Shown here: piece by piece, positions 1 to 64,000 of the stretch | How the letters are laid out: every line of letters begins with the position of its first letter | Position numbering within the stretch: position 1 is the stretch's first letter | DNA from: Bradyrhizobium xenonodulans | GTDB taxonomy: Bacteria; Pseudomonadota; Alphaproteobacteria; Rhizobiales; Xanthobacteraceae | Length of the DNA stretch: 64,000 nucleotides | Reading direction: 5' to 3' | Assembly: GCF_027594865.1 (NCBI RefSeq) | Contig: NZ_CP089391.1 | Location: 7,346,501-7,410,500 of the forward strand | The notes under the pieces: model-generated | What the model was told of the DNA's origin: nothing | Databases searched by the model: none | What the model saw: only the letters and a program-made list of their open reading frames with translations | Position numbers and translations under genes: made by a program

Positions 1-1112
1 ATGTCGGACGGAGGCACGACAAGATAGAGCGTCGTCGGACGAGCTTCGGCAATCAGGTCCGCGATCCGCCAGTCACATCGGCTTGTCACCTGCGCCACCA
101 CCGGATCCCGATAGAGTCCAAGGAACGACATCGCGGTCGAGAGCACGCCAGAGCGTTCGTTCTCAGACTTATTCAGCAGTTCTCGCGCGGTTGAGGCGAC
201 AACGGGATGTGGACCCTGCTCACCAAGGTGCGAGCTTGTCATCATTGCCTTCAGCGTGACTTCGATTGGGCGCTTCGGGTCCGACAAAAAGGCCGCGACC
301 CCGGCGAGCGTCTTGTCAAGTTCTGCATAGAGGACGTGCAGGATGGCACCGACAAGCAGCGAATGGCTGGTCTTCTCCCAGTGGTTCCGCTTGTCGAGCG
401 ACCCTTCCGGATCGACCAGCACGTCCGCAACATTCTGGACGTCCCGAACCTCCCATTCGCCGCGGCGTACTTCGAGAAGTGGGTTGTAGGCAGACGATTT
501 TGGATTGGTCGGATCGAACAGCAACACCCGGCCATGTCGGGACCGAAACCCGGCCGTGAGCTGCCAGTTCTCGCCCTTGATGTCGTGCACGATTGCCGAG
601 TCTGGCCACGTGAGGAGGGAAGGAACAACAAGGCCAACGCCCTTGCCGGACCGGGTCGGCGCAAAGCAGAGCACATGCTCCGGTCCGTTGTGGCGGAGGT
701 AATCCTCCGCCAGCCTGCCAAGCACGACCCCGTCCCCACCCAAAAGTCCGGCCGCCTGCACCTCCCGCGGATCGGCCCACCGCGCCGAGCCGTAGGTCTG
801 GACATTCTTGGCCTCGCGCGCCCGCCAGACCGACATGCCGATCGCGACCGCGATCGAAACAAAGGTCCCCGAGGCCACGATGAATGCACCTTCGACAAAG
901 ACCTGAGGGGCATAGGCGTCGTAGACGAACCACCACCAGAAGAAGACGGGCGGGTAGTAGATCTTGAAGCCCGACAACTCGAACCACGGCTGCCCAAGCT
1001 CCGGCTGATAGGCGAGGCGCCAGGCTGTCCACTCGGTCGCACCCCATATGGCGAGCAAGACGATCAGGCCGACGACAATCACCTGTCCCCATAGGATTTT
1101 GGTTCCGGTCAT
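1..1112 (-). CDS. traG: TraG/VirD4-type conjugal coupling protein (partial, runs off the left edge)
   Basis: Inner-membrane ATPase that couples the relaxase-DNA complex to the type IV secretion channel. The frame is open from an ATG at 1112 to the window edge, so the C-terminus is outside. The N-terminus has two hydrophobic segments (around ILWGQVIVVGLIVLLAIW and GAFIVASGTFVSIAVAIG). These are followed by a Walker A motif in APTRSGKGVGLVVPSLL and downstream TraG-like sequence (FDPTNPKSSAYNPL; NHWEKTSHSLLVGAILHVLY). It lies 32 bp downstream of the relaxase gene on the same strand, the usual order in rhizobial ICEs and plasmids. Family assignment is secure; the completeness of the protein cannot be judged. 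Confidence 0.93.
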   Translation of the reverse strand, partial: MTGTKILWGQVIVVGLIVLLAIWGATEWTAWRLAYQPELGQPWFELSGFKIYYPPVFFWWWFVYDAYAPQVFVEGAFIVASGTFVSIAVAIGMSVWRAREAKNVQTYGSARWADPREVQAAGLLGGDGVVLGRLAEDYLRHNGPEHVLCFAPTRSGKGVGLVVPSLLTWPDSAIVHDIKGENWQLTAGFRSRHGRVLLFDPTNPKSSAYNPLLEVRRGEWEVRDVQNVADVLVDPEGSLDKRNHWEKTSHSLLVGAILHVLYAELDKTLAGVAAFLSDPKRPIEVTLKAMMTSSHLGEQGPHPVVASTARELLNKSENERSGVLSTAMSFLGLYRDPVVAQVTSRCDWRIADLIAEARPTTLYLVVPPSD

Positions 1113-1144
1113 CCCGAACACCTTTCGAGCAATTGACAAGATAG

Positions 1145-2908
1145 CTACAGGCTGAGGTCGCGCTTCCGGCCGAAGCTCCATTCGATCCCGCCGCCCTCCT
1201 TCGTGGTGCCGGCAACGTGCTGGCCCAACCTTTTCTCAAGCTCGCGCGACCAGGGCACCAGCTGAAATCCGAGCCCGTCGTCGATCATGGCGAAACGCCC
1301 CGAGGCGAGCGTCAACCGCTGACGATACGTGCCCGCTACGTGCTCGCCCGAGGCGCCCTTCACGTGAGGCAGGCCGGTCTGCGCCGAGATTCTTGCCGCC
1401 ACCTCGTCCAGCTCGCGTCGGCGCAACGTGTTCAGGAGATCACGCTGGAATGTGATGCGCTGGCCCTGCCGTCGCGCCAGACCTTCCCGAACCAGATGCT
1501 CTGTGCGAGCTTCGAGAGCGTCGCGCGTCTGGCGACCGAAGCCGCCCATGGCGAGCGGCATGGGGTTGGATTCAACCAGCCGGTGGTCGAGCCAGGTGGC
1601 GCCTTTCGCGGCGACCTGCTCGCCAAGATCGAGATCAGAACGGGCCGCAAGGACCAATGTCGGGCGCGGATCATCGGCCGGACCGAAGCGCCGGACCTCG
1701 ACCATACCGCCGACGGATGGCGCATGTTCGAAAGCTTCGATTCCTCGGAACCGGACGTGGTGCGCGCGCCCGTCTGTTCCGTCGATCAGGGCGTAGGCCT
1801 CGCCGGTGAGCTCGTCATGCAATCCATGATCGACCAGTCGTCCGATAATCTGGGAGCTTGGCTGTCCACCTTCGATGACGTAGTCGGACACGCCACGCGC
1901 TTCCCCACGCTCGCTGAAGGCGCGATGCATGGTCTTGATGATGTCGCCGCGCATGCCGAGGTCGCGGAGATTACGTTCAGCCTCGAGCCCGACCATCCAC
2001 TCCCCTGGCGCAGCTGACGCAGCAAGGCCCATCTTCTCCAGGTGCTGAAGGCGGCCGACCATCAGGCGCCGGATTTCGGGATCGGAGCTGCCGGGATTGT
2101 CGGGGCGAAGATCGATATAGCCGGTTTCGTCGGCGACCTGCCAGATCTCCCGGTCGAGCCGCGTCCATCGCTCTGCCGTGACTTCTCTCTCCAGCGCATT
2201 GCGGATTTCATGCTCAGGTCTTGGACCCAGTTCGATGCCGACCAACTCCTCGGCGCGTGAGCGCAGGCCGCGGCTGACGTAGTCGCGGGAGATCACGAGG
2301 TCTGCGCCTGTCTCATCGACTCCCCGAACGAGAAGATGGATGTGAGGGTTGTCCGTATTCCAGTGATCGACGGCCACCCATTCGAGCTGCGTTCCGAGAT
2401 CGATCTCCATCTGCTTGGCCAGATCACGGGTGAAGGCCTTGAGGTCAGTCATGTCGGCGGCATCCTCGGGCGAGACAATGAATCGAAAATGATGGCGGTC
2501 GCCCTCGCAGCGTTCTGCGAAGGCCGCACCGTCAGCTCGATCGCTGCCAGCATCAAACATCTCGGCCCGCTCGCCGTTCCGGGTTACTCCGTCGCGCTTG
2601 AGGTATGAAAGATGAGCCGTCAGCGGCGCCGAGCGGAACGAACGTCCCTTGTGACGCACGATGCGCGCCTTCACCACAACGCGCCGCGTCGGACTGAACA
2701 ACCGGCTGCGACCAAAGGACAGCCGGCCGCGGCCAAACGTCGAGCGCCCATAGGCCGCAGAACGCCTGCCAAACCTGCCCTGACCCGACGTGTGTCCGGC
2801 TTTCTTCGCGGCACGTAGCACCTGGTTGATGAAGCTCTTCGGCTTGGGCGCGCGGGTGCTGCGGATGCGCCCGGGCCGAATGCGCAGATCGCTGTCACGC
2901 AGGGTCAT
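1145..2908 (-). CDS. DUF3363 relaxase/mobilization nuclease (VirD2/TraI-like)
   Basis: Predicted 587-aa relaxase that nicks oriT and leads the strand into the recipient. The N-terminus is very basic (RAPKPKSFINQVLRAAKKAG, then repeated Gly/Arg/Phe). The metal-binding three-histidine region is visible as DHWNTDNPHIHLLVRG. The long C-terminal half matches the DUF3363 type (e.g. GGFGRQTRDALEARTEHLVREGLA). The ATG at 2908 is preferred because the upstream gene's stop overlaps it in an ATGA arrangement (2905-2908). It lies directly upstream of traG. Assignment by motif and gene order is strong. Confidence 0.92.
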   Translation of the reverse strand: MTLRDSDLRIRPGRIRSTRAPKPKSFINQVLRAAKKAGHTSGQGRFGRRSAAYGRSTFGRGRLSFGRSRLFSPTRRVVVKARIVRHKGRSFRSAPLTAHLSYLKRDGVTRNGERAEMFDAGSDRADGAAFAERCEGDRHHFRFIVSPEDAADMTDLKAFTRDLAKQMEIDLGTQLEWVAVDHWNTDNPHIHLLVRGVDETGADLVISRDYVSRGLRSRAEELVGIELGPRPEHEIRNALEREVTAERWTRLDREIWQVADETGYIDLRPDNPGSSDPEIRRLMVGRLQHLEKMGLAASAAPGEWMVGLEAERNLRDLGMRGDIIKTMHRAFSERGEARGVSDYVIEGGQPSSQIIGRLVDHGLHDELTGEAYALIDGTDGRAHHVRFRGIEAFEHAPSVGGMVEVRRFGPADDPRPTLVLAARSDLDLGEQVAAKGATWLDHRLVESNPMPLAMGGFGRQTRDALEARTEHLVREGLARRQGQRITFQRDLLNTLRRRELDEVAARISAQTGLPHVKGASGEHVAGTYRQRLTLASGRFAMIDDGLGFQLVPWSRELEKRLGQHVAGTTKEGGGIEWSFGRKRDLSL

Positions 2909-3378
2909 TGCCGGACCTCGAAAGGCGCCAAGGCAGCTACAGTGCCGAAAATCTGCTTGATTGCGCTGTTCAAAATGTACGGCGCGGCACGCGCCCCGAC
3001 CGACCGGCACGCCAGAACCCAAGCCATGTCAATGGCTTGCGGTTCGACCGGCGAGCCCCTTTTATCTCGCCGTCTTAATCGGTCGTGTCGTCTCTCTCGT
3101 CTCAGCCATTCTCGCTTCCTTTCTCGTTTGCGACAAGCCGCTCTGATCCACGCCATGACACGATGCGCCGCAATGGTCATGAGTCCTGATGCGCCGTGCA
3201 GTCTTCCGCGCTCATCGACGGCACAAGGTCGCTGCAGCAAGGCAGCGCGGACGCCGTCGCGGCGCATCTTTCCATCGGGATGACGGAGCCACATCACAGG
3301 CAATCCGGCGCGATCGGCCATCCGAAGATGCACCGTCGCAGGCAAGATAACGTGCGTTCCGTCGTCGTTGTGCTGCAC
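2905..3378 (-). CDS. Hypothetical protein, translationally coupled to the relaxase
   Basis: A 157-aa frame with a GTG start whose TGA overlaps the relaxase ATG by 4 bp, which argues that it is genuinely translated. An internal ATG would start a 92-aa version at MTIAAHRVMAWIRAAC. The middle is strongly basic (RKRERKREWLRRERRHDRLRRRDKR) and the C-terminus mildly hydrophobic. I do not recognise a family. The adjacent IS110 element begins just upstream, so the protein may be the 3' remnant of a longer gene that the insertion split from the frame starting at 5268. Confidence 0.5.
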   Translation of the reverse strand: MQHNDDGTHVILPATVHLRMADRAGLPVMWLRHPDGKMRRDGVRAALLQRPCAVDERGRLHGASGLMTIAAHRVMAWIRAACRKRERKREWLRRERRHDRLRRRDKRGSPVEPQAIDMAWVLACRSVGARAAPYILNSAIKQIFGTVAALAPFEVRQ

Positions 3379-3460
3379 CAGTCCTCATCCGCTCGCGCGG
3401 AGCTCCGTGTTCAATACGTGGCGATCATCGTGCCGCCGACGTGCAAATCCCTTGCGCTGG

Positions 3461-4549
3461 TCATGCCCAGGCTCCCAGCAGCCGGTGATCCTTGGCCGCG
3501 GCCCGCGCGCTGACGTCGGCCGCCGCGACGTCCGGATCGCCGCAGTAGAACGTGCCGCTGGTCCACATCGCGTGCATGATCACGGCGAGCTTGCGCGCCA
3601 CCGCGACCGTCGCCTTGCGGTGCGAGGAGCGCCTGGCCAGCGCCAGCCCCCAGCTCTTGACCTTGTCTTTCTTCTTGTAGCGGGTCAGCAGCGCGCTCGC
3701 CGCCTCGTACAGCGCCCGCCGCACGTCGCCGTCGCCCGCCTTGCTGATCCGCCCCTTGACGTCGACCGAGGAGCCGGACTGCCAGCGCCGCGAGGTCAGG
3801 CCAAAATACGCCGCGACGTCGCGCGAGCGCTTGAAGCGCGACGGATCATCGACCGCGGTCATGAAGCTCAAGGCTGCGATCGGACCGACGCCTGGAATCT
3901 GCATGAAGCGCCGGCACAGCTCGTGCCCGGCAACCAGGCGCACCACCAGATCGTGCAGCCGGCCATACTCCTTCCACAGCGCCGCGCGCGCGTTCAGCAT
4001 GGCGTCGATCAGCTCGCTGACCAGCGCATCGCTGGCCACCGCCTCGCGCACGGCTTGCGCAAAACCGCCGCGGCCGACCCGGTTCAGCCGGATGCCGAAC
4101 ACCTTCAGCGAATGCCGGATCGCGTTCTCGAGATCCAGGAACTTGCGCTTCAGATTGCGCCGGTGCGTCAACAACAGCCGCAGCCGGTAGCACGCCGCGC
4201 TCTTGATGTGGGCCTTTCGGAACCAGCCGGTGCGCATGATGTGGGCAATGCCGAGCGCGTCCGCCTTGTCGGTCTTGTTGCGCTGCGCCTTCAGCGCCGC
4301 GCGCACGTGCAGGGTCTCCAGGCAGACCGCCGGCAGACCGCGTTGCAACAGTTCCGGGTGCAGCCAGGGCGACAGCGAGCCCGCCTCGTGGCCGAGCCGC
4401 CGCAAGCGGCCAAGATACGGCGCAAGCGCCGCCTTGATCGCCTCCGGATCGGTCACCACCACCGTCTCCAGCATCACCTTGCCGGCGGCGTCCACCACAC
4501 AGATCGCTGTCTCGTCCATGCCGACATCCAGACCACAGAAGAATTCCAT
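3461..4549 (-). mobile_element. IS110-family transposase (element A)
   Basis: A 362-aa DEDD-type transposase/recombinase. The N-terminal RuvC-like domain begins MEFFCGLDVGMDETAICVVD and contains NKTDKADALGIAHIMRTGWF. The C-terminal transposase_20 domain has MQIPGVGPIAALSFMTAVDDP with the AAYFGLTSRRWQSG block. The ATG at 4549 was chosen because homology starts there. It interrupts the conjugation operon between the lytic transglycosylase and relaxase genes. Only distantly similar to the other IS110 at 7444. IS110 elements usually lack clear inverted repeats, so the ends were not defined. Confidence 0.9.
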
Positions 4550-5268
4550 CACACGCCTCCCGCGTTGCTGAGGCGGCGCAGTGTGCGGGTTATTCGGCCG
4601 GCCGGCCACGTCAGCAGCCGGAATTCCCGGCGCAGACCGATTACGGGCGGCCGTCCTGCCGTCATGCTCATGTTCTCCCGGTCCCTGATTCCCAGGGCCC
4701 AACTTCCAAGCCAACAGGCTGTCGGTGCTCGCGGCGGTTTGCGACAAAATGCAGTTCGGGTCGTTGCGGTGGATCCTCTAATAGCGCCTGCCCGAACACC
4801 TCGGCTGGTGGCCGATTCATTGCGAAAGAGCCGCCGCGACTTCGCAGTTGACTTGCGAAGCCCCCACTGTTTGCGAGCGTTTGCGATAGCGATCGTTACC
4901 CGAAGGGCCGAGACACCCGTAGGGTGGCTCGGTGAGGAGCGAAGCGACGAGTAGAGCGCGGGCCGAAGGCATCGCCCGTATGCCATCAGCACGTTATTAT
5001 CGCACTCCTCAGCGAACTCTTGCCGCGTGAGCGAGGGTCCTTCAGTAGCAAACCCGAACGTCTTAGCGTCATGATCGTGTTGCGGCGTTTCGAATGTAAA
5101 CCGAATGTCCGTCACGGGGCGCCCGCGACGTGGAAACTGACGACTGATATCACGAGCTGCCCGATGTGCAGCCGCCGAACGCTTACTCGTGTCTTCCGAC
5201 CGTCCCCTCCTTTCCGCCCATTTCTCTCTACGGAACGCTAATGCATGCGCGCTTATGCATTCGCTCAT
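4549..5268 (-). CDS. Hypothetical protein, probably disrupted by IS110
   Basis: The ATG at 5268 overlaps the lytic transglycosylase stop in ATGA fashion (5265-5268), so translation probably continues down the operon into this frame. The first 100 or so residues (MSECISAHALAFRREKWAER to about ECDNNVLMAYGRCLRPAL, near 4950) look native. They are rich in Arg and His and match no family I know. The rest of the frame runs into sequence next to the IS110 transposase and is likely not native. With the coupled frame at 2905-3378 this may be one gene split by the insertion. Confidence 0.4.
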   Translation of the reverse strand: MSECISAHALAFRREKWAERRGRSEDTSKRSAAAHRAARDISRQFPRRGRPVTDIRFTFETPQHDHDAKTFGFATEGPSLTRQEFAEECDNNVLMAYGRCLRPALYSSLRSSPSHPTGVSALRVTIAIANARKQWGLRKSTAKSRRLFRNESATSRGVRAGAIRGSTATTRTAFCRKPPRAPTACWLGSWALGIRDRENMSMTAGRPPVIGLRREFRLLTWPAGRITRTLRRLSNAGGV

Positions 5269-6137
5269 CGCCGACCTCCCGCAACAAAGCTCGCGGAAAA
5301 AAGCCCGGTTGCTTGGGGTACGATGGCTGAAATGTCGTGTGCAACGCCCGCGATCGGAGTGTGATCCAGCATGAGGCCGCGCTGCGCCGACGTGGTGCTC
5401 TTGAGGCTTTCGGACCGCACAGCGAATAGCGTCGTTCCCGACGGCTGCAACCTGGCGACCGCCCCAGGAACGGAAATATCGCTGCCGATCGTTGGTGCAA
5501 GCTTCTGCAAATAAGCTCGGGTTTCAGCTGGCAATGCTCGACCAGCGAGATGTTCTTCGTAGCGACCAGGTCCCGCATTGTAGGCTGCGAGGAAGCCCGG
5601 CGAACCGTATCGGTCCTGCAGTTCCCGGAGATAGGCCGCACCAGCAAGGATGTTGTCGTGGGGATCGTAGGGATCGTTGCCAAGCTGGTATCGCAGGCGA
5701 AGCTCGGCCCAAGTCTGCGGCATGATCTGCATCAGCCCCATGGCACCTTTCGGGGATTTGGCGCACACGTCTCCAGCGCTCTCGACTTCCAAGACGGCGC
5801 GTATCCAGTACACTGGTAAGCCGAAGCGGCGCGAGGCCTCGTCAATGATCGGTGCAAACGCTTCGCTGGTTTGAGAGTTCGCTGTATGCTCTGCCGATCG
5901 TGTCTCGGCGAAAGCCGCAGCATCACTGATCGTCAGCGCAAGGAACAACGGCACGACGGAGCGAAGGCTTGTTTCGACTGAACGCCAGCATGCCCTTGTG
6001 TTCGTGCTCCTCCGGGCTAAGGTCGCCTGGCGCCGGCCCATCGGCCGCCCACGGACGAAGTCCGGGGCGGGCGCTGGACCGGCCCTGCGCGCGAGGGCTC
6101 CGCGATCGTTGGCCGGGACGGAGGAATGGGGCGACAT
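5265..6137 (-). CDS. Lytic transglycosylase, VirB1-like
   Basis: Periplasmic murein hydrolase that opens the cell wall for the conjugation apparatus. The 290-aa protein has a hydrophobic export segment (SVVPLFLALTISDAAAFA) and then an SLT/goose-lysozyme-like domain. Visible signatures are the catalytic Glu in VEVES (AVLEVESAGD), SPKGAMGLMQIMPQTW, DNILAGAAYLRELQDRYG and AAYNAGPGRYEE. The ATG at 6137 is used; an in-frame GTG at 6182, overlapping the traF stop, is an alternative start. It is flanked by traF and the coupled hypothetical gene at 5268, in the standard order of this element type. Confidence 0.9.
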   Translation of the reverse strand: MSPHSSVPANDRGALARRAGPAPAPDFVRGRPMGRRQATLARRSTNTRACWRSVETSLRSVVPLFLALTISDAAAFAETRSAEHTANSQTSEAFAPIIDEASRRFGLPVYWIRAVLEVESAGDVCAKSPKGAMGLMQIMPQTWAELRLRYQLGNDPYDPHDNILAGAAYLRELQDRYGSPGFLAAYNAGPGRYEEHLAGRALPAETRAYLQKLAPTIGSDISVPGAVARLQPSGTTLFAVRSESLKSTTSAQRGLMLDHTPIAGVAHDISAIVPQATGLFSASFVAGGRR

Positions 6138-6184
6138 TCGGTCGAACAGCGAAATAGCAGATCGGAATCCCAACACCCGCACGC

Positions 6185-6697
6185 TCAGTCCTCCCAGGTC
6201 CACACGGGGAGCGCACGCCCAAGGACGGCGGATGCCGGCAGAAAGCCGAAGTATCTTCCGTCCAGCGAGTCGGCGGATTGCCAGTTCATGACAAAGAGTT
6301 CGCCCTCGCCGACGACGCGGCAACCCTGCCATTTCGGGAGGGGACGGCCGCGGCCATCGCGATCCCTTGCCTCGCCCATTTCGATCGCGTCGACGGTAAC
6401 TGCGAGCCCGGTTCTACAGACGGTCTGCCCCGGAAGCGCCAGCACGCGCTTGAGCATTGGTATCCCGGCCGGCAGATAGCCGCTCGCGTCAAGGAAGGTT
6501 GCAAGCGGCTCCGGCGGCTGAACGGCGAGCAACTCGGTCACGAACAGCTTTTCCGCAGGTTGCAAGCGATACAGGCCGATTGGCACGCTGTCAGATGCAT
6601 TCCAGACGTAGAGTGGTGTCAGGTCGAGAACTATCGGTACGAGAAGAGCAGCAGCGCCGCCGAACATCGTGACCAAGGTCTTCCACCGACCTGTCAT
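6185..6697 (-). CDS. traF: TraF-type S26 family signal peptidase
   Basis: A 170-aa membrane-anchored serine peptidase. In conjugation systems TraF matures or cyclises the pilin. There is an N-terminal transmembrane segment (MFGGAAALLVPIVLDLTPLY), then the catalytic-Ser region in ASDSVPIGLYRL and the Lys region in PMLKRVLALPGQTVC. A C-terminal DGRYFGFLPASAVLGRALPVW block is typical of TraF. The ATG at 6697 overlaps the stop of the DUF2840 gene (ATGA), which fixes the start. Part of the minus-strand transfer operon. Confidence 0.9.
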   Translation of the reverse strand: MTGRWKTLVTMFGGAAALLVPIVLDLTPLYVWNASDSVPIGLYRLQPAEKLFVTELLAVQPPEPLATFLDASGYLPAGIPMLKRVLALPGQTVCRTGLAVTVDAIEMGEARDRDGRGRPLPKWQGCRVVGEGELFVMNWQSADSLDGRYFGFLPASAVLGRALPVWTWED

Positions 6698-7158
6698 CGC
6701 ATGGTCCTCTGCCGTTGAAGCCACGCCTGGTGTCTCGCTTTCGTGTAGGGGCGGGGGTTTTCATTGACCGACATGCGGTTATGAACATGATGCCAGTAAT
6801 CGGGCGCAGCGTCCGCGGGATCGATGTCGAGTGCCTCGACAGCGTCGATCAACTGAAGCACCCGTTCGACCTTGGGCCAGCCGGATAGGCGCAGGAGAAT
6901 GTCCCCGCCGGGCTTCACATAGGGCACCGTGGAGCATCGTTGTCCCGGTACCACCGCGCGCAGAATATCGATCCGTGAGATTGCCGTTCCGAAGTCGTTT
7001 GATGTCCAGCGTACGAACGCGAAGATGCTGCCGGGCGCAAAGGACAGCACGCGTCGGCGGCGATCGAGGATTCTCTCCTCGACGGAGTGGCCGAACCGGA
7101 TGCGGTTCTCAATGCGCTTCTCGAGCCAAAGGAGTTCGACTTCAGTGAAATTGTTCAT
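6694..7158 (-). CDS. DUF2840 domain-containing protein
   Basis: A 154-aa protein of unknown function that regularly sits between parA and traF in rhizobial conjugative elements. It starts MNNFTEVELLWLEKRIENRI and carries conserved-looking blocks FAPGSIFAFVRW and GRxxSRIDILRAVVPGQRCSTVPYVKPGGDILL, ending DYWHHVHNRM and a basic tail. Its stop overlaps traF. The sequence upstream (7159-7440) shows no parA. An IS110 element lies in the place where parA is expected. Confidence 0.85.
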   Translation of the reverse strand: MNNFTEVELLWLEKRIENRIRFGHSVEERILDRRRRVLSFAPGSIFAFVRWTSNDFGTAISRIDILRAVVPGQRCSTVPYVKPGGDILLRLSGWPKVERVLQLIDAVEALDIDPADAAPDYWHHVHNRMSVNENPRPYTKARHQAWLQRQRTMR

Positions 7159-7443
7159 GGTGCGCTCCGAGTACAGAAAGGTTCTGGTTGCCTGGCGGGA
7201 GCGGAATTGCGACAGCGCGTCCTCGCTCTCGCCTTCACTGTGGCGAGGCAGAACAGGCGGACCGTGGTGGTTATCCTCATCAGGCCCGAAGGCGTGGTCC
7301 GTTAGAAGAAATCCGAAGGATTTCTGGTTAGCCGGGGTACTGACCGGTGCCCCCTCGCCTGCCGTGCTGCTGCGAAAATGCTTCACAGCGATTCGCGAAC
7401 GGAGCGCGCGGTGCGCTCCGGCGATCGGCGGTGGAGGCGAACG
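7159..7443. other. No recognisable gene; junction between DUF2840 and IS110 element B
   Basis: About 285 bp in which no frame resembles ParA or any other family. It probably contains the left end of the IS110 element and remains of the region deleted with parA. Confidence 0.4.
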
Positions 7444-8493
7444 ATGGACTTCTATGCAGGGCTCGACGTGTCGCTGGAGGCGACGAACATTTGCGTGGTG
7501 GACAGCGAGGGCAAGGTGGTCCGGGAAGCGAAACTCGAGACCGATCCGGACGCGATCGAGCTGTTCCTGGCGGATTGGGGAATCCACCTCAAGCGCGTCG
7601 GGCTGGAAGCCTTCTCGTACAGCGCCTGGCTGTTCACGGCGCTCAGTGAAAAGGGCCTCCCCGTGACCTGCATCGAGACCCGGCACGCCAAGGCGGCGCT
7701 GAACGCGATGCTGAACAAGACCGATCGCAACGACGCCAAGGGCATCGCCCACATGATGCGGACCGGCTGGTTCCGTGCGGTCCATGTCAAATCGGAAGGC
7801 GCGCAAGCGCTGCGGGCGCTGCTGGTCGGACGCAAGGCCCTGCTCGGCAAGGTGCTCGACATGGAGAACATGATCCGCGGCCTGTTGCGCCCGTTTGGCC
7901 TTAAGGTCGGCGAAATCTCGGTCGGCCGCTTTGACGTGCGGGTGCGCGAGATCATGGCCGGAAAGAAGGAGCTGGAGGCGATCGTCACGCCGTTGCTGGA
8001 CGCGAGAAGCGCGATGCGGTTGCAGCTGGCAAAACTGCAGCGCCTCGTTCTGGCGGCGGCGCGCAGCGACGACGCTGTGCGGCGGATGATGACAGTGCCC
8101 GGTGTTGGCGCACTCGTGGCGCTGACCTTCCGCGCCACCGTCGACGATCCGGCGCGATTCAGGAAGTCGAGCAATGTCGGCGCGCATTTCGGCCTGACGC
8201 CGCGGCGCTATCAATCCGGACAGACCGACCGCATCGGCAGCATCTCCAAATGCGGCGACGAGTTGACACGGGCGATGCTGTACGAGGCGGCGATCGCGAT
8301 TCTCACCCGCATTCCGAAGAACTTCAAGCTGCGGCTGTGGGGCCTGCGGCTGGCCAGGAAGAAGGGCCTGAAGCGCGCGGCAACCGCAGTGGCGCGCGCG
8401 CTCGCCGTGCTGCTGCACAAGATCTGGGTCGATGGAACCACCTTCCGGTTTGGCGCCGGCGGCAAGCGCGGCCGGGTCGCTGCGGTGATGTAA
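7444..8493 (+). mobile_element. IS110-family transposase (element B)
   Basis: An intact 349-aa DEDD transposase: MDFYAGLDVSLEATNICVVD at the N-terminus, NKTDRNDAKGIAHMMRTGWF, and the C-terminal MTVPGVGALVALTFRATVDDP with GAHFGLTPRRYQSG. The ATG at 7444 follows a purine-rich stretch (ggtggaggcgaacg). It lies on the strand opposite to the transfer operon, where parA normally is. It differs clearly in sequence from the IS110 at 3461, so the two are independent insertions. Confidence 0.92.
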
Positions 8494-9010
8494 GGGCCTC
8501 CGCGACCCGGCCGCTTCCACGCGCGCCTTTTCCTTCCGCCACGGCGGAGCAGCGTCTCCCGAGGAGACGGGGATTTGGGTGAGATCGCAACTTTTCTTGC
8601 CGGCGGCTTCATGACGGCGTTTGAAGCCATCAAGCACGGCGCTGGTTAGCCTGACCGCCCTTTCCTCAGATTCCGGCTTGTGGTGGCCGTCGTGCCAACC
8701 ACGGATGTTAGCGAGTTCTCCTCGCCGAGCGAGTGGCTGCAAAAGGATGTGACGCGCATCAGGCGATGATGTTGACGTCAGTGATCGCGCAGATTTGCGC
8801 GCGATCGCGCCCGCGCGCGTGCAGTGGCGACAACAATCGTATTGCAGCGAAGCTTTGCGCGTGAGAGAGTGGATGCATGAGGCATCCTCGTTGCACGCGC
8901 GGCCGACTTGTTCACAACGTACTGATTCACAACAAGAAGTTAGTGTCAGTATGTTAGAAGAGTTACGGCGGCTGAAAAGCGCTAAAGAACAAGGACTTCG
9001 ATCCGATTCC
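8494..9010. other. Gene-free stretch between IS110 and the iterons
   Basis: About 515 bp with no supported gene on either strand. A parA gene would be expected between DUF2840 and repA, but none of its motifs (KGGVGKST, DTPP) is present in any frame. Probably deletion or rearrangement debris together with the right end of the IS110 element. Confidence 0.5.
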
Positions 9011-9075
9011 GGTCCCCGATAGCACGAGGGTCGGGTCCCTGATGGCACGAGGGTTGCGGTCCCCGATAGCACGAG
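9011..9075. repeat. Three iteron-like direct repeats next to repA
   Basis: Three 18-bp copies of GGTCCCCGATAGCACGAG lie at 9011-9028, 9034-9051 (GGTCCCTGATGGCACGAG, two changes) and 9058-9075, spaced 23 and 24 bp apart, about two helical turns. They begin 6 bp past the repA stop codon. The regular phasing and the neighbouring initiator gene suggest RepA binding sites of a replication origin; this role is inferred. Confidence 0.75.
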
Positions 9076-9080
9076 CTGAT

Positions 9081-9968
9081 TCACAGGTTGCCTCCCGATT
9101 TCGGAAGGAGACCGCGCTTGCGAAGTCTCTCGGTGAATGGATTGATGAGCGCGGGCGCGAACTTCAACCGCTCGGCGCCATCGCGATCGCGCGTGAGCAC
9201 GAGTTGGTAGCCAGGCAATGCCTGGCGCTGGACAATCTGACGCACGTCGTATGCAAAATGCTTGAGAGGCGAGAGACTGCCGGACTTGGCATGGAGATGC
9301 ACAAGATCGAAACTCCAGCCGCCCTGCTGCCGGCCGCCATGCTTGCGCACGAGCCGGTAAAGCCAGCGCTCAAGTCCGCCCGTCAGATCGAAATACGCGC
9401 GATCAATCGTGAGCACGAGCGCGTCATCGATCACGCCGGAATAGAACCAATCGGGCAGGATCAGTTCGAGCCCGAACGGGCGCCCGTTTGCGTCAGCCGT
9501 CTCCTTCCATTCGTTGATCCAGGAGAAGCGATGCCGCCGTCGTTCTGCAATCTGGCGAATTGACGTCAACACGGTCGTCGATTGCAACCTGTCGAGCCCC
9601 GCCTTCAGGCGGTCATAGTCGCGCGAGCTGGTGCCGCGGCCGACGAACGTCAGAATCTCGTAAGGCGTTGCAGCCATCAAGCGGGACGTCTTCAAGCCAG
9701 CGTCACGGGCCTCGACGATCTGGGAAGCGGCCCAGATCAAGACGTCCGCATCCCAAATGGTCGCCATGCCGTGTTCCGGCACCGCTTCGACGCGAATTGT
9801 GATCGCACCGGTACGAAAATCGATCGGCACAATGCGCTTTGTTTTCGCGAGCGAGAAGAATGGATAAGCCATCAGATCCTGCGCGTCGCGGGGCGCCAGA
9901 TCACCGGGCAGTGCGCGGAAGAGCTCAAGCTGGTTGCGCTCGGAATGGTGTTTGCGTCGCATGACCAT
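9081..9968 (-). CDS. repA: Replication initiator protein A (RepA/RPA family)
   Basis: A 295-aa initiator of the RPA type found in alphaproteobacterial plasmids and ICEs. Typical blocks are ERNQLELFRALPGDLAPRDA, DLMAYPFFSLAKTKRIVPID, DADVLIWAASQIVEARDAG, ATPYEILTFVGRGTSSRDYD and YFDLTGGLERWLYRLVRKHGG. Two ATGs (9968, 9962) are possible. It would allow the excised element to replicate as a plasmid. Three iteron-like repeats lie immediately 3' of it and an AlpA-like gene lies 5'. Confidence 0.9.
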   Translation of the reverse strand: MVMRRKHHSERNQLELFRALPGDLAPRDAQDLMAYPFFSLAKTKRIVPIDFRTGAITIRVEAVPEHGMATIWDADVLIWAASQIVEARDAGLKTSRLMAATPYEILTFVGRGTSSRDYDRLKAGLDRLQSTTVLTSIRQIAERRRHRFSWINEWKETADANGRPFGLELILPDWFYSGVIDDALVLTIDRAYFDLTGGLERWLYRLVRKHGGRQQGGWSFDLVHLHAKSGSLSPLKHFAYDVRQIVQRQALPGYQLVLTRDRDGAERLKFAPALINPFTERLRKRGLLPKSGGNL

Positions 9969-9984
9969 CGCTCTCAAACAGGGA

Positions 9985-10266
9985 TCAGCGACGTTCCTGG
10001 CCCGCATAGGGGCGCAGCGTCGGGTGCTTCTTTGCGGGCAGCACAGTCCCTTTGCCGGGATCGGAGGTCGAGGTTTTGGCGCCGAGATCAGCCCATGCTT
10101 TCAGGTCATCTACGGCGTAGACGACACGCCCGCCAATCTTCCGATACGTCGGCCCGGTGCCGTACGTGCGGTGCTTCTCCAGCGTGCGACCGGAAAGGCC
10201 AAGATAACGCGCGGCCTCCGATGTACGCAGGAAGCGCGGGGGCAGACCGGCCATCGGATCGGGCAT
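9985..10266 (-). CDS. AlpA/MerR-type HTH protein, RdfS-like excisionase
   Basis: A 93-aa DNA-binding protein with a winged-HTH of the AlpA kind: PPRFLRTSEAARYLGLSGRTLEKHRTYGTGPTYRKIGGRVVYAVDDLKAWAD. In ICEMlSymR7A the equivalent small factor RdfS directs excision and switches on transfer genes, and its transcription is activated by FseA. Here the gene lies between the FseA-like genes and repA/traF, so the same role is inferred. The ATG at 10266 was chosen since homology starts soon after. The second switch near 21 kb has no such gene. Confidence 0.8.
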   Translation of the reverse strand: MPDPMAGLPPRFLRTSEAARYLGLSGRTLEKHRTYGTGPTYRKIGGRVVYAVDDLKAWADLGAKTSTSDPGKGTVLPAKKHPTLRPYAGQERR

Positions 10267-10398
10267 TTGAGAACTCCAAGAGGACAGCGAACTGCGGATG
10301 GCGGCACCGGCGTGTGTGCGGTCATCATGGAGAAGCAAGTTCTCGGAGGAGGATGCCGAATATCGGGGGGCGGATTTTCGGCACCCCCGGTGGCAGCG

Positions 10399-10908
10399 CT
10401 ACTTGTCCCTGCGCCCGGGCCGCAGAAGTTTGCGATAGCCTCCGCGCACGAGCGCAAGGCCGCTTTGTACGAGGCGGATTGTTCGGCTGCGCAAATCGTG
10501 CGTTTTCCAGACGCGATCCGGCATGCGCTTTTCGCCGAACAGAGCCTCTGCGATGCTGCGATAGGTCGCGCCGGCGAAATACGCGGCGACTGCGCGAAGG
10601 GCTGCGCATATTCGTTCGCGCCGCTGTTTTGACAAGCGACGGAAGGCAGGTCCTGGCGCGCGTCCATTCATCGTGCGCCATAGCCGCGTGGCAGCGTGCG
10701 CGCGCGCTTCGAAATCGCGGTCAAGCGGCAACTCGGCCGCATAGTAAGTGCCTGCGGTCAGCGGCTGTTTTGACCAGATGCGATGCTCCACCGAGCCGAT
10801 GTGCAGCACCGCGTGCCAACCGTCGGGGGCGCGGCACACCTGTCCGGCAGTGAAGTCGAGCAGTGCCGAAGACGCTGACCTGTGAGAAACCGCCGGCGCA
10901 CTTGTCAC
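10399..10908 (-). CDS. DUF2285 part of an FseA-like activator (copy A)
   Basis: DUF2285 is a variant HTH domain; in FseA it binds DNA. This frame carries DRDFEARAHAATRLWRTMN, LSKQRRERICAALRAVAAYF, ATYRSIAEALFGEKRMPDRVWKTHDLRSRTIRLVQSGLALVRGGYRKLLRPGRR. A GTG at 10908 gives 169 residues. However, the same frame is open and homologous farther upstream (FAHDPQKSSKQQAIFWTPEVLASVV), to within the end of the DUF6499 gene and without any ATG. It is therefore most likely made as the second half of a +1 frameshift product with 10976-11170, as known for msi172-msi171 in Mesorhizobium. Confidence 0.85.
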   Translation of the reverse strand: MTSAPAVSHRSASSALLDFTAGQVCRAPDGWHAVLHIGSVEHRIWSKQPLTAGTYYAAELPLDRDFEARAHAATRLWRTMNGRAPGPAFRRLSKQRRERICAALRAVAAYFAGATYRSIAEALFGEKRMPDRVWKTHDLRSRTIRLVQSGLALVRGGYRKLLRPGRRDK

Positions 10909-10970
10909 GGGGACAACGGACGCCAGAACCTCAGGTGTCCAAAAGATTGCCTGCTGTTTGGAGGACTTTT

Positions 10971-11011
10971 GCGGGTCATGGGCGAAAGCAGATACCCCAC
11001 CTCCTCCTGAA
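10971..11011 (-). promoter_or_regulatory. Predicted +1 programmed frameshift site, copy A
   Basis: At the end of the DUF6499 frame the codons read TGC TTT CGC CCA TGA, and the DUF2285 frame is +1. A slip of the Phe tRNA from TTT to TTC (TTT at 10985-10987) would join the frames; slippage at CCA next to the TGA is the alternative. A Shine-Dalgarno-like TTCAGGAGGAGGTGGGG lies just upstream. The whole 41-nt block differs at one base from the block at 21521-21561, although the flanking genes have diverged. Confidence 0.75.
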
Positions 11012-11170
11012 TTCCTCGGTCACTTCGCCATCTGGGCTATTCGCAATCATCGCTTCGTAGTCGCGTTGATAGTCCACGTTCATACGAAGGCCTTCCCAGG
11101 CGATGTGAGTGATCTCAGCGTTCTCCAGGCTCTTAAACGAATCTGGCGATCGCCAGTCGAATTCAGGCAT
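10976..11170 (-). CDS. DUF6499 part of an FseA-like activator (copy A)
   Basis: A 64-aa DUF6499 domain: MPEFDWRSPDSFKSLENAEI, THIAWEGLRMNVDYQRDYEAM, ending EEFRRRWGICFRP at a TGA (10976-10978). In FseA of ICEMlSymR7A this domain contacts the DUF2285 domain and is the target of the antiactivator QseM. The gene stops exactly where the DUF2285 frame takes over. An intact 64-aa copy with the same last seven residues exists at 21526-21720, so the stop is not a random mutation. Confidence 0.85.
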   Translation of the reverse strand: MPEFDWRSPDSFKSLENAEITHIAWEGLRMNVDYQRDYEAMIANSPDGEVTEEFRRRWGICFRP

Positions 11171-11230
11171 TGCTTCCATCCCATTGCACGCAGCCAACAA
11201 TGATTGCGGCGCAATAGTTATGAATGAAGC

Positions 11231-11283
11231 GGTTGTAGGAAGCCTCTAGTTTGGCACAACGTGGTGCATGAGAATGACCACCG
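11231..11283 (-). promoter_or_regulatory. Conserved upstream block of fseA-like genes, copy A
   Basis: The plus-strand block GGTTGTAGGAAGCCTCTAGT followed by TTGGCACAACGTGGTGC and ATGACCACC lies 60 bp upstream of the DUF6499 start. The same block at the same relative place is at 21783-21835 (GGTTGTAGGAAGTCCTTACT, TTGGCACCACGCGATGC, GTGACCACC). Conservation in otherwise drifting intergenic DNA suggests a promoter or activator site; the bound protein is unknown. Confidence 0.55.
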
Positions 11284-11335
11284 GTTCGCGGGAGAAAATC
11301 GTTTTAGCTGCAGGTCTCTAGTCGGCGATTTTCGT

Positions 11336-11608
11336 CTATTTTGAGCTGGCGCCGCGTAAGAGGCGCCCCTGCTCGGTCACCCATTTTGCGCGCGCAAGAT
11401 GACTCTGGTATGCAGTCCGCGCACGGTCCGGCTCTCGATCCGGATCGATGTGCAAGACGATTCGAGCGACCTCCTGCCAGTCCGCTCCCTGACCCTCCGC
11501 CTGCAAAAGGCGAATGTACGTGACAACGTGCTCCTCGTCGTAGGACGTCAACACTGGCCCGCTGGGAGCAAGGTCAACCACGTTAGGATCGAGCGGCGGC
11601 ATTTGCAT
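11336..11608 (-). CDS. Stand-alone DUF2285 protein, QseM-like antiactivator (copy A)
   Basis: A 90-aa protein (88 from a second ATG) with MPPLDPNVVDLAPSGPVLTSYDEEHVVTYIRLLQAEGQGADWQEVARIVLHIDPDREPDRARTAYQSHLARAKWVTEQG. It has the acidic character described for QseM, the ICEMlSymR7A antiactivator that binds the DUF6499 domain of FseA and keeps transfer off. The gene is divergent from an HTH regulator at 11709 across 100 bp, the qseM-qseC arrangement. Function is inferred from family and synteny. Confidence 0.8.
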   Translation of the reverse strand: MQMPPLDPNVVDLAPSGPVLTSYDEEHVVTYIRLLQAEGQGADWQEVARIVLHIDPDREPDRARTAYQSHLARAKWVTEQGRLLRGASSK

Positions 11609-11662
11609 GATCTCACGGTCGCGGAGTTTACTGTCTAACGGTTCATGGGCCGCACTTTGTTA

Positions 11663-11685
11663 AGTATATCGAGGTGCAATATACT
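11663..11685. promoter_or_regulatory. Operator-like inverted repeat between qseM-like and qseC-like genes
   Basis: AGTATAT (11663-11669), nine bases, ATATACT (11679-11685) is a perfect 7-bp inverted repeat in the 100-bp divergent intergenic region, 24 bp before the HTH gene. Likely binding site of the 11709-11939 regulator. Confidence 0.6.
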
Positions 11686-11708
11686 GAACAAGCGGCATCT
11701 TTGCCCGC

Positions 11709-11939
11709 ATGGATTTGCGGGAGACATTCGCCACTAACTTGCGTCGTCTACGCAATGCGAGGGGATGGTCTCAAGATGAACTTGCCTTGGAGGCTGAGAT
11801 AAGCCGGAGCTATCTGAGCCAGCTCGAGAAGGGCGTGTACTACGTCAGCATAAAGGTCATTGGCCGCCTTGCCGACAAGCTCGAAGTCGAGCCTGATGAG
11901 TTCCTAAAACGGACGGCAAAGAAAGGTCGCGCCAAATAG
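11709..11939 (+). CDS. XRE-family HTH regulator, QseC-like (copy A)
   Basis: A 76-aa Cro/CI-type regulator: MDLRETFATNLRRLRNARGWSQDELALEAEISRSYLSQLEKGVYYVSIKVIGRLADKLEVEPDEFL and a basic tail. QseC of ICEMlSymR7A is such a small HTH protein; it is divergent from qseM and controls it and itself. Position and divergent layout match. The HTH fold is clear and the name is inferred. Confidence 0.82.
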   Translation: MDLRETFATNLRRLRNARGWSQDELALEAEISRSYLSQLEKGVYYVSIKVIGRLADKLEVEPDEFLKRTAKKGRAK

Positions 11940-12189
11940 CGCGGCACAATCCGCGAGCCGGGCCAATGGCCCGGCGAGCGCCGGACGCGGACCGCGCGTC
12001 GCTGCCGGCAAGCCGGATCGGCGGCGGCGCATGCGGCCCGGATTCAAGGCCGCGCAACCGGCGCCCCAGCTACGCGGCCCAAGTTCAGACAGTCCATCAA
12101 GCGCTTTGCTTTGCCTTCCAGGTCAAGGCGCGTGCCTTGCACGAAATCAAAACTGCTTTCCGGCTTGCGATGTGCTTCGCCCAAAACGG
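11940..12189. other. No gene seen; relic DNA downstream of qseC-like gene
   Basis: On the minus strand a stretch reads ETVLGEAHRKPESSFDFVQG followed by TRLDLEGKAKRLMDCLNLG. It looks coding but is in no intact gene. Probably a remnant continuing from the ParB relic next to it. Confidence 0.3.
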
Positions 12190-12472
12190 TTTCGACGATG
12201 TTCAAGGGTCAGATCGCCATCGCGATAGACCTGCATCAGTTTCGGGGAGACCGCGCCGAGCCGCATGACAACATGCGACGTCATGCCGAAGCGGGCGGCA
12301 ATTCTTCCGCACCAAAACCGCGCTTTTCCGCTAGCTTCTTGAAGGCCTCGAACTGATCGGCGGGATCCACATTTTCCCGCGTGACATTCTCGTCTAGGCT
12401 GATTTCGTGCGGATCGTTCGCAGTATCGATGATGCTGCGGTTCGGCTCGGTCTTGTTGATCTCCTTCATTCT
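12190..12472 (-). pseudogene. ParB-like partition protein relic
   Basis: An N-terminal part (MKEINKTEPNRSIIDTANDP to DQFEAFKKLAEKRGFGAEE) is in one frame. The following ParB HTH region (IAARFGMTSHVVMRLGAVSPKLMQVYRDGDLTLEH) is in another frame, so a frameshift lies near 12300. The pattern DQFxAFxxLxxxG followed by IAxRF and VxxRLxLxxVSPxL is typical of ParB. It is much shorter than the intact ParB at 43770 and cannot be functional. Confidence 0.65.
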
Positions 12473-12702
12473 CAGAAGCCGGGCAGGCCGTCTGAAAACC
12501 CCGTGGCCGCCCTTCTCTGTCCAACTCCGGTTCGACCACCAGATTCTGTAAGATAACTTGGCGTCGACGCTCGCATAAGCTTCGATCGCCGCCTCACTGT
12601 GCGGGGTCTTGCGCGCATTCTTCGGGGACTCGGGTGAAGGCTTAGCCGTCCCCCATACTGAGGTACCGACCCTAATGTGCTAGAAAATTTGTAATCTTCG
12701 TG

Positions 12703-12725
12703 CTACATATTCGTCAAATATGTAG
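12703..12725. promoter_or_regulatory. Palindromic operator before the first hipB-like gene
   Basis: CTACATATT, CGTCA, AATATGTAG is a perfect 9-bp inverted repeat with a 5-bp spacer, 14 bp upstream of the ATG at 12740. Likely autoregulatory site of the HTH antitoxin. Confidence 0.7.
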
Positions 12726-12739
12726 TATGAAGGCCACAA

Positions 12740-13075
12740 ATGCCTACCCCCCACAATCCCCCTGCCGCTGTTCGGCGGGCCCTGCGCAAGCTCGGCGCGG
12801 ACATCCACGATGCCCGTCGGCGTCGGCGGCTGCCGATGGCAGTCGTCGCCGAGCGCGCCTTCACGTCCCGCTCGACGCTGCAGAGAGTCGAAGCCGGCGA
12901 CACCAACGTCAGCATCGGCATCTATGCCGGCGTCCTCCAGGCGCTCGGCCTGCTCGACGGCCTGATCAAGCTCGCCGACATCAGCAACGACAGCGTCGGC
13001 CAAGCGCTCGCCAGCGCCGAGCTGCCCAAACATATCCACCTCAAACGCAAGACCGGGGCCTCACGTGATGGCTGA
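12740..13075 (+). CDS. HipB-like XRE antitoxin/regulator (operon 1)
   Basis: A 111-aa HTH protein (AVRRALRKLGADIHDARRRR, MAVVAERAFTSRSTLQRVEAGDTNVSIGIYAGVLQALGL). Its stop overlaps the start of a HipA-like gene (ATG at 13068), as in type II hipBA modules where HipB binds HipA and represses the operon. A perfect palindrome precedes it. Its partner is frameshifted, so this HTH protein may now be an orphan regulator. Confidence 0.8.
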   Translation: MPTPHNPPAAVRRALRKLGADIHDARRRRRLPMAVVAERAFTSRSTLQRVEAGDTNVSIGIYAGVLQALGLLDGLIKLADISNDSVGQALASAELPKHIHLKRKTGASRDG

Positions 13076-14311
13076 CTTCGAGGTGCATATCGATCTCGGC
13101 GGCCGCACGCGCCGCATCGGACTGGCGAGGAGCAACCGTGCTCGAGGCTCGGAGACCATCCTCTTCGAGTACGATGGCGCATGGCTTAATGACTCGGACC
13201 GGTTCTGGAACCCGCCCTCGCCCTGACGCGCGGCGCCTTTGCTCCTCCTGCCGGACTGGCGACTTTCGGTTCCATTGGCGACTCCGCGCCTGACACCTGG
13301 GGCCGCCGCCTCATGCAGCGCGCCGAACGCCGCCTCGCCGACCGCGAAGGCCGCGCTGTTCGCACGCTTGCAGAAAGCGACTATTTGCTGGGTGTTGCCG
13401 ACGAAACGCGACTTGGCGCACTTCGCTTCCGCTGGGTCGGCGACGAAACTTTCCAGACGCCGACCCGCGCTGATGTACCGGCCCTCATCGAACTCGGGCG
13501 GCTGCTCCAGATCACCGAGCGCATTCTCCGCGACGAGGAAACGGACGAAGATCTTCAGCTCATCTTCGCGCCCGGCTCCTCCCTCGGTGGCGGGCGGCCG
13601 AAGGCCTCGGTCATCGATCAACACGGCAATCTCTCGATCGCCAAGTTTCCAAAGGAGACCGACGACTACAGCATGGAGACCTGGGAGGAGATTGCGCTGC
13701 GGCTCGCCAGCAAGGCCGGCATCGCCACCCCGCAACACGAACTGATCGAGGTGGCCGGCAAGGCCGTCATGCTGTCGCGCCGCTTCGATCGCAATGACGC
13801 CGTCCGCATCCCGTTCCTGTCCGCCATGGCGATGATGGGCGCCAAAGACGGCGAGCGCGGCAGCTACCCGGAGATTGTCGACGCTCTCTCGCAACATGGT
13901 GCGCAAGGAAAGACGGACGCCCATGCCCTCTACAGGCGCGTCGTCTTCAATGTGCTGATCTCCAATGTCGATGATCATCTGCGCAACCACGGTTTCCTGT
14001 GGTTGGGAAAGGCGGGATGGTCGCTCTCTCCGGCTTACGATCTCAATCCCGTGCCTACCGATGTGAAGGCGCGGGTGCTGACGACGAACATCGACCTCGA
14101 CGAAGGCACCTGCTCGCTCGACCTGCTTGAGGCCGCGTCGGAATATTTTGGGCTTACGCTGCCGCAGGCCCGCGCGATCATTAAGGAAGTCGCGACAGCG
14201 ACCGCGACCTGGCGCGACACGGCCAAAGCAGTCGGCACCCACGCGGCCGAGATCAATCGCATGGCCAGCGCTTTCGAGCACGATGATCTCAAACGAGCGC
14301 TGGCGCTTTGA
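13068..14311 (+). pseudogene. HipA-like kinase toxin, frameshifted (operon 1)
   Basis: HipA Ser/Thr kinases phosphorylate targets such as glutamyl-tRNA synthetase. The N-terminus starts at the ATG at 13068 (MADFEVHIDLGGRTRRIGLA), then reaches a TGA near 13224. The homologous sequence (LEPALALTRGAFAPPAGLATFGSIGDSAPDTWGRR) continues in another frame to 14311. One missing base near 13204 explains the shift. The kinase core looks intact (GGGRPKASVID, VLISNVDDHLRNHGFLW, LSPAYDLNPVP). It is a pseudogene unless the shift is a sequencing error or the protein starts internally. Confidence 0.75.
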
Positions 14312-15429
14312 CACGGACATTCCTTCATAGCTTCGATCCTGCGGCGGAGAGCCCCATCGCCGGCCCGACCGTCGACCTTGAAGTCTCCGATATCGAGGAT
14401 GCCGGCATTCGGGAGGTGCTGCAGACACCCGGCGCCGCCCATGGCGCGTGGTCTATTCTCGACGCGCTGCTGGCGCCGACCGGCGCGGGAACGCCTTTCA
14501 TCTTCAGGGAGCCGCTTGGGCAGGCGCGCGAAGTCAAAGTCGCGCTCTCAGGCCTGTTTGGACGCTTCGTCGCCCGCGCCTATCTCGAGCGACACTTCAA
14601 TCTTTCGATCTTTGCGCATCTCGGTAGCCGAACCATCGACCTGGACCGCCGCAGGCAGCTCAAGGTCAAGCGCCTTTTTCGCGGCGACCTGCCCGATTGG
14701 ATCGCCTGCGCCTCTGACCTATCCTCCCTGACGGTCGCCGAGGCGAAAGGCTGCCATGATGTGGGAGGACCCGCGAAGGCCCTGGATCGCGCATGGACGC
14801 AAGCTGCACGGATCGATGTCACGGCCCAAGGCCGCAAAGTCACGTTGAAGCGCATCGCGATCGCAACGCGCTGGGGAATGGCTGTAGCTGGTCCAGCCGA
14901 TGTCCATCTCTCGGTCCGCGATCCCGTCGATGAAGGCGAGCCCATCGCTTCCGAAGAGAAAAACGCGCTCTTCATCGGCCTTCTTCGGCTGCATGTCGCC
15001 AACTTGATCAAGCCGCTCGGACATGCCGAATTGGCGGGCGTTCTCCATCGTCTCACGCATCAACCTTTTGCCCGAAGGCTCTAGGACGATCTCGCACGCC
15101 CGCGAGCGCTGCTCGACGCCGCCGCGGTAAGGGAAGTGGAAAAGACAGGCGCCATCGGAGGGCTTGTCGGCGGCATCGTTACCCGCGCGGGACCAGTCAC
15201 CGACGCCGATGTCACCCCCATCGACCAGGAAGCGCTCGCTCGCCTCAACCTCCGGCCGGTCTTTGTCGGGATCGAGCGCGATCTCATTCGCGCAGCCATC
15301 GACGAAGACCCAAACGCCGTGCGCAATCGCCTGGCTGCGGTACATCCTGATGAATTTGCCCGGTACGACCGCGCAGGCGGCTGGATCGTGCCGCTCGGCT
15401 TGGAACGACGCATCACTGGCGAAACATGA
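14308..15429 (+). pseudogene. Third gene of hipBA operon 1, split by an in-frame TAG
   Basis: A frame starting at TTG 14308, overlapping the hipA stop, runs for 258 codons to a TAG at 15082-15084. It then continues in the same frame for another 114 codons to 15429 with the same coding look (DDLARPRALLDAAAVREVEK, PIDQEALARLNLRPVFVGIE, DEFARYDRAGGWIVPLGLER). One nonsense mutation in a gene of about 373 codons is the simplest reading. The family is not recognised. LSSLTVAEAKGCHD resembles the core of restriction-type nucleases, but this is weak. Confidence 0.6.
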
Positions 15430-15652
15430 AACCCAGCCGCGGAAAGAAGGTACGCGAAAATGGTCCGCAATAGCCTTTTGATCAGATCACGACTCGTTGC
15501 GGAACACCTGCTTTGAAAAGTCAGTCCGCATGGATACGCGACCTGTTTCTTCGCCGGAGCTGTTAACGACTTGTTAACCAACGCAGCCTACCTTGCGGTT
15601 ACTTTTCGGTTAACAGCCGATTGCCTCCCGGTTCGTTCTAGGAGAACAGTCG

Positions 15653-16105
15653 ATGCCCATTGAGGCCCAGACATATGTCGCACTTGGTGCCCGGCCGAAA
15701 ATCTCACCTGAGGCCGCCCGATCGGTTGCCAAGCGACTCAGATTGCCGCGCTCGCTTTCGGATAATAGCAAAGCGCTAGTGAGCGTTGATCTCGCTGAAG
15801 TCAGGCATACTCCCTGCCCACGAGGTGGTCGTCGCGCGGGCGACATTGTCCCATTAGTGGAAAACATTGAGGCGTCGCAGACGGAAATTGTGCAGCTCGA
15901 CGCAAGGGCGGCCGGTTACGGCGCGGATTTCGAGCGCAAACGCGAGCGCGCCGAACGCCTGATGGTTGAAGTGCTGCAGGCGACCGCAAAGACCATGCCG
16001 CTAGAGAGGCGACAGCGCGGCTTGAGGACGAGGCAGCGGCTCTACGGACCGGTGACCGAGTTGGCGCCTCGATCGACAGCCACGGACAGGCCGCACGTCG
16101 ACTAG
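15653..16105 (+). CDS. Hypothetical protein of a Bradyrhizobium-type family
   Basis: A 150-aa protein. The N-terminus (AQTYVALGARPKISPEAARSVAKRLRLPRSLSDNSKALVSVDL) resembles a degenerate HTH. The C-terminus (LVENIEASQTEIVQLDARAAG, ADFERKRERAERLMVEVLQA) is predicted coiled coil. Related proteins are common in Bradyrhizobium as small DNA-associated proteins of unknown role, often longer. The tail after ATAKTMPLE departs from that pattern and may be frameshifted. Confidence 0.6.
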   Translation: MPIEAQTYVALGARPKISPEAARSVAKRLRLPRSLSDNSKALVSVDLAEVRHTPCPRGGRRAGDIVPLVENIEASQTEIVQLDARAAGYGADFERKRERAERLMVEVLQATAKTMPLERRQRGLRTRQRLYGPVTELAPRSTATDRPHVD

Positions 16106-16203
16106 GCTATCTAGCTGCGCTCCTGGTAGAGACAGACCACAAGGTTCGTCGGTAGCAATCCGGGTCCGCTATCCCAACGTGCCGAAGAAATCGTGAGGTA
16201 AAA

Positions 16204-17280
16204 GTGACCGACATCAGCGACATTCGCGAGATGAAAGCGCGTATTATTGTGTTTGGAGTCGGTGGCGCCGGAGGCAATGCCGTCAACAACATGATCGCGG
16301 CCGGGCTGGAAGGCGTCGACTTCGTCGTCGCCAATACCGACGCACAAGCACTCAGCATGTCCAAGGCCAAGCGCCTCATCCAGTTAGGCACAAAGGTGAC
16401 CGAAGGCCTTGGCGCCGGCTCGAACTCCAAAGTAGGGTGCGCCGCGGCCGAAGAGGCAGTTCATGCGATCCAGGATCATTTGACCGGCGCAAACATGGTG
16501 TTCGTTACCGCTGGCATGGGCGGCGGTACGGGAACTGGGGCGGCGCCTGTTATAGCCAGGATCGCGCGTGAACTTGGCATTCTCACCATCGGCGTCGTCA
16601 GCAAGCCCTTCGACTTCGAGGGCCAGCGCCGTATGCGCGTTGCTGAAGCGGGCATTGCGGAACTGCTGAACGCGGTTGACACCCTGCTGATCATCCCAAA
16701 CCAGAATCTGCTCCGAGTGGCCAATGAGAAGACCACATTTAGCGATGCCTTCGCCATCGCCGATCAAGTTCTCTATTCGGGTGTGGCCTGCATCAGCGAC
16801 CTTATAGTCAAAGAAGGTTTGATCAATCTCGATTTTGCCGACGTTCTCTCCGTCATGCGCGAGAAGGGCAAAGCCATGATGGGCGGGGGTGAGGCTTCTG
16901 GCGAGAAGCGCGTGCTCACCGCCGCTATGGCCGCGATCTCCAATCCATTGATCGAGGCCCCCTCGATCAAGCGCGCCAGTGGCCTCATAATCTCGATCAC
17001 CGGCGGCAAGGACCTGACGCTATTCGAGGTCGACGAAGCTGCTAGCCGCATTCGCGAAGGAGCCGACCCGGACGCTAACGTCATCGTCGGCGCCACTTTC
17101 GATGAACGGCTGCAGGGTCTCGTCCGTGTCTCGGTAGTGGCGACTGGCATCGATAATCTGGACTCGGCGAATAAGCCCATTGCTGGGACAAGCATCTCCC
17201 AACTACCAAATGATTCGAAGTCGCACTTCGATGCAGCAATGTTGAATCCAACGAGGATGCGGCAAGCGGTTCAGGCTTGA
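16204..17280 (+). CDS. Accessory FtsZ-like protein lacking the C-terminal tail
   Basis: A tubulin-like GTPase of 358 aa. The nucleotide-binding core is complete: [27 protein letters not shown], signature [31 protein letters not shown], and the T7 loop NLDFADV with its GTP-hydrolysing Asp. The following domain reads to [16 protein letters not shown], but the protein then ends soon after VATGI. It lacks the long linker and the terminal peptide that binds FtsA and ZipA-type partners. Alphaproteobacterial housekeeping FtsZ is usually well over 500 aa. The GTG start at 16204 follows GTGAGGTAAAA. It could modulate division in bacteroids; that is speculative. Confidence 0.88.
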
Positions 17281-17472
17281 ATGATTCTGACCGCGTTGTA
17301 CTGCGTGAGTTTCTGCTCACCTCTACAACCGACTGCAGGAGAATTTCGGAATCAAGTTTCGATCCCATGCGGAATGGAATCGCAGGGATCCCCAGATGGA
17401 CGTTGTATCGACAGCCGGCGTTGACGCTAAGCCAGAACGAAAATCGGAAACGTCCAGCTTTCCTCATGCACC
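17281..17472. other. No gene seen downstream of ftsZ-like gene
   Basis: Short intergenic DNA with only chance frames. Confidence 0.4.
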
Positions 17473-17700
17473 TCAAATCGACAGACAACGAGTGCCGATC
17501 GCAGGGTCTTGTCCATCGCAACGTAGGCGCGCGTTCATGCGGGGTCCTTCTTCAAGATCGACCGTGACCAGAACATAGGGGGAGGTCTGGATTGAAAACT
17601 GGCAGGAAGGCAGGATGCGTTCGCGTCCAGCTATGGACGTTTCCCCGGATGCTTCGATCCAGTCGAATTGCGTTGAAAGGCAGACATCGCACACTGGGCG
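17473..17700 (-). pseudogene. DUF35 OB-fold protein relic
   Basis: The minus strand reads VCDVCLSTQFDWIEASG and, later in the same frame, PYVLVTVDLEEGPRMNARLR, both typical of zinc-ribbon/OB-fold DUF35 proteins that accompany thiolases. The expected middle (HSWTRTHPAFLPVFNPDLP) is present but in another frame, so two compensating indels have scrambled about 25 residues. No start and no partner thiolase are present. Confidence 0.55.
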
Positions 17701-17868
17701 TGGCTACCCCTCCGGGCGCTGAATAGATTCCCGCTGGAGCCAACCGCGACGATAGCTAAAATCCCGACGACGTATGCCGGACGACGTTCACGGAAATGAC
17801 CGCGAAAGGCGACCAGTGAGAGGCGCCGAAGCGCAGTGGCCTCAACAATGCTTTGATGCGCACCTGAG

Positions 17869-17905
17869 AGAAGCCCCGCCCGGCAGACCGGACGGGGCTT
17901 TTTGG
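17869..17905 (+). terminator. Rho-independent terminator, left repeat copy
   Basis: AGCCCCGCCCGG, CAGA, CCGGACGGGGCT then TTTTT forms a strong GC stem followed by a T run on the plus strand, just 3' of the minus-strand DUF736 gene. It can end transcription from the ftsZ side and may act in both directions. The equivalent is at 22622-22656. Confidence 0.75.
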
Positions 17906-17910
17906 CGACC

Positions 17911-18231
17911 TCAGTCGCCGTTCTTACGGGGCCGGGACCAGATCAGGCTGAAGCCGTCGCCGTCCTCGTCGTTGAACAGGTTCGCGTAGATCGGTGCGTT
18001 GAACGAGGGGTCGTCGAGCTTGAGCGAGAGATAGTCGCGGCCCTCCTCGGAGCGCTTCGACCAGGCGGCCCCGATCTCGGCCCGGCCGACGAAGACGCGG
18101 TGGCTCGGGGCGTTCTCGTTGGTGCGGTTGGCCTCGGGCACGATGCGGACGCCCTTGGTCTGGAGGCTGAGGGTGACGATCTCGCCCTGGAAGTCGCTGC
18201 CGATCTTCTTGAAAGAACCGATGGTAGCCAT
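17911..18231 (-). CDS. DUF736 family protein (left copy)
   Basis: A 106-aa DUF736 protein of unknown function, common in alphaproteobacterial plasmids and ICEs: MATIGSFKKIGSDFQGEIVT, LSLQTKGVRIVPEANRTNEN, GRAEIGAAWSKRSEEGRDYL, SLKLDDPSFNAPIYANLFND. The ATG at 18231 follows AGCAAGGAGAAGTAAC, a good ribosome-binding site. It differs from the copy at 22664 by one residue near the C-terminus (SRPRK versus SRSRK). It has a long structured leader. Confidence 0.9.
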   Translation of the reverse strand: MATIGSFKKIGSDFQGEIVTLSLQTKGVRIVPEANRTNENAPSHRVFVGRAEIGAAWSKRSEEGRDYLSLKLDDPSFNAPIYANLFNDEDGDGFSLIWSRPRKNGD

Positions 18232-18413
18232 GTTACTTCTCCTTGCTGTTTCGAGCCGCGACCACCGCGGCCTCGATGGCGATCTACAGGCCGAAGACGA
18301 TCGACGACGCACCCGCCCGCGGGCCGTAGCGCAGCGGAGGACGCCAGCGGGGCGACTTTCTTGCCGCGCGAGGAATGGGCGTAGCCCAGGGGAAGAAAGT
18401 CGAGCCGCTGGCG
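18232..18413 (-). promoter_or_regulatory. Structured leader of the DUF736 gene (family 2), left copy
   Basis: Near the start codon is a hairpin GCCGCG-ACCAC-CGCGGC (18255-18271). Farther upstream a 21-bp inverted repeat (18342-18362 with 18393-18413, two mismatches) encloses a small hairpin GGGC-GTA-GCCC. Between them lies GGGCCGTAGCGCAGCGGAGG (18321-18340). The DUF2493 gene at 25156 has the same three parts in the same order. Confidence 0.65.
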
Positions 18414-18793
18414 TTGCGTTCAGGCGATCGAGGCGCAGCCGCTCTTCGGCCAGATCGAGCCATCAAGAGGCCAGGTGGTCCGTGCGCTGAACAGCAACCC
18501 CAGAGAAGTTGTGGCGCCGCTCGGTTGGGCTGCACAAGAGGTCGCTGCGCTCAGGCGTAGAGTTGGAAGCAAAAGCGAAGAAAAGGGCCAACGCGACTGC
18601 CGTGAACCAGCCGCGATGAGACGCCCCCTGGCTGGCCTGCCTTCCGCCGGGAGGTCAGGTGCCGGGTGCCAAGCCTTCGAGAACGCCGCGACTATCTCTC
18701 GCTCAAGCTCATCGACCCAACCAACGCTTGGACCTGAGCGGCCTCAGCGTCGAGACCCAAGGATCATTCCTTTCGCGTCTCGGCCGAGAGGGG
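18414..18793. other. Gene-free part of the left repeat
   Basis: About 380 bp identical to 23167-23546. No frame resembles a known family on either strand. Confidence 0.45.
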
Positions 18794-19157
18794 CTACTGA
18801 TGTTCCTCCAGCAAAGCCTCGCCCAATGCCGGAGACTCGGCAAAGCTGGTTATCCGTCTCCACGCCATGCCGGCGATGGCAAAGGCGCCGGTCCAGCTGA
18901 AGATATCCTGCCAAAGTGAGGATGGCATCGCGATTTGCGACAGGCCATGGGCGAGGTGATAGCCCGCGACAGCCGCCGGGACGGTGAACGCTGCGGCAAT
19001 CACCGCGCGCACGAAGCTGGATCGAGCCCAGATCAAGGCGGTTTGACCGATGAGAACGACCACGGCGCCGGCAAGAATTGCGACCAGAGCTGCCGAGGCA
19101 ATGCTTGCCCCAGCGTGAACAGCCACCAATCCTGCGGAAAACGCAACGAAATATGGC
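18794..19157 (-). pseudogene. Truncated membrane protein gene (left repeat copy)
   Basis: The frame encodes the last roughly 120 residues of the membrane protein intact at 23547-23993 (YFVAFSAGLVAVHAGASI to EALLEEHQ). It lacks the first part because the repeat ends at 19157. Upstream DNA in the same frame belongs to the hipB operator region. Not functional as it stands. Confidence 0.8.
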
Positions 19158-19174
19158 CGCTTCAACCCATTCAA

Positions 19175-19270
19175 TGTCGTCGAACGGCAACATCTTTCCG
19201 TGTCGTCGTTCGCCGACATTTCATATTGTCGCCGAACGCTGACATATGGTAATGTAGGCGAACGTCGACA
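19175..19270. promoter_or_regulatory. Four phased HipB operators
   Basis: Four 18-bp imperfect palindromes start at 19175, 19201, 19227 and 19253, exactly 26 bp apart: TGTCGTCGAACGGCAACA, TGTCGTCGTTCGCCGACA, TGTCGCCGAACGCTGACA and TGTAGGCGAACGTCGACA. The last ends 13 bp before the hipB start at 19284. The E. coli hipBA operon also has four HipB operators, with a different sequence. Confidence 0.88.
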
Positions 19271-19283
19271 TTCTAGGCGCACT

Positions 19284-19571
19284 ATGCTTGTACGCACATC
19301 CACCGATCTCGGGGCCATCATTCGAGACAGGCGCAAACGACTCAAGCTCGACCAGTCGAGCTTCGCCAAGCGTATTGGTGTCAGCCGTCAGTGGGTCATC
19401 GAAGTCGAACATGGCCACGCACGCGCCGAACTCGGCCTGGTGCTCCGCGCTCTTGACGCTCTCGGTATCAGCCTGGACGCAAACAGTGAACAATCCAACA
19501 GCCGCAGTTCAGAAAAGTCCGGCGTCGATATCAACGCAATCGTGGCCAAAGCCAAGAAGAGGAGGGCATGA
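19284..19571 (+). CDS. hipB: HipB-like antitoxin/repressor (operon 2)
   Basis: A 95-aa XRE protein: TDLGAIIRDRRKRLKLDQSS, FAKRIGVSRQWVIEVEHGHARAELGLVLRALDALGISL, then a charged tail (NAIVAKAKKRRA) that may reach into HipA. The ATG at 19284 lies 13 bp after the last operator. Its stop overlaps hipA (ATGA at 19568-19571). Expected to neutralise HipA and, with it, repress the operon. Confidence 0.9.
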   Translation: MLVRTSTDLGAIIRDRRKRLKLDQSSFAKRIGVSRQWVIEVEHGHARAELGLVLRALDALGISLDANSEQSNSRSSEKSGVDINAIVAKAKKRRA

Positions 19572-20851
19572 CAAACGAACTCGTGGCCCTCTTGGACGGG
19601 AAGGAAGTCGGCCGCGTGCATAACGACACGCGCAGCCGCCTTACCTTTGTCTATGACACCAATTGGCGCGAAGCGAGGGGCGCGTATCCGATTTCGCTCT
19701 CCATGCCACTCGCGGCCGAGGAGCACGGTCCCGCCGCTGTGCAAGCCTTTCTATGGGGACTTCTGCCGGACAACGAGCGCGTCCTCGATCGTTGGGCCAA
19801 GAAATTTCAGGTCTCGGCCCGCAACGTGTTTGCTCTGATTTCCCATGTCGGCGAGGATTGCGCCGGCGCCATTCAGTTCGTCACCCCCGATCGTTTGAAG
19901 GTATTACAAAGCGGTGCGGACGACAAAGTTGAATGGCTTGACGAAGCCGCGATTGCCAAACGTTTGCAAGCGTTGAGAGAGGATCACGCCGCATGGCGGT
20001 TGCCGCGCGATACGGGGCAATTCAGCCTCGCCGGGACTCAACCGAAAACTGCGCTGCTCCTGCAAAAAGACCGATGGGGAATTCCCTCTGGACGAATCCC
20101 GACAACTCATATCTTGAAACCCCCGACCGGCCATTTCGACGGCCATGCCGAGAACGAACATATCTGCCTCAATCTTGCACGCAATCTCGGCTTACCCGTC
20201 GCCGAAACTAAGGTCATGCGATTTGAGAAAGAAATCGCCATTGTCGTCGAACGCTATGACCGGCAATTCAGCGGCAATGACGTCGTTCGTGTCCATCAAG
20301 AGGACATCTGCCAAGCACGCGGCATCATGCCAACTAAGAAGTACCAAAGCGAGGGCGGACCAGCCCCCGCCGACATTATCGAACTCCTACGCACCTACTC
20401 CACCAATAGCGTGGATGACCTAGATACTTTCATCGATGCCCTCGGCTTCAACTGGCTCATCGGCGGTACCGATGCACACGCCAAGAATTACTCGCTGCTC
20501 CTCGCCAGCGGCCCTACAGTGCGACTTGCGCCGCTCTACGATATCGCCAGCATCCTTCCCTATAACGATGTCGAGTTTCAGAAAATGAAGCTCGCGATGA
20601 AGATCGGCGGCGAATACAAGCTTAGCCAGATTGGTGCGCGCGAATGGCAGAAGTTCGCCCGCGAAACCCGCCTCGACGCCGACAAAATGATTGCCGGATT
20701 GAATTCTCTGGCTGAGTTGCTTCCCGACAATGTAACCGATGTCTGCGCTACCGCGGAAGCGGAGGGGCTCGACAATACCATAATCAAGCGCTTGGCCACG
20801 AAGTTGATCGATCGAGCCAAGGAATGCCAACGCGTTCTGAGTGGCTCCTAG
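19568..20851 (+). CDS. hipA: HipA-family kinase toxin (operon 2)
   Basis: An intact 427-aa HipA-type Ser/Thr kinase. Visible parts: N-terminal domain with YPISLSMPL; LWGLLPDNERVL; the activation-loop region in GQFSLAGTQPKTALLL; catalytic loop FNWLIGGTDAHAKNYSLLL with its Asp; metal-binding Asp in LAPLYDIASILPY. The length is typical. It is coupled to hipB by a 4-bp overlap. The locus lies between the two copies of a 1.26-kb direct repeat, where a toxin-antitoxin pair would stabilise the segment. Confidence 0.92.
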   Translation: MTNELVALLDGKEVGRVHNDTRSRLTFVYDTNWREARGAYPISLSMPLAAEEHGPAAVQAFLWGLLPDNERVLDRWAKKFQVSARNVFALISHVGEDCAGAIQFVTPDRLKVLQSGADDKVEWLDEAAIAKRLQALREDHAAWRLPRDTGQFSLAGTQPKTALLLQKDRWGIPSGRIPTTHILKPPTGHFDGHAENEHICLNLARNLGLPVAETKVMRFEKEIAIVVERYDRQFSGNDVVRVHQEDICQARGIMPTKKYQSEGGPAPADIIELLRTYSTNSVDDLDTFIDALGFNWLIGGTDAHAKNYSLLLASGPTVRLAPLYDIASILPYNDVEFQKMKLAMKIGGEYKLSQIGAREWQKFARETRLDADKMIAGLNSLAELLPDNVTDVCATAEAEGLDNTIIKRLATKLIDRAKECQRVLSGS

Positions 20852-20945
20852 TAGAAGGCGTTCCTCATCCCTAATGCCAGCCACAAACCGTTCGGCGTTC
20901 TGCGCCCACGCGTCGCCGCCGGAAGCCGCCTCTAGCTGAAGGCGG

Positions 20946-21356
20946 CTATTTGTTCTTGTGCTTGGGGCGCAGCAATTCGCGATAGCCGCCTCGCATCAAT
21001 GCGAGGCCGCTCTGCACGAGGCGAATTGTACGATTGCGCAGATCGTGCGTTTTCCAGGCACGATCGGGGATGCGCTTCTTGCCGAATAGAGCTTCGGCAA
21101 TGATCCGATACGTGCCACCGGCGTCATGGGCATCGAGCGCCTGAATGGCGGCGCGCAGCCGTTCGCATCTCTGTTTTGACAATCCGTGAGAGGCGGGACC
21201 GACAGCGCGTTCATTCATCGCGCGCCACAGCCGCTGCGCTGCAAGGGCGCGCGCGTCGAAATCGCGGTCGAATTCCAATTGAACTGCGTAATTGGCGCTG
21301 GCGGCTGGCAGATCCTTCAGCCAGACTCGATGCTCTACGACGCCTATCCGTAGCAC
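20946..21356 (-). CDS. DUF2285 part of an FseA-like activator (copy B)
   Basis: Homologue of 10399-10908: DRDFDARALAAQRLWRAMNE, LSKQRCERLRAAIQALDAHD, GTYRIIAEALFGKKRIPDRAWKTHDLRNRTIRLVQSGLALMRGGYRELLRP. A GTG at 21356 gives 136 aa, but the open homologous frame reaches back to about 21537 (FAHDPQISFEEQVVIWAPEVLPTVV) with no ATG. A +1 shift from the DUF6499 gene is the likely way to make the full protein. Unlike copy A, no AlpA or repA gene follows; hipA converges on it instead. Confidence 0.83.
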   Translation of the reverse strand: MLRIGVVEHRVWLKDLPAASANYAVQLEFDRDFDARALAAQRLWRAMNERAVGPASHGLSKQRCERLRAAIQALDAHDAGGTYRIIAEALFGKKRIPDRAWKTHDLRNRTIRLVQSGLALMRGGYRELLRPKHKNK

Positions 21357-21520
21357 AGCGTGCCAGCCATCGGAGGCACGCCGCGCCCGGCCAGCAGCAA
21401 GATCGAGCAGTAGCTGAAGAGAGCTGTCCCCACTGACCGTCGACGCGATCGCCGCGATTGGAACGACCGTCGGCAGAACCTCAGGCGCCCAAATGACGAC
21501 CTGTTCCTCGAAGGATATCT

Positions 21521-21561
21521 GCGGGTCATGGGCGAAAGCAGATGCCCCACCTCCTCCTGAA
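21521..21561 (-). promoter_or_regulatory. Predicted +1 programmed frameshift site, copy B
   Basis: Same arrangement as at 10971-11011: SD-like TTCAGGAGGAGGTGGGG, then TGC TTT CGC CCA TGA, with the DUF2285 frame +1. TTT is at 21535-21537 and TGA at 21526-21528. Only one base of the 41-nt block differs from copy A. Confidence 0.75.
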
Positions 21562-21720
21562 CTCCGGAGATACTTCGCCGTCCGGGCTGTTCCTCACAGT
21601 CTCTTCGTAGTCGCGTTCGTAGTCTTTGTTTCGGCGAAGAAATTCCCAGGCGATGTCGGTTCTTTCAGCGTCCTGTAGGCTCTTGTACGAATCCGGCGAC
21701 CGCCAGTCGAATGTCGGCAT
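21526..21720 (-). CDS. DUF6499 part of an FseA-like activator (copy B)
   Basis: A 64-aa domain, the same length as copy A: MPTFDWRSPDSYKSLQDAER, TDIAWEFLRRNKDYERDYEE, ending RRRWGICFRP. About two thirds of residues match copy A, so the two switches are old paralogues or came from different elements, unlike the recently duplicated 1.26-kb repeat beside it. Confidence 0.85.
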   Translation of the reverse strand: MPTFDWRSPDSYKSLQDAERTDIAWEFLRRNKDYERDYEETVRNSPDGEVSPEFRRRWGICFRP

Positions 21721-21782
21721 TGCTTACGCCCCTTTGTCCAGTCGGATAACAAGGATTGCGCCGCAATAATTCTGATCGATTG

Positions 21783-21835
21783 GGTTGTAGGAAGTCCTTA
21801 CTTTGGCACCACGCGATGCTCTAAAGTGACCACCA
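21783..21835 (-). promoter_or_regulatory. Conserved upstream block of fseA-like genes, copy B
   Basis: GGTTGTAGGAAGTCCTTACT, TTGGCACCACGCGATGC and GTGACCACC on the plus strand, matching 11231-11283 in sequence and in distance to the DUF6499 start. Confidence 0.55.
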
Positions 21836-21887
21836 ACGAGGAGAAGAAGATCGTGTTCTTGAGAAACACTTCACCGGTGAGATTTTC

Positions 21888-22160
21888 CTAATTTGACCCG
21901 GCACCGCGCAAGAAACGTCCCTGTTCGGTAGCCCACTTAGCGCGCTTAAGATGAGACAGGTATGCATTTCGCGCGCGATCAGGTTCGCGCTCCGGATCGA
22001 TATGCAACACTATTCGCGCGACCTCCCGCCAGTCGGCCCCTTCGCTTTCGGCTTGCAAAAGGCGCGTGTACGTCACGACGTGCTCCTCGTCATAAACCGT
22101 CAGAGCTTGATCGGTGGGGGCAGCGTCGGCGACGTCGGGATCGAGCGGCGGCTTCCTCAT
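21888..22160 (-). CDS. Stand-alone DUF2285 protein, QseM-like antiactivator (copy B)
   Basis: A 90-aa protein with PPLDPDVADAAPTDQALTVYDEEHVVTYTRLL, GADWREVARIVLHIDPEREPDRARNAYLSHLKRAKWATEQG. Same length and about 70% identical by eye to copy A. The ATG at 22160 is chosen because it aligns with the copy A start. Divergent from the HTH gene at 22303. Confidence 0.8.
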   Translation of the reverse strand: MRKPPLDPDVADAAPTDQALTVYDEEHVVTYTRLLQAESEGADWREVARIVLHIDPEREPDRARNAYLSHLKRAKWATEQGRFLRGAGSN

Positions 22161-22255
22161 GAAACTCCACGCCTCAGATTTGACAAATTCTAACACGCCG
22201 GAAGGAGCAGAAGCGTAAAAATTTGGTCGTAGGCTTCCGCGCGAACGTTTTGTCG

Positions 22256-22280
22256 AGAATACTCCGTGGTGAAATACTCT
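22256..22280. promoter_or_regulatory. Repeat pair before the qseC-like gene, copy B
   Basis: AATACTC occurs at 22258-22264 and 22273-22279, 15 bp apart, 23 bp upstream of the HTH start at 22303. Possible operator; it differs from the inverted repeat of copy A. Confidence 0.4.
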
Positions 22281-22302
22281 TCAAGGACGTGCCGTCTCGC
22301 GT

Positions 22303-22554
22303 ATGGATATACGCGGGATACTTGCAATCAATTTGCGCAAGCTACGACAAGCTCGCGGCTTGTCGCAGGAGGAATTGGCACATCGAGCAGAAATTGACCG
22401 CACCTATATCAGCGCACTCGAACGGAGCGTCTATGCGGCCGGCATCGACGTTGTCGACCGGCTGGCGCGCAGTTTGGGAGTCGAAGCAGCAGACCTGTTG
22501 ACACGGCCGCCAGGCGCAGGCGCCAAGAAAAAGACGCGCGGACAGACTGAATAG
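22303..22554 (+). CDS. XRE-family HTH regulator, QseC-like (copy B)
   Basis: An 83-aa HTH protein: MDIRGILAINLRKLRQARGLSQEELAHRAEIDRTYISALERSVYAAGIDVVDRLARSLGVEAADLL plus a basic tail. Homologous to 11709-11939 and placed in the same way, divergent from the QseM-like gene. A terminator follows at 22622-22656. Confidence 0.82.
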   Translation: MDIRGILAINLRKLRQARGLSQEELAHRAEIDRTYISALERSVYAAGIDVVDRLARSLGVEAADLLTRPPGAGAKKKTRGQTE

Positions 22555-22621
22555 CCCAATACCGGCCGAGCGGCTGGAATCAGTATTGACAGGTCCGCAC
22601 GGCCGGAGGGGCGCTTAATTG

Positions 22622-22656
22622 AAAAGCCCCGCCCGGCGAACCGGGCGAGGCTTTTT
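22622..22656 (+). terminator. Rho-independent terminator after qseC-like copy B
   Basis: AAGCCCCGCCCGG, CGAA, CCGGGCGAGGCT then TTTTT: strong stem, tetraloop and T run on the plus strand, 70 bp after the HTH gene and facing the DUF736 gene. Confidence 0.8.
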
Positions 22657-22663
22657 GGCGACC

Positions 22664-22984
22664 TCAGTCGCCGTTCTTACGGGACCGGGACCAGATCAGG
22701 CTGAAGCCGTCGCCGTCCTCGTCGTTGAACAGGTTCGCGTAGATCGGTGCGTTGAACGAGGGGTCGTCGAGCTTGAGCGAGAGATAGTCGCGGCCCTCCT
22801 CGGAGCGCTTCGACCAGGCGGCCCCGATCTCGGCCCGGCCGACGAAGACGCGGTGGCTCGGGGCGTTCTCGTTGGTGCGGTTGGCCTCGGGCACGATGCG
22901 GACGCCCTTGGTCTGGAGGCTGAGGGTGACGATCTCGCCCTGGAAGTCGCTGCCGATCTTCTTGAAAGAACCGATGGTAGCCAT
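22664..22984 (-). CDS. DUF736 family protein (right copy)
   Basis: A 106-aa protein identical to 17911-18231 except for SRSRKNGD at the C-terminus. Same ribosome-binding site and leader. It is followed upstream by the membrane protein and DUF2493 genes on the same strand, the context usual for DUF736 in integrative elements. Function unknown. Confidence 0.9.
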   Translation of the reverse strand: MATIGSFKKIGSDFQGEIVTLSLQTKGVRIVPEANRTNENAPSHRVFVGRAEIGAAWSKRSEEGRDYLSLKLDDPSFNAPIYANLFNDEDGDGFSLIWSRSRKNGD

Positions 22985-23166
22985 GTTACTTCTCCTTGCT
23001 GTTTCGAGCCGCGACCACCGCGGCCTCGATGGCGATCTACAGGCCGAAGACGATCGACGACGCACCCGCCCGCGGGCCGTAGCGCAGCGGAGGACGCCAG
23101 CGGGGCGACTTTCTTGCCGCGCGAGGAATGGGCGTAGCCCAGGGGAAGAAAGTCGAGCCGCTGGCG
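22985..23166 (-). promoter_or_regulatory. Structured leader of the DUF736 gene (family 2), right copy
   Basis: Same elements as at 18232-18413, shifted by 4753 bp: start-proximal GCCGCG/CGCGGC hairpin and the 21-bp imperfect inverted repeat 23095-23115 with 23146-23166. Confidence 0.65.
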
Positions 23167-23546
23167 TTGCGTTCAGGCGATCGAGGCGCAGCCGCTCTTC
23201 GGCCAGATCGAGCCATCAAGAGGCCAGGTGGTCCGTGCGCTGAACAGCAACCCCAGAGAAGTTGTGGCGCCGCTCGGTTGGGCTGCACAAGAGGTCGCTG
23301 CGCTCAGGCGTAGAGTTGGAAGCAAAAGCGAAGGAAAGGGCCAACGCGACTGCCGTGAACCAGCCGCGATGAGACGCCCCCTGGCTGGCCTGCCTTCCGC
23401 CGGGAGGTCAGGTGCCGGGTGCCAAGCCTTCGAGAACGCCGCGACTATCTCTCGCTCAAGCTCATCGACCCAACCAACGCTTGGACCTGAGCGGCCTCAG
23501 CGTCGAGACCCAAGGATCATTCCTTTCGCGTCTCGGCCGAGAGGGG
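23167..23546. other. Gene-free part of the right repeat
   Basis: About 380 bp with no supported gene; identical to 18414-18793. Confidence 0.45.
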
Positions 23547-23993
23547 CTACTGATGTTCCTCCAGCAAAGCCTCGCCCAATGCCGGAGGCTCGGCAAAGCT
23601 GGTTATCCGTCTCCACGCCATGCCGGCGATGGCAAAGGCGCCGGTCCAGCTGAAGATATCCTGCCAAAGTGAGGATGGCATCGCGATTTGCGACAGGCCA
23701 TGGGCGAGGTGATAGCCCGCGACAGCCGCCGGGACGGTGAACGCTGCGGCAATCACCGCGCGCACGAAGCTGGATCGAGCCCAGATCAAGGCGGTTTGAC
23801 CGATGAGAACGACCACGGCGCCGGCAAGAATTGCGACCAGAGCTGCCGAGGCAATGCTTGCCCCAGCGTGAACAGCCGCAAATCCTGCGGAAAACGCAAC
23901 GAAATATGGCAGCGCGTAGACAGCAAGGATGAGACCCAGCCAGCAGAACAGGCCGATGCCAAGCATATTGAGGGCGAGTGCGATGATAAGCAT
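23547..23993 (-). CDS. Small polytopic membrane protein, unknown function
   Basis: A 148-aa protein with at least four hydrophobic segments: LIIALALNMLGIGLFCWLGL, ALPYFVAFSAGFAAVHAGAS, SAALVAILAGAVVVLIGQTA and FVRAVIAAAFTVPAAVAGYH. Starts at the ATG at 23993. No catalytic motif seen and no family recognised. Lies between DUF736 and DUF2493. A 5'-truncated copy is at 18794-19157. Confidence 0.7.
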   Translation of the reverse strand: MLIIALALNMLGIGLFCWLGLILAVYALPYFVAFSAGFAAVHAGASIASAALVAILAGAVVVLIGQTALIWARSSFVRAVIAAAFTVPAAVAGYHLAHGLSQIAMPSSLWQDIFSWTGAFAIAGMAWRRITSFAEPPALGEALLEEHQ

Positions 23994-24223
23994 GGTGGTG
24001 GCTCCGCGACAAAAGACATGACGCATCGCGCCTTCCACCACCACGGCGCGACAAGAATAATAGCGCAGAATGCAGCGCTGTGCGAGTGCGTGACCTCGTT
24101 CGTCGAATCGGACAAGAACCGAAGCTTTCTGCTCGAGCGCTATACGGTCGCATCAGAGAATTTGCACTGATCTGCGCTGGCGAACTTGGTCCTCGACGAA
24201 GATGCGCCGATGGGCGACGGCGC

Positions 24224-25156
24224 TTACGCGCCGCCGAACTTCCAGACGGGAATGCCGAGCTTCCTGGCCTTGTCGGCAAGGTTGTCCTGTATCCCGGTGC
24301 CCGGAAAGTGCATGAGACCGATCGGCAGCACTGCAAGCATGGCGTCGTTGCGCTTGAACGGAGCTGCCTTACCGTGCTTGGTCCAGTCCGGCTTGAAGGC
24401 GACCTGGGGAACCTTGCGGTTGGTGGCCCATTTTGCGGCGATCCGCTCGGCGCCCTTCGGCGAGCCACCGTGGAGCAGCACCATGTCCCGGTGCTTGGCA
24501 TGGGCCTTGTCGAGGCGGTCCCAGATCAGGGCGACGTCGTTAAAATCGAGTCCACCGGTGAGCCCGATCTTGGGTCCCGACGGCAGCAACGCCTCGGTGT
24601 CCGCGCGACGTTTGGCAGCCAGGAAATCGCGGCTATCAATCATCGCAGAGGTGAGCGTGCGATGATTGACGAGTGACCCGGAACGGGGGCGCCAGGGCGA
24701 GCCGGTATGAAGCTCGAATTGCTCAGTCGCCAGATCGCGGAACAGCTCCATGGCGTTGCGGCGTTCGATCAATGTGACGCCTTCGGCCGTGAGCCTTTCC
24801 AGTTCGACCGATCGCACCTCCGATCCATTCTGCTCGCGCTGGCTCTTTTGCTGGGCTTTTTCGTTGTCATCGAGTTCGCGCTCGATGCGGCCCGTGGCGC
24901 GATGGAAGAGATTGACGGTCGACCAGAGGAGATCTTCGAGGTCGGGTTCAAGCCGTGTATCGCTCAGGGTCGCCACGAGCGCATCAAAGATGTCGGCGAT
25001 CGCGCCTGTGATGGCCTTGGCTTCCGGGAGCGGCCTTGGGTCAGGCTCGTCGTGAAAGGGACGATGGCCATAGAGCTGAAGCTCGTTGAGGATATGATCG
25101 GTCGGTGATGAGCCGTGCGGCGGTTCGAACTGGCTATCGTCGTGTTCGGTCATCAT
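24224..25156 (-). CDS. DUF2493 (SLOG/YAcAr-like) domain protein
   Basis: A 310-aa protein. The N-terminal two thirds are charged and helical (NEKAQQKSQREQNGSEVRSVELERLTAEG). The C-terminal DUF2493 domain has GLTGGLDFNDVALIWDRLDK, RDMVLLHGGSPKGAERIAAK, ATNRKVPQVAFKPDWTKHGK and KLGIPVWKFGG, the Rossmann-like nucleotide-sensing pattern. Such proteins travel on plasmids and ICEs. ATGs at 25156 and 25153 are both possible after AAAGGACCC. It has the same type of leader as the DUF736 genes. Confidence 0.85.
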   Translation of the reverse strand: MMTEHDDSQFEPPHGSSPTDHILNELQLYGHRPFHDEPDPRPLPEAKAITGAIADIFDALVATLSDTRLEPDLEDLLWSTVNLFHRATGRIERELDDNEKAQQKSQREQNGSEVRSVELERLTAEGVTLIERRNAMELFRDLATEQFELHTGSPWRPRSGSLVNHRTLTSAMIDSRDFLAAKRRADTEALLPSGPKIGLTGGLDFNDVALIWDRLDKAHAKHRDMVLLHGGSPKGAERIAAKWATNRKVPQVAFKPDWTKHGKAAPFKRNDAMLAVLPIGLMHFPGTGIQDNLADKARKLGIPVWKFGGA

Positions 25157-25178
25157 GGCTTAGGGTCCTTTGCCGTTC

Positions 25179-25354
25179 GGCCGCGCCCATCGCGGCCTTC
25201 GTGGCGATCACCAGACGGCGGGCGGAACGGACCAGAACCCGGAGGCGTCAGCCGACGGGCCGGAGCGAAGCGGAGGATGGCAGAGGTGCGGCTATTTTGT
25301 TTCGCGATGCAAAGGCGCGTGAGCGCCGGCGGAAAATAGCCGCACCTCTGCCAT
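25179..25354 (-). promoter_or_regulatory. Structured leader of the DUF2493 gene (family 2)
   Basis: Start-proximal hairpin GGCCGCG-CCCAT-CGCGGCC (25179-25197). Then the box GGGCCGGAGCGAAGCGGAGG (25257-25276). Next to it is a perfect 22-bp inverted repeat (25277-25298 with 25333-25354) around a 34-nt loop holding GGCGC-GTGA-GCGCC. The perfect long stem is very unlikely by chance and matches the DUF736 leaders in layout. Confidence 0.75.
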
Positions 25355-25747
25355 TGCCGGGCCGGGCCGCTTGCCGTCCGATCGCCCGCTAGAAGGCCCT
25401 GGGCGCGGCGGTACCCCGCAAAGGCAGCCCACGCAATGACCGGTCAGACGATAGCAAATTCAAATTGCTTGGGCGCAAATCCCGTAGCGACCCTCGGAGG
25501 CGGCAGACAGCGGGCGATATCCTCGGGCACGAGTTGTGCGCGCAAGGCTGAGTTGGATTTCAACCACCAGGAGATTGACTTTGACGCAGCCGAGTGTCGC
25601 AAGCCGCTCAGGAGCAATGAGCGCCTGTCCTCCAGCTTTTCCGGTGAGACGTCAGCACGGCGATCCGAAAGATCCAGCCGCGATCTCCATCGTATCCAGC
25701 CATGACGGAACCAACGACCAGATTTCGTTGCTGTAATTCACGTCTCA
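25355..25747. other. No gene seen between DUF2493 leader and ggps
   Basis: About 390 bp with only chance frames. The promoter of the DUF2493 transcript should lie here. Confidence 0.4.
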
Positions 25748-26677
25748 TCAAGGTTGGACGCATTCCAGCGCCGCTTGTTGGATCAGTCCGGCTTTTCCCG
25801 GGCCCGCTACGCCCTTGCAAAGCGCCTGGTTCAGCCAGTCAACGAAGGACCCTTTGTGAGGGCTGGCAGGAATGGTGTCACTTATCTGTTCGAGATAGGC
25901 GTAAAATTTGGCGGCTGCGCTATCCAACCCTTGGCTGCGAACGATATTGGGTCGATCCAGTTGCGTGTCCACGGCACGCAATTTGCCAAGCACCTCGGCG
26001 CGGCCGACCGTGTCTGCGATGTCGTCGGCGATCTGGTACGCATGCCCGAGCAGTTCCCCCACCTTCGCCCATGGGGCCGGGTCAGCACCACCTGTCAGGG
26101 CGCCGCACGTGGCCGCCGCCACAAAGAGGGAGCCGGTCTTGTAATGATGATAGCGGTCGATTGGGACGTGCGTCACAGCCTCCATCGACTGTCCGGCGAT
26201 CAGCCCATGACTGGGGCCGACCGCCTCCGCGACCACCTCGATCATGCGCGCGACCAACTCAGGTGCCCGCGCAGCCTGCCGGCTTATGTATTTGAAAGCC
26301 GTCACGATCAAGGCATCGCCGGCCAGAACGGCGGTCGGCTCTCCGAACAGCCGGTGCACCGTCGGTTTGCCGCGGCGCAGCGCGGCGTTATCGAAGCAAG
26401 GCAGGTCGTCATGGACCAACGAGGCACAGTGCAGCAATTCGATTGCTGCCGCAGCTCGTGCAGCCAGCTCCGGATGGCTTGCGCCGGATGCATTGAAGAC
26501 TTTCAAGCAGAGCTTGGGGCGCATCCGCGCGCCACCTGGAAACACTGCCGCTTCTAGCGCTTCCCGCAGGTGAGTCGGCGACTCCGGACTCAGAGCACTA
26601 TCCATCGCGGCTCGCAGCGCCTGCTCGATGAGTTCGTCGCTACCGCCAACCACATCGACTGGGTGCCTCGAAATCAT
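25748..26677 (-). CDS. Geranylgeranyl diphosphate synthase-type prenyltransferase
   Basis: A 309-aa trans-isoprenyl diphosphate synthase making GGPP (or FPP) from IPP. The first Asp-rich motif is DDLPCFD (residues 90-96), the second DDIAD (218-222), with GGARMRPKL and the Lys/Thr block YHHYKTGSLF. The ATG at 26677 follows GTGGAGATACGAT. It is not in the gibberellin operon but lies on the opposite strand about 2 kb before it. The operon's own ggps position is empty, so this enzyme could supply GGPP to CPS. Chain length cannot be settled from sequence alone. Confidence 0.85.
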   Translation of the reverse strand: MISRHPVDVVGGSDELIEQALRAAMDSALSPESPTHLREALEAAVFPGGARMRPKLCLKVFNASGASHPELAARAAAAIELLHCASLVHDDLPCFDNAALRRGKPTVHRLFGEPTAVLAGDALIVTAFKYISRQAARAPELVARMIEVVAEAVGPSHGLIAGQSMEAVTHVPIDRYHHYKTGSLFVAAATCGALTGGADPAPWAKVGELLGHAYQIADDIADTVGRAEVLGKLRAVDTQLDRPNIVRSQGLDSAAAKFYAYLEQISDTIPASPHKGSFVDWLNQALCKGVAGPGKAGLIQQAALECVQP

Positions 26678-26839
26678 ATCGTATCTCCACTCTTGAGACA
26701 AAAACCGGAATTGGGCGTGGTTCAACCGGTGCCGAATTAAAAGCCAATTTTGCGTCTCTTCAGGTTCTGGGCCACCGTCAAGTTAACGAATTGGAACGGC
26801 CAAGGGGTAGACGACCGGCATGCCGACCGCACGGGGCCT

Positions 26840-27300
26840 TATCGGCGCATCGCTTCGCATCGGAAGTGATCAGCTATGCCGTTTGGATGTATTTCCGGCT
26901 TTGCTTAAGCTTTCGCATGGTCGAGGAAACGCTGGCGGCGCATGGCATTGGCGTGACCTATGAAACCGTGCGCCAGTGGGGACGTAAATCCGGCAAGGCG
27001 TTCTCCCATCGGGATTCCCCGGCGCACTCCCACTCGCGGCGACATGGCATCTGGACGACTTCGTTATCTCGATCGCGCGAACAACATTGGCTCCGGCGCG
27101 TTGTCGACCAGAATGGCGTCGTTCTTCGACGTCTTTATCCAAAGCCGAAGAGACTCGCGCGCTGCGCAGCGGCTCATGACGAAGCTCTTTAAATCCGCCG
27201 GCACGCCGCCGCGCGTGATGATCGCTGACAAGCTCGGTTCGTACGGCGCGACGCGGCGACGCCAGCGGATCATGACGCTTTTCAATCGAGAAACCGTTGA
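26840..27300 (+). pseudogene. IS6-family transposase relic
   Basis: Frames in sequence give HRFASEVISYAVWMYFRLCL, RMVEETLAAHGIGVTYETVR, HWLxRxVDQNGVV, FIQSRRDSRAAQRLMTKLFK and PPRVMIADKLGSYGAT. These are the order and content of IS6/IS26-type DDE transposases, spread over at least two frames. The end of the gene is missing. Non-functional. Confidence 0.75.
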
Positions 27301-28385
27301 GCCTGATGGGACGGCCGAATCTCGAACCTTTGATAATCGACTCCTTCTCAGCGGTCGATGAAGTTGACGATGCCTGTGCGCCTTACCCTTTGCGCGAAAG
27401 AGCTTGCGCAGATGGGCTGACATCTCAAGCTGTTGGTCATGGTTGATAGTCGCGACTGGAGCTTGGACCGCAACGACTGACCGGGCCGGGATCTGGGACC
27501 TAATTAGCAATTGGTGTGCCACCAGAGCATTCGCAGTGAATGCTTCAATGGCGACGAAGGGTGCGCCTCGCCGAGGCGAGCCCCGAGGTTCAAAGGTTGA
27601 GTTGCGGACAATGTGTCACCGGCCAGATACGGATGAACACCGTCAACTCTCTGAGCGAGCAGTCTGAAGGACAACCCAGCAATATGCGAGCTAATCAGGT
27701 CGAGCACCTTTCAAATGCAGCACGCGGCGCTCGCGTGATGCCGTTTCCATGACCTGCAAGCAGCCCGCGGTGTGCTGCCTCCGAGCCATCCCAACTGATC
27801 GAACTCGCCTGAGAATGTGCGCAATCGCACACGATTGTCAGCTTTGCGTCCATTGCCGTCGATTCGATGCTCATCCCTGATGCTCATCCTTGGAGTATCA
27901 GCATTTTCGCCCCGGCATGACAGTTGCTCTGTTCTCGGCAATCTCGACAGGCCATCGATCTGACGCGTGACCGCCGCCTTGAAAGTATTCGACGACATGC
28001 TCGCGCATGTTCCGCAAGAGCAGGCCTTTGCCGGGCACTTGCTGCGGCGGTTGTCGGCATTGAGACTCAATGCCGAAAACCTGACACTACGCGCCGCTAC
28101 GAAGTGCCTGCTGGGCCTGCGAATTCACTTCGGCACGCGATTTGCTGTGTTCACGGCATCGTCACCAATCGCAGTGCGATGGTCTTCGGGACGGACACGG
28201 CGCGCGTCGCTGTTCGCGTCTGGTCCGTTCCGAGCGTTTGCTGTGGCTATGACTTGGCGCTCGCTTGTGGACCGAGAAGATGCAGGGAAGTGTTGGATGT
28301 GATCTGGAGTTCTTCTTTTGGGAGCCACAACAATTGTGCCCGTCGCGCGCGATGCAACCAAAGCGGCAGACCTTGAGCCAAGATT
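27301..28385. other. Degenerate DNA upstream of the gibberellin operon
   Basis: About 1.1 kb without a gene I can support. Codon bias differs from the operon (lower GC) and frames are short and broken, consistent with transposon and gene debris. Confidence 0.4.
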
Positions 28386-28492
28386 GAAATTGCCACCGGC
28401 GGCGTGGGACTGGTCAGGAGGCTATATTGGCGGACACGTCGGTGGCGGGTGCGGTCGAACCTCCTTCACCAATCCCTGCGGTCAGTCGATCT
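28386..28492 (+). pseudogene. Outer-membrane porin fragment (Omp25/31-like)
   Basis: PPAAWDWSGGYIGGHVGGGC followed by GRTSFTNPCGQSIY is the typical mature N-terminus of Bradyrhizobium beta-barrel porins. It is joined in frame to the CYP115 relic that starts with DADRFDVTRR, so the frame is a chance fusion of two gene fragments. Confidence 0.55.
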
Positions 28493-28742
28493 ATTGCGAT
28501 GCCGACAGGTTCGATGTCACCCGGCGGCACAACCCGCACCTGTCGTTCGGCTAGGGGGCGCATTTCTGCCTGGGCGCCGCGGCTAGCGCGCCTGGAATTG
28601 CGATGCGCCTTCCGCGCGCTGTTCGTGCGGCGGGAGCATCTGACGCTGACCACCGCCGCGGAGGACATCGTCGACATGCCGTCTTGCGTCATTCGCTGCC
28701 CGCAGCGCCTGCCGGTCACCTTCCGCCCTTCCATCGCTGAGA
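28493..28742 (+). pseudogene. CYP115 relic (3' fragment, broken)
   Basis: Only the C-terminal heme region of a P450 is left: DADRFDVTRRHNPHLSFG, a TAG, GAHFCLGAA, then after a frameshift LARLELRCAFRALFVRREHL and RLPVTFRPS. CYP115 converts GA9 to bioactive GA4 and is known to precede CYP112 in complete operons, while most rhizobia retain only a fragment. The stop within the heme loop and the frameshift make it non-functional. Confidence 0.82.
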
Positions 28743-28757
28743 GAGTGAAGTGCCACC

Positions 28758-29978
28758 ATGTCCGAACAACCCTTGATGTCCGAACAACCCTTGCCGACGC
28801 TGCCGATGTGGCGCGTCGATCACATCGAGCCCTCGCCCGAGATGTTGGCGCTACTCGCCAACGGTCCGATCCACCGCGTGCGCTTCCCGTCCGGGCACGA
28901 AGGCTGGTGGGTGACAGGCTACGACGAGGCCAAGGCGGTGCTGTCCGACGCGGCGTTCCGGCCCGCGGGAATGCCGCCGGCGGCATTCACCCCGGATTCG
29001 GTGATTCTCGGTTCGCCGGGATGGCTGGTCTCGCACGAGGGGGGCGAGCATGCCCGGTTACGCACGATCGTGGCGCCGGCCTTCGGCAACCGCAGGATGA
29101 AGCTGCTAACGCAGCAGGCCGAAGCGATCGCCGCGCACTTGTTCGAGACGCTGGCGGCCCAGCCCCAGCCCGCCGACCTGCGGCGCCACCTCTCCTTTCC
29201 GCTTCCGGCCATGGTCATCAGCGCGCTGATGGGCGTGCCCTACGAGGATCACGTCTTTTTCGCCGGGCTGTCCGACGAGGTGATGACGCACCAGCATGAA
29301 AGCGGCCCGCGCAGCGCGTCGCGCCTGGCCTGGGACGAACTGCGCGCCTACATTCGCGGCAAGATGCGGGACAAGCGCCAGGATCCGGGCGACAACCTGC
29401 TGACGGATCTGCTCGCGGCGGTCGACCAGGGCAAGGCGACCGAGGAAGAGGCGATCGGCCTGGCGGCGGGCATGCTGGTGGCGGGGCACGAGAGCACCGT
29501 CGCGCAGATCGAATTCGGCCTGCTGGCCATGCTCCGCCATCCGCAACAGCGTGAACGCCTGGTCGGCGATCCATCCCTGCTGGATAAGGCGGTGGAGGAA
29601 ATCCTGCGCATGTACCCGCCGGGCGCGGGCTGGGACGGCATCATGCGCTATCCGAGGACCGACGTGACCATCGCGGGCGTGCATATTCCCGCGGAGAGCA
29701 AGGTGCTGGTCGGCCTGCCGGCGACGTCGTTCGATCCGCGCCATTTCGACGACCCGGAAATCTTCGACATCGGACGCGGCGGGAAGCCGCACCTGGCGTT
29801 CTCCCACGGGCCGCACCAGTGCATCGGCGTGGCGCTGGCGAGGCTCGAACTCAAATTGGTGTTCGGTTCGATCTTCCAGCGCTTTCCCGCGCTGCGCCTG
29901 GCTGTGGCGCCCGAAGAACTGAAGTTGCGCAAGGAGATCATCACTGGCGGGTTCGAGGAGTTCCCGGTGCTCTGGTGA
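28758..29978 (+). CDS. cyp112: Cytochrome P450 CYP112, gibberellin C20-oxidase
   Basis: A 406-aa bacterial P450. The I-helix reads [18 protein letters not shown], ExxR is EEILR, and the heme-Cys loop [20 protein letters not shown]. In rhizobial gibberellin operons CYP112 oxidises and removes carbon 20, taking GA12 to GA9. It is the first intact gene of the operon. An 18-bp tandem duplication at the start makes the protein begin [12 protein letters not shown], with two possible ATGs (28758, 28776). Confidence 0.93.
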
Positions 29979-30072
29979 TGCGCGGACGCCGCCGCGGATC
30001 GCGATCTTCTCCGCAATTTTCCAGCGCGCCTGGCGCGCGCCGGTCAGATCAGCCAGCCAACAGGTAACCGAG

Positions 30073-31362
30073 ATGGACGTGCCAGACACCACGGCAGCAT
30101 GCCGGGACGCCTTCGCCGAACTGGCGTCGCCGGCGTGCATCCACGACCCGTATCCGTTCATGCGGTGGTTGCGCGAGCACGATCCGGTGCATCGCGCGGC
30201 GTCGGGCCTCTTTCTGTTGAGCCGCCACGCCGACATCTACTGGGCGCTCGAGGCCACGGGCGATGCGTTTCGGGGACCGGCGCCGGGCGAACTGGCGCGC
30301 TATTTCCCGCGTGCGGCGACCAGCCTGTCGCTCAATCTGCTGGCGTCCACGCTAGGGATGGAGAACCAACCGACGCATACGCGTCTGCGCCGGTTGATCT
30401 CGCGCGATTTCACCATACGCCAGATCGACAACCTGCGGCCGAGCATCGCGCGCATCGCCGCAGCGCGACTGGACGGCATGGCGCCCGCGCTGGAGCGCGG
30501 GGATGCGGTGGACCTGCATCGGGAATTCGCGCTGGCCTTGCCCATGCTGGTCTTCGCCGAACTGTTCGGCATGCCCCAGGAGGACATGTTCGGGCTCGCC
30601 GCCGGCATCGGCGCCATTCTGGAAGGCCTGAGCCCGCACGCCAGCGATCCCCAGCTCGCCGCGGCGGACGCGGCGAGCGCCAGGGTAAAGGCCTACTTCG
30701 GCGACCTCATACAGCGCAAGCGCACCGATCCCCGCCACGACATCGTGTCGATGCTGGTCGGCGCACACGACGACGATGCCGACACGCTGTCGGATGCGGA
30801 GTTGATCAGCATGCTGTGGGGCATGCTGCTGGGCGGCTTCGCCACCACGGCTGCGACCATCGACCATGCGGTCCTGGCGATGCTGGCGTATCCCGAACAG
30901 CGGCACTGGCTGCAGGGAGACGCCGTGGGGGTGAAGGCATTCGTCGAAGAAGTCCTGCGCTGCGACGCGCCCGCCATGTTCAGCTCCATTCCGCGTATCG
31001 CCCAGCGCGACATCGAACTGGGCGGCGTGGTGATCCCGAAGAACGCGGACGTGCGCGTGCTGATCGCGGCCGGCAATCGCGACCCGGACGCCTTCGCCGA
31101 TCCCGACCGCTTCGATCCCGCGCGGTTCTACGGCACCAGTCCTGGCATGTCGACCGACGGGAAGATCATGCTGAGCTTCGGCCACGGCATCCACTTCTGC
31201 CTCGGTGCGCAACTGGCCCGGGTGCAGTTGGCCGAGAGCCTGCCGCGGATCGAGGCGCGCTTCCCCACACTGGCATTGGCCGAGCAGCCGACCCGGGAGC
31301 CCTCCGCGTTCCTTAGGACGTTCCGCGCGCTGCCGGTGCGGCTGCATGCGCGGGGAGGCTGA
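30073..31362 (+). CDS. cyp114: Cytochrome P450 CYP114, ent-kaurenoic acid oxidase
   Basis: A 429-aa P450. Seen are [16 protein letters not shown], the I-helix [19 protein letters not shown], and the heme loop [20 protein letters not shown]. In this pathway CYP114 converts ent-kaurenoic acid by ring contraction towards GA12-aldehyde and needs the ferredoxin encoded next to it. The ATG at 30073 follows GTAACCGAG. It is separated from CYP112 by 94 bp and abuts the ferredoxin gene. Confidence 0.93.
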
Positions 31363-31363
31363 G

Positions 31364-31672
31364 ATGCACGTCGTGGTCGACCAGGATCTGTGCGGAACCA
31401 CCGGGCAGTGCGTGCTGACGCTGCCGGGCACCTTTCGCCAGCGCGAGCCGGACGGCGTGGCCGAAGTGTGCGTGGCGACGGTCCCGCGGGCGCTGCTCGC
31501 CGCCGTGCGACTCGCGGCCAGCCAGTGCCCGGTCGCCGCCATTCGGGTCATCGAAAACGACGCTGGCGATGACGAGCGCGCCATCGCCGACCCTGCGCCT
31601 TCTCCGGCGGAGGCCGAGCGGCATGCCGCGAAAGACCAACGCAATCCAGGAGGACACGATGGGACGGTTTGA
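31364..31672 (+). CDS. 3Fe-4S-type ferredoxin of the gibberellin operon
   Basis: A 102-aa protein that donates electrons to CYP114. The N-terminus is the cluster domain: VVVDQDLCGTTGQCVLTLPG, then LAASQCPVAAIRV. The cysteine spacing fits a one-cluster P450 ferredoxin. The C-terminal 30 residues are a charged tail without clear role. ATG is one base after the CYP114 stop. Its end overlaps the SDR start by 14 bp. Confidence 0.88.
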   Translation: MHVVVDQDLCGTTGQCVLTLPGTFRQREPDGVAEVCVATVPRALLAAVRLAASQCPVAAIRVIENDAGDDERAIADPAPSPAEAERHAAKDQRNPGGHDGTV

Positions 31673-32504
31673 AGGCAAGGTGGCCGTGGTGACCGGCGCC
31701 GGCGCCGGCATCGGCAAGGCATGTGCCCTCGCCATCGCGCGCGAGGACGGCAGAGTGGTGGTGGCCGACATTGATGGCTCGGCGGCCATCGCCTGCACCG
31801 CGCAGATCGCGGCCGAAGCGGGCCACGCGCTGGCCCTGGCCATGGACATCGCCGATGCGCAGGCGGTGGCAACGCTGTTCGAGACGGCGGAGCGCCACTT
31901 CGGCGGGGTCGACCTGCTGGTGAACAACGCGAGCGCCATGCATCTGACCCCGCGCGACCGCGCGATCCTCGACCTGGACCTGACGGTCTGGGATCAGACC
32001 ATGGCGACCAATCTGCGCGGCACGCTGCTCTGCTGCCGGCAGGCCATCCCACGGATGATCGCCCGCGGCGGTGGCGCGATCGTCAATATGTCGTCGTGCC
32101 AGGGGCTCAGCGGTGACACCGCGCTGACGTCCTACGCCGCGTCGAAGGCGGCGATGAACATGCTGTCGGCCTCGCTCGCCACCCAGTACGGTCATGCGCA
32201 GATCCGCTGCAACGCGGTTGCGCCGGGTCTCATCATGACCGAGCGTCTCCTCGCCAAGCTGGACGAGCGCATGCAACGGCATCTGCGCCGGCACCAGCTC
32301 CTGCCGCGCGTCGGCCGCCCCGAGGACGTGGCCGCGCTGGTGACGTTCCTGCTCTCCGACGATGCTGCGTTCATCACCGGCCAGGTGGTGTGCATCGACG
32401 GCGGCATGCTGGCGCATGTGCCGACGTACGCCGACGGTGGCAACAGCCCCGCCGCGTGGCCTGCCGGCGACACCGCCGAAGCGGCCGCGGCGGCGCGCTG
32501 CTGA
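31659..32504 (+). CDS. Short-chain dehydrogenase, GA12-aldehyde oxidation
   Basis: A 281-aa SDR. The NAD(P) motif is TGAGAGIG, followed by VVVADIDG and NNASA. The catalytic residues are Ser in NMSSCQGLSG and YxxxK in SYAASKAAMN, with NAVAPGLIMTE. In this operon the SDR makes GA12 from GA12-aldehyde. The ATG at 31659 has a strong AGGAGG. The extra Ala/Gly-rich C-terminus overlaps the CYP117 start. Confidence 0.92.
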   Translation: MGRFEGKVAVVTGAGAGIGKACALAIAREDGRVVVADIDGSAAIACTAQIAAEAGHALALAMDIADAQAVATLFETAERHFGGVDLLVNNASAMHLTPRDRAILDLDLTVWDQTMATNLRGTLLCCRQAIPRMIARGGGAIVNMSSCQGLSGDTALTSYAASKAAMNMLSASLATQYGHAQIRCNAVAPGLIMTERLLAKLDERMQRHLRRHQLLPRVGRPEDVAALVTFLLSDDAAFITGQVVCIDGGMLAHVPTYADGGNSPAAWPAGDTAEAAAAARC

Positions 32505-33847
32505 TGGACATGCTGCTCAACCCGCTGGACCGTCGGCACCGGCTGCGGTGCGACATCCCGGTCGTGCCCGGCGCTTTCCCCCTGGTCGGGCATCTTCCCG
32601 CCATCGTCTGCGACCTGCCGCGCCTGCTGCGGCGCGCGGAGCGGACGCTGGGCAGCCACTTCTGGCTGAATTTCGGCCCTGCCGGACACCTGATGACCTG
32701 CGTGGATCCGGATGCGTTCGCACTGCTCCGGCACAAGGACGTGTCCTCGGCGCTGATCGAAGACATCGCGCCCGAATTGTTTAGCGGAACGTTGGTCACC
32801 CAGGACGGCGGCGCGCACCGGCAGGCCCGCGATGCGATCAAGGCGGCGTTCCTGCCCAAGGGGCTGACCCAGGCCGGCATCGGCGATCTGTTCGCGCCCG
32901 TCATCCGGGCGCGGGTGCAGGCGTGGCGCGACCGCGGCTACGTCACCATCCTGCGCGAAACCGGCGACCTGATGCTCAAGCTCATCTTCAGCCTCATGGG
33001 AATCCCCGCGCAGGACCTGCCGGGATGGCATCGCAAGTACCGGCAACTGCTGCAGTTGATCGTCGCGCCCCCGGTCGACCTGCCCGGACTGCCCTTGCGG
33101 CGCGGCCGCGCCGCCCGCGACTGGATCGACAGGCAGTTGCGCCAGTACGTCCGCGACGCGCGCGCGCATGCCGCGCGCACCGGGTTGATCAACGACATGG
33201 TGAGCGCCTTCGATCGCAGCGACGATGCGCTCTCCGATGACGTCCTGATCGCCAATATCCGCTTGCTGCTGCTTGGCGGTCACGACACCACCGCCTCGAC
33301 GATGGCCTGGATGGTGATCGAGCTGGCGCGGCAGCCTATGCTGTGGGACGCCCTGGTCGAGGAGGCGCAACGTGTGGGCGCGGTGCCGACCCGGCACGCG
33401 GACCTGGCGCAGTGTCCGGTCGCCGAGGCGCTGTTCCGCGAGACGCTGCGCGTGCATCCGGCGACCACGGTCCTGCCGCGTCGCGCGCTGCAGGACTTGC
33501 AACTCGGCCAACGGCGCATTCCCGCGGGCACCGATCTGTGCATCCCGCTGCTGCATTTCTCGACCTCGGCGCAGCTGCACGAGGCGCCTGATCAGTTCCG
33601 CCTGGCGCGGTGGCTGCAACGCACGGAGCCGATCCGGCCGGTGGACATGCTGCAGTTCGGTACCGGCCCACACGTCTGCATCGGCTACCACCTGGTGTGG
33701 CTGGAACTGGTGCAGTTCTCTATCGCCTTGGCGCTGACCATGCACAAGGCAGGGGTGCGGCCGCGGTTGCTGAGCGGCGTCGAAAACGGCCAGCGCTATT
33801 ACCCGACCGCACATCCGTCCATGACAATCCGCATCGGATTCTCATGA
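32504..33847 (+). CDS. cyp117: Cytochrome P450 CYP117, ent-kaurene oxidase
   Basis: A 447-aa P450 converting ent-kaurene to ent-kaurenoic acid in bacterial gibberellin synthesis. The N-terminus is more like eukaryotic-type P450s (IPVVPGAFPLVGHLPAIVCD); the I-helix is LLLGGHDTTASTMAW, ExxR is ETLR, and the heme loop QFGTGPHVCIGYHLVWLELV. The ATG overlaps the SDR stop; a second ATG lies 6 bp on. After its stop the operon is interrupted by about 400 bp of decayed DNA. Confidence 0.93.
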   Translation: MDMLLNPLDRRHRLRCDIPVVPGAFPLVGHLPAIVCDLPRLLRRAERTLGSHFWLNFGPAGHLMTCVDPDAFALLRHKDVSSALIEDIAPELFSGTLVTQDGGAHRQARDAIKAAFLPKGLTQAGIGDLFAPVIRARVQAWRDRGYVTILRETGDLMLKLIFSLMGIPAQDLPGWHRKYRQLLQLIVAPPVDLPGLPLRRGRAARDWIDRQLRQYVRDARAHAARTGLINDMVSAFDRSDDALSDDVLIANIRLLLLGGHDTTASTMAWMVIELARQPMLWDALVEEAQRVGAVPTRHADLAQCPVAEALFRETLRVHPATTVLPRRALQDLQLGQRRIPAGTDLCIPLLHFSTSAQLHEAPDQFRLARWLQRTEPIRPVDMLQFGTGPHVCIGYHLVWLELVQFSIALALTMHKAGVRPRLLSGVENGQRYYPTAHPSMTIRIGFS

Positions 33848-34244
33848 GCCGACATCGCACGCCCCGTGTGACGAGGCAGCGGTACCGGCGACGCGCGGCA
33901 TTGCTGCACTCGGCGCGCGCGCTCGGTGCGACGCCGGCAACACCGCGGCGGCTCGCCGCTCGCCGTGGCCGTCTCCTGTCAGGTACGAGGACATGAACAA
34001 CATGCAGACCGGTTCGACGCAACACGACGACCGAACTGGCGTTTCCGCGCTCGGCGGATTGCGCGCAGGCGCGCGGCGCATCCAGCAGGCTGCTGCCGGA
34101 GATCTGGATGAGGACGGCGCAAAGCGGGTTCGAGCAGCGCTGGCGCGTCTTCTCCGCGCCGAACATGCGCGGGGGCTTCGGCGACGTGCGCGGCGTCTGC
34201 CCGATCCTGGTTCTCGTCAACTGTCTGCAGAAGGAACATCTCGC
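33848..34244 (+). pseudogene. Decayed DNA at the ggps position of the operon
   Basis: Complete operons carry ggps between CYP117 and CPS. Here only short broken frames occur (e.g. SARALGATPATPRRLAA; SGFEQRWRVFSAPNMRGGFG), with no Asp-rich motif. The first ATG overlaps the CYP117 stop as a coupled gene would. The sequence is too eroded to prove its origin; a lost ggps is inferred from gene order. Confidence 0.45.
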
Positions 34245-36706
<2,462 letters not shown>

Positions 36707-36824
36707 ACGCGCGGGAGGCGGCGGCGTGTGCGCGCTGCTGTCGGTCCGATCCGACGCAACGCCGTCGCCCGCTGCGACGGACGGAGCGAGCATGAGCGAC
36801 ACCGCCCTGAGCCGGCGCAAGGAC

Positions 36825-37090
36825 GGCGGCTCATTGCCACAGCGCTGCAGGCCGATCTCTACTTTGCCGATCCAGACTCTGCTTGGCAACGCGGCAGCAA
36901 CGAAAACGCAAATGGACTGAACGCCAGGACTTGCCACGGCACACCGACTTCAGCACCATCACCGAAGAGCGCCTGCGATGGATCGAGCAACGCCTCTACG
37001 ACCGACCACGCAAGAGACTCGGATTCAGAACGTCCCTCGAAGATTTCTGAGAGGAACTCAGCAACAGCGTTGCAAATCAGAGTTGAATCC
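36825..37090 (+). pseudogene. IS30-family transposase relic (C-terminal)
   Basis: Read across frames the DNA gives TALQADLYFADPDSAWQRGS, NENANGLN, then DFSTITEERLRWIEQRLYDR and PRKRLGFRTSLEDF, ending ELSNSVALQIRVES. This is the end of an IS30-type DDE transposase with at least two frameshifts. It marks the 3' border of the gibberellin operon. Confidence 0.75.
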
Positions 37091-37281
37091 ACCCTTCGAA
37101 GGCCAGCAGATCCGGCTGGAAGCCGGCCTTTTCCGGGATGTCTGCGGGCTGCGACATTTCAACTCTCGTCATCCGGAATGCGTTTCTCCATAGCGCATCA
37201 ACTCCCGCAATGTGCGCGCTTCGATAACACATGACAGCCGCATTCGGTTCGCCATGGCTGATGATCCGATGCAAATACAGA

Positions 37282-37599
37282 CTATTCCGAAAACAACTTG
37301 ACGCCGACCAGACCGACAACAACCAACATGACCGAACAGAGGCGAGCAGGATTTGCGCTCTCGCCGAAAAACGCAACGCCCACAATTGCTGTCCCCACGG
37401 TCGCAATTCCGGCGAAGCCCGCGTAAACCGTCGAAGCGGGCAAGCACTTTACAGATTCACCCAACAGAAGAAAAATCGGAAGAGCGAAGACCACCGCCGA
37501 AAAAACTGTTGTCCATTTTGGAAGCCCGATCGAGCGCTTCAACATGAAAGGCCATGCGATCTCGAATATGTCCGCCAGAAGTATGTACACCCACGCCAT
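37282..37599 (-). CDS. Small multidrug resistance (SMR/EmrE-like) transporter
   Basis: A 105-aa protein with four transmembrane segments; works as a dimer exporting small cations or guanidinium-type compounds with protons. MAWVYILLADIFEIAWPFML carries the conserved Glu at residue 13. CLPASTVYAGFAGIATVGTAIVG and PARLCSVMLVVVGLVGVKL fit helices 3 and 4. No partner SMR gene is adjacent. Substrate cannot be told. Confidence 0.85.
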   Translation of the reverse strand: MAWVYILLADIFEIAWPFMLKRSIGLPKWTTVFSAVVFALPIFLLLGESVKCLPASTVYAGFAGIATVGTAIVGVAFFGESANPARLCSVMLVVVGLVGVKLFSE

Positions 37600-37867
37600 C
37601 AGATACCCCTTTCCTCAGGCGTCGCGTAGCACAAACCGCATGTCGATTACGACCATCAACTGTTCTGCTTTGGCCAAAGGTGACCTACCAAATTCGGTAG
37701 CGCCACTGTCGCTGTAGCTCAGATCGCTGCCGAGCGATTGCGCCGCGCATCTCGGCAGAGGTTTGCAAGGCCGGTGTAGCGTTATTCCAAGCTCGACTGC
37801 GGTCCGCAACATGACCGACAACACGACATGATCTGCCCAATTGCCGGCGGGGCCGCAAGTTGATCAG

Positions 37868-38920
37868 TCACACCGTTCCGGCATCAGCGAACAGCATAAA
37901 CCGAACGACATCCTGCGGCGCGAGTTGGATGCGCAGCGCCGCCCGCAGGGCGCCGACGCCGAATGCATGCAGGTCTTCGTTGAAGTCGCCCGTCCGCGGA
38001 GACAGGACAAGCGCCTCAATGCCCGCGGCTTCGGCGCATTGGGTCAATGCCGCGACCGCCGTGTCACCCGCGGCATCGGCGTCGCGGGCGACGTAGAGCC
38101 GACGCAACGTCGGCGGCAGCAGAAGGGCGGCAAGATGGTTGGCTGAGAGCGCGGCGGCCATCGGCATGGCGGGCAGCGCACAGCGCAGCGACAGCATCGT
38201 CTCGATACCTTCACCGGCAGCGAGGACGTCGTCGGTCGCGCCAAAGCGGACGGCATGGCCGAGGAGACCGCCCATGGCCCGTCGCGGCGTGTCGACCGGC
38301 GCCTTGTGAGAGCCGTCCGGCGCGAGCCAGGTGCGATGTGCGCCGGTGATGCGATCCGCAAGATCGGTCACGGCGGCGATCATCGCCGGCCAAGTCTCAG
38401 TCGGCGAACCGTCGTCCGGGCGATAGTAGCTGCGCGGATGAAACCGCAGCGCGCCCGCAGCGTGCACAGGCTTGATGCCGCGATGGCCGAGGTAAGTCTC
38501 GACGAGCGTGCGACGGATCGGCTGCGACATGGCGAAGAGCCGCCGTGCCGCCTCCGCCGATCCGGCGGGGACGGGTGTGCGAACCGGCTTTGGGCTGCGG
38601 CGCGGTTCAGCGGGCGGCAGACTCAGAAAGCGTCGTGCCTCCCCGGCGACATCGCGAAAATCGACGAAACCGCAGCTCTCGCGGATCACGTCGAGGAGAT
38701 CGCCATGTTCGCCCGAGGCAGCATCTCGCCAATGCCCGGCGGCGCCGGGACCGGAGTCCGGTCCGCTGAGCCGGACGAACATCGAGCGGCCGGGCGTATT
38801 GCGGACGTCGCCGACGATCCAATAGCGGCCCTGGCGCCGTCCATTGGACAGGTAATGGCGGCAGACCGCCTCGGCATCACGGGCGAGCCGGCGCGCCAGC
38901 TCAGAAGCGTCGCGGGACAT
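37868..38920 (-). CDS. Toprim domain protein, primase-like (DUF7146)
   Basis: A 350-aa protein typical of plasmid and ICE replication modules. The N-terminal part (REAEAVCRHYL-type region, GDVRNTPGRSMFVRLSGP) resembles a primase zinc/DNA-binding module. VETYLGHRGIKP, ALRFHPRSYYRP and TWLAPDGSHKAPVDTPRRAMGGLLG follow. The Toprim core is VLAAGEGIETMLSLRCALP with YVARDADAAGDTAVA. The ATG at 38920 overlaps the stop of the preceding frame (TGATG). Confidence 0.85.
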   Translation of the reverse strand: MSRDASELARRLARDAEAVCRHYLSNGRRQGRYWIVGDVRNTPGRSMFVRLSGPDSGPGAAGHWRDAASGEHGDLLDVIRESCGFVDFRDVAGEARRFLSLPPAEPRRSPKPVRTPVPAGSAEAARRLFAMSQPIRRTLVETYLGHRGIKPVHAAGALRFHPRSYYRPDDGSPTETWPAMIAAVTDLADRITGAHRTWLAPDGSHKAPVDTPRRAMGGLLGHAVRFGATDDVLAAGEGIETMLSLRCALPAMPMAAALSANHLAALLLPPTLRRLYVARDADAAGDTAVAALTQCAEAAGIEALVLSPRTGDFNEDLHAFGVGALRAALRIQLAPQDVVRFMLFADAGTV

Positions 38921-39222
38921 CACGCAACCTCCCGCACTGCGCTGGCAGTTGGTTGCGCAAGAGCTGTCAATCGTCTGTGAGACAGCACCCAGGCGCAAAC
39001 GCGCAAGCAAATCCGCCGCGCACCCTGTTCGGTCCACTTGCCGGACGGTCCTTTGTGCGAGCAGTGGCGCCGTACAAACAAGGAGCGGCCAGGCCGGTTG
39101 TGAACATAGCCCCGCAGCCAGCAGCCTCCCTCGCCCTTGCGGGTGGAGAGAAAGTGGCGGCACACAGCCTCGGCCTCACGCGCGAGGCGGCATGCCCGGT
39201 CGGAAGCATCGCGCCGCATCAT
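38920..39222 (-). CDS. Partial duplicate of the Toprim protein N-terminus
   Basis: A 100-aa frame whose first 60 residues resemble those of the next gene (RREDASDRACRLAREAEAVC-like, HFLSTRKGEGGCWL, HNRPGRSLFVR, GPSGKWT). The remainder (CLRVCAWVLSHRRLTALAQP) is unlike it. It overlaps the strawberry-notch stop (ATGA) and the Toprim start (TGATG), so it sits cleanly in the operon and may still be translated. Either a truncated tandem duplicate or a small DNA-binding protein derived from it. Confidence 0.6.
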   Translation of the reverse strand: MMRRDASDRACRLAREAEAVCRHFLSTRKGEGGCWLRGYVHNRPGRSLFVRRHCSHKGPSGKWTEQGARRICLRVCAWVLSHRRLTALAQPTASAVREVA

Positions 39223-42200
39223 GCGGCCTCGCGTTCGCAGATGCGCTCGACCGGGTAGCTTTCGAGCACCTTGCCAAGCACGACGGCCCCGCTTGCATCG
39301 GTGGGCACGAACATGCGCAGCTTCCAGGAGATGATCTCACTGAACAGTCCATAGGTCCGCAAGCGGTCGCGCATGGTGTCGTTGAAGTCCGCGAGCTCAA
39401 TGCGATGCGCACCCATGACGCGGACGCGCCGCAGTGTCAGGCCCTCGGCGAGCTCGACGAACGCGCGGCCGTCGCGCAAGGCGGCGAAGACGTCCTCGGG
39501 CTCGAGTATCGGTCGCTCACCCGAAAGCGCGTTGGCGACCCAGGCGGACGAGACCTTCCGCCCAATGATCCGCTCGCCGGCGTCGGTCTGGAGGCGGTAG
39601 ACGCGGGTCGATTCCTTCGGCAGCCGTTTCCAGATCGGCAGGAGCAGCCCGGCGACGACGTGGATCGTGCTCTCGGTGAACTCTGGCACGTCTTTGAGCT
39701 CAGCTGTCCAGGCTGCACTGAAGTGCTCACGGTCTGTCTCGATCCAATGACTTTCGGCCATGGCCTTGGATGGGACATTGTGGCTTTCCATGGGCCGGAC
39801 CAATTTGACGCGCTGCTCGATTTCGCCGTCGTCCAGCATCAGGCTTGGAGCCGGGACTTGCACCGCCGCGCGGCCGGAACGTTCGTTCACCAGCAGGACT
39901 GCGCGGCGATCCGGCAGAAGGCCGAGGGCATCATCCAGAGTGAGCGGCCGGTTGCGTTCGCGCTGGATGATCGTCAGAAGCCGTGTCTCGGCGCTGGTCG
40001 CAGGATGGGTGTAGATGGTGCGCCGATGCGTGACGACGAAGCTTTCGGCGCGAAGGGTCTCGAGGCCCGCATCATAGATTCCGGAGGCGATTGCGCCTTC
40101 GATCCGCGCCGTCAGCAACTGCTCGAAGGCGGTGAACAGCACGTTTTGCAGCTCGATGGTCAGCGCCAGCAGACGGTTGAGAAAGGTCGTGATCGGCGGC
40201 AGGTCATCCGTGATGCCATTGGAGTCGACGAGCTTCAGCCCGGTCGCATTCTCGAACATCTCAAGAGAGCAACCATCCACCTTGCCGCGAACCAGGAGCA
40301 GGTAGAGTTGGCGCAGAGCATCACGGCCGTAGATGCTTTCGAGATTATCCTTGGGCCGAAACAGCCCCTGCCCCCCGGTCTGACGCTGACCGCGGGTGAT
40401 GGCGCCGAGCGTGTCGAGGCGGCGCGCAATCGTGCTGAGAAAGCGCTTCTCGGCCTTCACGTCGGTCGCAATCGGACGAAACAGCGGCGGCTGCGCCTGA
40501 TTGGTCCGGTTGGTCCGGCCGAGCCCCTGGATTGCTGCATCGGCCTTCCAACCGGGTTCGAGCAGGTAGTGCACCCGCAGACGGCGATTCCGCGCCGACA
40601 GTTCGGCGTGGTAACTGCGACCCGTGCCGCCGGCATCCGAGAAAACGAGGATGCGCTTGAGGTCGTCCATGAAGGCTGCGGTTTCGGCGAGGTTCGCCGA
40701 ACCGGCGCGGTTCTCGACCATCAGGCGGTCATGTTTCCGGATGATCCGGCGTGAGCGCCCGGTGACTTCGGCGACCCTATCGGTGCCGAAGCGCTGGACG
40801 ATCTGGTCGAGGGCGCCGGGCACGGGCGCGAGCGAGGCAAGCTTCTCGATCAGCCGGTCGCGACGCGCAACCGCATCCCGGCTCTCGACGGGCTGACCAT
40901 CACGGTACACAGGCCGGGAGGAGAGGTCGGAGTCGGTGAAAGGCTCGTAAAGCTGGACCGGGAAAGAATGAGCGAGATAGTCGAGCACATATTCGCGCGG
41001 TGTGATGTCGACCTGCACATCACCCCATTCCTCGGTCGGGATTTCCGCGAGCCGGCGCTCCATCAGCGCTTCGCCGGTCGAGACGATCTGGATGACCGCG
41101 GCATGCCCCTGCCCGAGATCGCGCTCGATGGCGCAGATCAAGGAAGGCGTCTTCATCGACGTCAGCAAATGGCCGAAGAAGCGCTGCTTTGCGGATTCGA
41201 AGGCCGACCGGGCCGCCGACTTCGCCTGGGCGTTCAAGGTCCCGGTCTCGCCGGTGATGTTGGCCGCTCGCATCGCGGCATCGAGATTGTTGTGAATGAT
41301 GCTGAACGCGGCCGCATAGGCGTCATAGATGCGGATCTGTTCGGGGGTGAGCTCATGCTCGATCAGTTCATATTCGACGCCTTCATAGGAAAGGGAACGG
41401 GCCGCATACAGACCGAGCGCCTTGAGATCGCGTGCCAGCACCTCCATCGCCGCAACACCGCCCGCCTCGATCGCCTCGACGAACTCGGCGCGCGTGGCGA
41501 ACGGAAAGTCCTCGCCGCCCCACAAGCCGAGCCGCTGGGCATAAGCGAGGTTGTGAACGGTCGTGGCGCCGGTCGCGGAAACGTAGACCACTCGTGCATT
41601 GGGCAGGGCGTGCTGCAGCCGCAGACCTGCGCGTCCCTGCTGCGAGGCGGCCTGCTCGCCGCGCTCCCCCTTGCCGCCCACGGCGTTCTGCATGGCGTGG
41701 CTCTCGTCGAAAACAACCACTCCGTCGAAATGGGAGCCCAACCATTCGACGATCTGCCGGACACGCGAAAGCTTTTCGCCGCGCTCATCGCTGCGCAGCG
41801 TAGCGTAGGTGGTAAATAGGATGCCTTCCGACAGCCGGATCGGGGTGCCCTGGCGGAAGCGTGAGAGCGGCGTGACCAGGAGCCGCTCCATGCCGAGCGC
41901 CGACCAGTCACGCTGTGCGTCCTCGATCAGCTTGTCGCTCTTGGAGATCCAAACCGCCCGGCGCCGGCCCTTCAGCCAGTTATCGAGCAGGATGCCGGCG
42001 ACCTGCCGGCCCTTGCCCGCGCCGGTGCCGTCGCCCAGAAACCAGCCGCGGCGGAAGCGGACGGCATGTGGAGCGTCGTCGCGCGCAGCAGCCACACCGT
42101 CAAAGGTCGCATCGACCGTCCAGGCGCCGGCAAGGAAGGCCGAATGTGCTTCGCCGGCGTAGACCACGCTTTCAAGCTGGGCGTCCGACAACAGGCCGTC

Positions 42201-43508
42201 GATAGCGAGGTTGACCGGAAGATGGGGCCGGTATGACGGCTTCGGCGGGGCAACCGAGGCCATCGCGGCCGACTGCACCAGTTTGGTCGGATGCGGCTGC
42301 GATCGGTGAATGCGGATCGATTGCAAGGTGTAGTCCTCATAGAGCGCATCGGTCAGATGAGCTCCGTCCGGAGGGGTCCAGTCGACCGTCTGGTAGGTCA
42401 GCTCTACGCTGTCCGGTTCGCCGAGCCGCTGACCGGGCGAGGAACGCATCGTGAAGGCGGGAGCGGATCGCCGAACCGGCACGGTCGAGCTGACCGGAGC
42501 CAGAACAGATGAAGTGATCGGAAGCCGCGGCGGCACATGTTCGAGGACCCATGCCAGCAGCGTGGCTACGTCCGGCGCCACGCCTGGAGATGCTGGAAAG
42601 ACGCTTCTGTCCGGCGCAGGCTGCTTGTCGATGACGGTGAGCCGCGTATCGATCGCCGTCCCGTGCCTGGCAAAAACCGCCCCTGCAATCGCAGCCGAGA
42701 ATACCACGCGGCCGCGCTCCTGGAGACGGATGAAGGCGTCGGTCCAGCTTGGATTGTCGGGGGCGAGACTTGCGCCGGTCACCGCCACGAGGCGACCGCC
42801 GTCGCGAAGCCTGGCCAATGCCGAGGAGAGATGGCGCAGTGCTGCGTCCGCCATCCGCCGATCCACATTGGGCAGAGCCGAAAATGGCGGATTCATCAGC
42901 ACGACGCTCGGGGCAACAGCCGCCTCGAGATGATCGTCGATCTGCGCCGCGTCGTAGCGCGTGACGGTCACGTTGGGAAACAACAGATCGAGCAGCCCGG
43001 CGCGCGTTTCGGCGAGCTCGTTCAGCGCAAGTGTGCCGCCGGAGATCTGAGCGAGGATGGCGAGAAGTCCGGTGCCCGCCGAGGGCTCCAGCACGAGATC
43101 TGTGGTGGTGATGCCGGCGGCGGTGCAGGCGACAAAGCCAAGCGGAATCGGCGTCGAGAATTGCTGAAACGCCTCGCTTTCTTCCGACCTGCGCGTATGG
43201 GTTGGAAGCAGGCCTGCGACCTTGGCCAGCATCGAGAGTTGCGCTGCCGGCGATCCCGCCTTGGTCCGCATGGCGGCGCCATGCTTGCGCAGGAAAAGAA
43301 CGGTTGCCGCCTCACAGGCTTCATAGGCGGCCTTCCAATGCCAGGCGCCGGCGGCATCCGAGCCACCGAAGGCGCTTTCCATGGCGGAACGCAGAACACT
43401 TGCTGCATCGATTCGCCGGCCATGTTCGAGGTCACAGAGGATAAGCCGCGCGGCTTGGGCGATAGAGGACGCAGCCGCGGCGGTCGCGGAGCAGGACAGA
43501 TTGATCAT
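39219..43508 (-). CDS. Strawberry-notch-type helicase with N-terminal methyltransferase domain
   Basis: A 1429-aa protein common on alphaproteobacterial plasmids and ICEs. Residues about 130-260 form a class I methyltransferase-like domain (LVLEPSAGTGLLAILAQISG; VVLMNPPFSALP, the NPPF motif of N6-adenine methylases). The strawberry-notch helicase follows: Walker A GDGTGAGKGRQVAG, DESH box VVVFDESHAMQNA, then VYVSATGATT and a C-terminal helicase half (LEPGWKADAAIQGLGRTNRT). Role in element maintenance is unknown; antirestriction by self-methylation is one idea. Confidence 0.9.
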   Translation of the reverse strand: MINLSCSATAAAASSIAQAARLILCDLEHGRRIDAASVLRSAMESAFGGSDAAGAWHWKAAYEACEAATVLFLRKHGAAMRTKAGSPAAQLSMLAKVAGLLPTHTRRSEESEAFQQFSTPIPLGFVACTAAGITTTDLVLEPSAGTGLLAILAQISGGTLALNELAETRAGLLDLLFPNVTVTRYDAAQIDDHLEAAVAPSVVLMNPPFSALPNVDRRMADAALRHLSSALARLRDGGRLVAVTGASLAPDNPSWTDAFIRLQERGRVVFSAAIAGAVFARHGTAIDTRLTVIDKQPAPDRSVFPASPGVAPDVATLLAWVLEHVPPRLPITSSVLAPVSSTVPVRRSAPAFTMRSSPGQRLGEPDSVELTYQTVDWTPPDGAHLTDALYEDYTLQSIRIHRSQPHPTKLVQSAAMASVAPPKPSYRPHLPVNLAIDGLLSDAQLESVVYAGEAHSAFLAGAWTVDATFDGVAAARDDAPHAVRFRRGWFLGDGTGAGKGRQVAGILLDNWLKGRRRAVWISKSDKLIEDAQRDWSALGMERLLVTPLSRFRQGTPIRLSEGILFTTYATLRSDERGEKLSRVRQIVEWLGSHFDGVVVFDESHAMQNAVGGKGERGEQAASQQGRAGLRLQHALPNARVVYVSATGATTVHNLAYAQRLGLWGGEDFPFATRAEFVEAIEAGGVAAMEVLARDLKALGLYAARSLSYEGVEYELIEHELTPEQIRIYDAYAAAFSIIHNNLDAAMRAANITGETGTLNAQAKSAARSAFESAKQRFFGHLLTSMKTPSLICAIERDLGQGHAAVIQIVSTGEALMERRLAEIPTEEWGDVQVDITPREYVLDYLAHSFPVQLYEPFTDSDLSSRPVYRDGQPVESRDAVARRDRLIEKLASLAPVPGALDQIVQRFGTDRVAEVTGRSRRIIRKHDRLMVENRAGSANLAETAAFMDDLKRILVFSDAGGTGRSYHAELSARNRRLRVHYLLEPGWKADAAIQGLGRTNRTNQAQPPLFRPIATDVKAEKRFLSTIARRLDTLGAITRGQRQTGGQGLFRPKDNLESIYGRDALRQLYLLLVRGKVDGCSLEMFENATGLKLVDSNGITDDLPPITTFLNRLLALTIELQNVLFTAFEQLLTARIEGAIASGIYDAGLETLRAESFVVTHRRTIYTHPATSAETRLLTIIQRERNRPLTLDDALGLLPDRRAVLLVNERSGRAAVQVPAPSLMLDDGEIEQRVKLVRPMESHNVPSKAMAESHWIETDREHFSAAWTAELKDVPEFTESTIHVVAGLLLPIWKRLPKESTRVYRLQTDAGERIIGRKVSSAWVANALSGERPILEPEDVFAALRDGRAFVELAEGLTLRRVRVMGAHRIELADFNDTMRDRLRTYGLFSEIISWKLRMFVPTDASGAVVLGKVLESYPVERICEREAA

Positions 43509-43531
43509 GGGGGTTGAGCTTTCGAGGAGAG

Positions 43532-43589
43532 CGGGAACGGTTCAAGCCGACGGGCGCTCTCTCGACCCGACCGGCTCAAACCTGTCCCG
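43532..43589 (-). promoter_or_regulatory. Foldable leader (family 1) of the strawberry-notch gene
   Basis: On the minus strand, CGGGA, GGTTTGAGCCG and CGGG pair with CCCG, CGGCTTGAACC and TCCCG around the loop TCGAGAGAGCG. Several pairs are G-U at RNA level. It lies 24 nt before the ATG. The two parB leaders and the ardC leader share the stem end ACGGG/CCCG and the CGAGAGAG loop. Confidence 0.6.
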
Positions 43590-43769
43590 GCCGATCTCTC
43601 ACTCTGCTCACCCCTTGCCGCCACCGCACGGGGGAGGACGCGGCTACGCCGCGCGCAAGGCTTGGGGCGCAGCAGCCGCATTCCAAACCGAGCAGCCCGG
43701 CACGATGCCGGGCTTCGGAAGCAACTTCGAAGGAAGCGCACGGCGGGATTGCCGTGCCACTCCGGCCAC

Positions 43770-45881
43770 TCATTCGGCGGCAATGCCGTGTGGCTGAACG
43801 TCGTCTGCGGTCTCGCGACCCTCCTCATCGCCGACGAGGAACTCGGGAAGCGGGCCCGCGTCTGCGTCTTGGTCTGCCGATTGGATAGCGTCAGTGAGGC
43901 GCAGTGACTCCGGCAGCCATCCCGTGCCGTCAAGAAGGCGTTCGGCTTCGCTGGCCATATCGGCCTTCTTGAGATGGTCGATCAGCTCTGCGGATGCTTC
44001 GCCCTTGGCTTGCCTCACCGCCTCCAGAATACGTGGCTTGGGGACGCGGCCGAGATAATTATCGACGGTCGGCCTCCAGCCGGCCTGCACCATGTCGAGC
44101 CCGACCGCCCGCGCCAGAACGTCGGCCTGGCCGAGCCTGCGCGCGAGCCCATCAACCGATACCCGCCCCTGGGCGTAGCGATTCACGGGTTCATAGAGGG
44201 CATTGACCGAGAACGACGCACAATGGGCGAACAGGGCTGCTTGCGCATGGCCGTCCAATGCCGTGAGCGTATCCCAAAGCTCCTTCGCATCGTTCGGGAG
44301 CCGCGCTTTCCAGGCTTCGTGCCTGGTATCGATCGCCTTGGCCGGCGCGCTGTCCTTCAATCCCGGAGCCTGCGCCGGAAATGTCGGCGTGTGCACCGCG
44401 ATCTCGAGGCAACTGGCGGACGCTGCGAACCTGTAGAAGGTTGCCAGCACGAAACTGTGCAGCACCGCTAGGAACGTGATCGAGGGATGCTCGGCAAGCG
44501 CGTCGCGCAACGCCAGCGTTCGATAGGCCGTCAGCTCGGTGATCAGACGGTCCGGCAGCGGTCTTGCAGCATCGTCCTCATCCTCTTCGGCCGGCTCGGT
44601 TGGTGCGCCACCGACGGTGATGGCGGTACGCTGCACCGGACCGACGGCATTCTCGCCCTCAATCGTTGTGCTGCCCTGTCGGGGCTCAGTATCGACGACC
44701 GCCTGTTCATCCTCCGGCCGGACGTAGCCGCGATCCACCGAGAGCTGTCCCTCGGAATCGATGCTGATGAAGACTCCGCCGCGGGCGATGTCGGCCGGAT
44801 CGTAGATCATTGGCCGCTCCTCGAACGCGAGCAATGCCGCCTCGATCTCCCCAAGGCGGAGGTCAATCTCCTCGGGGAGTTCGTCAGCATCCTGGTACTC
44901 GGCTTCGAGCCTGTCACGCTCGGCATTGAGTGCATCGATCGTGCCCTGCTCCTCGATGCTGAGCGAGGCCGGCGTTCCCTCCAATTCCCGCAAGCCGCTG
45001 CTGTGGCCAAATGGAAAATCGACTGCCACCGAGATCCACTTCCACCCTTCGGCCGCGATCACCTCGGCGTCCTGCTTGAGCTTCTCCATGACAAGACGGT
45101 CGAGCAGTGCCACGTCCTGGAGCCAGCCACCGTCGTCATGCTCGAACAGATCATGCAGAACCGGACCTCCGGCGCGCTCGTAGGCGTCGATGCCGACATA
45201 CTGCGCACGGCGATCGGACCCACGTACGGTGTTCTCGGTCAACATGCGGCGGATCTGGTACGGCTCGTCATAGCCGGACCGGCTGACATTGTCCCAGACC
45301 TGCTCCTGGCGCGCATGATCGCCGCTCACCGAGAACGCCACGAGCTGCTCCAGCGTCATGCCGTCGTCGGCATAGACCTCATGCAGCTTCGGCGAGACCG
45401 ACGCCAGGCGCAGGCGCTGCTTGACGATTGCCACCGCCACGAAATGCCGCGCGGCAATGTCCTCTTCGCTCATGCCGAGGTCGCGGAGCGTCCGGAATGC
45501 GCGAAACTGATCGAGCGGATGCAGGCCGACGCGCTCATCGTTCTCTGCGATCGAATCGTCTTCCGCAATGCCTCCCTCGCGAACAACGCAGGGCACGGCT
45601 TGCGTCTTGGACATACGCTTCTGCTTGACCAGGAGCTCGAGAGCACGGTAGCGCCTGCCGCCGGCCGGCACCTCGAACATGCCTGTCTCGTTGCCCTCGG
45701 AATCGACGATGGCGCGGACATTGAGACTTTGTAGAAGCGTCCGCTGGGCGATGCTCTCCGCAAGCTGCTCAATCGAGACACCCGCCTTGACGCGCCGAAC
45801 GTTGGACTGGCTCAGCACCAGCTTGTTGAAGGGAATGTCACGCGAAGGCGACAGCGTGATCTTTTGGACTGGCTTTGTCAT
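43770..45881 (-). CDS. parB: ParB/RepB/Spo0J family partition protein
   Basis: A 703-aa ParB-like protein. N-terminal ParB domain: LSQSNVRRVKAGVSIEQLAE, IAQRTLLQSLNVR, FEVPAGGRRYRALELL. The HTH region is LDQFRAFRTLRDLGMSEEDIAARHFVAVAIVKQRLRLASVSPKLHE. The long C-terminal half is unlike chromosomal ParB and typical of the plasmid/ICE variety found next to strawberry-notch genes. The ATG at 45881 is fixed by GGAG at 9-12 nt upstream, which overlaps the 3' arm of a leader stem. No parA is present in the window. Confidence 0.9.
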   Translation of the reverse strand: MTKPVQKITLSPSRDIPFNKLVLSQSNVRRVKAGVSIEQLAESIAQRTLLQSLNVRAIVDSEGNETGMFEVPAGGRRYRALELLVKQKRMSKTQAVPCVVREGGIAEDDSIAENDERVGLHPLDQFRAFRTLRDLGMSEEDIAARHFVAVAIVKQRLRLASVSPKLHEVYADDGMTLEQLVAFSVSGDHARQEQVWDNVSRSGYDEPYQIRRMLTENTVRGSDRRAQYVGIDAYERAGGPVLHDLFEHDDGGWLQDVALLDRLVMEKLKQDAEVIAAEGWKWISVAVDFPFGHSSGLRELEGTPASLSIEEQGTIDALNAERDRLEAEYQDADELPEEIDLRLGEIEAALLAFEERPMIYDPADIARGGVFISIDSEGQLSVDRGYVRPEDEQAVVDTEPRQGSTTIEGENAVGPVQRTAITVGGAPTEPAEEDEDDAARPLPDRLITELTAYRTLALRDALAEHPSITFLAVLHSFVLATFYRFAASASCLEIAVHTPTFPAQAPGLKDSAPAKAIDTRHEAWKARLPNDAKELWDTLTALDGHAQAALFAHCASFSVNALYEPVNRYAQGRVSVDGLARRLGQADVLARAVGLDMVQAGWRPTVDNYLGRVPKPRILEAVRQAKGEASAELIDHLKKADMASEAERLLDGTGWLPESLRLTDAIQSADQDADAGPLPEFLVGDEEGRETADDVQPHGIAAE

Positions 45882-45890
45882 TTCGGTTCT

Positions 45891-45939
45891 CCACAACGAG
45901 CAGCCGAAAGCCTCTCTCTCGACTTCCAACCCGTCGTGG
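45891..45939 (-). promoter_or_regulatory. Foldable leader (family 1) of parB
   Basis: On the minus strand CCACGACGGG (45939-45930) pairs with CTCGTTGTGG (45900-45891) through eight Watson-Crick and two G-U pairs. The loop contains TCGAGAGAGAGGCTTTCGG. The 3' arm runs straight into the GTGGAG ribosome-binding site. The near-identical leader at 48873 has perfect pairing. Confidence 0.65.
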
Positions 45940-46224
45940 CACTCCATGCTGCCCTCTTCCTCTCTCTCTTGCGGTTTGAATCCCGCTGCTGCGGCACCGG
46001 GCGTGCATTGGCCGAAACGGCCGCAGCGCCTGGCAGGAACCAAGGTGTGAGCTGCTGTCAGTTTCTGTCCCACTCGGCGGCCTTCAGCGTGGCGACCTCA
46101 CGGCGGTCGACCTGATCCGCACTGCTATGCTAGGCGGAGCGTCTAGAGCCTTTTCCATTCCGATGGAATCGGAGCGGGTTCTAAATTGCCGGAATTACTC
46201 CGCAACAGGGTCACGGCGTCGACC
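45940..46224. other. Intergenic region upstream of the parB leader
   Basis: About 285 bp with no gene seen; should contain the parB promoter and the 3' end of the di-iron protein transcript. Confidence 0.4.
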
Positions 46225-46968
46225 TCAATTTGGGCGATGGCTCCATCTGTCTCGCTCTATGGCCGGGAGAGGCTTTTCGACATTTCTCAGGATCGCGACG
46301 CGGCATTTGTCGAGCAATTCCTTCGTGTATACGACGCCGAAATAGTCCAGCAGGAAGGTGCCAGCATAGCTCAGATCGTCAATGCCGCTGACTATCCTAT
46401 TGAGCATTGCACCAATTTCTCCAACGCGGTCGCGATAGCGTGCGCGGATCACGTTAACGGCGTTCATCGAGTGAACCGCCTCGTCGGCAATCACCTCTCG
46501 CAGCCAATGATGGAAGATGTCGTTGCGAAGTTCGGTATAGAACGGCTTCTCGGCGGCATAGGCGTGGCAAGTGCACATCTCATCAAATGCGATCATAACC
46601 ATCACAGAAAATTCGTCGGCGAGGTGGTCATTGATCGCACCGAAATCATGCGGTCGAGCCTCCAACCTCTCTCGGAGGTTCCTCTCGGATCCATTGGCGA
46701 CAAGTTCAATGATGCGGATAAAGCCATCGGTGTGACGCTCTTCGTCTGCGGCCCAGACAGTAAAAAAAGCCCGAGCTTCATCGGTAGTGATCAGATTGCG
46801 GACGGATAGCTCGGTTTTCAAATGCCTGGCGTCATATTCCGTGTACAGGTCAGGCCACAATTTATTCCAACGTGCGCGCACAACCGACGGTTCGGCGCTG
46901 AACATCGCCGGCGTAAGAGCATTGAACATTTCTTTTGGACTCCAGTTCCGTCGAACCGGCGTAATCAT
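46225..46968 (-). CDS. Ferritin-like di-iron protein (acyl-ACP desaturase/AurF-like)
   Basis: A 247-aa all-helical protein with the spacing of carboxylate-bridged di-iron enzymes. DEERH at 75-79, DEMCTCH at 129-135 and DEAVH at 162-166 supply Glu/Asp and His ligands on three helices. Helices are separated as in stearoyl-ACP desaturase-like and N-oxygenase-like proteins. The ATG at 46968 is taken because the sequence before it looks non-coding. The substrate is unknown. It stands alone among element-maintenance genes and looks like cargo. Confidence 0.65.
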   Translation of the reverse strand: MITPVRRNWSPKEMFNALTPAMFSAEPSVVRARWNKLWPDLYTEYDARHLKTELSVRNLITTDEARAFFTVWAADEERHTDGFIRIIELVANGSERNLRERLEARPHDFGAINDHLADEFSVMVMIAFDEMCTCHAYAAEKPFYTELRNDIFHHWLREVIADEAVHSMNAVNVIRARYRDRVGEIGAMLNRIVSGIDDLSYAGTFLLDYFGVVYTKELLDKCRVAILRNVEKPLPAIERDRWSHRPN

Positions 46969-47993
46969 CCGACTGCTCCTGAGCGTGAGCGCTGCGAGCG
47001 GCTCTGGTGGACGGATTGTCCCTTTCAAACATTGGCAAAGAAGTTTGCCACACACAAAACATGCCGTCGCCTCTCTGTTTTGGTGGGGTACAATTCCGGA
47101 CGCTGCACCTTTCGGCTTGGCCTGACCTGTTGTCTTGAACGGTCCAGTGCGGAATCTTCGGGGGCGCCGCCGAGCCAACAATGCTCGCGATTCCGGGAAG
47201 TTTTGGGGATGACTTCATAAGCTCAGGCTGTCAGGCCTCAGGTCGTGGACCATTTCTATGAGGCGGGTTGATCACACTCGGAATCGCACGCACTGCTGAC
47301 GGGACATGGCGAGGTCATGATCGCGCCGCGTACCATGGGTGCTCCACCAATGGCGTGGATCTGCGCTCCAACCGGGCTCTACGTCACCCAGTCCGACAGC
47401 GGCCAGGTGTGGGGCTTCGCGATCAAAGGCGTCGAGCCCAGCGATGCCAAGCCGGTCAGGACCTTCGAGCGGCCTACTCACTAAGGTCACCAGCAGGCTA
47501 TTCGTCGCGCATCTCAAGACGTCCGATCGCCATCATGACGATTCCAGCCGCAGCTGCCTTTTTTGGTTCTGGTGTGGTTCATATAGAGATCATGAATCGC
47601 GCGCTGAACCCATGCGGCCGGCTCCCTTAGCAAACCCCACCTACGAGGTTGTGACGTCGGAATAGCCTTCACAACCACTTGCGCTCGCTTGCGATAGGCT
47701 GTTGTTGTCGCCAGCGCGACCGCGAACCCGCGGCAAGCGTCGGGAGCCGCGGCATGGCCATGAAGTCTCTTGAGTACGGATGCCCGGATCATGCGCTGCC
47801 TATGCCCAAAATTGCGCTCTTAAGCGTCGACCATTGGATGGAGATTGCAACTTCGAGCACCTTGCAATTCTGGTTGGAGTACATCGCGAGCAATGCGATG
47901 GCTTCGCAATGATAATGACTCTAGTTGTAAAAGGCAGCGCCAGATAAATTCCAATATTAGAAGGTACCTTTCACCTTGCTTTTGCATCAGGCG
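46969..47993. other. No intact gene; possible coding relic near 47260-47483
   Basis: About 1 kb without a supported gene. The plus strand at 47313-47483 reads GEVMIAPRTMGAPPMAWICA, PTGLYVTQSDSGQVWGFAIK, GVEPSDAKPVRTFERPTH in one frame, which looks coding but has no good start and matches no family I know. Confidence 0.4.
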
Positions 47994-48347
47994 ATGAGCT
48001 CAATATTGAAAATTGTGGCGGTGGGGGCGATTTTCTTTGGAGAAGCCCTTTCGATAGTCGCCGAGTTGATTGCCTCAAAGCAGTTTGGGAAAGCTGGCGG
48101 GCATTTCACAACGCTCCTGCCGATGTTCCTGTTGATATCGGCGGGCGGTATCCTGCTCGTCTGCGGATACGCACTCGGCTACATGTATCTCAAGAATATC
48201 TGGATCATCGTCGCAGTATCGGTGGGAGCAATTCTAGTTGTGGAACCGATTCTGGCGCTTCTGCTCTTTCGAGACGTGCCGACAGCCGGTTCGCTGATCG
48301 GGCTGGTGTTCGGCGCGCTTGGCACGCTAGCTGCGATAATTTTCTGA
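47994..48347 (+). CDS. Small four-helix membrane protein, SMR/EamA-like
   Basis: A 117-aa protein (123 from an earlier start at 47976) with four hydrophobic segments: ILKIVAVGAIFFGEALSIVA, LLPMFLLISAGGILLVCGYA, IWIIVAVSVGAILVVEPILA and SLIGLVFGALGTLAAIIF. The layout is like half an EamA transporter or an SMR protein, with a Glu in helix 1. No strong ribosome-binding site. Substrate unknown. Confidence 0.6.
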   Translation: MSSILKIVAVGAIFFGEALSIVAELIASKQFGKAGGHFTTLLPMFLLISAGGILLVCGYALGYMYLKNIWIIVAVSVGAILVVEPILALLLFRDVPTAGSLIGLVFGALGTLAAIIF

Positions 48348-48452
48348 GACGCGTTCAGCTCTTTGCTCAGACCCCAGGTATGCATACGACGAAGACTGCC
48401 TGATTGACGCGGGCGCGCGGGCGCGGCGGGCTATGGTGCGGGTTGTCACGCC

Positions 48453-48863
48453 TCACCGATATCGCGCTGGGTGGATAATTGAAAGATTCTCGGTCAGCGT
48501 GCGGCGGATCTGGTACGGCTCATCAGAGCCGGACCGGCCGATATTGTCGCAGACCTGCTCCAGGCGCGCGTGATCGCCGCTCACCGAGAACGACATGCGG
48601 TTCTGCCGGACCAGGAGCTCGAGAGCACGGTAACGCCTGCCGCCGGCCGGCACCTCGAACATGCCTGTCTCGTTGCCCGCGGCATCCACGATGGCGCGGA
48701 CATTGAGACTTTGCAAAAGCGTTCGGTGGGCGATGCTCTCGGCAAGCTGCTCGATTGAGACGCCCGCCTTGACGCGCCGAACGTTGGACTGGCTCAGCAC
48801 CAGCTTGTTAAAGGGAATGTCACGCGAGGGCGACAGCGTGATCTTTTGGACTGCCTTGGTCAT
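48453..48863 (-). pseudogene. Truncated parB copy with an internal deletion
   Basis: The first about 88 codons are almost identical to parB (MTKAVQKITLSPSRDIPFNK to LELLVRQNRMS). The frame then jumps to FSVSGDHARLEQVCDNIGRS and ends soon after RRTLTENLS. The lost part includes most of the HTH domain. Its 5' leader is preserved better than that of the intact gene. It lies directly downstream of ardC on the same strand. Confidence 0.85.
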
Positions 48864-48872
48864 TTTTTGTCT

Positions 48873-48921
48873 CCACGACGGGCGGCCGAAAGCCTCTCTC
48901 TCGACTTCCAACCCGTCGTGG
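48873..48921 (-). promoter_or_regulatory. Foldable leader (family 1) of the truncated parB copy
   Basis: A perfect 10-bp inverted repeat CCACGACGGG/CCCGTCGTGG, 49 nt in total like that of parB, with loop TCGAGAGAGAGGCTTTCGG. The ribosome-binding site GTGGAG overlaps the 3' arm. Confidence 0.7.
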
Positions 48922-48965
48922 CGCTCGGCGGCACCCTCTTCCTCTGTTTGGCAGCTCAACTCCGC

Positions 48966-49925
48966 TCACGCCGCCTCCTGATCTGCCGCGGCACAATCGG
49001 CCGAAGCGGTTGGACTATCTGCTGGCAGGAAGCCAAGCAGATAATCCGCGGCTTTGCTCGCCTGTGAGGCCGCCCGCACGATCGCACGGTTGTCTTCACG
49101 CAGGACTTCCAGCCAGGAACCGATATAGTCGGCGTGCCGCACGGTCGGCACGATGCCGAGTGAAGCGCAGGAAAATGCTGCGCACAATTCGGCGATCAAT
49201 TCCTCGAACGCGTATTTTTTTGTGCCGTAGGAACCGCCGAGATCGCGGTTGAGGCGCGAAGGATGACCGCTGGCGTGGCCGAGCTCATGCAGCGCGGTCC
49301 GGTGCCAATTGATCGGTTCGAAATAAGCCGCCGGCGGCGGCACCTGCACGTAATCTTCTGCCGGCATATAGAAGGCGCGATTGCCGCCGATGCGGAAGTC
49401 GATGCCGGTTGCCTTAATCAGGGACTCGACCTGCGGCTCGATCATGCCCGGCGGCGGCATTGGCGCGGTGGCCGCGATGTCGGCGGACAGTCCGTCGCAT
49501 TGATCGGTGTTGAAGACGGTGAACCGCTTCAGGAATGGAACGGCCTGCGCCTCTTCGCCTGTCTCACGCGCACGGCGCCGTTCGTCGGCCGGCACGAAGC
49601 GGTCGGCATAGACCACGGCAATGCCGCGCTCGCCCTTGCGGACATGACCGCCGAGCGCAAGCGCCTGGCGGAAGGTCAGCCAGCTTTGGCCGGCAAAACC
49701 GCGCTCGATCACCGCCCCCCAGAGGATGAGAACGTTGATGCCGCTGTAGGGCCGGGTCGTCGCTGCGTTCCTTGGCATCGACAGCGGCGCCTTTGCAGCC
49801 TCCGTCCCCCAGGGTTGAACCCACGGCACGCGGCCGGCCTCGAGCTCGGCGATGATCTTGTCGGTGATTTCGTCATAAAGGGTGGCCCGGTCCTGGCCGG
49901 TGCGCGTGCGAGGATGTCTGGACAT
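48966..49925 (-). CDS. ardC: ArdC-like antirestriction/zincin metallopeptidase
   Basis: A 319-aa protein. The N-terminal ssDNA-binding (DUF1738) domain has YDEITDKIIAELEAGRVPWV and SGINVLILWGAV. The C-terminal zincin-like peptidase domain carries HELGH at residues 213-217, and EELIAELCAAF downstream supplies the third ligand. ArdC protects incoming plasmid DNA from restriction. It is the first gene of the minus-strand maintenance cluster and has a family 1 leader. Confidence 0.92.
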   Translation of the reverse strand: MSRHPRTRTGQDRATLYDEITDKIIAELEAGRVPWVQPWGTEAAKAPLSMPRNAATTRPYSGINVLILWGAVIERGFAGQSWLTFRQALALGGHVRKGERGIAVVYADRFVPADERRRARETGEEAQAVPFLKRFTVFNTDQCDGLSADIAATAPMPPPGMIEPQVESLIKATGIDFRIGGNRAFYMPAEDYVQVPPPAAYFEPINWHRTALHELGHASGHPSRLNRDLGGSYGTKKYAFEELIAELCAAFSCASLGIVPTVRHADYIGSWLEVLREDNRAIVRAASQASKAADYLLGFLPADSPTASADCAAADQEAA

Positions 49926-49936
49926 CGCGGATCTTT

Positions 49937-49981
49937 CGCGACGGGCGCTGCAAGCCTCTCTCGCAGCTCCAACCCGTCGCG
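49937..49981 (-). promoter_or_regulatory. Foldable leader (family 1) of ardC
   Basis: A perfect 9-bp inverted repeat, CGCGACGGG with CCCGTCGCG on the minus strand, encloses a nested GCTGC/GCAGC pair and the CGAGAGAGGCTT loop. It lies 11 nt before the ardC ATG. Confidence 0.7.
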
Positions 49982-50217
49982 GCCGAACCCGGCCAGCCCT
50001 CTCACTCTCAATGCTTGTTGCAGACGCGTTATGTCTGTTGCAGGAGCAACGTGCCGGTGCCAGATCCTCAGCTGAGCGCCGGCCTTCGCGTCAGGGATGG
50101 ACGCCCGAATGGGTGAAAACCCGGCCAAAGCCGGGGTTTCAGCGCAGCCGACAGCCCGGTCCCCGCAGGGAGACGCACGGCAAATCCAATGCGGATGGAA
50201 CGACCAGGCGCCTGGAC

Positions 50218-50400
50218 CTAGACCTCTTCTCGAATCTTTGTCTGCGCGTCATAGATTCTGATTCGAAGCATGGGAAAGCGCTTCTTCAGCTCTTCGGCAC
50301 CCGTTTTGGCTCCGTCCCTGGTCGCAAATTCGGCCTTGAGTCGGCCATCTACTTCGAGCGCATATCCTGAAGCTGGCAATTCACGGGCAGCTGCAACCAT
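50218..50400 (-). CDS. Small hypothetical protein
   Basis: A 60-residue protein from the ATG at 50400: MVAAARELPASGYALEVDGR, LKAEFATRDGAKTGAEELKK, RFPMLRIRIYDAQTKIREEV. It looks like a small alpha/beta fold, and similar small proteins are frequent in Bradyrhizobium. An in-frame start at 50442 would add 14 residues. Function unknown. Confidence 0.6.
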   Translation of the reverse strand: MVAAARELPASGYALEVDGRLKAEFATRDGAKTGAEELKKRFPMLRIRIYDAQTKIREEV

Positions 50401-50670
50401 CTTATACCTTTTGCGCAGTGAGGAGATTGACGACAACGGCATACCGCGAGTCGCGCAAATCGCGCCAGCTCACTTAGATCTTGATTTGCTCCTAAACTGC
50501 AGAACTTCGATTCGCTGTCAGTTTGAAAATATCCTTTGAAATCAATCCAACTTTTATAAACCTGCAAAATTACAAACCAACCCACCTGGTTCGGGGGATG
50601 AGATCGGATTGGATACAGGCCCTTCAAAGGCGAAAGGGCTGGTCACAAAGCGCGAAAGGAGATTCGATTG

Positions 50671-51255
50671 TCAGGCATTGATCCGGCTCAGCGCCACGCG
50701 GTTGCGGAGGACGATGCGGCGCGAGGTTTCCAGGGCGATGGTTCCGGACTGCGCCAGCTGACTGAGCGTCCGCGACACCGTTTCGATCGTCAAGCCGAGA
50801 TAGTCGGCGATGTCCTGACGCGTCATCGGCAGTTCGATCGACTGAGCGGCGGCATTGCGGCCCGCCATTTCCAGCAGAAACCCGGCCACCCGTTCTTCCG
50901 CGCTCTTCATCAGCACCATTGAATGCTCGTGCATACGCTGCAGCTCGCGAACCGCAAGCGTCCAGAGCTGTCTGGCAAAATTCTTTTCGTACTCGGCCCG
51001 GGCCATCACGGCGCTGCGTTTGGCGACCACGACATGCGCCTCCCTGATCGCTTCCGCCGAGGCAAGATGCACCTCGGTGGCTTCGACGTCAAAGATGTCG
51101 CCGGGCAGATAGAAGCTTCCGATCTGGCGACGGCCGTCATCCAGCGTGCGACAGGTTCGCACCGCGCCGGAGATGACCTGGTAGAGGTATTCAGCCGGAT
51201 CGTCTTCGCCGTAAATTTCAGCATTGCGCGCAAACCGCGTCGAAGCGCCGATCAA
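50671..51255 (-). CDS. fixK: FixK/FNR-family regulator (start uncertain)
   Basis: A Crp/Fnr transcription factor that switches on micro-oxic genes by binding TTGAT-N4-ATCAA. The cNMP-like beta-roll is GEDDPAEYLYQVISGAVRTC and GRRQIGSFYLPGDIFDVEAT. The recognition helix ETVSRTLSQLAQ has the E-SR residues of the FNR/FixK class. There is no N-terminal Cys cluster. Homology continues upstream of the TTG at 51255 (SLPEGPLGLIGASTRF) to about 51290, but no ATG occurs before an in-frame stop near 51416. The true start or N-terminus is therefore damaged or non-standard. Confidence 0.8.
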   Translation of the reverse strand: MIGASTRFARNAEIYGEDDPAEYLYQVISGAVRTCRTLDDGRRQIGSFYLPGDIFDVEATEVHLASAEAIREAHVVVAKRSAVMARAEYEKNFARQLWTLAVRELQRMHEHSMVLMKSAEERVAGFLLEMAGRNAAAQSIELPMTRQDIADYLGLTIETVSRTLSQLAQSGTIALETSRRIVLRNRVALSRINA

Positions 51256-51660
51256 GCCCAGCGGGCCTTCGGGCAGGGAGTTTGACCGAACCGCAGCGGC
51301 CGAACGCGCGTGGATTGAAGACCCCGGCAGTTGCGGCGGTGAGCATGGCAGAAACTCCGGTTTCGATCGTTGATGGGGGCAGTCTGCCCGCTTCTCCAGG
51401 TTTCGAAACTCGTGTCATTCCCCTAAGTATAAATCCGGAGGCAATCGCAATCTTTGGGTTGCGTGGCGGATCGAACGACCCTTGGGCAAAATCGACGGTT
51501 GCATCCCCCATCTTTAGCGAATGCCGGTGCAGTGGTCGCGGTGCAACTAAGAATCCGCCGCGCGCGGCACGAGAAATGCCCGACCAAAGTCTAGCCTTCG
51601 GTCTTTTTTGCTTGTGCACCCCCCTAAGTTGCGAAATGATCCGCCGCCTTGGGGGCGAGA
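51256..51660. other. Intergenic region between fixK-like and exported-protein genes
   Basis: About 400 bp. The first 35 bp belong to the fixK N-terminus. The rest shows no gene, and no FixK box is visible. Divergent promoters are expected here. Confidence 0.4.
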
Positions 51661-52245
51661 GTGCAAAAATTCTTAGTAGCCATTTTGACAATCCTAAGCG
51701 TCGCCTTGAGCGTGACCCTTGGGGCCGTACTTCAAGAGCCCCAGGTCTCAACAATTGAAATCGATCGAGACAGGGCCGCTCTCACCTCACAGATATCGAC
51801 CACGCAAGAGGAGAGCGAAAAGTATGGACCGGGACTTCTCAAATCTCTAATCGAGGTTCGGCTCGCAATCGCGCGAAATACGCTGGCCATGCTCGACCAA
51901 AAACGAGCTTCTTTTGTCAGACGTATCACGCTGGACTATCGGCTTGACGGTCGGCCGGTTCACGACGCATCCGACCAAGAACTAAATGTGATCCTTGAAG
52001 AGCTCTCGCAGGCAGAGAAGAAGGCTGCCGCCTCTAAGCTTGAGGCCGCGAGGTACTCCGGCGGGCTGGCTCAGGCGATGTCTCTTCTAAAGGCAGAAAC
52101 TGACGAGTTGAGTGTATCTCAACTCCGATTGAAATTTTACTCCGCAAAGCATGGAATTCCACTGCCGTTTCCGACTCTCACCGAGAATTCGAGCAAGCCT
52201 ACTCAACCACCTGGCAAAGTCGTAAAGGATCGTGACGCGTTATGA
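51661..52245 (+). CDS. Membrane-anchored coiled-coil protein, unknown
   Basis: A 194-aa protein from the GTG at 51661 (TTG at 51649 is the alternative). It has one N-terminal hydrophobic segment (FLVAILTILSVALSVTLGAV) and then a helical, charged body (SQAEKKAAASKLEAARYSGG). Its stop overlaps the next gene (ATGA at 52242), so the two are coupled. No family recognised. Confidence 0.6.
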   Translation: MQKFLVAILTILSVALSVTLGAVLQEPQVSTIEIDRDRAALTSQISTTQEESEKYGPGLLKSLIEVRLAIARNTLAMLDQKRASFVRRITLDYRLDGRPVHDASDQELNVILEELSQAEKKAAASKLEAARYSGGLAQAMSLLKAETDELSVSQLRLKFYSAKHGIPLPFPTLTENSSKPTQPPGKVVKDRDAL

Positions 52246-52844
52246 AGTATGCTCTTGGCCTGATTGCATTCGCAGCATCGTGCCTCGCCTTGCCTACGCA
52301 CGCACAGTCGCCTGCAACAGATGGTCCGATCGGCCTTGTTTGGGGAAGTTCCTCCGCTGAGGTTCAAGCCAAAGGGGTCGAACTCAAAGAAATTGAAGGA
52401 ACGGACTTCGGAAAGAGCTATCTCGCATCGAAGATGGAAAAGGCGCTGGCCGACCAAAGCGCGGCCTTACTGTCATTTGGGTTCAACGACAAGCTTTGGC
52501 GTGTCCTTATAACCAGCCGTCCGTTCAGCGAAGACCCTGCAGGTAGTGCGGCGGTGGCTCGCTACGACGAGCTAGCTAGTCTACTGTCAGACAAATACGG
52601 AAAAGGCACTCAAGTTCACAGGCTTGGTGAGTCGATATACGCTCAATCAGGCTACTTCGTTGCAGGTATACGCGGCGGTCAATCGAGGTGGTTTACGAAT
52701 TTCGATACCTCCAACCTTTTCATTCAACTCGGTCTCACGGCCAGTGATAGCTCCACCGCGACGTGGCGCTTGATCTACGAGAACAAAATCTTTCGGCGAG
52801 ACTTTGAGGCATCGAAGCGTTCACGCGAGAAGGGGACGTTATAG
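52242..52844 (+). CDS. Secreted or periplasmic protein, unknown
   Basis: A 200-aa protein with a clear signal peptide (MKYALGLIAFAASCLALPTH, AQS cleavage site). The mature part is soluble alpha/beta (GPIGLVWGSSSAEVQAKGVE; ARYDELASLLSDKYGKGTQV). Translationally coupled to the membrane-anchored protein upstream. No family recognised. Confidence 0.65.
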   Translation: MKYALGLIAFAASCLALPTHAQSPATDGPIGLVWGSSSAEVQAKGVELKEIEGTDFGKSYLASKMEKALADQSAALLSFGFNDKLWRVLITSRPFSEDPAGSAAVARYDELASLLSDKYGKGTQVHRLGESIYAQSGYFVAGIRGGQSRWFTNFDTSNLFIQLGLTASDSSTATWRLIYENKIFRRDFEASKRSREKGTL

Positions 52845-53088
52845 CCTCGTGAGACCCTATTTGACTGGGGTTTAAAATCGTTATCCAAGCTCGTCGAATG
52901 CTCGCGTCTTACGACGAGCACAACTAATCGAGAAACTTCGGAAACGATTGTGGAGAGGCTAGGCCATGCTCTTGAGGCCATGAGAATATCTTTCTCTGCA
53001 AAGAGGGGGGTGAGGTTGTAGTTTAAGTCGGGTTTGCGGGTCGTTTTGATTACGGTGTTACGCATCATCGATCTGACAAATTCACGAT
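52845..53088. other. No gene seen
   Basis: Convergent intergenic region, about 240 bp, with no clear terminator. Confidence 0.35.
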
Positions 53089-53475
53089 CTACCGCATGTT
53101 CACAGCTGAAGCCGACATCTTCTTGCGCCTTCCATAAGCTGACCAATTTCCCCAGCTGCTGTTGATAGGTGGGCGGCAATCGCTGAGCGGTGGCGACCGT
53201 CCGGTTTGCCGAACCCCGCTCGGTTCGCCGCGAAGGCGTCCTGATGGGCCCTGCTGATGATCTTCGCCAGGATTGCGATCGCGTTGCTGATGTTGGGCCA
53301 TCGCTGGGCCCACCAAGGTGGAGGAATTTTCAGACGGCTCATCGTCGGCGATCGCCCGCCAGGCGGCGCCAGCGAGATCCTCATATTGACCGTTCTTGAG
53401 GGACCAGAGAAAGGCCGCAAGGCCGAGGGCACCGAGCATGATCGCAAGCGGAACCAGATAGACCAGGACTTCCAT
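53089..53475 (-). CDS. fixS: CcoS/FixS, cbb3 oxidase assembly protein (extended C-terminus)
   Basis: CcoS is a small single-helix membrane protein needed for cofactor insertion into cbb3 oxidase. The first about 47 residues are typical: MEVLVYLVPLAIMLGALGLA, AFLWSLKNGQYEDLAGAAWR, AIADDEP. Normal proteins end near there; this frame runs on to 128 residues with unrelated Arg/Gln-rich sequence, which suggests loss of the native stop. The ATG overlaps the fixI stop (TGATG). Confidence 0.75.
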   Translation of the reverse strand: MEVLVYLVPLAIMLGALGLAAFLWSLKNGQYEDLAGAAWRAIADDEPSENSSTLVGPAMAQHQQRDRNPGEDHQQGPSGRLRGEPSGVRQTGRSPPLSDCRPPINSSWGNWSAYGRRKKMSASAVNMR

Positions 53476-55664
53476 CAGATGGCTTCCCTCTGCCGGCGCG
53501 CGCGCAAGGCGTTGAGCATCACGAGCAGCGATGAGCCGGACATCGCTGCCGCCGCGATCAGCGGCGTCACCAGACCGGCCATGGCTACCGGCACGGCGAG
53601 CGCGTTGTAGATCACCGCGAGCCAGAGGTTCTGCCGCATCAGCCGCAGCGCCTGGCGTGAAATGGCGATTGCGGCTTGCGCGGGTGCAAGCCGCTCGCCG
53701 AGAAACACCGCATGCGCCACCGACTGACTGAGTTGCGTTGCGGTGACCGGCGACATCGAGGCGTGAGCGCCGGCCAGCGCCGGCGCATCGTTCAGACCGT
53801 CTCCGACCATCAGCACCTTGTGGCCATGGCGCGCGAGCTCGTCGATGCGGGCGATCTTGTCGACCGGGGTCACCTCGGCACGCCAATGATAAATGCCGAG
53901 CGTCTCGGCAGCGGCCCTGACGGCCGGCTCCCGGTCGCCGGACAGCATCTCGACAGTCAAGCCGACCCGCTGCAGCGCAGAGACGGTGTTCGCCGCATCA
54001 GGACGGATCCGCTGCCGGACTGCAAAGACATGGCGCATCAAACCATGTCGAAACGCGACGACAGATGCCTCGGGATCGTTCTGGAGAATCTGGTTAGCCG
54101 CCTCATCGGCGCCGCACCAGGACGGCCGCCCCAGCCTGATGTCGACACCATCGACCACGCCGGAAACGCCCTGCCCCGGTACCTCCGCGATGCCCGGCAG
54201 CGGCGCTTTTGCGCCTGCCGCGCGCGCAACCGCGGCGGCGACCGGGTGCCGGCTCGAGAGCGCCAGGCGGCCGGCCAAATCGAACACATCGGCAGGGATT
54301 GACCCGGCATTTGCGACGTCGAGTTCAGGCAGAGTCAGCGTGCCGGTCTTATCGAAGATCACCCGATCGACCTCAGCGATCCGCTCGATCGCGTCACCTG
54401 CATTGAGCAACACGCCCGAGCCGAACAGGGCGCCGGAGGCCACCGTCTGAACGGCCGGAATGGCGAGGCCGAGCGCGCAGGGACAGGTGATGATGAGGAC
54501 AGCGATTGCAATCACGATTGAATCGTGGAGCGTGGCACCTGCGATAAGCCAGCCGATCATCGTCAGCAGTGCCGTGGCGTGAACGAGCGGGGCATAGAGC
54601 CGCGAGGCACGTTCGGCCAGACGCAGGTAGCGCGAGCGCGACTGCACGGCATTCTCGAGCAGGCGCGATATTTCAGACAGAAGCGTTGCTTCGGAGGCCG
54701 CCGATACGCGGACACGCAACGCGCCCGACCGCACCAGCGCCCCGGCGTAGACCGCGCTTCCCGCTACCGCCGTCGTTGGCAGTGTCTCGCCGGTGATCAG
54801 GCTCTGGTCGATCTCGGAGCGGCCGCTGATGACGTTGCCGTCGACGGCCGAACGCTCGCCAGGACGGAGCAGCACGATGTCGCCGGGGCGAATCGCGGCG
54901 ACGGGGACCGTCCGGATCTCCTCTTCGCTGACGAACTTGGTCGCGGTCTCCGCCTTCAGCGCGGCAAGGTTGCCGGCAAAGGCGCGGGTGCGCCGTCGCA
55001 TGTTCTGGTCGAGATAGCGGCCTGCCAGCAGGAACGCGATCAGCATGATCGCCGCGTCGAAATAGGCGTGCTCGGCATGCATGGCCGTTTCGAACAGCGA
55101 CATCGCCAGCGCCAGGACGATGCCGACCGAGATCGGCACGTCCATGTTGACATTGCGGGCGCGGAGCGCCGCCCGGGCCGAGGAAAAGAACGGCTGGGCC
55201 GCATAGGCGGCGGCCGGCAGCACGATCAGCGCCGAGAGCCAATGAAAGAAGTCGCGCTGCTCGCGCAGCATGTCACTGAGATTGCCGGACCAGACCGGCA
55301 CCGACAGCATCATCACGTTCATCGCCGCGAAGGCGGCGACGCCCAGGCGCCGCAGCAGCGCACTTGCGCGCTCGGCCTCCCTCGTCTCGGCGTCGGCGCG
55401 CTCGAACGGATAGGCCCTGTAGCCGAGCTCGGCGAGACGATCGACGAACAGCGCGGGATCGACCGCGCCCGCCTTCCACTCCAGCGCGAGCCGGCGGTCC
55501 GTTAGATTGACCCTGGCCGAGGTCACGTCCGGAATCTTCGACAGATTGCGCTCGATCTTGGCCATGCAACCCGCGCAATTGATGCCCTCGACTGCGAGAT
55601 CGAGATGCAGGAGGCCCGGGCCCGTCTTCTTCAGATAATGTGAGAAATCGATCGTCGACTGCAT
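53475..55664 (-). CDS. fixI: CcoI/FixI copper-transporting P-type ATPase
   Basis: A 729-aa P1B-type ATPase exporting Cu+ for the cbb3 oxidase. N-terminal metal-binding site GINCAGCMAKIERNL; membrane CPC in VLIITCPCALGLAIP; phosphorylation site FDKTGTLTLP; hinge VGDGLNDAPALAG. It starts at the ATG at 55664, 15 bp after the position where the native fixH stop should be. Its own stop overlaps fixS. Confidence 0.95.
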   Translation of the reverse strand: MQSTIDFSHYLKKTGPGLLHLDLAVEGINCAGCMAKIERNLSKIPDVTSARVNLTDRRLALEWKAGAVDPALFVDRLAELGYRAYPFERADAETREAERASALLRRLGVAAFAAMNVMMLSVPVWSGNLSDMLREQRDFFHWLSALIVLPAAAYAAQPFFSSARAALRARNVNMDVPISVGIVLALAMSLFETAMHAEHAYFDAAIMLIAFLLAGRYLDQNMRRRTRAFAGNLAALKAETATKFVSEEEIRTVPVAAIRPGDIVLLRPGERSAVDGNVISGRSEIDQSLITGETLPTTAVAGSAVYAGALVRSGALRVRVSAASEATLLSEISRLLENAVQSRSRYLRLAERASRLYAPLVHATALLTMIGWLIAGATLHDSIVIAIAVLIITCPCALGLAIPAVQTVASGALFGSGVLLNAGDAIERIAEVDRVIFDKTGTLTLPELDVANAGSIPADVFDLAGRLALSSRHPVAAAVARAAGAKAPLPGIAEVPGQGVSGVVDGVDIRLGRPSWCGADEAANQILQNDPEASVVAFRHGLMRHVFAVRQRIRPDAANTVSALQRVGLTVEMLSGDREPAVRAAAETLGIYHWRAEVTPVDKIARIDELARHGHKVLMVGDGLNDAPALAGAHASMSPVTATQLSQSVAHAVFLGERLAPAQAAIAISRQALRLMRQNLWLAVIYNALAVPVAMAGLVTPLIAAAAMSGSSLLVMLNALRARRQREAI

Positions 55665-56175
55665 TGCAGTGCTCCGTCAGTTCAGGACCACGATTGCGCG
55701 ACAGGAACAGGCGCTTTCCGTCGCGGTCGGCCTCGATCACCAGCTCCCACTGTCCCGCTGCAACGCCGTGCGCGATGCCGCGGTAGCTGCCGCCGCCGCC
55801 CTCGATCATCTCGAGCACCTGGTCGGCTCTGCGATCAGTGGGACGCTCGAGCCGACCGAAGACAGACAATCCGGCAAGCGGCGCGCCGTCCTGCGCCTTT
55901 GCATCCAGGTTCAGCCGGGCCGTCCCGTCGGCCTGGCGCTCGATATGCGCAGCGACCTTCCAATCGCGCCTGTTCTGCTGATGCGCGGCCTGGATTTCCT
56001 TTTGATAGGCAAGGCTCGCACTATAGGCGCTGTCGACTTCGGTCCCCGGCAGCGTGGCGATGGCAAGCCGCATCATCACCGCGTTGACGCCGATCACGAC
56101 GGCAAAGAAAGAAACCACGGCGATCAGGACGAAGCGCCCGGTGATCGGCCGTATGGCGGATGAAGACGTTGTCAT
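55273..56175 (-). CDS. fixH: CcoH/FixH, reads through its normal stop after a 1-nt deletion
   Basis: FixH is a one-helix membrane protein for cbb3 assembly. ITGRFVLIAVVSFFAVVIGV is the helix, followed by EIQAAHQQNRRDWKVAAHIE and AAGQWELVIEADRDGKRLFL. Homologues end SRNRVVLN. Here the DNA reads CGTGGTCCTGAACTGA, one base short of what gives that end and the TGA. The frame thus continues 130 codons into fixI in another frame. Either a real frameshift at about 55690 or a sequencing error; the native end would be near 55677. Confidence 0.8.
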   Translation of the reverse strand: MTTSSSAIRPITGRFVLIAVVSFFAVVIGVNAVMMRLAIATLPGTEVDSAYSASLAYQKEIQAAHQQNRRDWKVAAHIERQADGTARLNLDAKAQDGAPLAGLSVFGRLERPTDRRADQVLEMIEGGGGSYRGIAHGVAAGQWELVIEADRDGKRLFLSRNRGPELTEHCNAVDDRFLTLSEEDGPGPPASRSRSRGHQLRGLHGQDRAQSVEDSGRDLGQGQSNGPPARAGVEGGRGRSRAVRRSSRRARLQGLSVRARRRRDEGGRARKCAAAAPGRRRLRGDERDDAVGAGLVRQSQ

Positions 56176-56193
56176 GTCCGGTATCCTCAGCAA

Positions 56194-57666
56194 TCAGGGC
56201 GTGACGAAATGATCGGTGGCGGAGGCAACCTCGCCAAGCCCGATGTCGGTGATGCGGAATTTCACCGGCTGGGTCTTCTCCACTTTTTCGTCGAAGGGTG
56301 CGGTCACCAGCACGCGCAGCTCGGTGGTGGCATCGCGTGCGAGGACGATCATCGGTCTGTCGGGCGTGACGGAATCGACGCCAACGATGTGGATTTGCCC
56401 ATTTGCGGGGCCGTCGACATCGACGGCAATCACGCGATCAAAACCGCGCTTGTTGAGAAAGCGCAGCGTATAACCGTTGCGGATCGCGCCGTTGCTGAGC
56501 TTGACCGCCACGGGGTTGCGGTCGTGCAGCACGTTGACATCCAGCAGCGACCGCGTCAGCAGCGCATCCAGCATCACCGCGCAGACCACGGTGATCAGCG
56601 ACGCATAGACCACCGTCCGGGCACGGATCGGCTTGTAGATCTCCGTCTTGCCGGCGGTCCGGCGCTGCATATTGATGTCGTTGTCGTAGCCGATCAGCCG
56701 CGCCGGCCGGCCGATCTTCCTCATCACGTTATCGCAGGCGTCGATGCAGAGACCGCACTGGATGCAGCCGAGCTGCGCGCCGTCGCGGATGTCAATGCTG
56801 GTCGGACAGACCGCCACGCACTGGTTGCAGTCGATGCAGTCACCGGCCCTCTCGCCCAGCGAGCGCAGGTGCAATCCCTTCTTCACCGAACAACGCGGCT
56901 CGCCGCGGTCGTACTTGTAGGTGACGTTGAGCGCCCACTCGTCGGTCAGTGCGGCCTGGATGCGCGGCCACGGGCACATGTAGAGACAGACCTGCTCCCG
57001 CGCGTGGCCGGCCAGGAGATAGGTCGAGGCCGTGAGGATGCCGATCCAGATGTAGGCGATTGCCGGCGCCTGGAAGGTGGCGAGGTCCTTCACCAGGCTC
57101 GGCGCGTCGGAAAAATAGAGCACCCAGGCGCCGCCGGTCCACCACGCGATCGTGATCCAGATCGCGTGCTTCAGCACGCGCCGCGCCAGGCGGTTGACCG
57201 TGATCGGACCGGCATCGGCCTTGATTCGCGCGCGGCGGTCGCCCTCGGTCCAGCGCTCCACCGCGTAGAGCAGGTCGGTCCACACCGTTTGGGGACAGAG
57301 GTAGCCACACCAGATGCGGCCGCCGAGCGCATTCATCAGGAACAACGTGAAGGCAGCGAGGATCAACAGCCCGGTGAGGTAGTAGATCTCCTGCGGCCAC
57401 AGCTCGATGAAGAAGAAATAGAAGCGCTGGTTGGGAAAATCGATCAGCACGGCCTGATCGGGCGCGCCAAGGCCGCGATTCCAGCGCAGCAACGGCAGCA
57501 GGTAATAGAGGCCGAGGCAGAACGCCATCAACCCCCATTTGGCTCGCCGGAAGGTGCCGGAAACCCGCTGGGGATAGATTTTCTTCTGGGGCGCATAGAG
57601 CGGCAGATCATCATCGCCGCTCATCAGCTGCTTCGGTGTGACGTTCTTGGTCATCGGAAGGCCCAT
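56194..57666 (-). CDS. fixG: CcoG/FixG, cupric reductase with two [4Fe-4S] clusters
   Basis: A 490-aa polytopic protein that reduces copper for cbb3 oxidase assembly. Two ferredoxin-like clusters are visible in CIDCNQCVAVCPTSIDI and CIQCGLCIDACDNVM; further Cys occur at IWCGYLCPQTVW and CLYMCPWPRIQ. A C-terminal Ig-like domain follows. The ATG at 57666 has GGGGG upstream; another ATG is 12 bp on. First gene of the fixGHIS part, 81 bp after fixP. Confidence 0.94.
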   Translation of the reverse strand: MGLPMTKNVTPKQLMSGDDDLPLYAPQKKIYPQRVSGTFRRAKWGLMAFCLGLYYLLPLLRWNRGLGAPDQAVLIDFPNQRFYFFFIELWPQEIYYLTGLLILAAFTLFLMNALGGRIWCGYLCPQTVWTDLLYAVERWTEGDRRARIKADAGPITVNRLARRVLKHAIWITIAWWTGGAWVLYFSDAPSLVKDLATFQAPAIAYIWIGILTASTYLLAGHAREQVCLYMCPWPRIQAALTDEWALNVTYKYDRGEPRCSVKKGLHLRSLGERAGDCIDCNQCVAVCPTSIDIRDGAQLGCIQCGLCIDACDNVMRKIGRPARLIGYDNDINMQRRTAGKTEIYKPIRARTVVYASLITVVCAVMLDALLTRSLLDVNVLHDRNPVAVKLSNGAIRNGYTLRFLNKRGFDRVIAVDVDGPANGQIHIVGVDSVTPDRPMIVLARDATTELRVLVTAPFDEKVEKTQPVKFRITDIGLGEVASATDHFVTP

Positions 57667-57747
57667 CAAAATCCCCCGATCAGGCTACATTCCCGCAAGG
57701 CGGTACGGCTCGAGGTGGGGCAACCGGCCAAACCTTGTCTGGGATTG

Positions 57748-58620
57748 CTATTTGCCGCCGCCCAGCGAATGGACGTAGACCGCCATCGCCTTGATGGTGG
57801 CGGGATCGAGCCGTCCTTCCCAGGCCGGCATCACGCCGGAGCGGCCCTGGCTGATGGTCTCGATCAGCGTCGCTTCGTCCGAGCCGTAGAGCCAGATCTT
57901 GTCGGTCAGGTTCGGTGCGCCCATCACCTGGTTGCCCTTGCCGCCGTCGCCGTGGCAGGCGACGCAATTCTCCGCAAAGATCTTCTCGCCCTTGGCGGCA
58001 TCAAAACCGTTGCGGGTCGACAGGCCGGACAGCGACCGCACGTAATTGGCGACCGTGACGATCTCGTCCGGCTTCAGCACGCCGTCCTTGCCGAAGGCGA
58101 GCATCTGGCCCTCATGCGTCTTGGCGTGACCGGAACGCGCGCCGAACTGGATGGTCTGCATGATCTGGTCGAGCGAGCCGCCCCAGAGCCAGTCGTCGTC
58201 GTTCAGATTTGGATAGCCCTTCGCGCCGGCGGCGCCGCTACCGTGACAGGGCGCACAATTGTCGCCGAACACCGCCTTGCCCCGCGCCCGCGCCAAGGTC
58301 AGGAGGGCTGGGTCCTTCTCGATGTCGGCAAGAGACGCGGTGCCAAGCGCCTTCATCTTTTCGCCGCGCAAAGCTTCGAGTTGGGCGAGATTCGCGGTAA
58401 CGGCGGCGCGATTGGTGGTGTGCAGGACGCCGGTCGTATAACCGCTCACCAGCGGCCACGCCGGATAGACCACCCAATAGCCGAAGGCCCAGATAATGGT
58501 GGCATAGAAAGTCAGCACCCACCAGCGGGGAAGCGGCGTGTTCAGCTCCTTGATGCCGTCCCATTCGTGGCCCGTGGTCAACCGGCCGGACACGCGGTCG
58601 ATGTCGTTGTGCGCGCTCAT
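57748..58620 (-). CDS. fixP: CcoP/FixP, di-heme cytochrome c subunit
   Basis: A 290-aa membrane-anchored subunit passing electrons to the oxidase core. One N-terminal helix (PRWWVLTFYATIIWAFGYWV) precedes two heme c sites, CAPCHGSG and CVACHGDGG, with Met ligands in downstream segments (HEGQMLAF; SGVMPAWEG). Length is normal. Follows fixQ with a 3-nt gap. Confidence 0.95.
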   Translation of the reverse strand: MSAHNDIDRVSGRLTTGHEWDGIKELNTPLPRWWVLTFYATIIWAFGYWVVYPAWPLVSGYTTGVLHTTNRAAVTANLAQLEALRGEKMKALGTASLADIEKDPALLTLARARGKAVFGDNCAPCHGSGAAGAKGYPNLNDDDWLWGGSLDQIMQTIQFGARSGHAKTHEGQMLAFGKDGVLKPDEIVTVANYVRSLSGLSTRNGFDAAKGEKIFAENCVACHGDGGKGNQVMGAPNLTDKIWLYGSDEATLIETISQGRSGVMPAWEGRLDPATIKAMAVYVHSLGGGK

Positions 58621-58623
58621 CTG

Positions 58624-58788
58624 TCAATCCTCCCGCAGCGGCATTTTCGCCGCGGCATCGAACGGCGCCTTGTTGCGGGGACGCAGCGCGTGAAAGACGA
58701 TGGCAAGGAAGATGCCGACGAAGATCGGCGTCCAGAAATTGAGCACAAACTGCGACACCAGGTTTTCAACGGAGACAATCGCCTTCAT
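58624..58788 (-). CDS. fixQ: CcoQ/FixQ, small cbb3 oxidase subunit
   Basis: A 54-aa single-helix protein that stabilises the complex: MKAIVSVENLVSQFVLNFWT, PIFVGIFLAIVFHALRPRNK and APFDAAAKMPLRED. The FHALRPRNK motif after the helix is typical. It lies between fixO and fixP, as usual. Confidence 0.93.
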   Translation of the reverse strand: MKAIVSVENLVSQFVLNFWTPIFVGIFLAIVFHALRPRNKAPFDAAAKMPLRED

Positions 58789-58800
58789 CACAAAACACCT

Positions 58801-59535
58801 TCAACGCAGATTGGCTTTTTCGTCATAGAGCTTGAAGTCGACCAGCGTCCCCAGCATCTGCAGGTAAGCGACCAGCGCATCGAGTTCGGTGGGTTCGCCC
58901 GCCTTGCCGTCGAAGTTGCGGACAACCGCATTTGGATAGCGCTTCTGGAACGCTTCGGCGTCCGCACCATCGGGATCGAGCTGAGCCTTGAGGTCGGCTT
59001 TGGCATTGGCGATCTGGTCGTCGGTATAGGGTACGCCGATCGCGCGGCTGGTCCGCAGATGCGCGGCGACGTCCTCGAGCTCGAGTTCGGTCGCAGCCAG
59101 CGATGGATACCCCGGCATCACCGACTGCGGCACGATCGCCCGCGGATTGATCAGGTGCCGGACATGCCAATCATCGGAATATTTGGCGCCGACGCGGGCG
59201 AGATCGGGACCCGTCCGCTTCGATCCCCACTGGAAGGGGTGATCGTACATGCTCTCGGCGGCCAGCGAGTAGTGGCCGTAGCGCTCCACTTCGTCGCGCA
59301 ATGGGCGGATCATCTGCGAATGGCAGAGATAGCAACCCTCGCGGACATAGATGTTGCGCCCGGCAAGCTCGAGCGGCGTATAGGGACGGACACCGTCGAC
59401 CACCTCGATCGTGCTCTTGAGATAGAACAGCGGCGTGATTTCGACGAGACCACCGATCGCGATGACCACGAGGATTCCACCGATCAGGATGGTCGCGTTC
59501 TTCTCGAAGATCTTGTGTCGATTCCAGAAGGACAT
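58801..59535 (-). CDS. fixO: CcoO/FixO, mono-heme cytochrome c subunit
   Basis: A 244-aa subunit. N-terminal anchor [20 protein letters not shown], heme site [12 protein letters not shown], and blocks [14 protein letters not shown] and [24 protein letters not shown] with the Met ligand. Eight bases separate it from fixN. Normal length. Confidence 0.95.
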
Positions 59536-59543
59536 GGGATGAC

Positions 59544-61199
59544 CTACTCGGCAGGCTGGAGCCGTCCGGCGGCTCGTGCCACCTCGGCTTCGCCGGCCCT
59601 GACGGTCATCCAGAGATTGAAGGCCATGATCAGCGCGCCGATCAGGAACAACGCGCCGCCGGCTGCACGGATGATGTAGAAGGGATGCATGGCCTCGACG
59701 GTCTCGATAAAGGAATATTCAAGGAAGCCGAGCGAGGTGTAAGCGCGCCACATCAGGCCCTGCAGGATTCCCGACACCCACATGGCGGAAATGTAGAGCA
59801 CGATGCCGAGGGTAGCGATCCAGAAGTGCCAGTTGACCAGCTTGAGGCTGTAGAGCCTGTTGCGATTCCACGCCCACGGCACCAGACAGTACAGCGCGCC
59901 GAAGGAGACGAAGCCAACCCAGCCGAGCGCGCCGGAATGCACGTGGCCGATGGTCCAGTCGGTGTAGTGGCTGAGCGAGTTGACGACCTTGATCGCCATC
60001 ATCGGGCCTTCGAACGTCGACATGCCGTAAAAGGCGACGGAGACGACGAGCATGCGCAGCACCGGATCGGTGCGCAGCTTGTCCCAGGCGCCGGACAAGG
60101 TCATGAGCCCGTTAATCATGCCGCCCCAGGAGGGCATCCACAGCATGATCGAAAAGGTCATGCCCAGCGTCTGCGCCCAGTCAGGCAGCGCGGTATAGTG
60201 CAGATGGTGCGGGCCAGCCCAGATGTAGAGGAAGATCAGCGCCCAGAAATGGATGATGGAAAGCCGATAGGAATAGATCGGCCGCTCGGCGCGCTTCGGG
60301 ATGAAGTAATACATGATGGCAAGGAAGCCGGCGGTCAGGAAGAAGCCGACCGCATTGTGGCCGTACCACCATTGGAACATGGCATCCTGAACACCACCCC
60401 AGGCAATGTAGGACTTCGAGCCGAACACAGAGACCGGCAGCGCGGGGTTGTTGCCGAGGTGCAGCACGGCGATCGTGACGATAAACGCGAGATAGAACCA
60501 GTTGGCGACGAAGATGTGCGGTTCCTTGCGCTTGACCAGCGTCATCAGGAACACCAGCAGATAAGTCACCCAAACGATTGTCAGCCACAGATCGGCGTAC
60601 CACTCGGGCTCCGCATATTCCTTGGACTGGGTGACGCCGAGCAGATAGCCGGTGCCGGCGATCAGAATAAAGAAGTTGTAACCGAGCACGACGAACCAGG
60701 GCGCGAGATCGCCGGCAAGGCGCGTGCGGCAGGTCTTTTGCACGACGTAGAACGAGGTCGCGATCAGGACGTTGCCGCCGAACGCGAAGATCACGGCCGA
60801 CGTGTGCAGCGGTCGCAGACGGCCGAAGGTGGTCCAGGGGAGATCGAGATTAAGCGCGGGCCATGCCAGTTGCGAGGCGATGATCAGCCCGACGGCAAAG
60901 CCGGCAATGCCCCAGAACATCGCCGCCACAGATGCGAACTTGATCGGTCCTAGGTTGTAGTTGGGACGCCCGTTGATCTCCTGCGGCGGCAGTTTGGCCG
61001 GACGATCATAGTAGCGGTTGAGGATCGAAAACGCAGCCGCGATGCTGGCGGCGCATCCAAGCGACGCGTGAAAGGCGAACGGGGCGTCATGCGCGAATCC
61101 CGCACCGATCAGGCACAGGAATGCGAGCACCGCAAACAGCGGCCACAACACCGTTTCTCCGATCGTCATCGATTTTGCGCCAGCGGAGACGTTCGTCAT
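59544..61199 (-). CDS. fixN: CcoN/FixN, cbb3 oxidase catalytic subunit
   Basis: A 551-aa heme-copper oxidase with 12 or more helices; reduces O2 at very low concentration and pumps protons. Histidine ligands are seen in [42 protein letters not shown] and [17 protein letters not shown]. ATGs at 61199 and 61169 are possible. A perfect FixK box is centred 57 bp upstream of the first. It heads the fixNOQP operon. Confidence 0.96.
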
Positions 61200-61249
61200 G
61201 GTGCGACATCCTCGAGGAGTGGATCAGGGAGGCACGCGCCGCGCCCGGG

Positions 61250-61263
61250 TTGATCGAGATCAA
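61250..61263. promoter_or_regulatory. FixK/FNR box upstream of fixN
   Basis: TTGATCGAGATCAA, a perfect TTGAT-N4-ATCAA. Centred about 57 bp upstream of the fixN ATG, which fits activation from -41.5. It overlaps the stop codon of the DUF6455 gene. Confidence 0.92.
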
Positions 61264-61709
61264 TTGCGGGTGGCGGGGACCGGCAGAACCGGTGGGGCGC
61301 ACCGCCGCACATCGTCCGCTAACGCGCGCAGCGTCTGCTCATTTGGGCAGTATTTTGCTGGGCTCGCTTGCCGCTCGTGATTCAAGTCCCGGGCGCAGCG
61401 CGCCTTGGACGAGCATTGGCAGCACACGCGTCGCAGATCGCGGAGCACGTCACCGCGAGATGCTTCCAGGTCGTCCTCGGCAAGGCCCGCATGGGAGAGG
61501 CGCCTGCTCAGGGACTGAAGCGAACCCGAAGGCTTCAAGATCAGCGCAGCGAGCTCCGTCCTGGAAAGATTCAGCTCGCGCGCGATAACCTCGATCTCCC
61601 GCGGGTCCAGGCGCTGCAACTCGTTCCTGCGATCCATGACGCCCTTCAAGCAGTCACGGAGATTGCCGAACAGTGTGCTGCCCGTCTTGCCGGCCGCTTC
61701 AATCAACAT
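61260..61709 (-). CDS. DUF6455 family protein
   Basis: A 149-aa protein. The N-terminal helical part contains REIEVIARELNLSRTELAAL. The C-terminal Cys pattern of DUF6455 is CCQCSSKARCARDL followed by PAKYCPNEQTLRAL, likely a metal site. Function unknown, but such genes recur near hemN and fix genes. A perfect FixK box lies 60 bp upstream. Its TGA is within the fixN FixK box. Confidence 0.8.
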   Translation of the reverse strand: MLIEAAGKTGSTLFGNLRDCLKGVMDRRNELQRLDPREIEVIARELNLSRTELAALILKPSGSLQSLSRRLSHAGLAEDDLEASRGDVLRDLRRVCCQCSSKARCARDLNHERQASPAKYCPNEQTLRALADDVRRCAPPVLPVPATRN

Positions 61710-61768
61710 TTGACGATGTGTGCCCTTTTTTTCCGGTGACGTCTTAAATCCACCAAGGGGCTTTGTCG

Positions 61769-61782
61769 TTGATGCAGATCAA
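61769..61782. promoter_or_regulatory. FixK/FNR box upstream of the DUF6455 gene
   Basis: TTGATGCAGATCAA, perfect, 60-73 bp upstream of the ATG at 61709 and overlapping the hemN stop codon. Confidence 0.9.
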
Positions 61783-63092
61783 ATTGCCTTGCTGAACTGT
61801 GCGGCGCGCGAGCAGCTGTAGGTATCGAAAGTTGCGGCGATGACGCGAACGACGGCCCGGCCAGCTTGCGTTATTGTCAATTTCGCGCCCTCGATCTCGA
61901 CCAGCCCCTCCGATTGCATCGGTGTCATCCTCGCCATTTCATTGCGAAAATCGGCATTTGGCGCGACTTCATCGAGATCGACGGTGAAATCGCACATCAG
62001 CCGCTCGATGATTCGCGCGCGCTGCCGGTCGTTTTCATCGCGCCGGCATCCCCTGGCAGAGGCGAGTGAGCCCGCCTCGATGGCGCCGATGTATCTTGGA
62101 ACATCCGCGACGTTCTGCACGAAGCCGTCCGCGAAAGTCGATATTGAGGAGGCGCCGAGCCCAAGAAGGACGCCGCTGGCATCCTCGGTATAACCCTGGA
62201 AATTGCGATGCAGCTTCCCGCCTGCCGCAGCCCTTGCGAGCGCATCGCCAGGCCTGGCAAAATGATCCATGCCGATTCTCACATAGCCGGCGGAAATCAG
62301 CTCCTCGGACATGACCTCGGCCTGCTCGATGCGCTGATCCTGCGACGGCAGCCCGGCTTCGTCGATCCGCCGCTGGTTGGCCTTGAACCGCGGCAGATGC
62401 GCATAGCCGAAACAGGCGATGCGGTCCGGCCCCATCGCCGCAACCGAGGCGCAGGTCTTTCGAACCGAGTCGGCGGTCTGCAGCGGCAGCCCATACATCA
62501 GATCGACGTTCAAATTTCCGATTCCGGTTGACCGCAATCGCTCGACGGCCGCCTCGATGACAACGCGTGGCTGAAGGCGGCCGATCGCGGCCTGGACTAA
62601 AGGATTGACGTCCTGCACGCCCAGACTTGCACGGCTGACGCCGAGTTCCGCCAGAGCGTCCACGGAGGCGACAGCCACGTGACGTGGATCCAGTTCGATC
62701 GCGTGCTCGAGGCCGTTGGCGAACGGGAATTGACGGCGGAGTGCGGCGACGACCGATCGCAAGCCGCTAGGTCCGAGAATGCCGGGCGTGCCGCCGCCCC
62801 AGTGCAGCCTGGCAATTTCAGGCCTCGCCCCGACCAGGCTCGCAACAAGATCGATCTCGGCTTCAAGCGCGCGGCGATAGCCATCGATCACATCGTCACG
62901 TACCGCCATCTTGGTGTTGCAGCCGCAGTAGAGGCATATCTTTCGGCAATAAGGCACGTGAAGATAGACCGAGACGGCCTGACGCGCGTTGAGGCCGGCG
63001 AGCCAAGTCTCGTGGTCTTTCGCGCCAACCTCAGGCGAGAAATCGGCGGCGGTCGGATAAGACGTATAGCGCGGCACATTGTGTGCCCGCAT
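61779..63092 (-). CDS. hemN: Oxygen-independent coproporphyrinogen III dehydrogenase
   Basis: A 437-aa radical-SAM enzyme for heme synthesis without oxygen; supplies heme to cbb3 oxidase under micro-oxia. N-terminal VPRYTSYPTAADFSPEVG, SAM cluster CRKICLYCGC (CxxxCxxC plus the HemN-type extra Cys), LHWGGGTPG and ELDPRHV. FixK controls hemN in Bradyrhizobium; here a near-consensus box lies farther upstream of the small gene 63130-63357 and may serve both. Confidence 0.94.
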   Translation of the reverse strand: MRAHNVPRYTSYPTAADFSPEVGAKDHETWLAGLNARQAVSVYLHVPYCRKICLYCGCNTKMAVRDDVIDGYRRALEAEIDLVASLVGARPEIARLHWGGGTPGILGPSGLRSVVAALRRQFPFANGLEHAIELDPRHVAVASVDALAELGVSRASLGVQDVNPLVQAAIGRLQPRVVIEAAVERLRSTGIGNLNVDLMYGLPLQTADSVRKTCASVAAMGPDRIACFGYAHLPRFKANQRRIDEAGLPSQDQRIEQAEVMSEELISAGYVRIGMDHFARPGDALARAAAGGKLHRNFQGYTEDASGVLLGLGASSISTFADGFVQNVADVPRYIGAIEAGSLASARGCRRDENDRQRARIIERLMCDFTVDLDEVAPNADFRNEMARMTPMQSEGLVEIEGAKLTITQAGRAVVRVIAATFDTYSCSRAAQFSKAI

Positions 63093-63129
63093 AGCGGCGC
63101 ACGACGGGGTTCAAGACGCATCGACCTTG

Positions 63130-63357
63130 CTAGGGGGCCCGGGCCCGCTCCAGCGCGGTCGGCGCCCGGAATTCGACGGCATCCGCGAAGATCGTCCAGT
63201 CGTGGACGTGCCTCTGCCTGCAGAAGTCCGCTTCCGATCGTCGCACCGCTTCCGTCAGGGACGGAGCTTCGATGGTGAACGCCGCCTGGCAAGCACGATG
63301 CTCGTGCCCAGTGTCGTCGCAGACGGTCTTGATGAAGCGCACCTCAAATAAGGGCAT
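63130..63357 (-). CDS. Small hypothetical protein upstream of hemN
   Basis: A 75-aa protein (MPLFEVRFIKTVCDDTGHEH, RACQAAFTIEAPSLTEAVRR, SEADFCRQRHVHDWTIFADA) with a good AGGAG site. The alternating pattern suggests an alpha/beta ferredoxin-like fold. Two Cys and several His could bind metal. Near-consensus FixK box about 50 bp upstream. Function unknown. Confidence 0.7.
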   Translation of the reverse strand: MPLFEVRFIKTVCDDTGHEHRACQAAFTIEAPSLTEAVRRSEADFCRQRHVHDWTIFADAVEFRAPTALERARAP

Positions 63358-63405
63358 TATGTTCTCCTATTTGCCGACATGTCGCTCAGAACCGGAGCGA
63401 AGTCC

Positions 63406-63419
63406 TTGAGCAAGATCAA
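63406..63419. promoter_or_regulatory. Near-consensus FixK box
   Basis: TTGAGCAAGATCAA, one mismatch to TTGAT-N4-ATCAA, 49-62 bp upstream of the ATG at 63357. Likely drives that gene and possibly hemN. Confidence 0.75.
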
Positions 63420-63848
63420 TCAGACATCGCGCCCGATCGCCCATCCCACTGCAACAACGGCAAAGCCGATGATCAGGATGACAGCAACGAAACTCACAAC
63501 GGGACCAAGACCCCAGCCGTCATTTGCAACTGATAACCCAACATCAAGCGTCGGGAACTGCCCGGAAAGCTCGCGGGTTAAACCATGGCTCCACCTCGCC
63601 TGTCGACTGCAGCCGGCTCCGGGTCCAACTCGTTCACTGTGTTGCATGACGGACGCGATCGGCCGAGACGCTGAAGGCGCGACGCGGCTTGTCTTCACTT
63701 CTCGGATGGCTCCGACCGAACCATCCAGCCGTCCATAAGTGGACAGCCCGAAGACGCCATAAGGCGAGCAAAAGAGAAAGGGCGCGGTCGCCAGCCGATT
63801 GGCGGCGATAAAGGCCGTAAGACATAGGCCTTCGAACGCAAGGTCCAT
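63420..63848 (-). CDS. Hypothetical protein with C-terminal membrane helix
   Basis: A 142-aa frame starting 2 bp after a tiny coupled frame. The C-terminus is a clear helix (VVSFVAVILIIGFAVVAVGW); the middle looks poorly conserved (QHSERVGPGAGCSRQARWSH) and could be non-native. Perhaps only the last part is a real small membrane protein. It lies downstream of a perfect FixK box. Confidence 0.35.
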   Translation of the reverse strand: MDLAFEGLCLTAFIAANRLATAPFLFCSPYGVFGLSTYGRLDGSVGAIREVKTSRVAPSASRPIASVMQHSERVGPGAGCSRQARWSHGLTRELSGQFPTLDVGLSVANDGWGLGPVVSFVAVILIIGFAVVAVGWAIGRDV

Positions 63849-63850
63849 TC

Positions 63851-63907
63851 TTAGGCGATCGCGGCAAAGCCGACGACGGCGTGGACCACTTCCAATATTT
63901 GGGGCAT
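63851..63907 (-). CDS. 18-aa peptide frame with a strong ribosome-binding site
   Basis: MPQILEVVHAVVGFAAIA, preceded by GGGAGGCGGGAC (SD to ATG spacing 6) and lying 56 bp after a perfect FixK box. Amphipathic to hydrophobic. It could be a leader peptide, a membrane micropeptide, or the start of a gene cut by mutation. Confidence 0.4.
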   Translation of the reverse strand: MPQILEVVHAVVGFAAIA

Positions 63908-63962
63908 GTCCCGCCTCCCGGTTTCGCTAAGAGATCCTTAGCCCGGGGGAACGGTGCGCGCG

Positions 63963-63976
63963 TTGATCTCAATCAA
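63963..63976. promoter_or_regulatory. FixK/FNR box at the right end
   Basis: TTGATCTCAATCAA, perfect. The 18-aa frame lies 56 bp downstream on the minus strand. The box is symmetric, so genes beyond the right edge could also use it. Confidence 0.9.
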
Positions 63977-64000
63977 CTGTCGCTATCACTTGATCCAGTT

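Follow-up and report, generated by a model that had tools for sequence, protein, structure and literature searches.

A covarying leader RNA family in front of parB-like, ardC and DUF932 genes of alphaproteobacterial conjugative elements

Background

Several genes on the minus strand of a 64,000-nucleotide stretch of the Bradyrhizobium xenonodulans genome (this whole stretch is called the window in the following) are preceded by an inverted repeat that ends close to their start codon, which raises the questions whether this repeat acts as DNA or as RNA, how widely it occurs and what it does for the genes behind it. A preliminary description of the window had distinguished four such leaders, in front of two parB genes, ardC and a gene for a strawberry-notch-type helicase (sno), and had assigned one architecture to all of them: a stem ending in ACGGG/CCCG, a loop with the purine-rich octamer CGAGAGAG, and an ATG 9 to 24 nt past the 3' arm. 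Our analysis yields a real and widespread family of leader RNAs without a match in Rfam, tied to a module of establishment genes; its RNA nature is well supported, and the regulatory mechanism that we propose for it is a committed guess.

The leaders of the window and their genes

The genes and leaders at issue are collected in Table 1. The shortened parB2 lies behind ardC, and some 2.5 kb of other DNA (45960-48450) separates it from the full-length parB1; as both parB copies carry an intact leader, the module was apparently divided at this site by an inserted or duplicated segment. Between the two copies the minus strand holds a 247-aa ORF (46225-46968) without Pfam match, in which the motifs DEERH and DEAVH, spotted by eye, recall a ferritin-like di-iron protein. 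The relaxase gene presumably belongs to the same element as the leaders.

Table 1. Leaders and associated genes in the window (SD, Shine-Dalgarno sequence; R1, covariance model described in the text)
Feature	Positions	Strand	Remarks
relaxase (VirD2-like, DUF3363)	1145..3022	-	same strand as the leaders
toprim/DUF7146 gene, same module	37868..39163	-	no R1 match in front
sno, strawberry-notch-type helicase	39219..43508	-	PF13872, PF13871
sno leader, diverged	43509..43608	-	box 43605-43596; hairpin about 43589-43532; z -3.7; homologous leaders
parB1, large ParB-like protein, 703 aa	43770..45881	-	PF02195 just under curated cut-off; relatives
parB1 leader	45885..45967	-	R1 80.2 bits (training sequence of the model)
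parB1 leader, parts		-	purine box 45963-45953; 5' arm 45939-45930; 3' arm 45900-45891; SD GGAG
parB1 leader, top		-	inner stem 45923-45916 with 45910-45903; loop AGAGG 45915-45911
parB2, shortened parB remnant with intact leader	48453..48863	-	residues 1-91 93% identical to parB1
parB2 leader	48867..48949	-	R1 80.9 bits (training sequence)
parB2 leader, parts		-	box 48945-48935; arms 48921-48912 and 48882-48873
ardC (ArdC-N and zincin-like metallopeptidase)	48966..49925	-	Pfam PF08401, PF18818
ardC leader	49930..50012	-	R1 73.9 bits (training sequence)
ardC leader, parts		-	box 50009-49999; arms 49981-49973 and 49945-49937

The common architecture holds for the leaders of parB1, parB2 and ardC (74-81 bits with R1) but not for that of sno, which reads GGGACAGG...CCGTTCCC, lacks the ACGGG/CCCG stem and is matched by R1 only weakly (21.3 bits at 43539-43609, E 0.003 for 1.64 Mb). 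Most of the octamer pairs within the inner stem, and AGAGK is what remains as the loop. By itself CGAGAGAG is not significant (7 occurrences in the window versus 4.1 expected, with 9 of 100 shuffles reaching 7); the combination ACGGGTT-N5-12-GAGAGAGG occurs only three times in the 8.28-Mb genome, at the ardC leader and the two parB leaders, and its reverse is absent from that genome.

As read from the sequence, the outer stem of the parB1 leader joins CCACGACGGG to CTCGTTGTGG by ten pairs, two of which are G.U, while in the parB2 leader the same 5' arm joins CCCGTCGTGG by ten Watson-Crick pairs, and in the ardC leader CGCGACGGG is opposed to CCCGTCGCG; the earlier observation that all ten pairs are kept in both parB leaders despite their different 3' arms is thereby borne out. 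The distances between 3' arm and ATG likewise agree with those given before: 9 nt (parB1), 9 nt (parB2), 11 nt (ardC) and 24 nt (sno). All four leaders fold more stably than shuffled sequences (z -3.7 for sno, -4.4 for parB1, -3.6 for parB2 and -3.7 for ardC), the number of shuffles out of 200 that fold as well being 0, 0, 0 and 1, respectively. The SD region of the ardC leader in the window reads GAAAG instead of GGAG.

Elsewhere in the same genome we found two broken copies of the leader (C1:7092725-7092804 and 7093629-7093704, loci L091 and L092; 39.5 and 36.6 bits), the 3' parts of which are damaged and which are probably remnants of another such element.

A two-tier hairpin selected on the coding strand

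The complete element spans about 83 nt and consists of a purine box (GAGAGNRAGAG), a linker, a two-tier hairpin, the SD and the ATG. The box, a conserved feature that the preliminary description had not included, was measured in 120 copies, and in 113 of them it is 17-21 nt away from the GACGGG that follows. From base to tip the hairpin comprises about ten outer pairs, the internal loop UUGRA, about eight inner pairs and the apical loop AGAGK.

Covariation was analyzed in two alignments: A2, with 54 leaders from loci of ParB relatives (the best 80 of 260) and from plasmid regions, and A4, with 88 hairpins aligned by sequence (86 of the 96 listed plus the ardC and parB2 leaders of the window; ten were omitted by hand, including both broken L091 copies and L119, and matches below 30 bits had been excluded earlier). 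Within A4, pairing is seen in 96.1% of 1665 cells, compared with 35-46% when the structure is slid by 1-3 columns; the GGAG columns are more than 90% conserved. Changes on both sides of a pair occur at 15 of the 19 pairs and in 73 cells (21.8 in shuffles), and none of 500 shuffles reaches either count. The narrower A2 shows two-sided changes at 8 of 19 pairs, a number reached by 21 of 500 shuffles. Relatedness can inflate this shuffle test, least so where pairs and pair types are counted; these two numbers lie beyond all shuffles in A4 and are reached by 21 and 18 of 500 in A2. In L067 and L152 several neighbouring pairs are changed on both sides. The preliminary description had made the RNA reading depend on covariation in a larger alignment, and such covariation is present.

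The strand follows from the kind of pairs that are tolerated: the cells of 17 pairs comprise 1164 Watson-Crick, 272 G.U and 28 A.C combinations, and therefore the sense-strand RNA is the selected form. Moreover, the consensus has a folding energy of -26.6 kcal/mol when read as sense strand, versus 0.0 as antisense strand, and the unpaired positions of A4 are conserved on one strand only. The individual hairpins are very stable (z < -2 in 119 of 127 nonredundant hairpins, median z -4.6, median energy about -31 kcal/mol). Two other measures of strandedness were set aside. The sense-versus-antisense stability of single sequences is weak proof, as one shuffle of each shows the same bias (116/127 vs 125/127; medians -3.5 and -10.0), and the pair counts were used for that reason; a register-based count for the outer stem (137 G.T, 10 A.C) was noisy, with some copies misaligned by the pattern, and the 17-pair count was preferred. 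Neither a DNA palindrome nor a hairpin of the complementary single strand would be likely to produce this asymmetry of G.U over A.C and of folding. The element is a structured RNA leader on the sense strand, a statement that we make with high confidence, and the preference for an RNA leader family over a DNA palindrome is upheld by the covariation, the strand-specific G.U pairs, the fixed distance to the start and the mostly intercistronic position before parB.

Placement before the start codon and between cistrons

The position relative to the gene was determined for 258 nhmmer matches in 139 loci, of which 238 are distinct. An ATG start follows in 235 of these 238, and the chosen start lies 3-5 nt past the end of the model in 230 of 238, the script mildly preferring ATG and a distance of 3-5 nt when several starts compete. 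In the outer stem CC/UC is paired with the leading two G of the downstream GGAG, and only half of the SD is contained in the stem. The predicted mean probabilities of being unpaired are 0.07, 0.08, 0.32 and 0.28 along the SD of 109 leaders versus 0.24, 0.33, 0.45 and 0.36 in 50 control genes (those of 87 listed that have an SD-like 4-mer, with SD patterns defined differently in the two sets); the low values for the first two G corroborate the earlier claim that the 3' arm reaches into the ribosome-binding site. The start codon is no less open in the leaders than in the controls (0.44 in both). Two further roles were considered for the box. A switch in which it pairs with the inner 3' arm was rejected (no covariation; 66 of 200 permutations are as good). 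A standby site pairing with the anti-SD found no support, as the energy of -8.2 kcal/mol only slightly surpasses the -7.6 of shuffled boxes and falls short of the -9.8 reached by random purines.

Where ardC precedes parB, the element starts less than 60 nt past the ardC stop codon in 49 of 75 distinct pairs (median 24, range -82 to 4039), and thus most of these pairs offer hardly any space downstream of ardC in which a promoter could precede the box. The simplest reading is that the leader lies between two cistrons of one longer message; a promoter within ardC may still serve the parB leader. Behind DUF932 genes the spacing is looser (median 86 nt; less than 60 nt in 4 of 18). Between 43500 and 50400 of the window we found no sigma-70-like site, the one promoter type searched for, and three terminator-like matches, none of which lies at any of the four leaders; the leaders are not followed by a U-tract. 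Terminator-like by eye is a strong G+C-rich hairpin with a short T-run between parB and the toprim gene in two other loci (L087 14471-14590, L085 2981-3100).

Distribution of the family

The covariance model R1 was built from parB, ardC and DUF932 leaders, with the parB1, parB2 and ardC leaders of the window in the training set and the sno leader outside it. Its scan of the window gave four matches, none of which precedes the toprim/DUF7146 gene. The preliminary description had proposed a search with such a model, and R1 matches 31 of 385 alphaproteobacterial genomes (E <= 0.01, with stricter filters in this class scan by which weak matches are lost), or 27 of 385 without the four genomes that have borderline scores only (G092, G114, G210 and G364). 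In a draw from the whole phylum, 34 of 398 genomes are matched at E <= 0.001, all 34 from the class of the window (the share of other classes among the 398 is not given). Together with the plasmid-borne copies this adds hundreds of relatives to the leaders described before.

Blastn with the parB1 leader matched 46 plasmid records, and searches with two other leaders matched 103 and 142; matches that extend over 80% or more of the query number 95 and 106, respectively. The genera among the plasmid matches listed are, we assume, alphaproteobacterial; the leader-bearing plasmids include those of rhizobia, Methylocystis, sphingomonads and roseobacters. The 16 phage records that were recovered match only in part and none covers 80%. 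Among the matches listed for viral contigs (at least 120 stretches), three (L227, L310, L322) have full leaders and three more have weak ones. In these three IMG/VR contigs the leaders are followed by the starts of parB, ardC or DUF932, and the contigs are perhaps conjugative elements binned as viruses. The upstream regions of 14 diverged ParB genes contain no match to the leader (in L335 the contig ends within this region).

The suspicion that this is not a named RNA is in line with Rfam 15, which gives no match at the gathering threshold across the 64 kb; at E <= 10, six chance-level matches were obtained within 43400-50200, none of them on a leader. Among the papers listed by a literature search, which had most subscription journals outside its coverage, none seems to deal with this leader.

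Genes behind the leaders

The genes behind the 238 distinct leaders encode parB-like proteins (121), ArdC (85), DUF932 proteins (22) and others (10), ratios that are biased and represent no census because homology to ParB had guided the choice of many loci. When the list of ParB relatives was crossed with the class scan, a leader was found in 26 of 28 relatives that score at least 300 bits and have an intact N-terminus, the two leaderless ones being 47% and 43% identical; below 300 bits it was found in 2 of 16, one of which is the parB2 fragment of the window itself. ArdC is encoded in 44 of the 385 genomes, and leaders occur at ArdC in 11 of these 44 (12 loci). Most ArdC genes are therefore without leader, which ties the leader to one module (ardC or DUF932, parB, sno, toprim, DUF2493) and not to ArdC in general.

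Further small genes with a leader, without assigned function, occur in plasmids of roseobacter type and of sphingomonads. Of two plasmids inspected, one has no leader at its SSB gene and the second has none at toprim, DUF2493 and DUF2958; as these genes lack it, the regulon is partial. Plasmid pMLb of Mesorhizobium japonicum MAFF 303099 contains ardC and parB, with a large methyltransferase/helicase gene where sno would be expected. That the leader-bearing genes are establishment genes is plausible.

The leaders of sno genes

The sno leaders were treated separately. Out of 86 distinct upstream regions a loose filter removed four, three for lack of the box and one for lack of GCTCTC before the SD; 57 were left after removal of those more than 90% alike, and 49 of these 57 were aligned; since the filter loosely required box and GCTCTC, their presence in the retained leaders is partly the result of selection. 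The sno leaders share GCCGGGA-CGGG-like and GAGAGAGCG motifs, and have the box, GGGACRGG and GAGAGAG themes in common with the R1 family, while R1 itself detects some of them, weakly. Taken singly, sno leaders form stable folds, with a median of -42 kcal/mol and 31 of 49 at z < -2. The consensus of the 49-row alignment reaches only -3.5 kcal/mol, with sense equal to antisense, a poor value that is due to the raggedness of this alignment; 19 rows selected by hand give -17.5 kcal/mol, with the second half of the box paired to CTCTC. The sno leaders may represent a diverged branch, distantly related to the R1 family, with a shared theme and another stem.

Alternative explanations and known systems

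The leader could be an element of mRNA processing or stability, its hairpin being cut by an RNase or protected so that each cistron obtains a stable 5' end. This would suit its repetition directly before single cistrons within an apparent operon and the high stability of the hairpins, but it would need neither the tight and constant spacing of SD and ATG nor the pairing of the SD, and we consider it unlikely. The nearest published idea that we found, EGeRS1 of the Bacillus plasmid pLS20, suggests control of read-through instead, by pausing or termination within the leader. EGeRS1 is, as far as the available text of the report goes, a conserved sequence rich in inverted repeats that immediately precedes the ribosome-binding sites of ardC and four other establishment operons, which blocks read-through from an upstream promoter and in which no promoter was found in the one case tested (PMC8708921). 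The likeness in position is close, but EGeRS1 measures 420-751 bp, has multiple stems and occurs once per operon in Bacillus, whereas our element of about 83 nt has one main hairpin and occurs once per cistron in Alphaproteobacteria; its authors state, in the same available text, that they have no evidence for a dependence on ssDNA or RNA, by which description it is set apart from the leader (PMC8708921). With the four leaders outside the terminator-like matches of 43500-50400 and no U-tract behind them, read-through control appears quite improbable for our family. An origin in metabolite sensing or temperature sensing (a riboswitch or RNA thermometer) could explain the SD in a stem and the strongly conserved loop sequences; against both stands the missing Rfam match, against the former the genes without an evident common metabolite, and against the latter, as we infer, a median of about -31 kcal/mol, which is very stable, and we attach hardly any probability to either.

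The remaining alternatives place the signal in DNA. A hairpin in the transferred single strand, serving as an Frpo-like promoter or a priming site, would fit establishment-type genes on an element with a relaxase. Frpo promoters, in the portion of the source at hand, drive such genes in other plasmids, and Frpo/ssi hairpins lie, like the leader, upstream of leading-region and anti-defence genes of conjugative elements (PMC11541004). Yet Frpo/ssi carry -35/-10 sequences and fold in the transferred DNA strand (PMC11541004, same portion), while the leader is an RNA of the coding strand that abuts the SD: a single-strand promoter requires that the template strand be transferred and folded, whereas it is the coding strand that the G.U bias and the folding speak for; the hairpin reaches the SD, which leaves no space for -10/-35 plus an intact SD; and there is the lack of sigma-70-like sites in 43500-50400. 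We regard this as very improbable. A double-stranded operator palindrome for a repressor would account for an inverted repeat at several genes of one element. The EGeRS2/p576 repressor control resembles the leader in that an establishment regulon is recognised via a repeated upstream sequence; there, according to what is available of the report, a protein repressor acts on strong promoters (PMC8708921), whereas the leader is an RNA-level signal in a region, 43500-50400, without promoter-like site. The strand-asymmetric wobble (272 vs 28), the conservation of unpaired positions on one strand and, in 49 of 75 pairs, the scarce promoter space that separates the parB leader from ardC (a promoter inside ardC being possible) make such an operator very unlikely.

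The STAXI motif, finally, is another structured motif near antirestriction and ssDNA-binding genes, for which a function in ssDNA was considered by its authors; it consists, in the available part of its description, of repeated pseudoknots (PMC2864571), in contrast to the single two-tier hairpin with box described here, and the direct comparison consists of the Rfam scans only. Neither EGeRS1 nor Frpo, as far as they are described in the available parts of the sources, shares the features measured here (PMC8708921, PMC11541004).

A putative translational operator for establishment genes

The reading that we prefer is a translational operator for establishment cistrons, with a shared putative trans factor and timing after conjugation; to this mechanism as a whole we give an even chance. 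Ribosomal-protein mRNA leaders and phage coat-protein operators are structured, touch the SD, are bound in trans and are mostly autogenous. The leader resembles these in its SD-touching structure, but it is common to unrelated proteins and its binder is putative. Features that it has in the manner of a translational operator are a stable stem with half of the SD in its base, conserved unpaired purines and an occurrence at unrelated cistrons of one module.

From the computed properties (family, structure, strand, position, gene set and distribution) we infer repression, a trans factor and timing after transfer as follows. The structured mRNA leader, which is repeated before single establishment cistrons on conjugative plasmids and ICEs of Alphaproteobacteria, would act in cis. 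Its basal stem, holding part of the SD, would keep initiation low by default; the conserved unpaired parts (box, internal loop and apical loop) would form the recognition site of a putative trans factor, by which the stem is either tightened or released and which may be a protein or an sRNA encoded by the element or by its host; and ArdC, ParB-like, DUF932, sno and some small proteins would be made together and briefly on entry into a new cell. Default repression with a common trans factor is the best account because unpaired letters are conserved and many genes share the leader. Counting against it are the half of the SD outside the stem, the start codon that is as open as in control genes, the ardC leader of the window without GGAG, the partial regulon, the majority of ArdC genes without leader, the looser spacing behind DUF932 and the two negative results on the box. 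The timing is proposed by analogy with R388 and pLS20: in R388 it is the recipient and not the donor that requires ArdC (PMC7213743), and establishment genes are thought to require fast and transient expression (PMC8708921), both according to the available text. A more specific version, in which a single RNA-binding factor would read box and hairpin at each cistron inside polycistronic messages, the genes being ON upon arrival in a factor-free cell and OFF later, is possible but on balance doubtful.

If true, this would be an RNA-level regulon of anti-restriction, ParB-like and helicase proteins, and a post-transcriptional counterpart of zygotic induction. The recipient timing of establishment genes is known for few elements (the single-stranded promoters of F-type plasmids, the repressor of p576), and the report on pLS20 states that for this plasmid it is unknown (PMC8708921). 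Here a compact and strongly covarying RNA, of a family without matching Rfam entry, marks the genes of a putative establishment regulon, and it can serve as a marker for further establishment genes without assigned function.

Further leader-like elements

A variant leader precedes a gene of about 172 codons in three plasmids, two from Rhodobacterales and one from Martelella (L343 15880-15959, L346 15105-15183, L347 14197-14275). The gene has no Pfam match in L343 and is annotated as RadC in L346 and as hypothetical elsewhere; it is a candidate establishment gene. On the minus strand of L114 (1944-2025) and L118 (1970-2043) we observed hairpins with a GACGGG/CCCGTC outer stem and another top, without GAGAGAG, which are followed by a small gene starting with MHDRDYSADIA and perhaps form a separate class of leader whose recognition loop differs.
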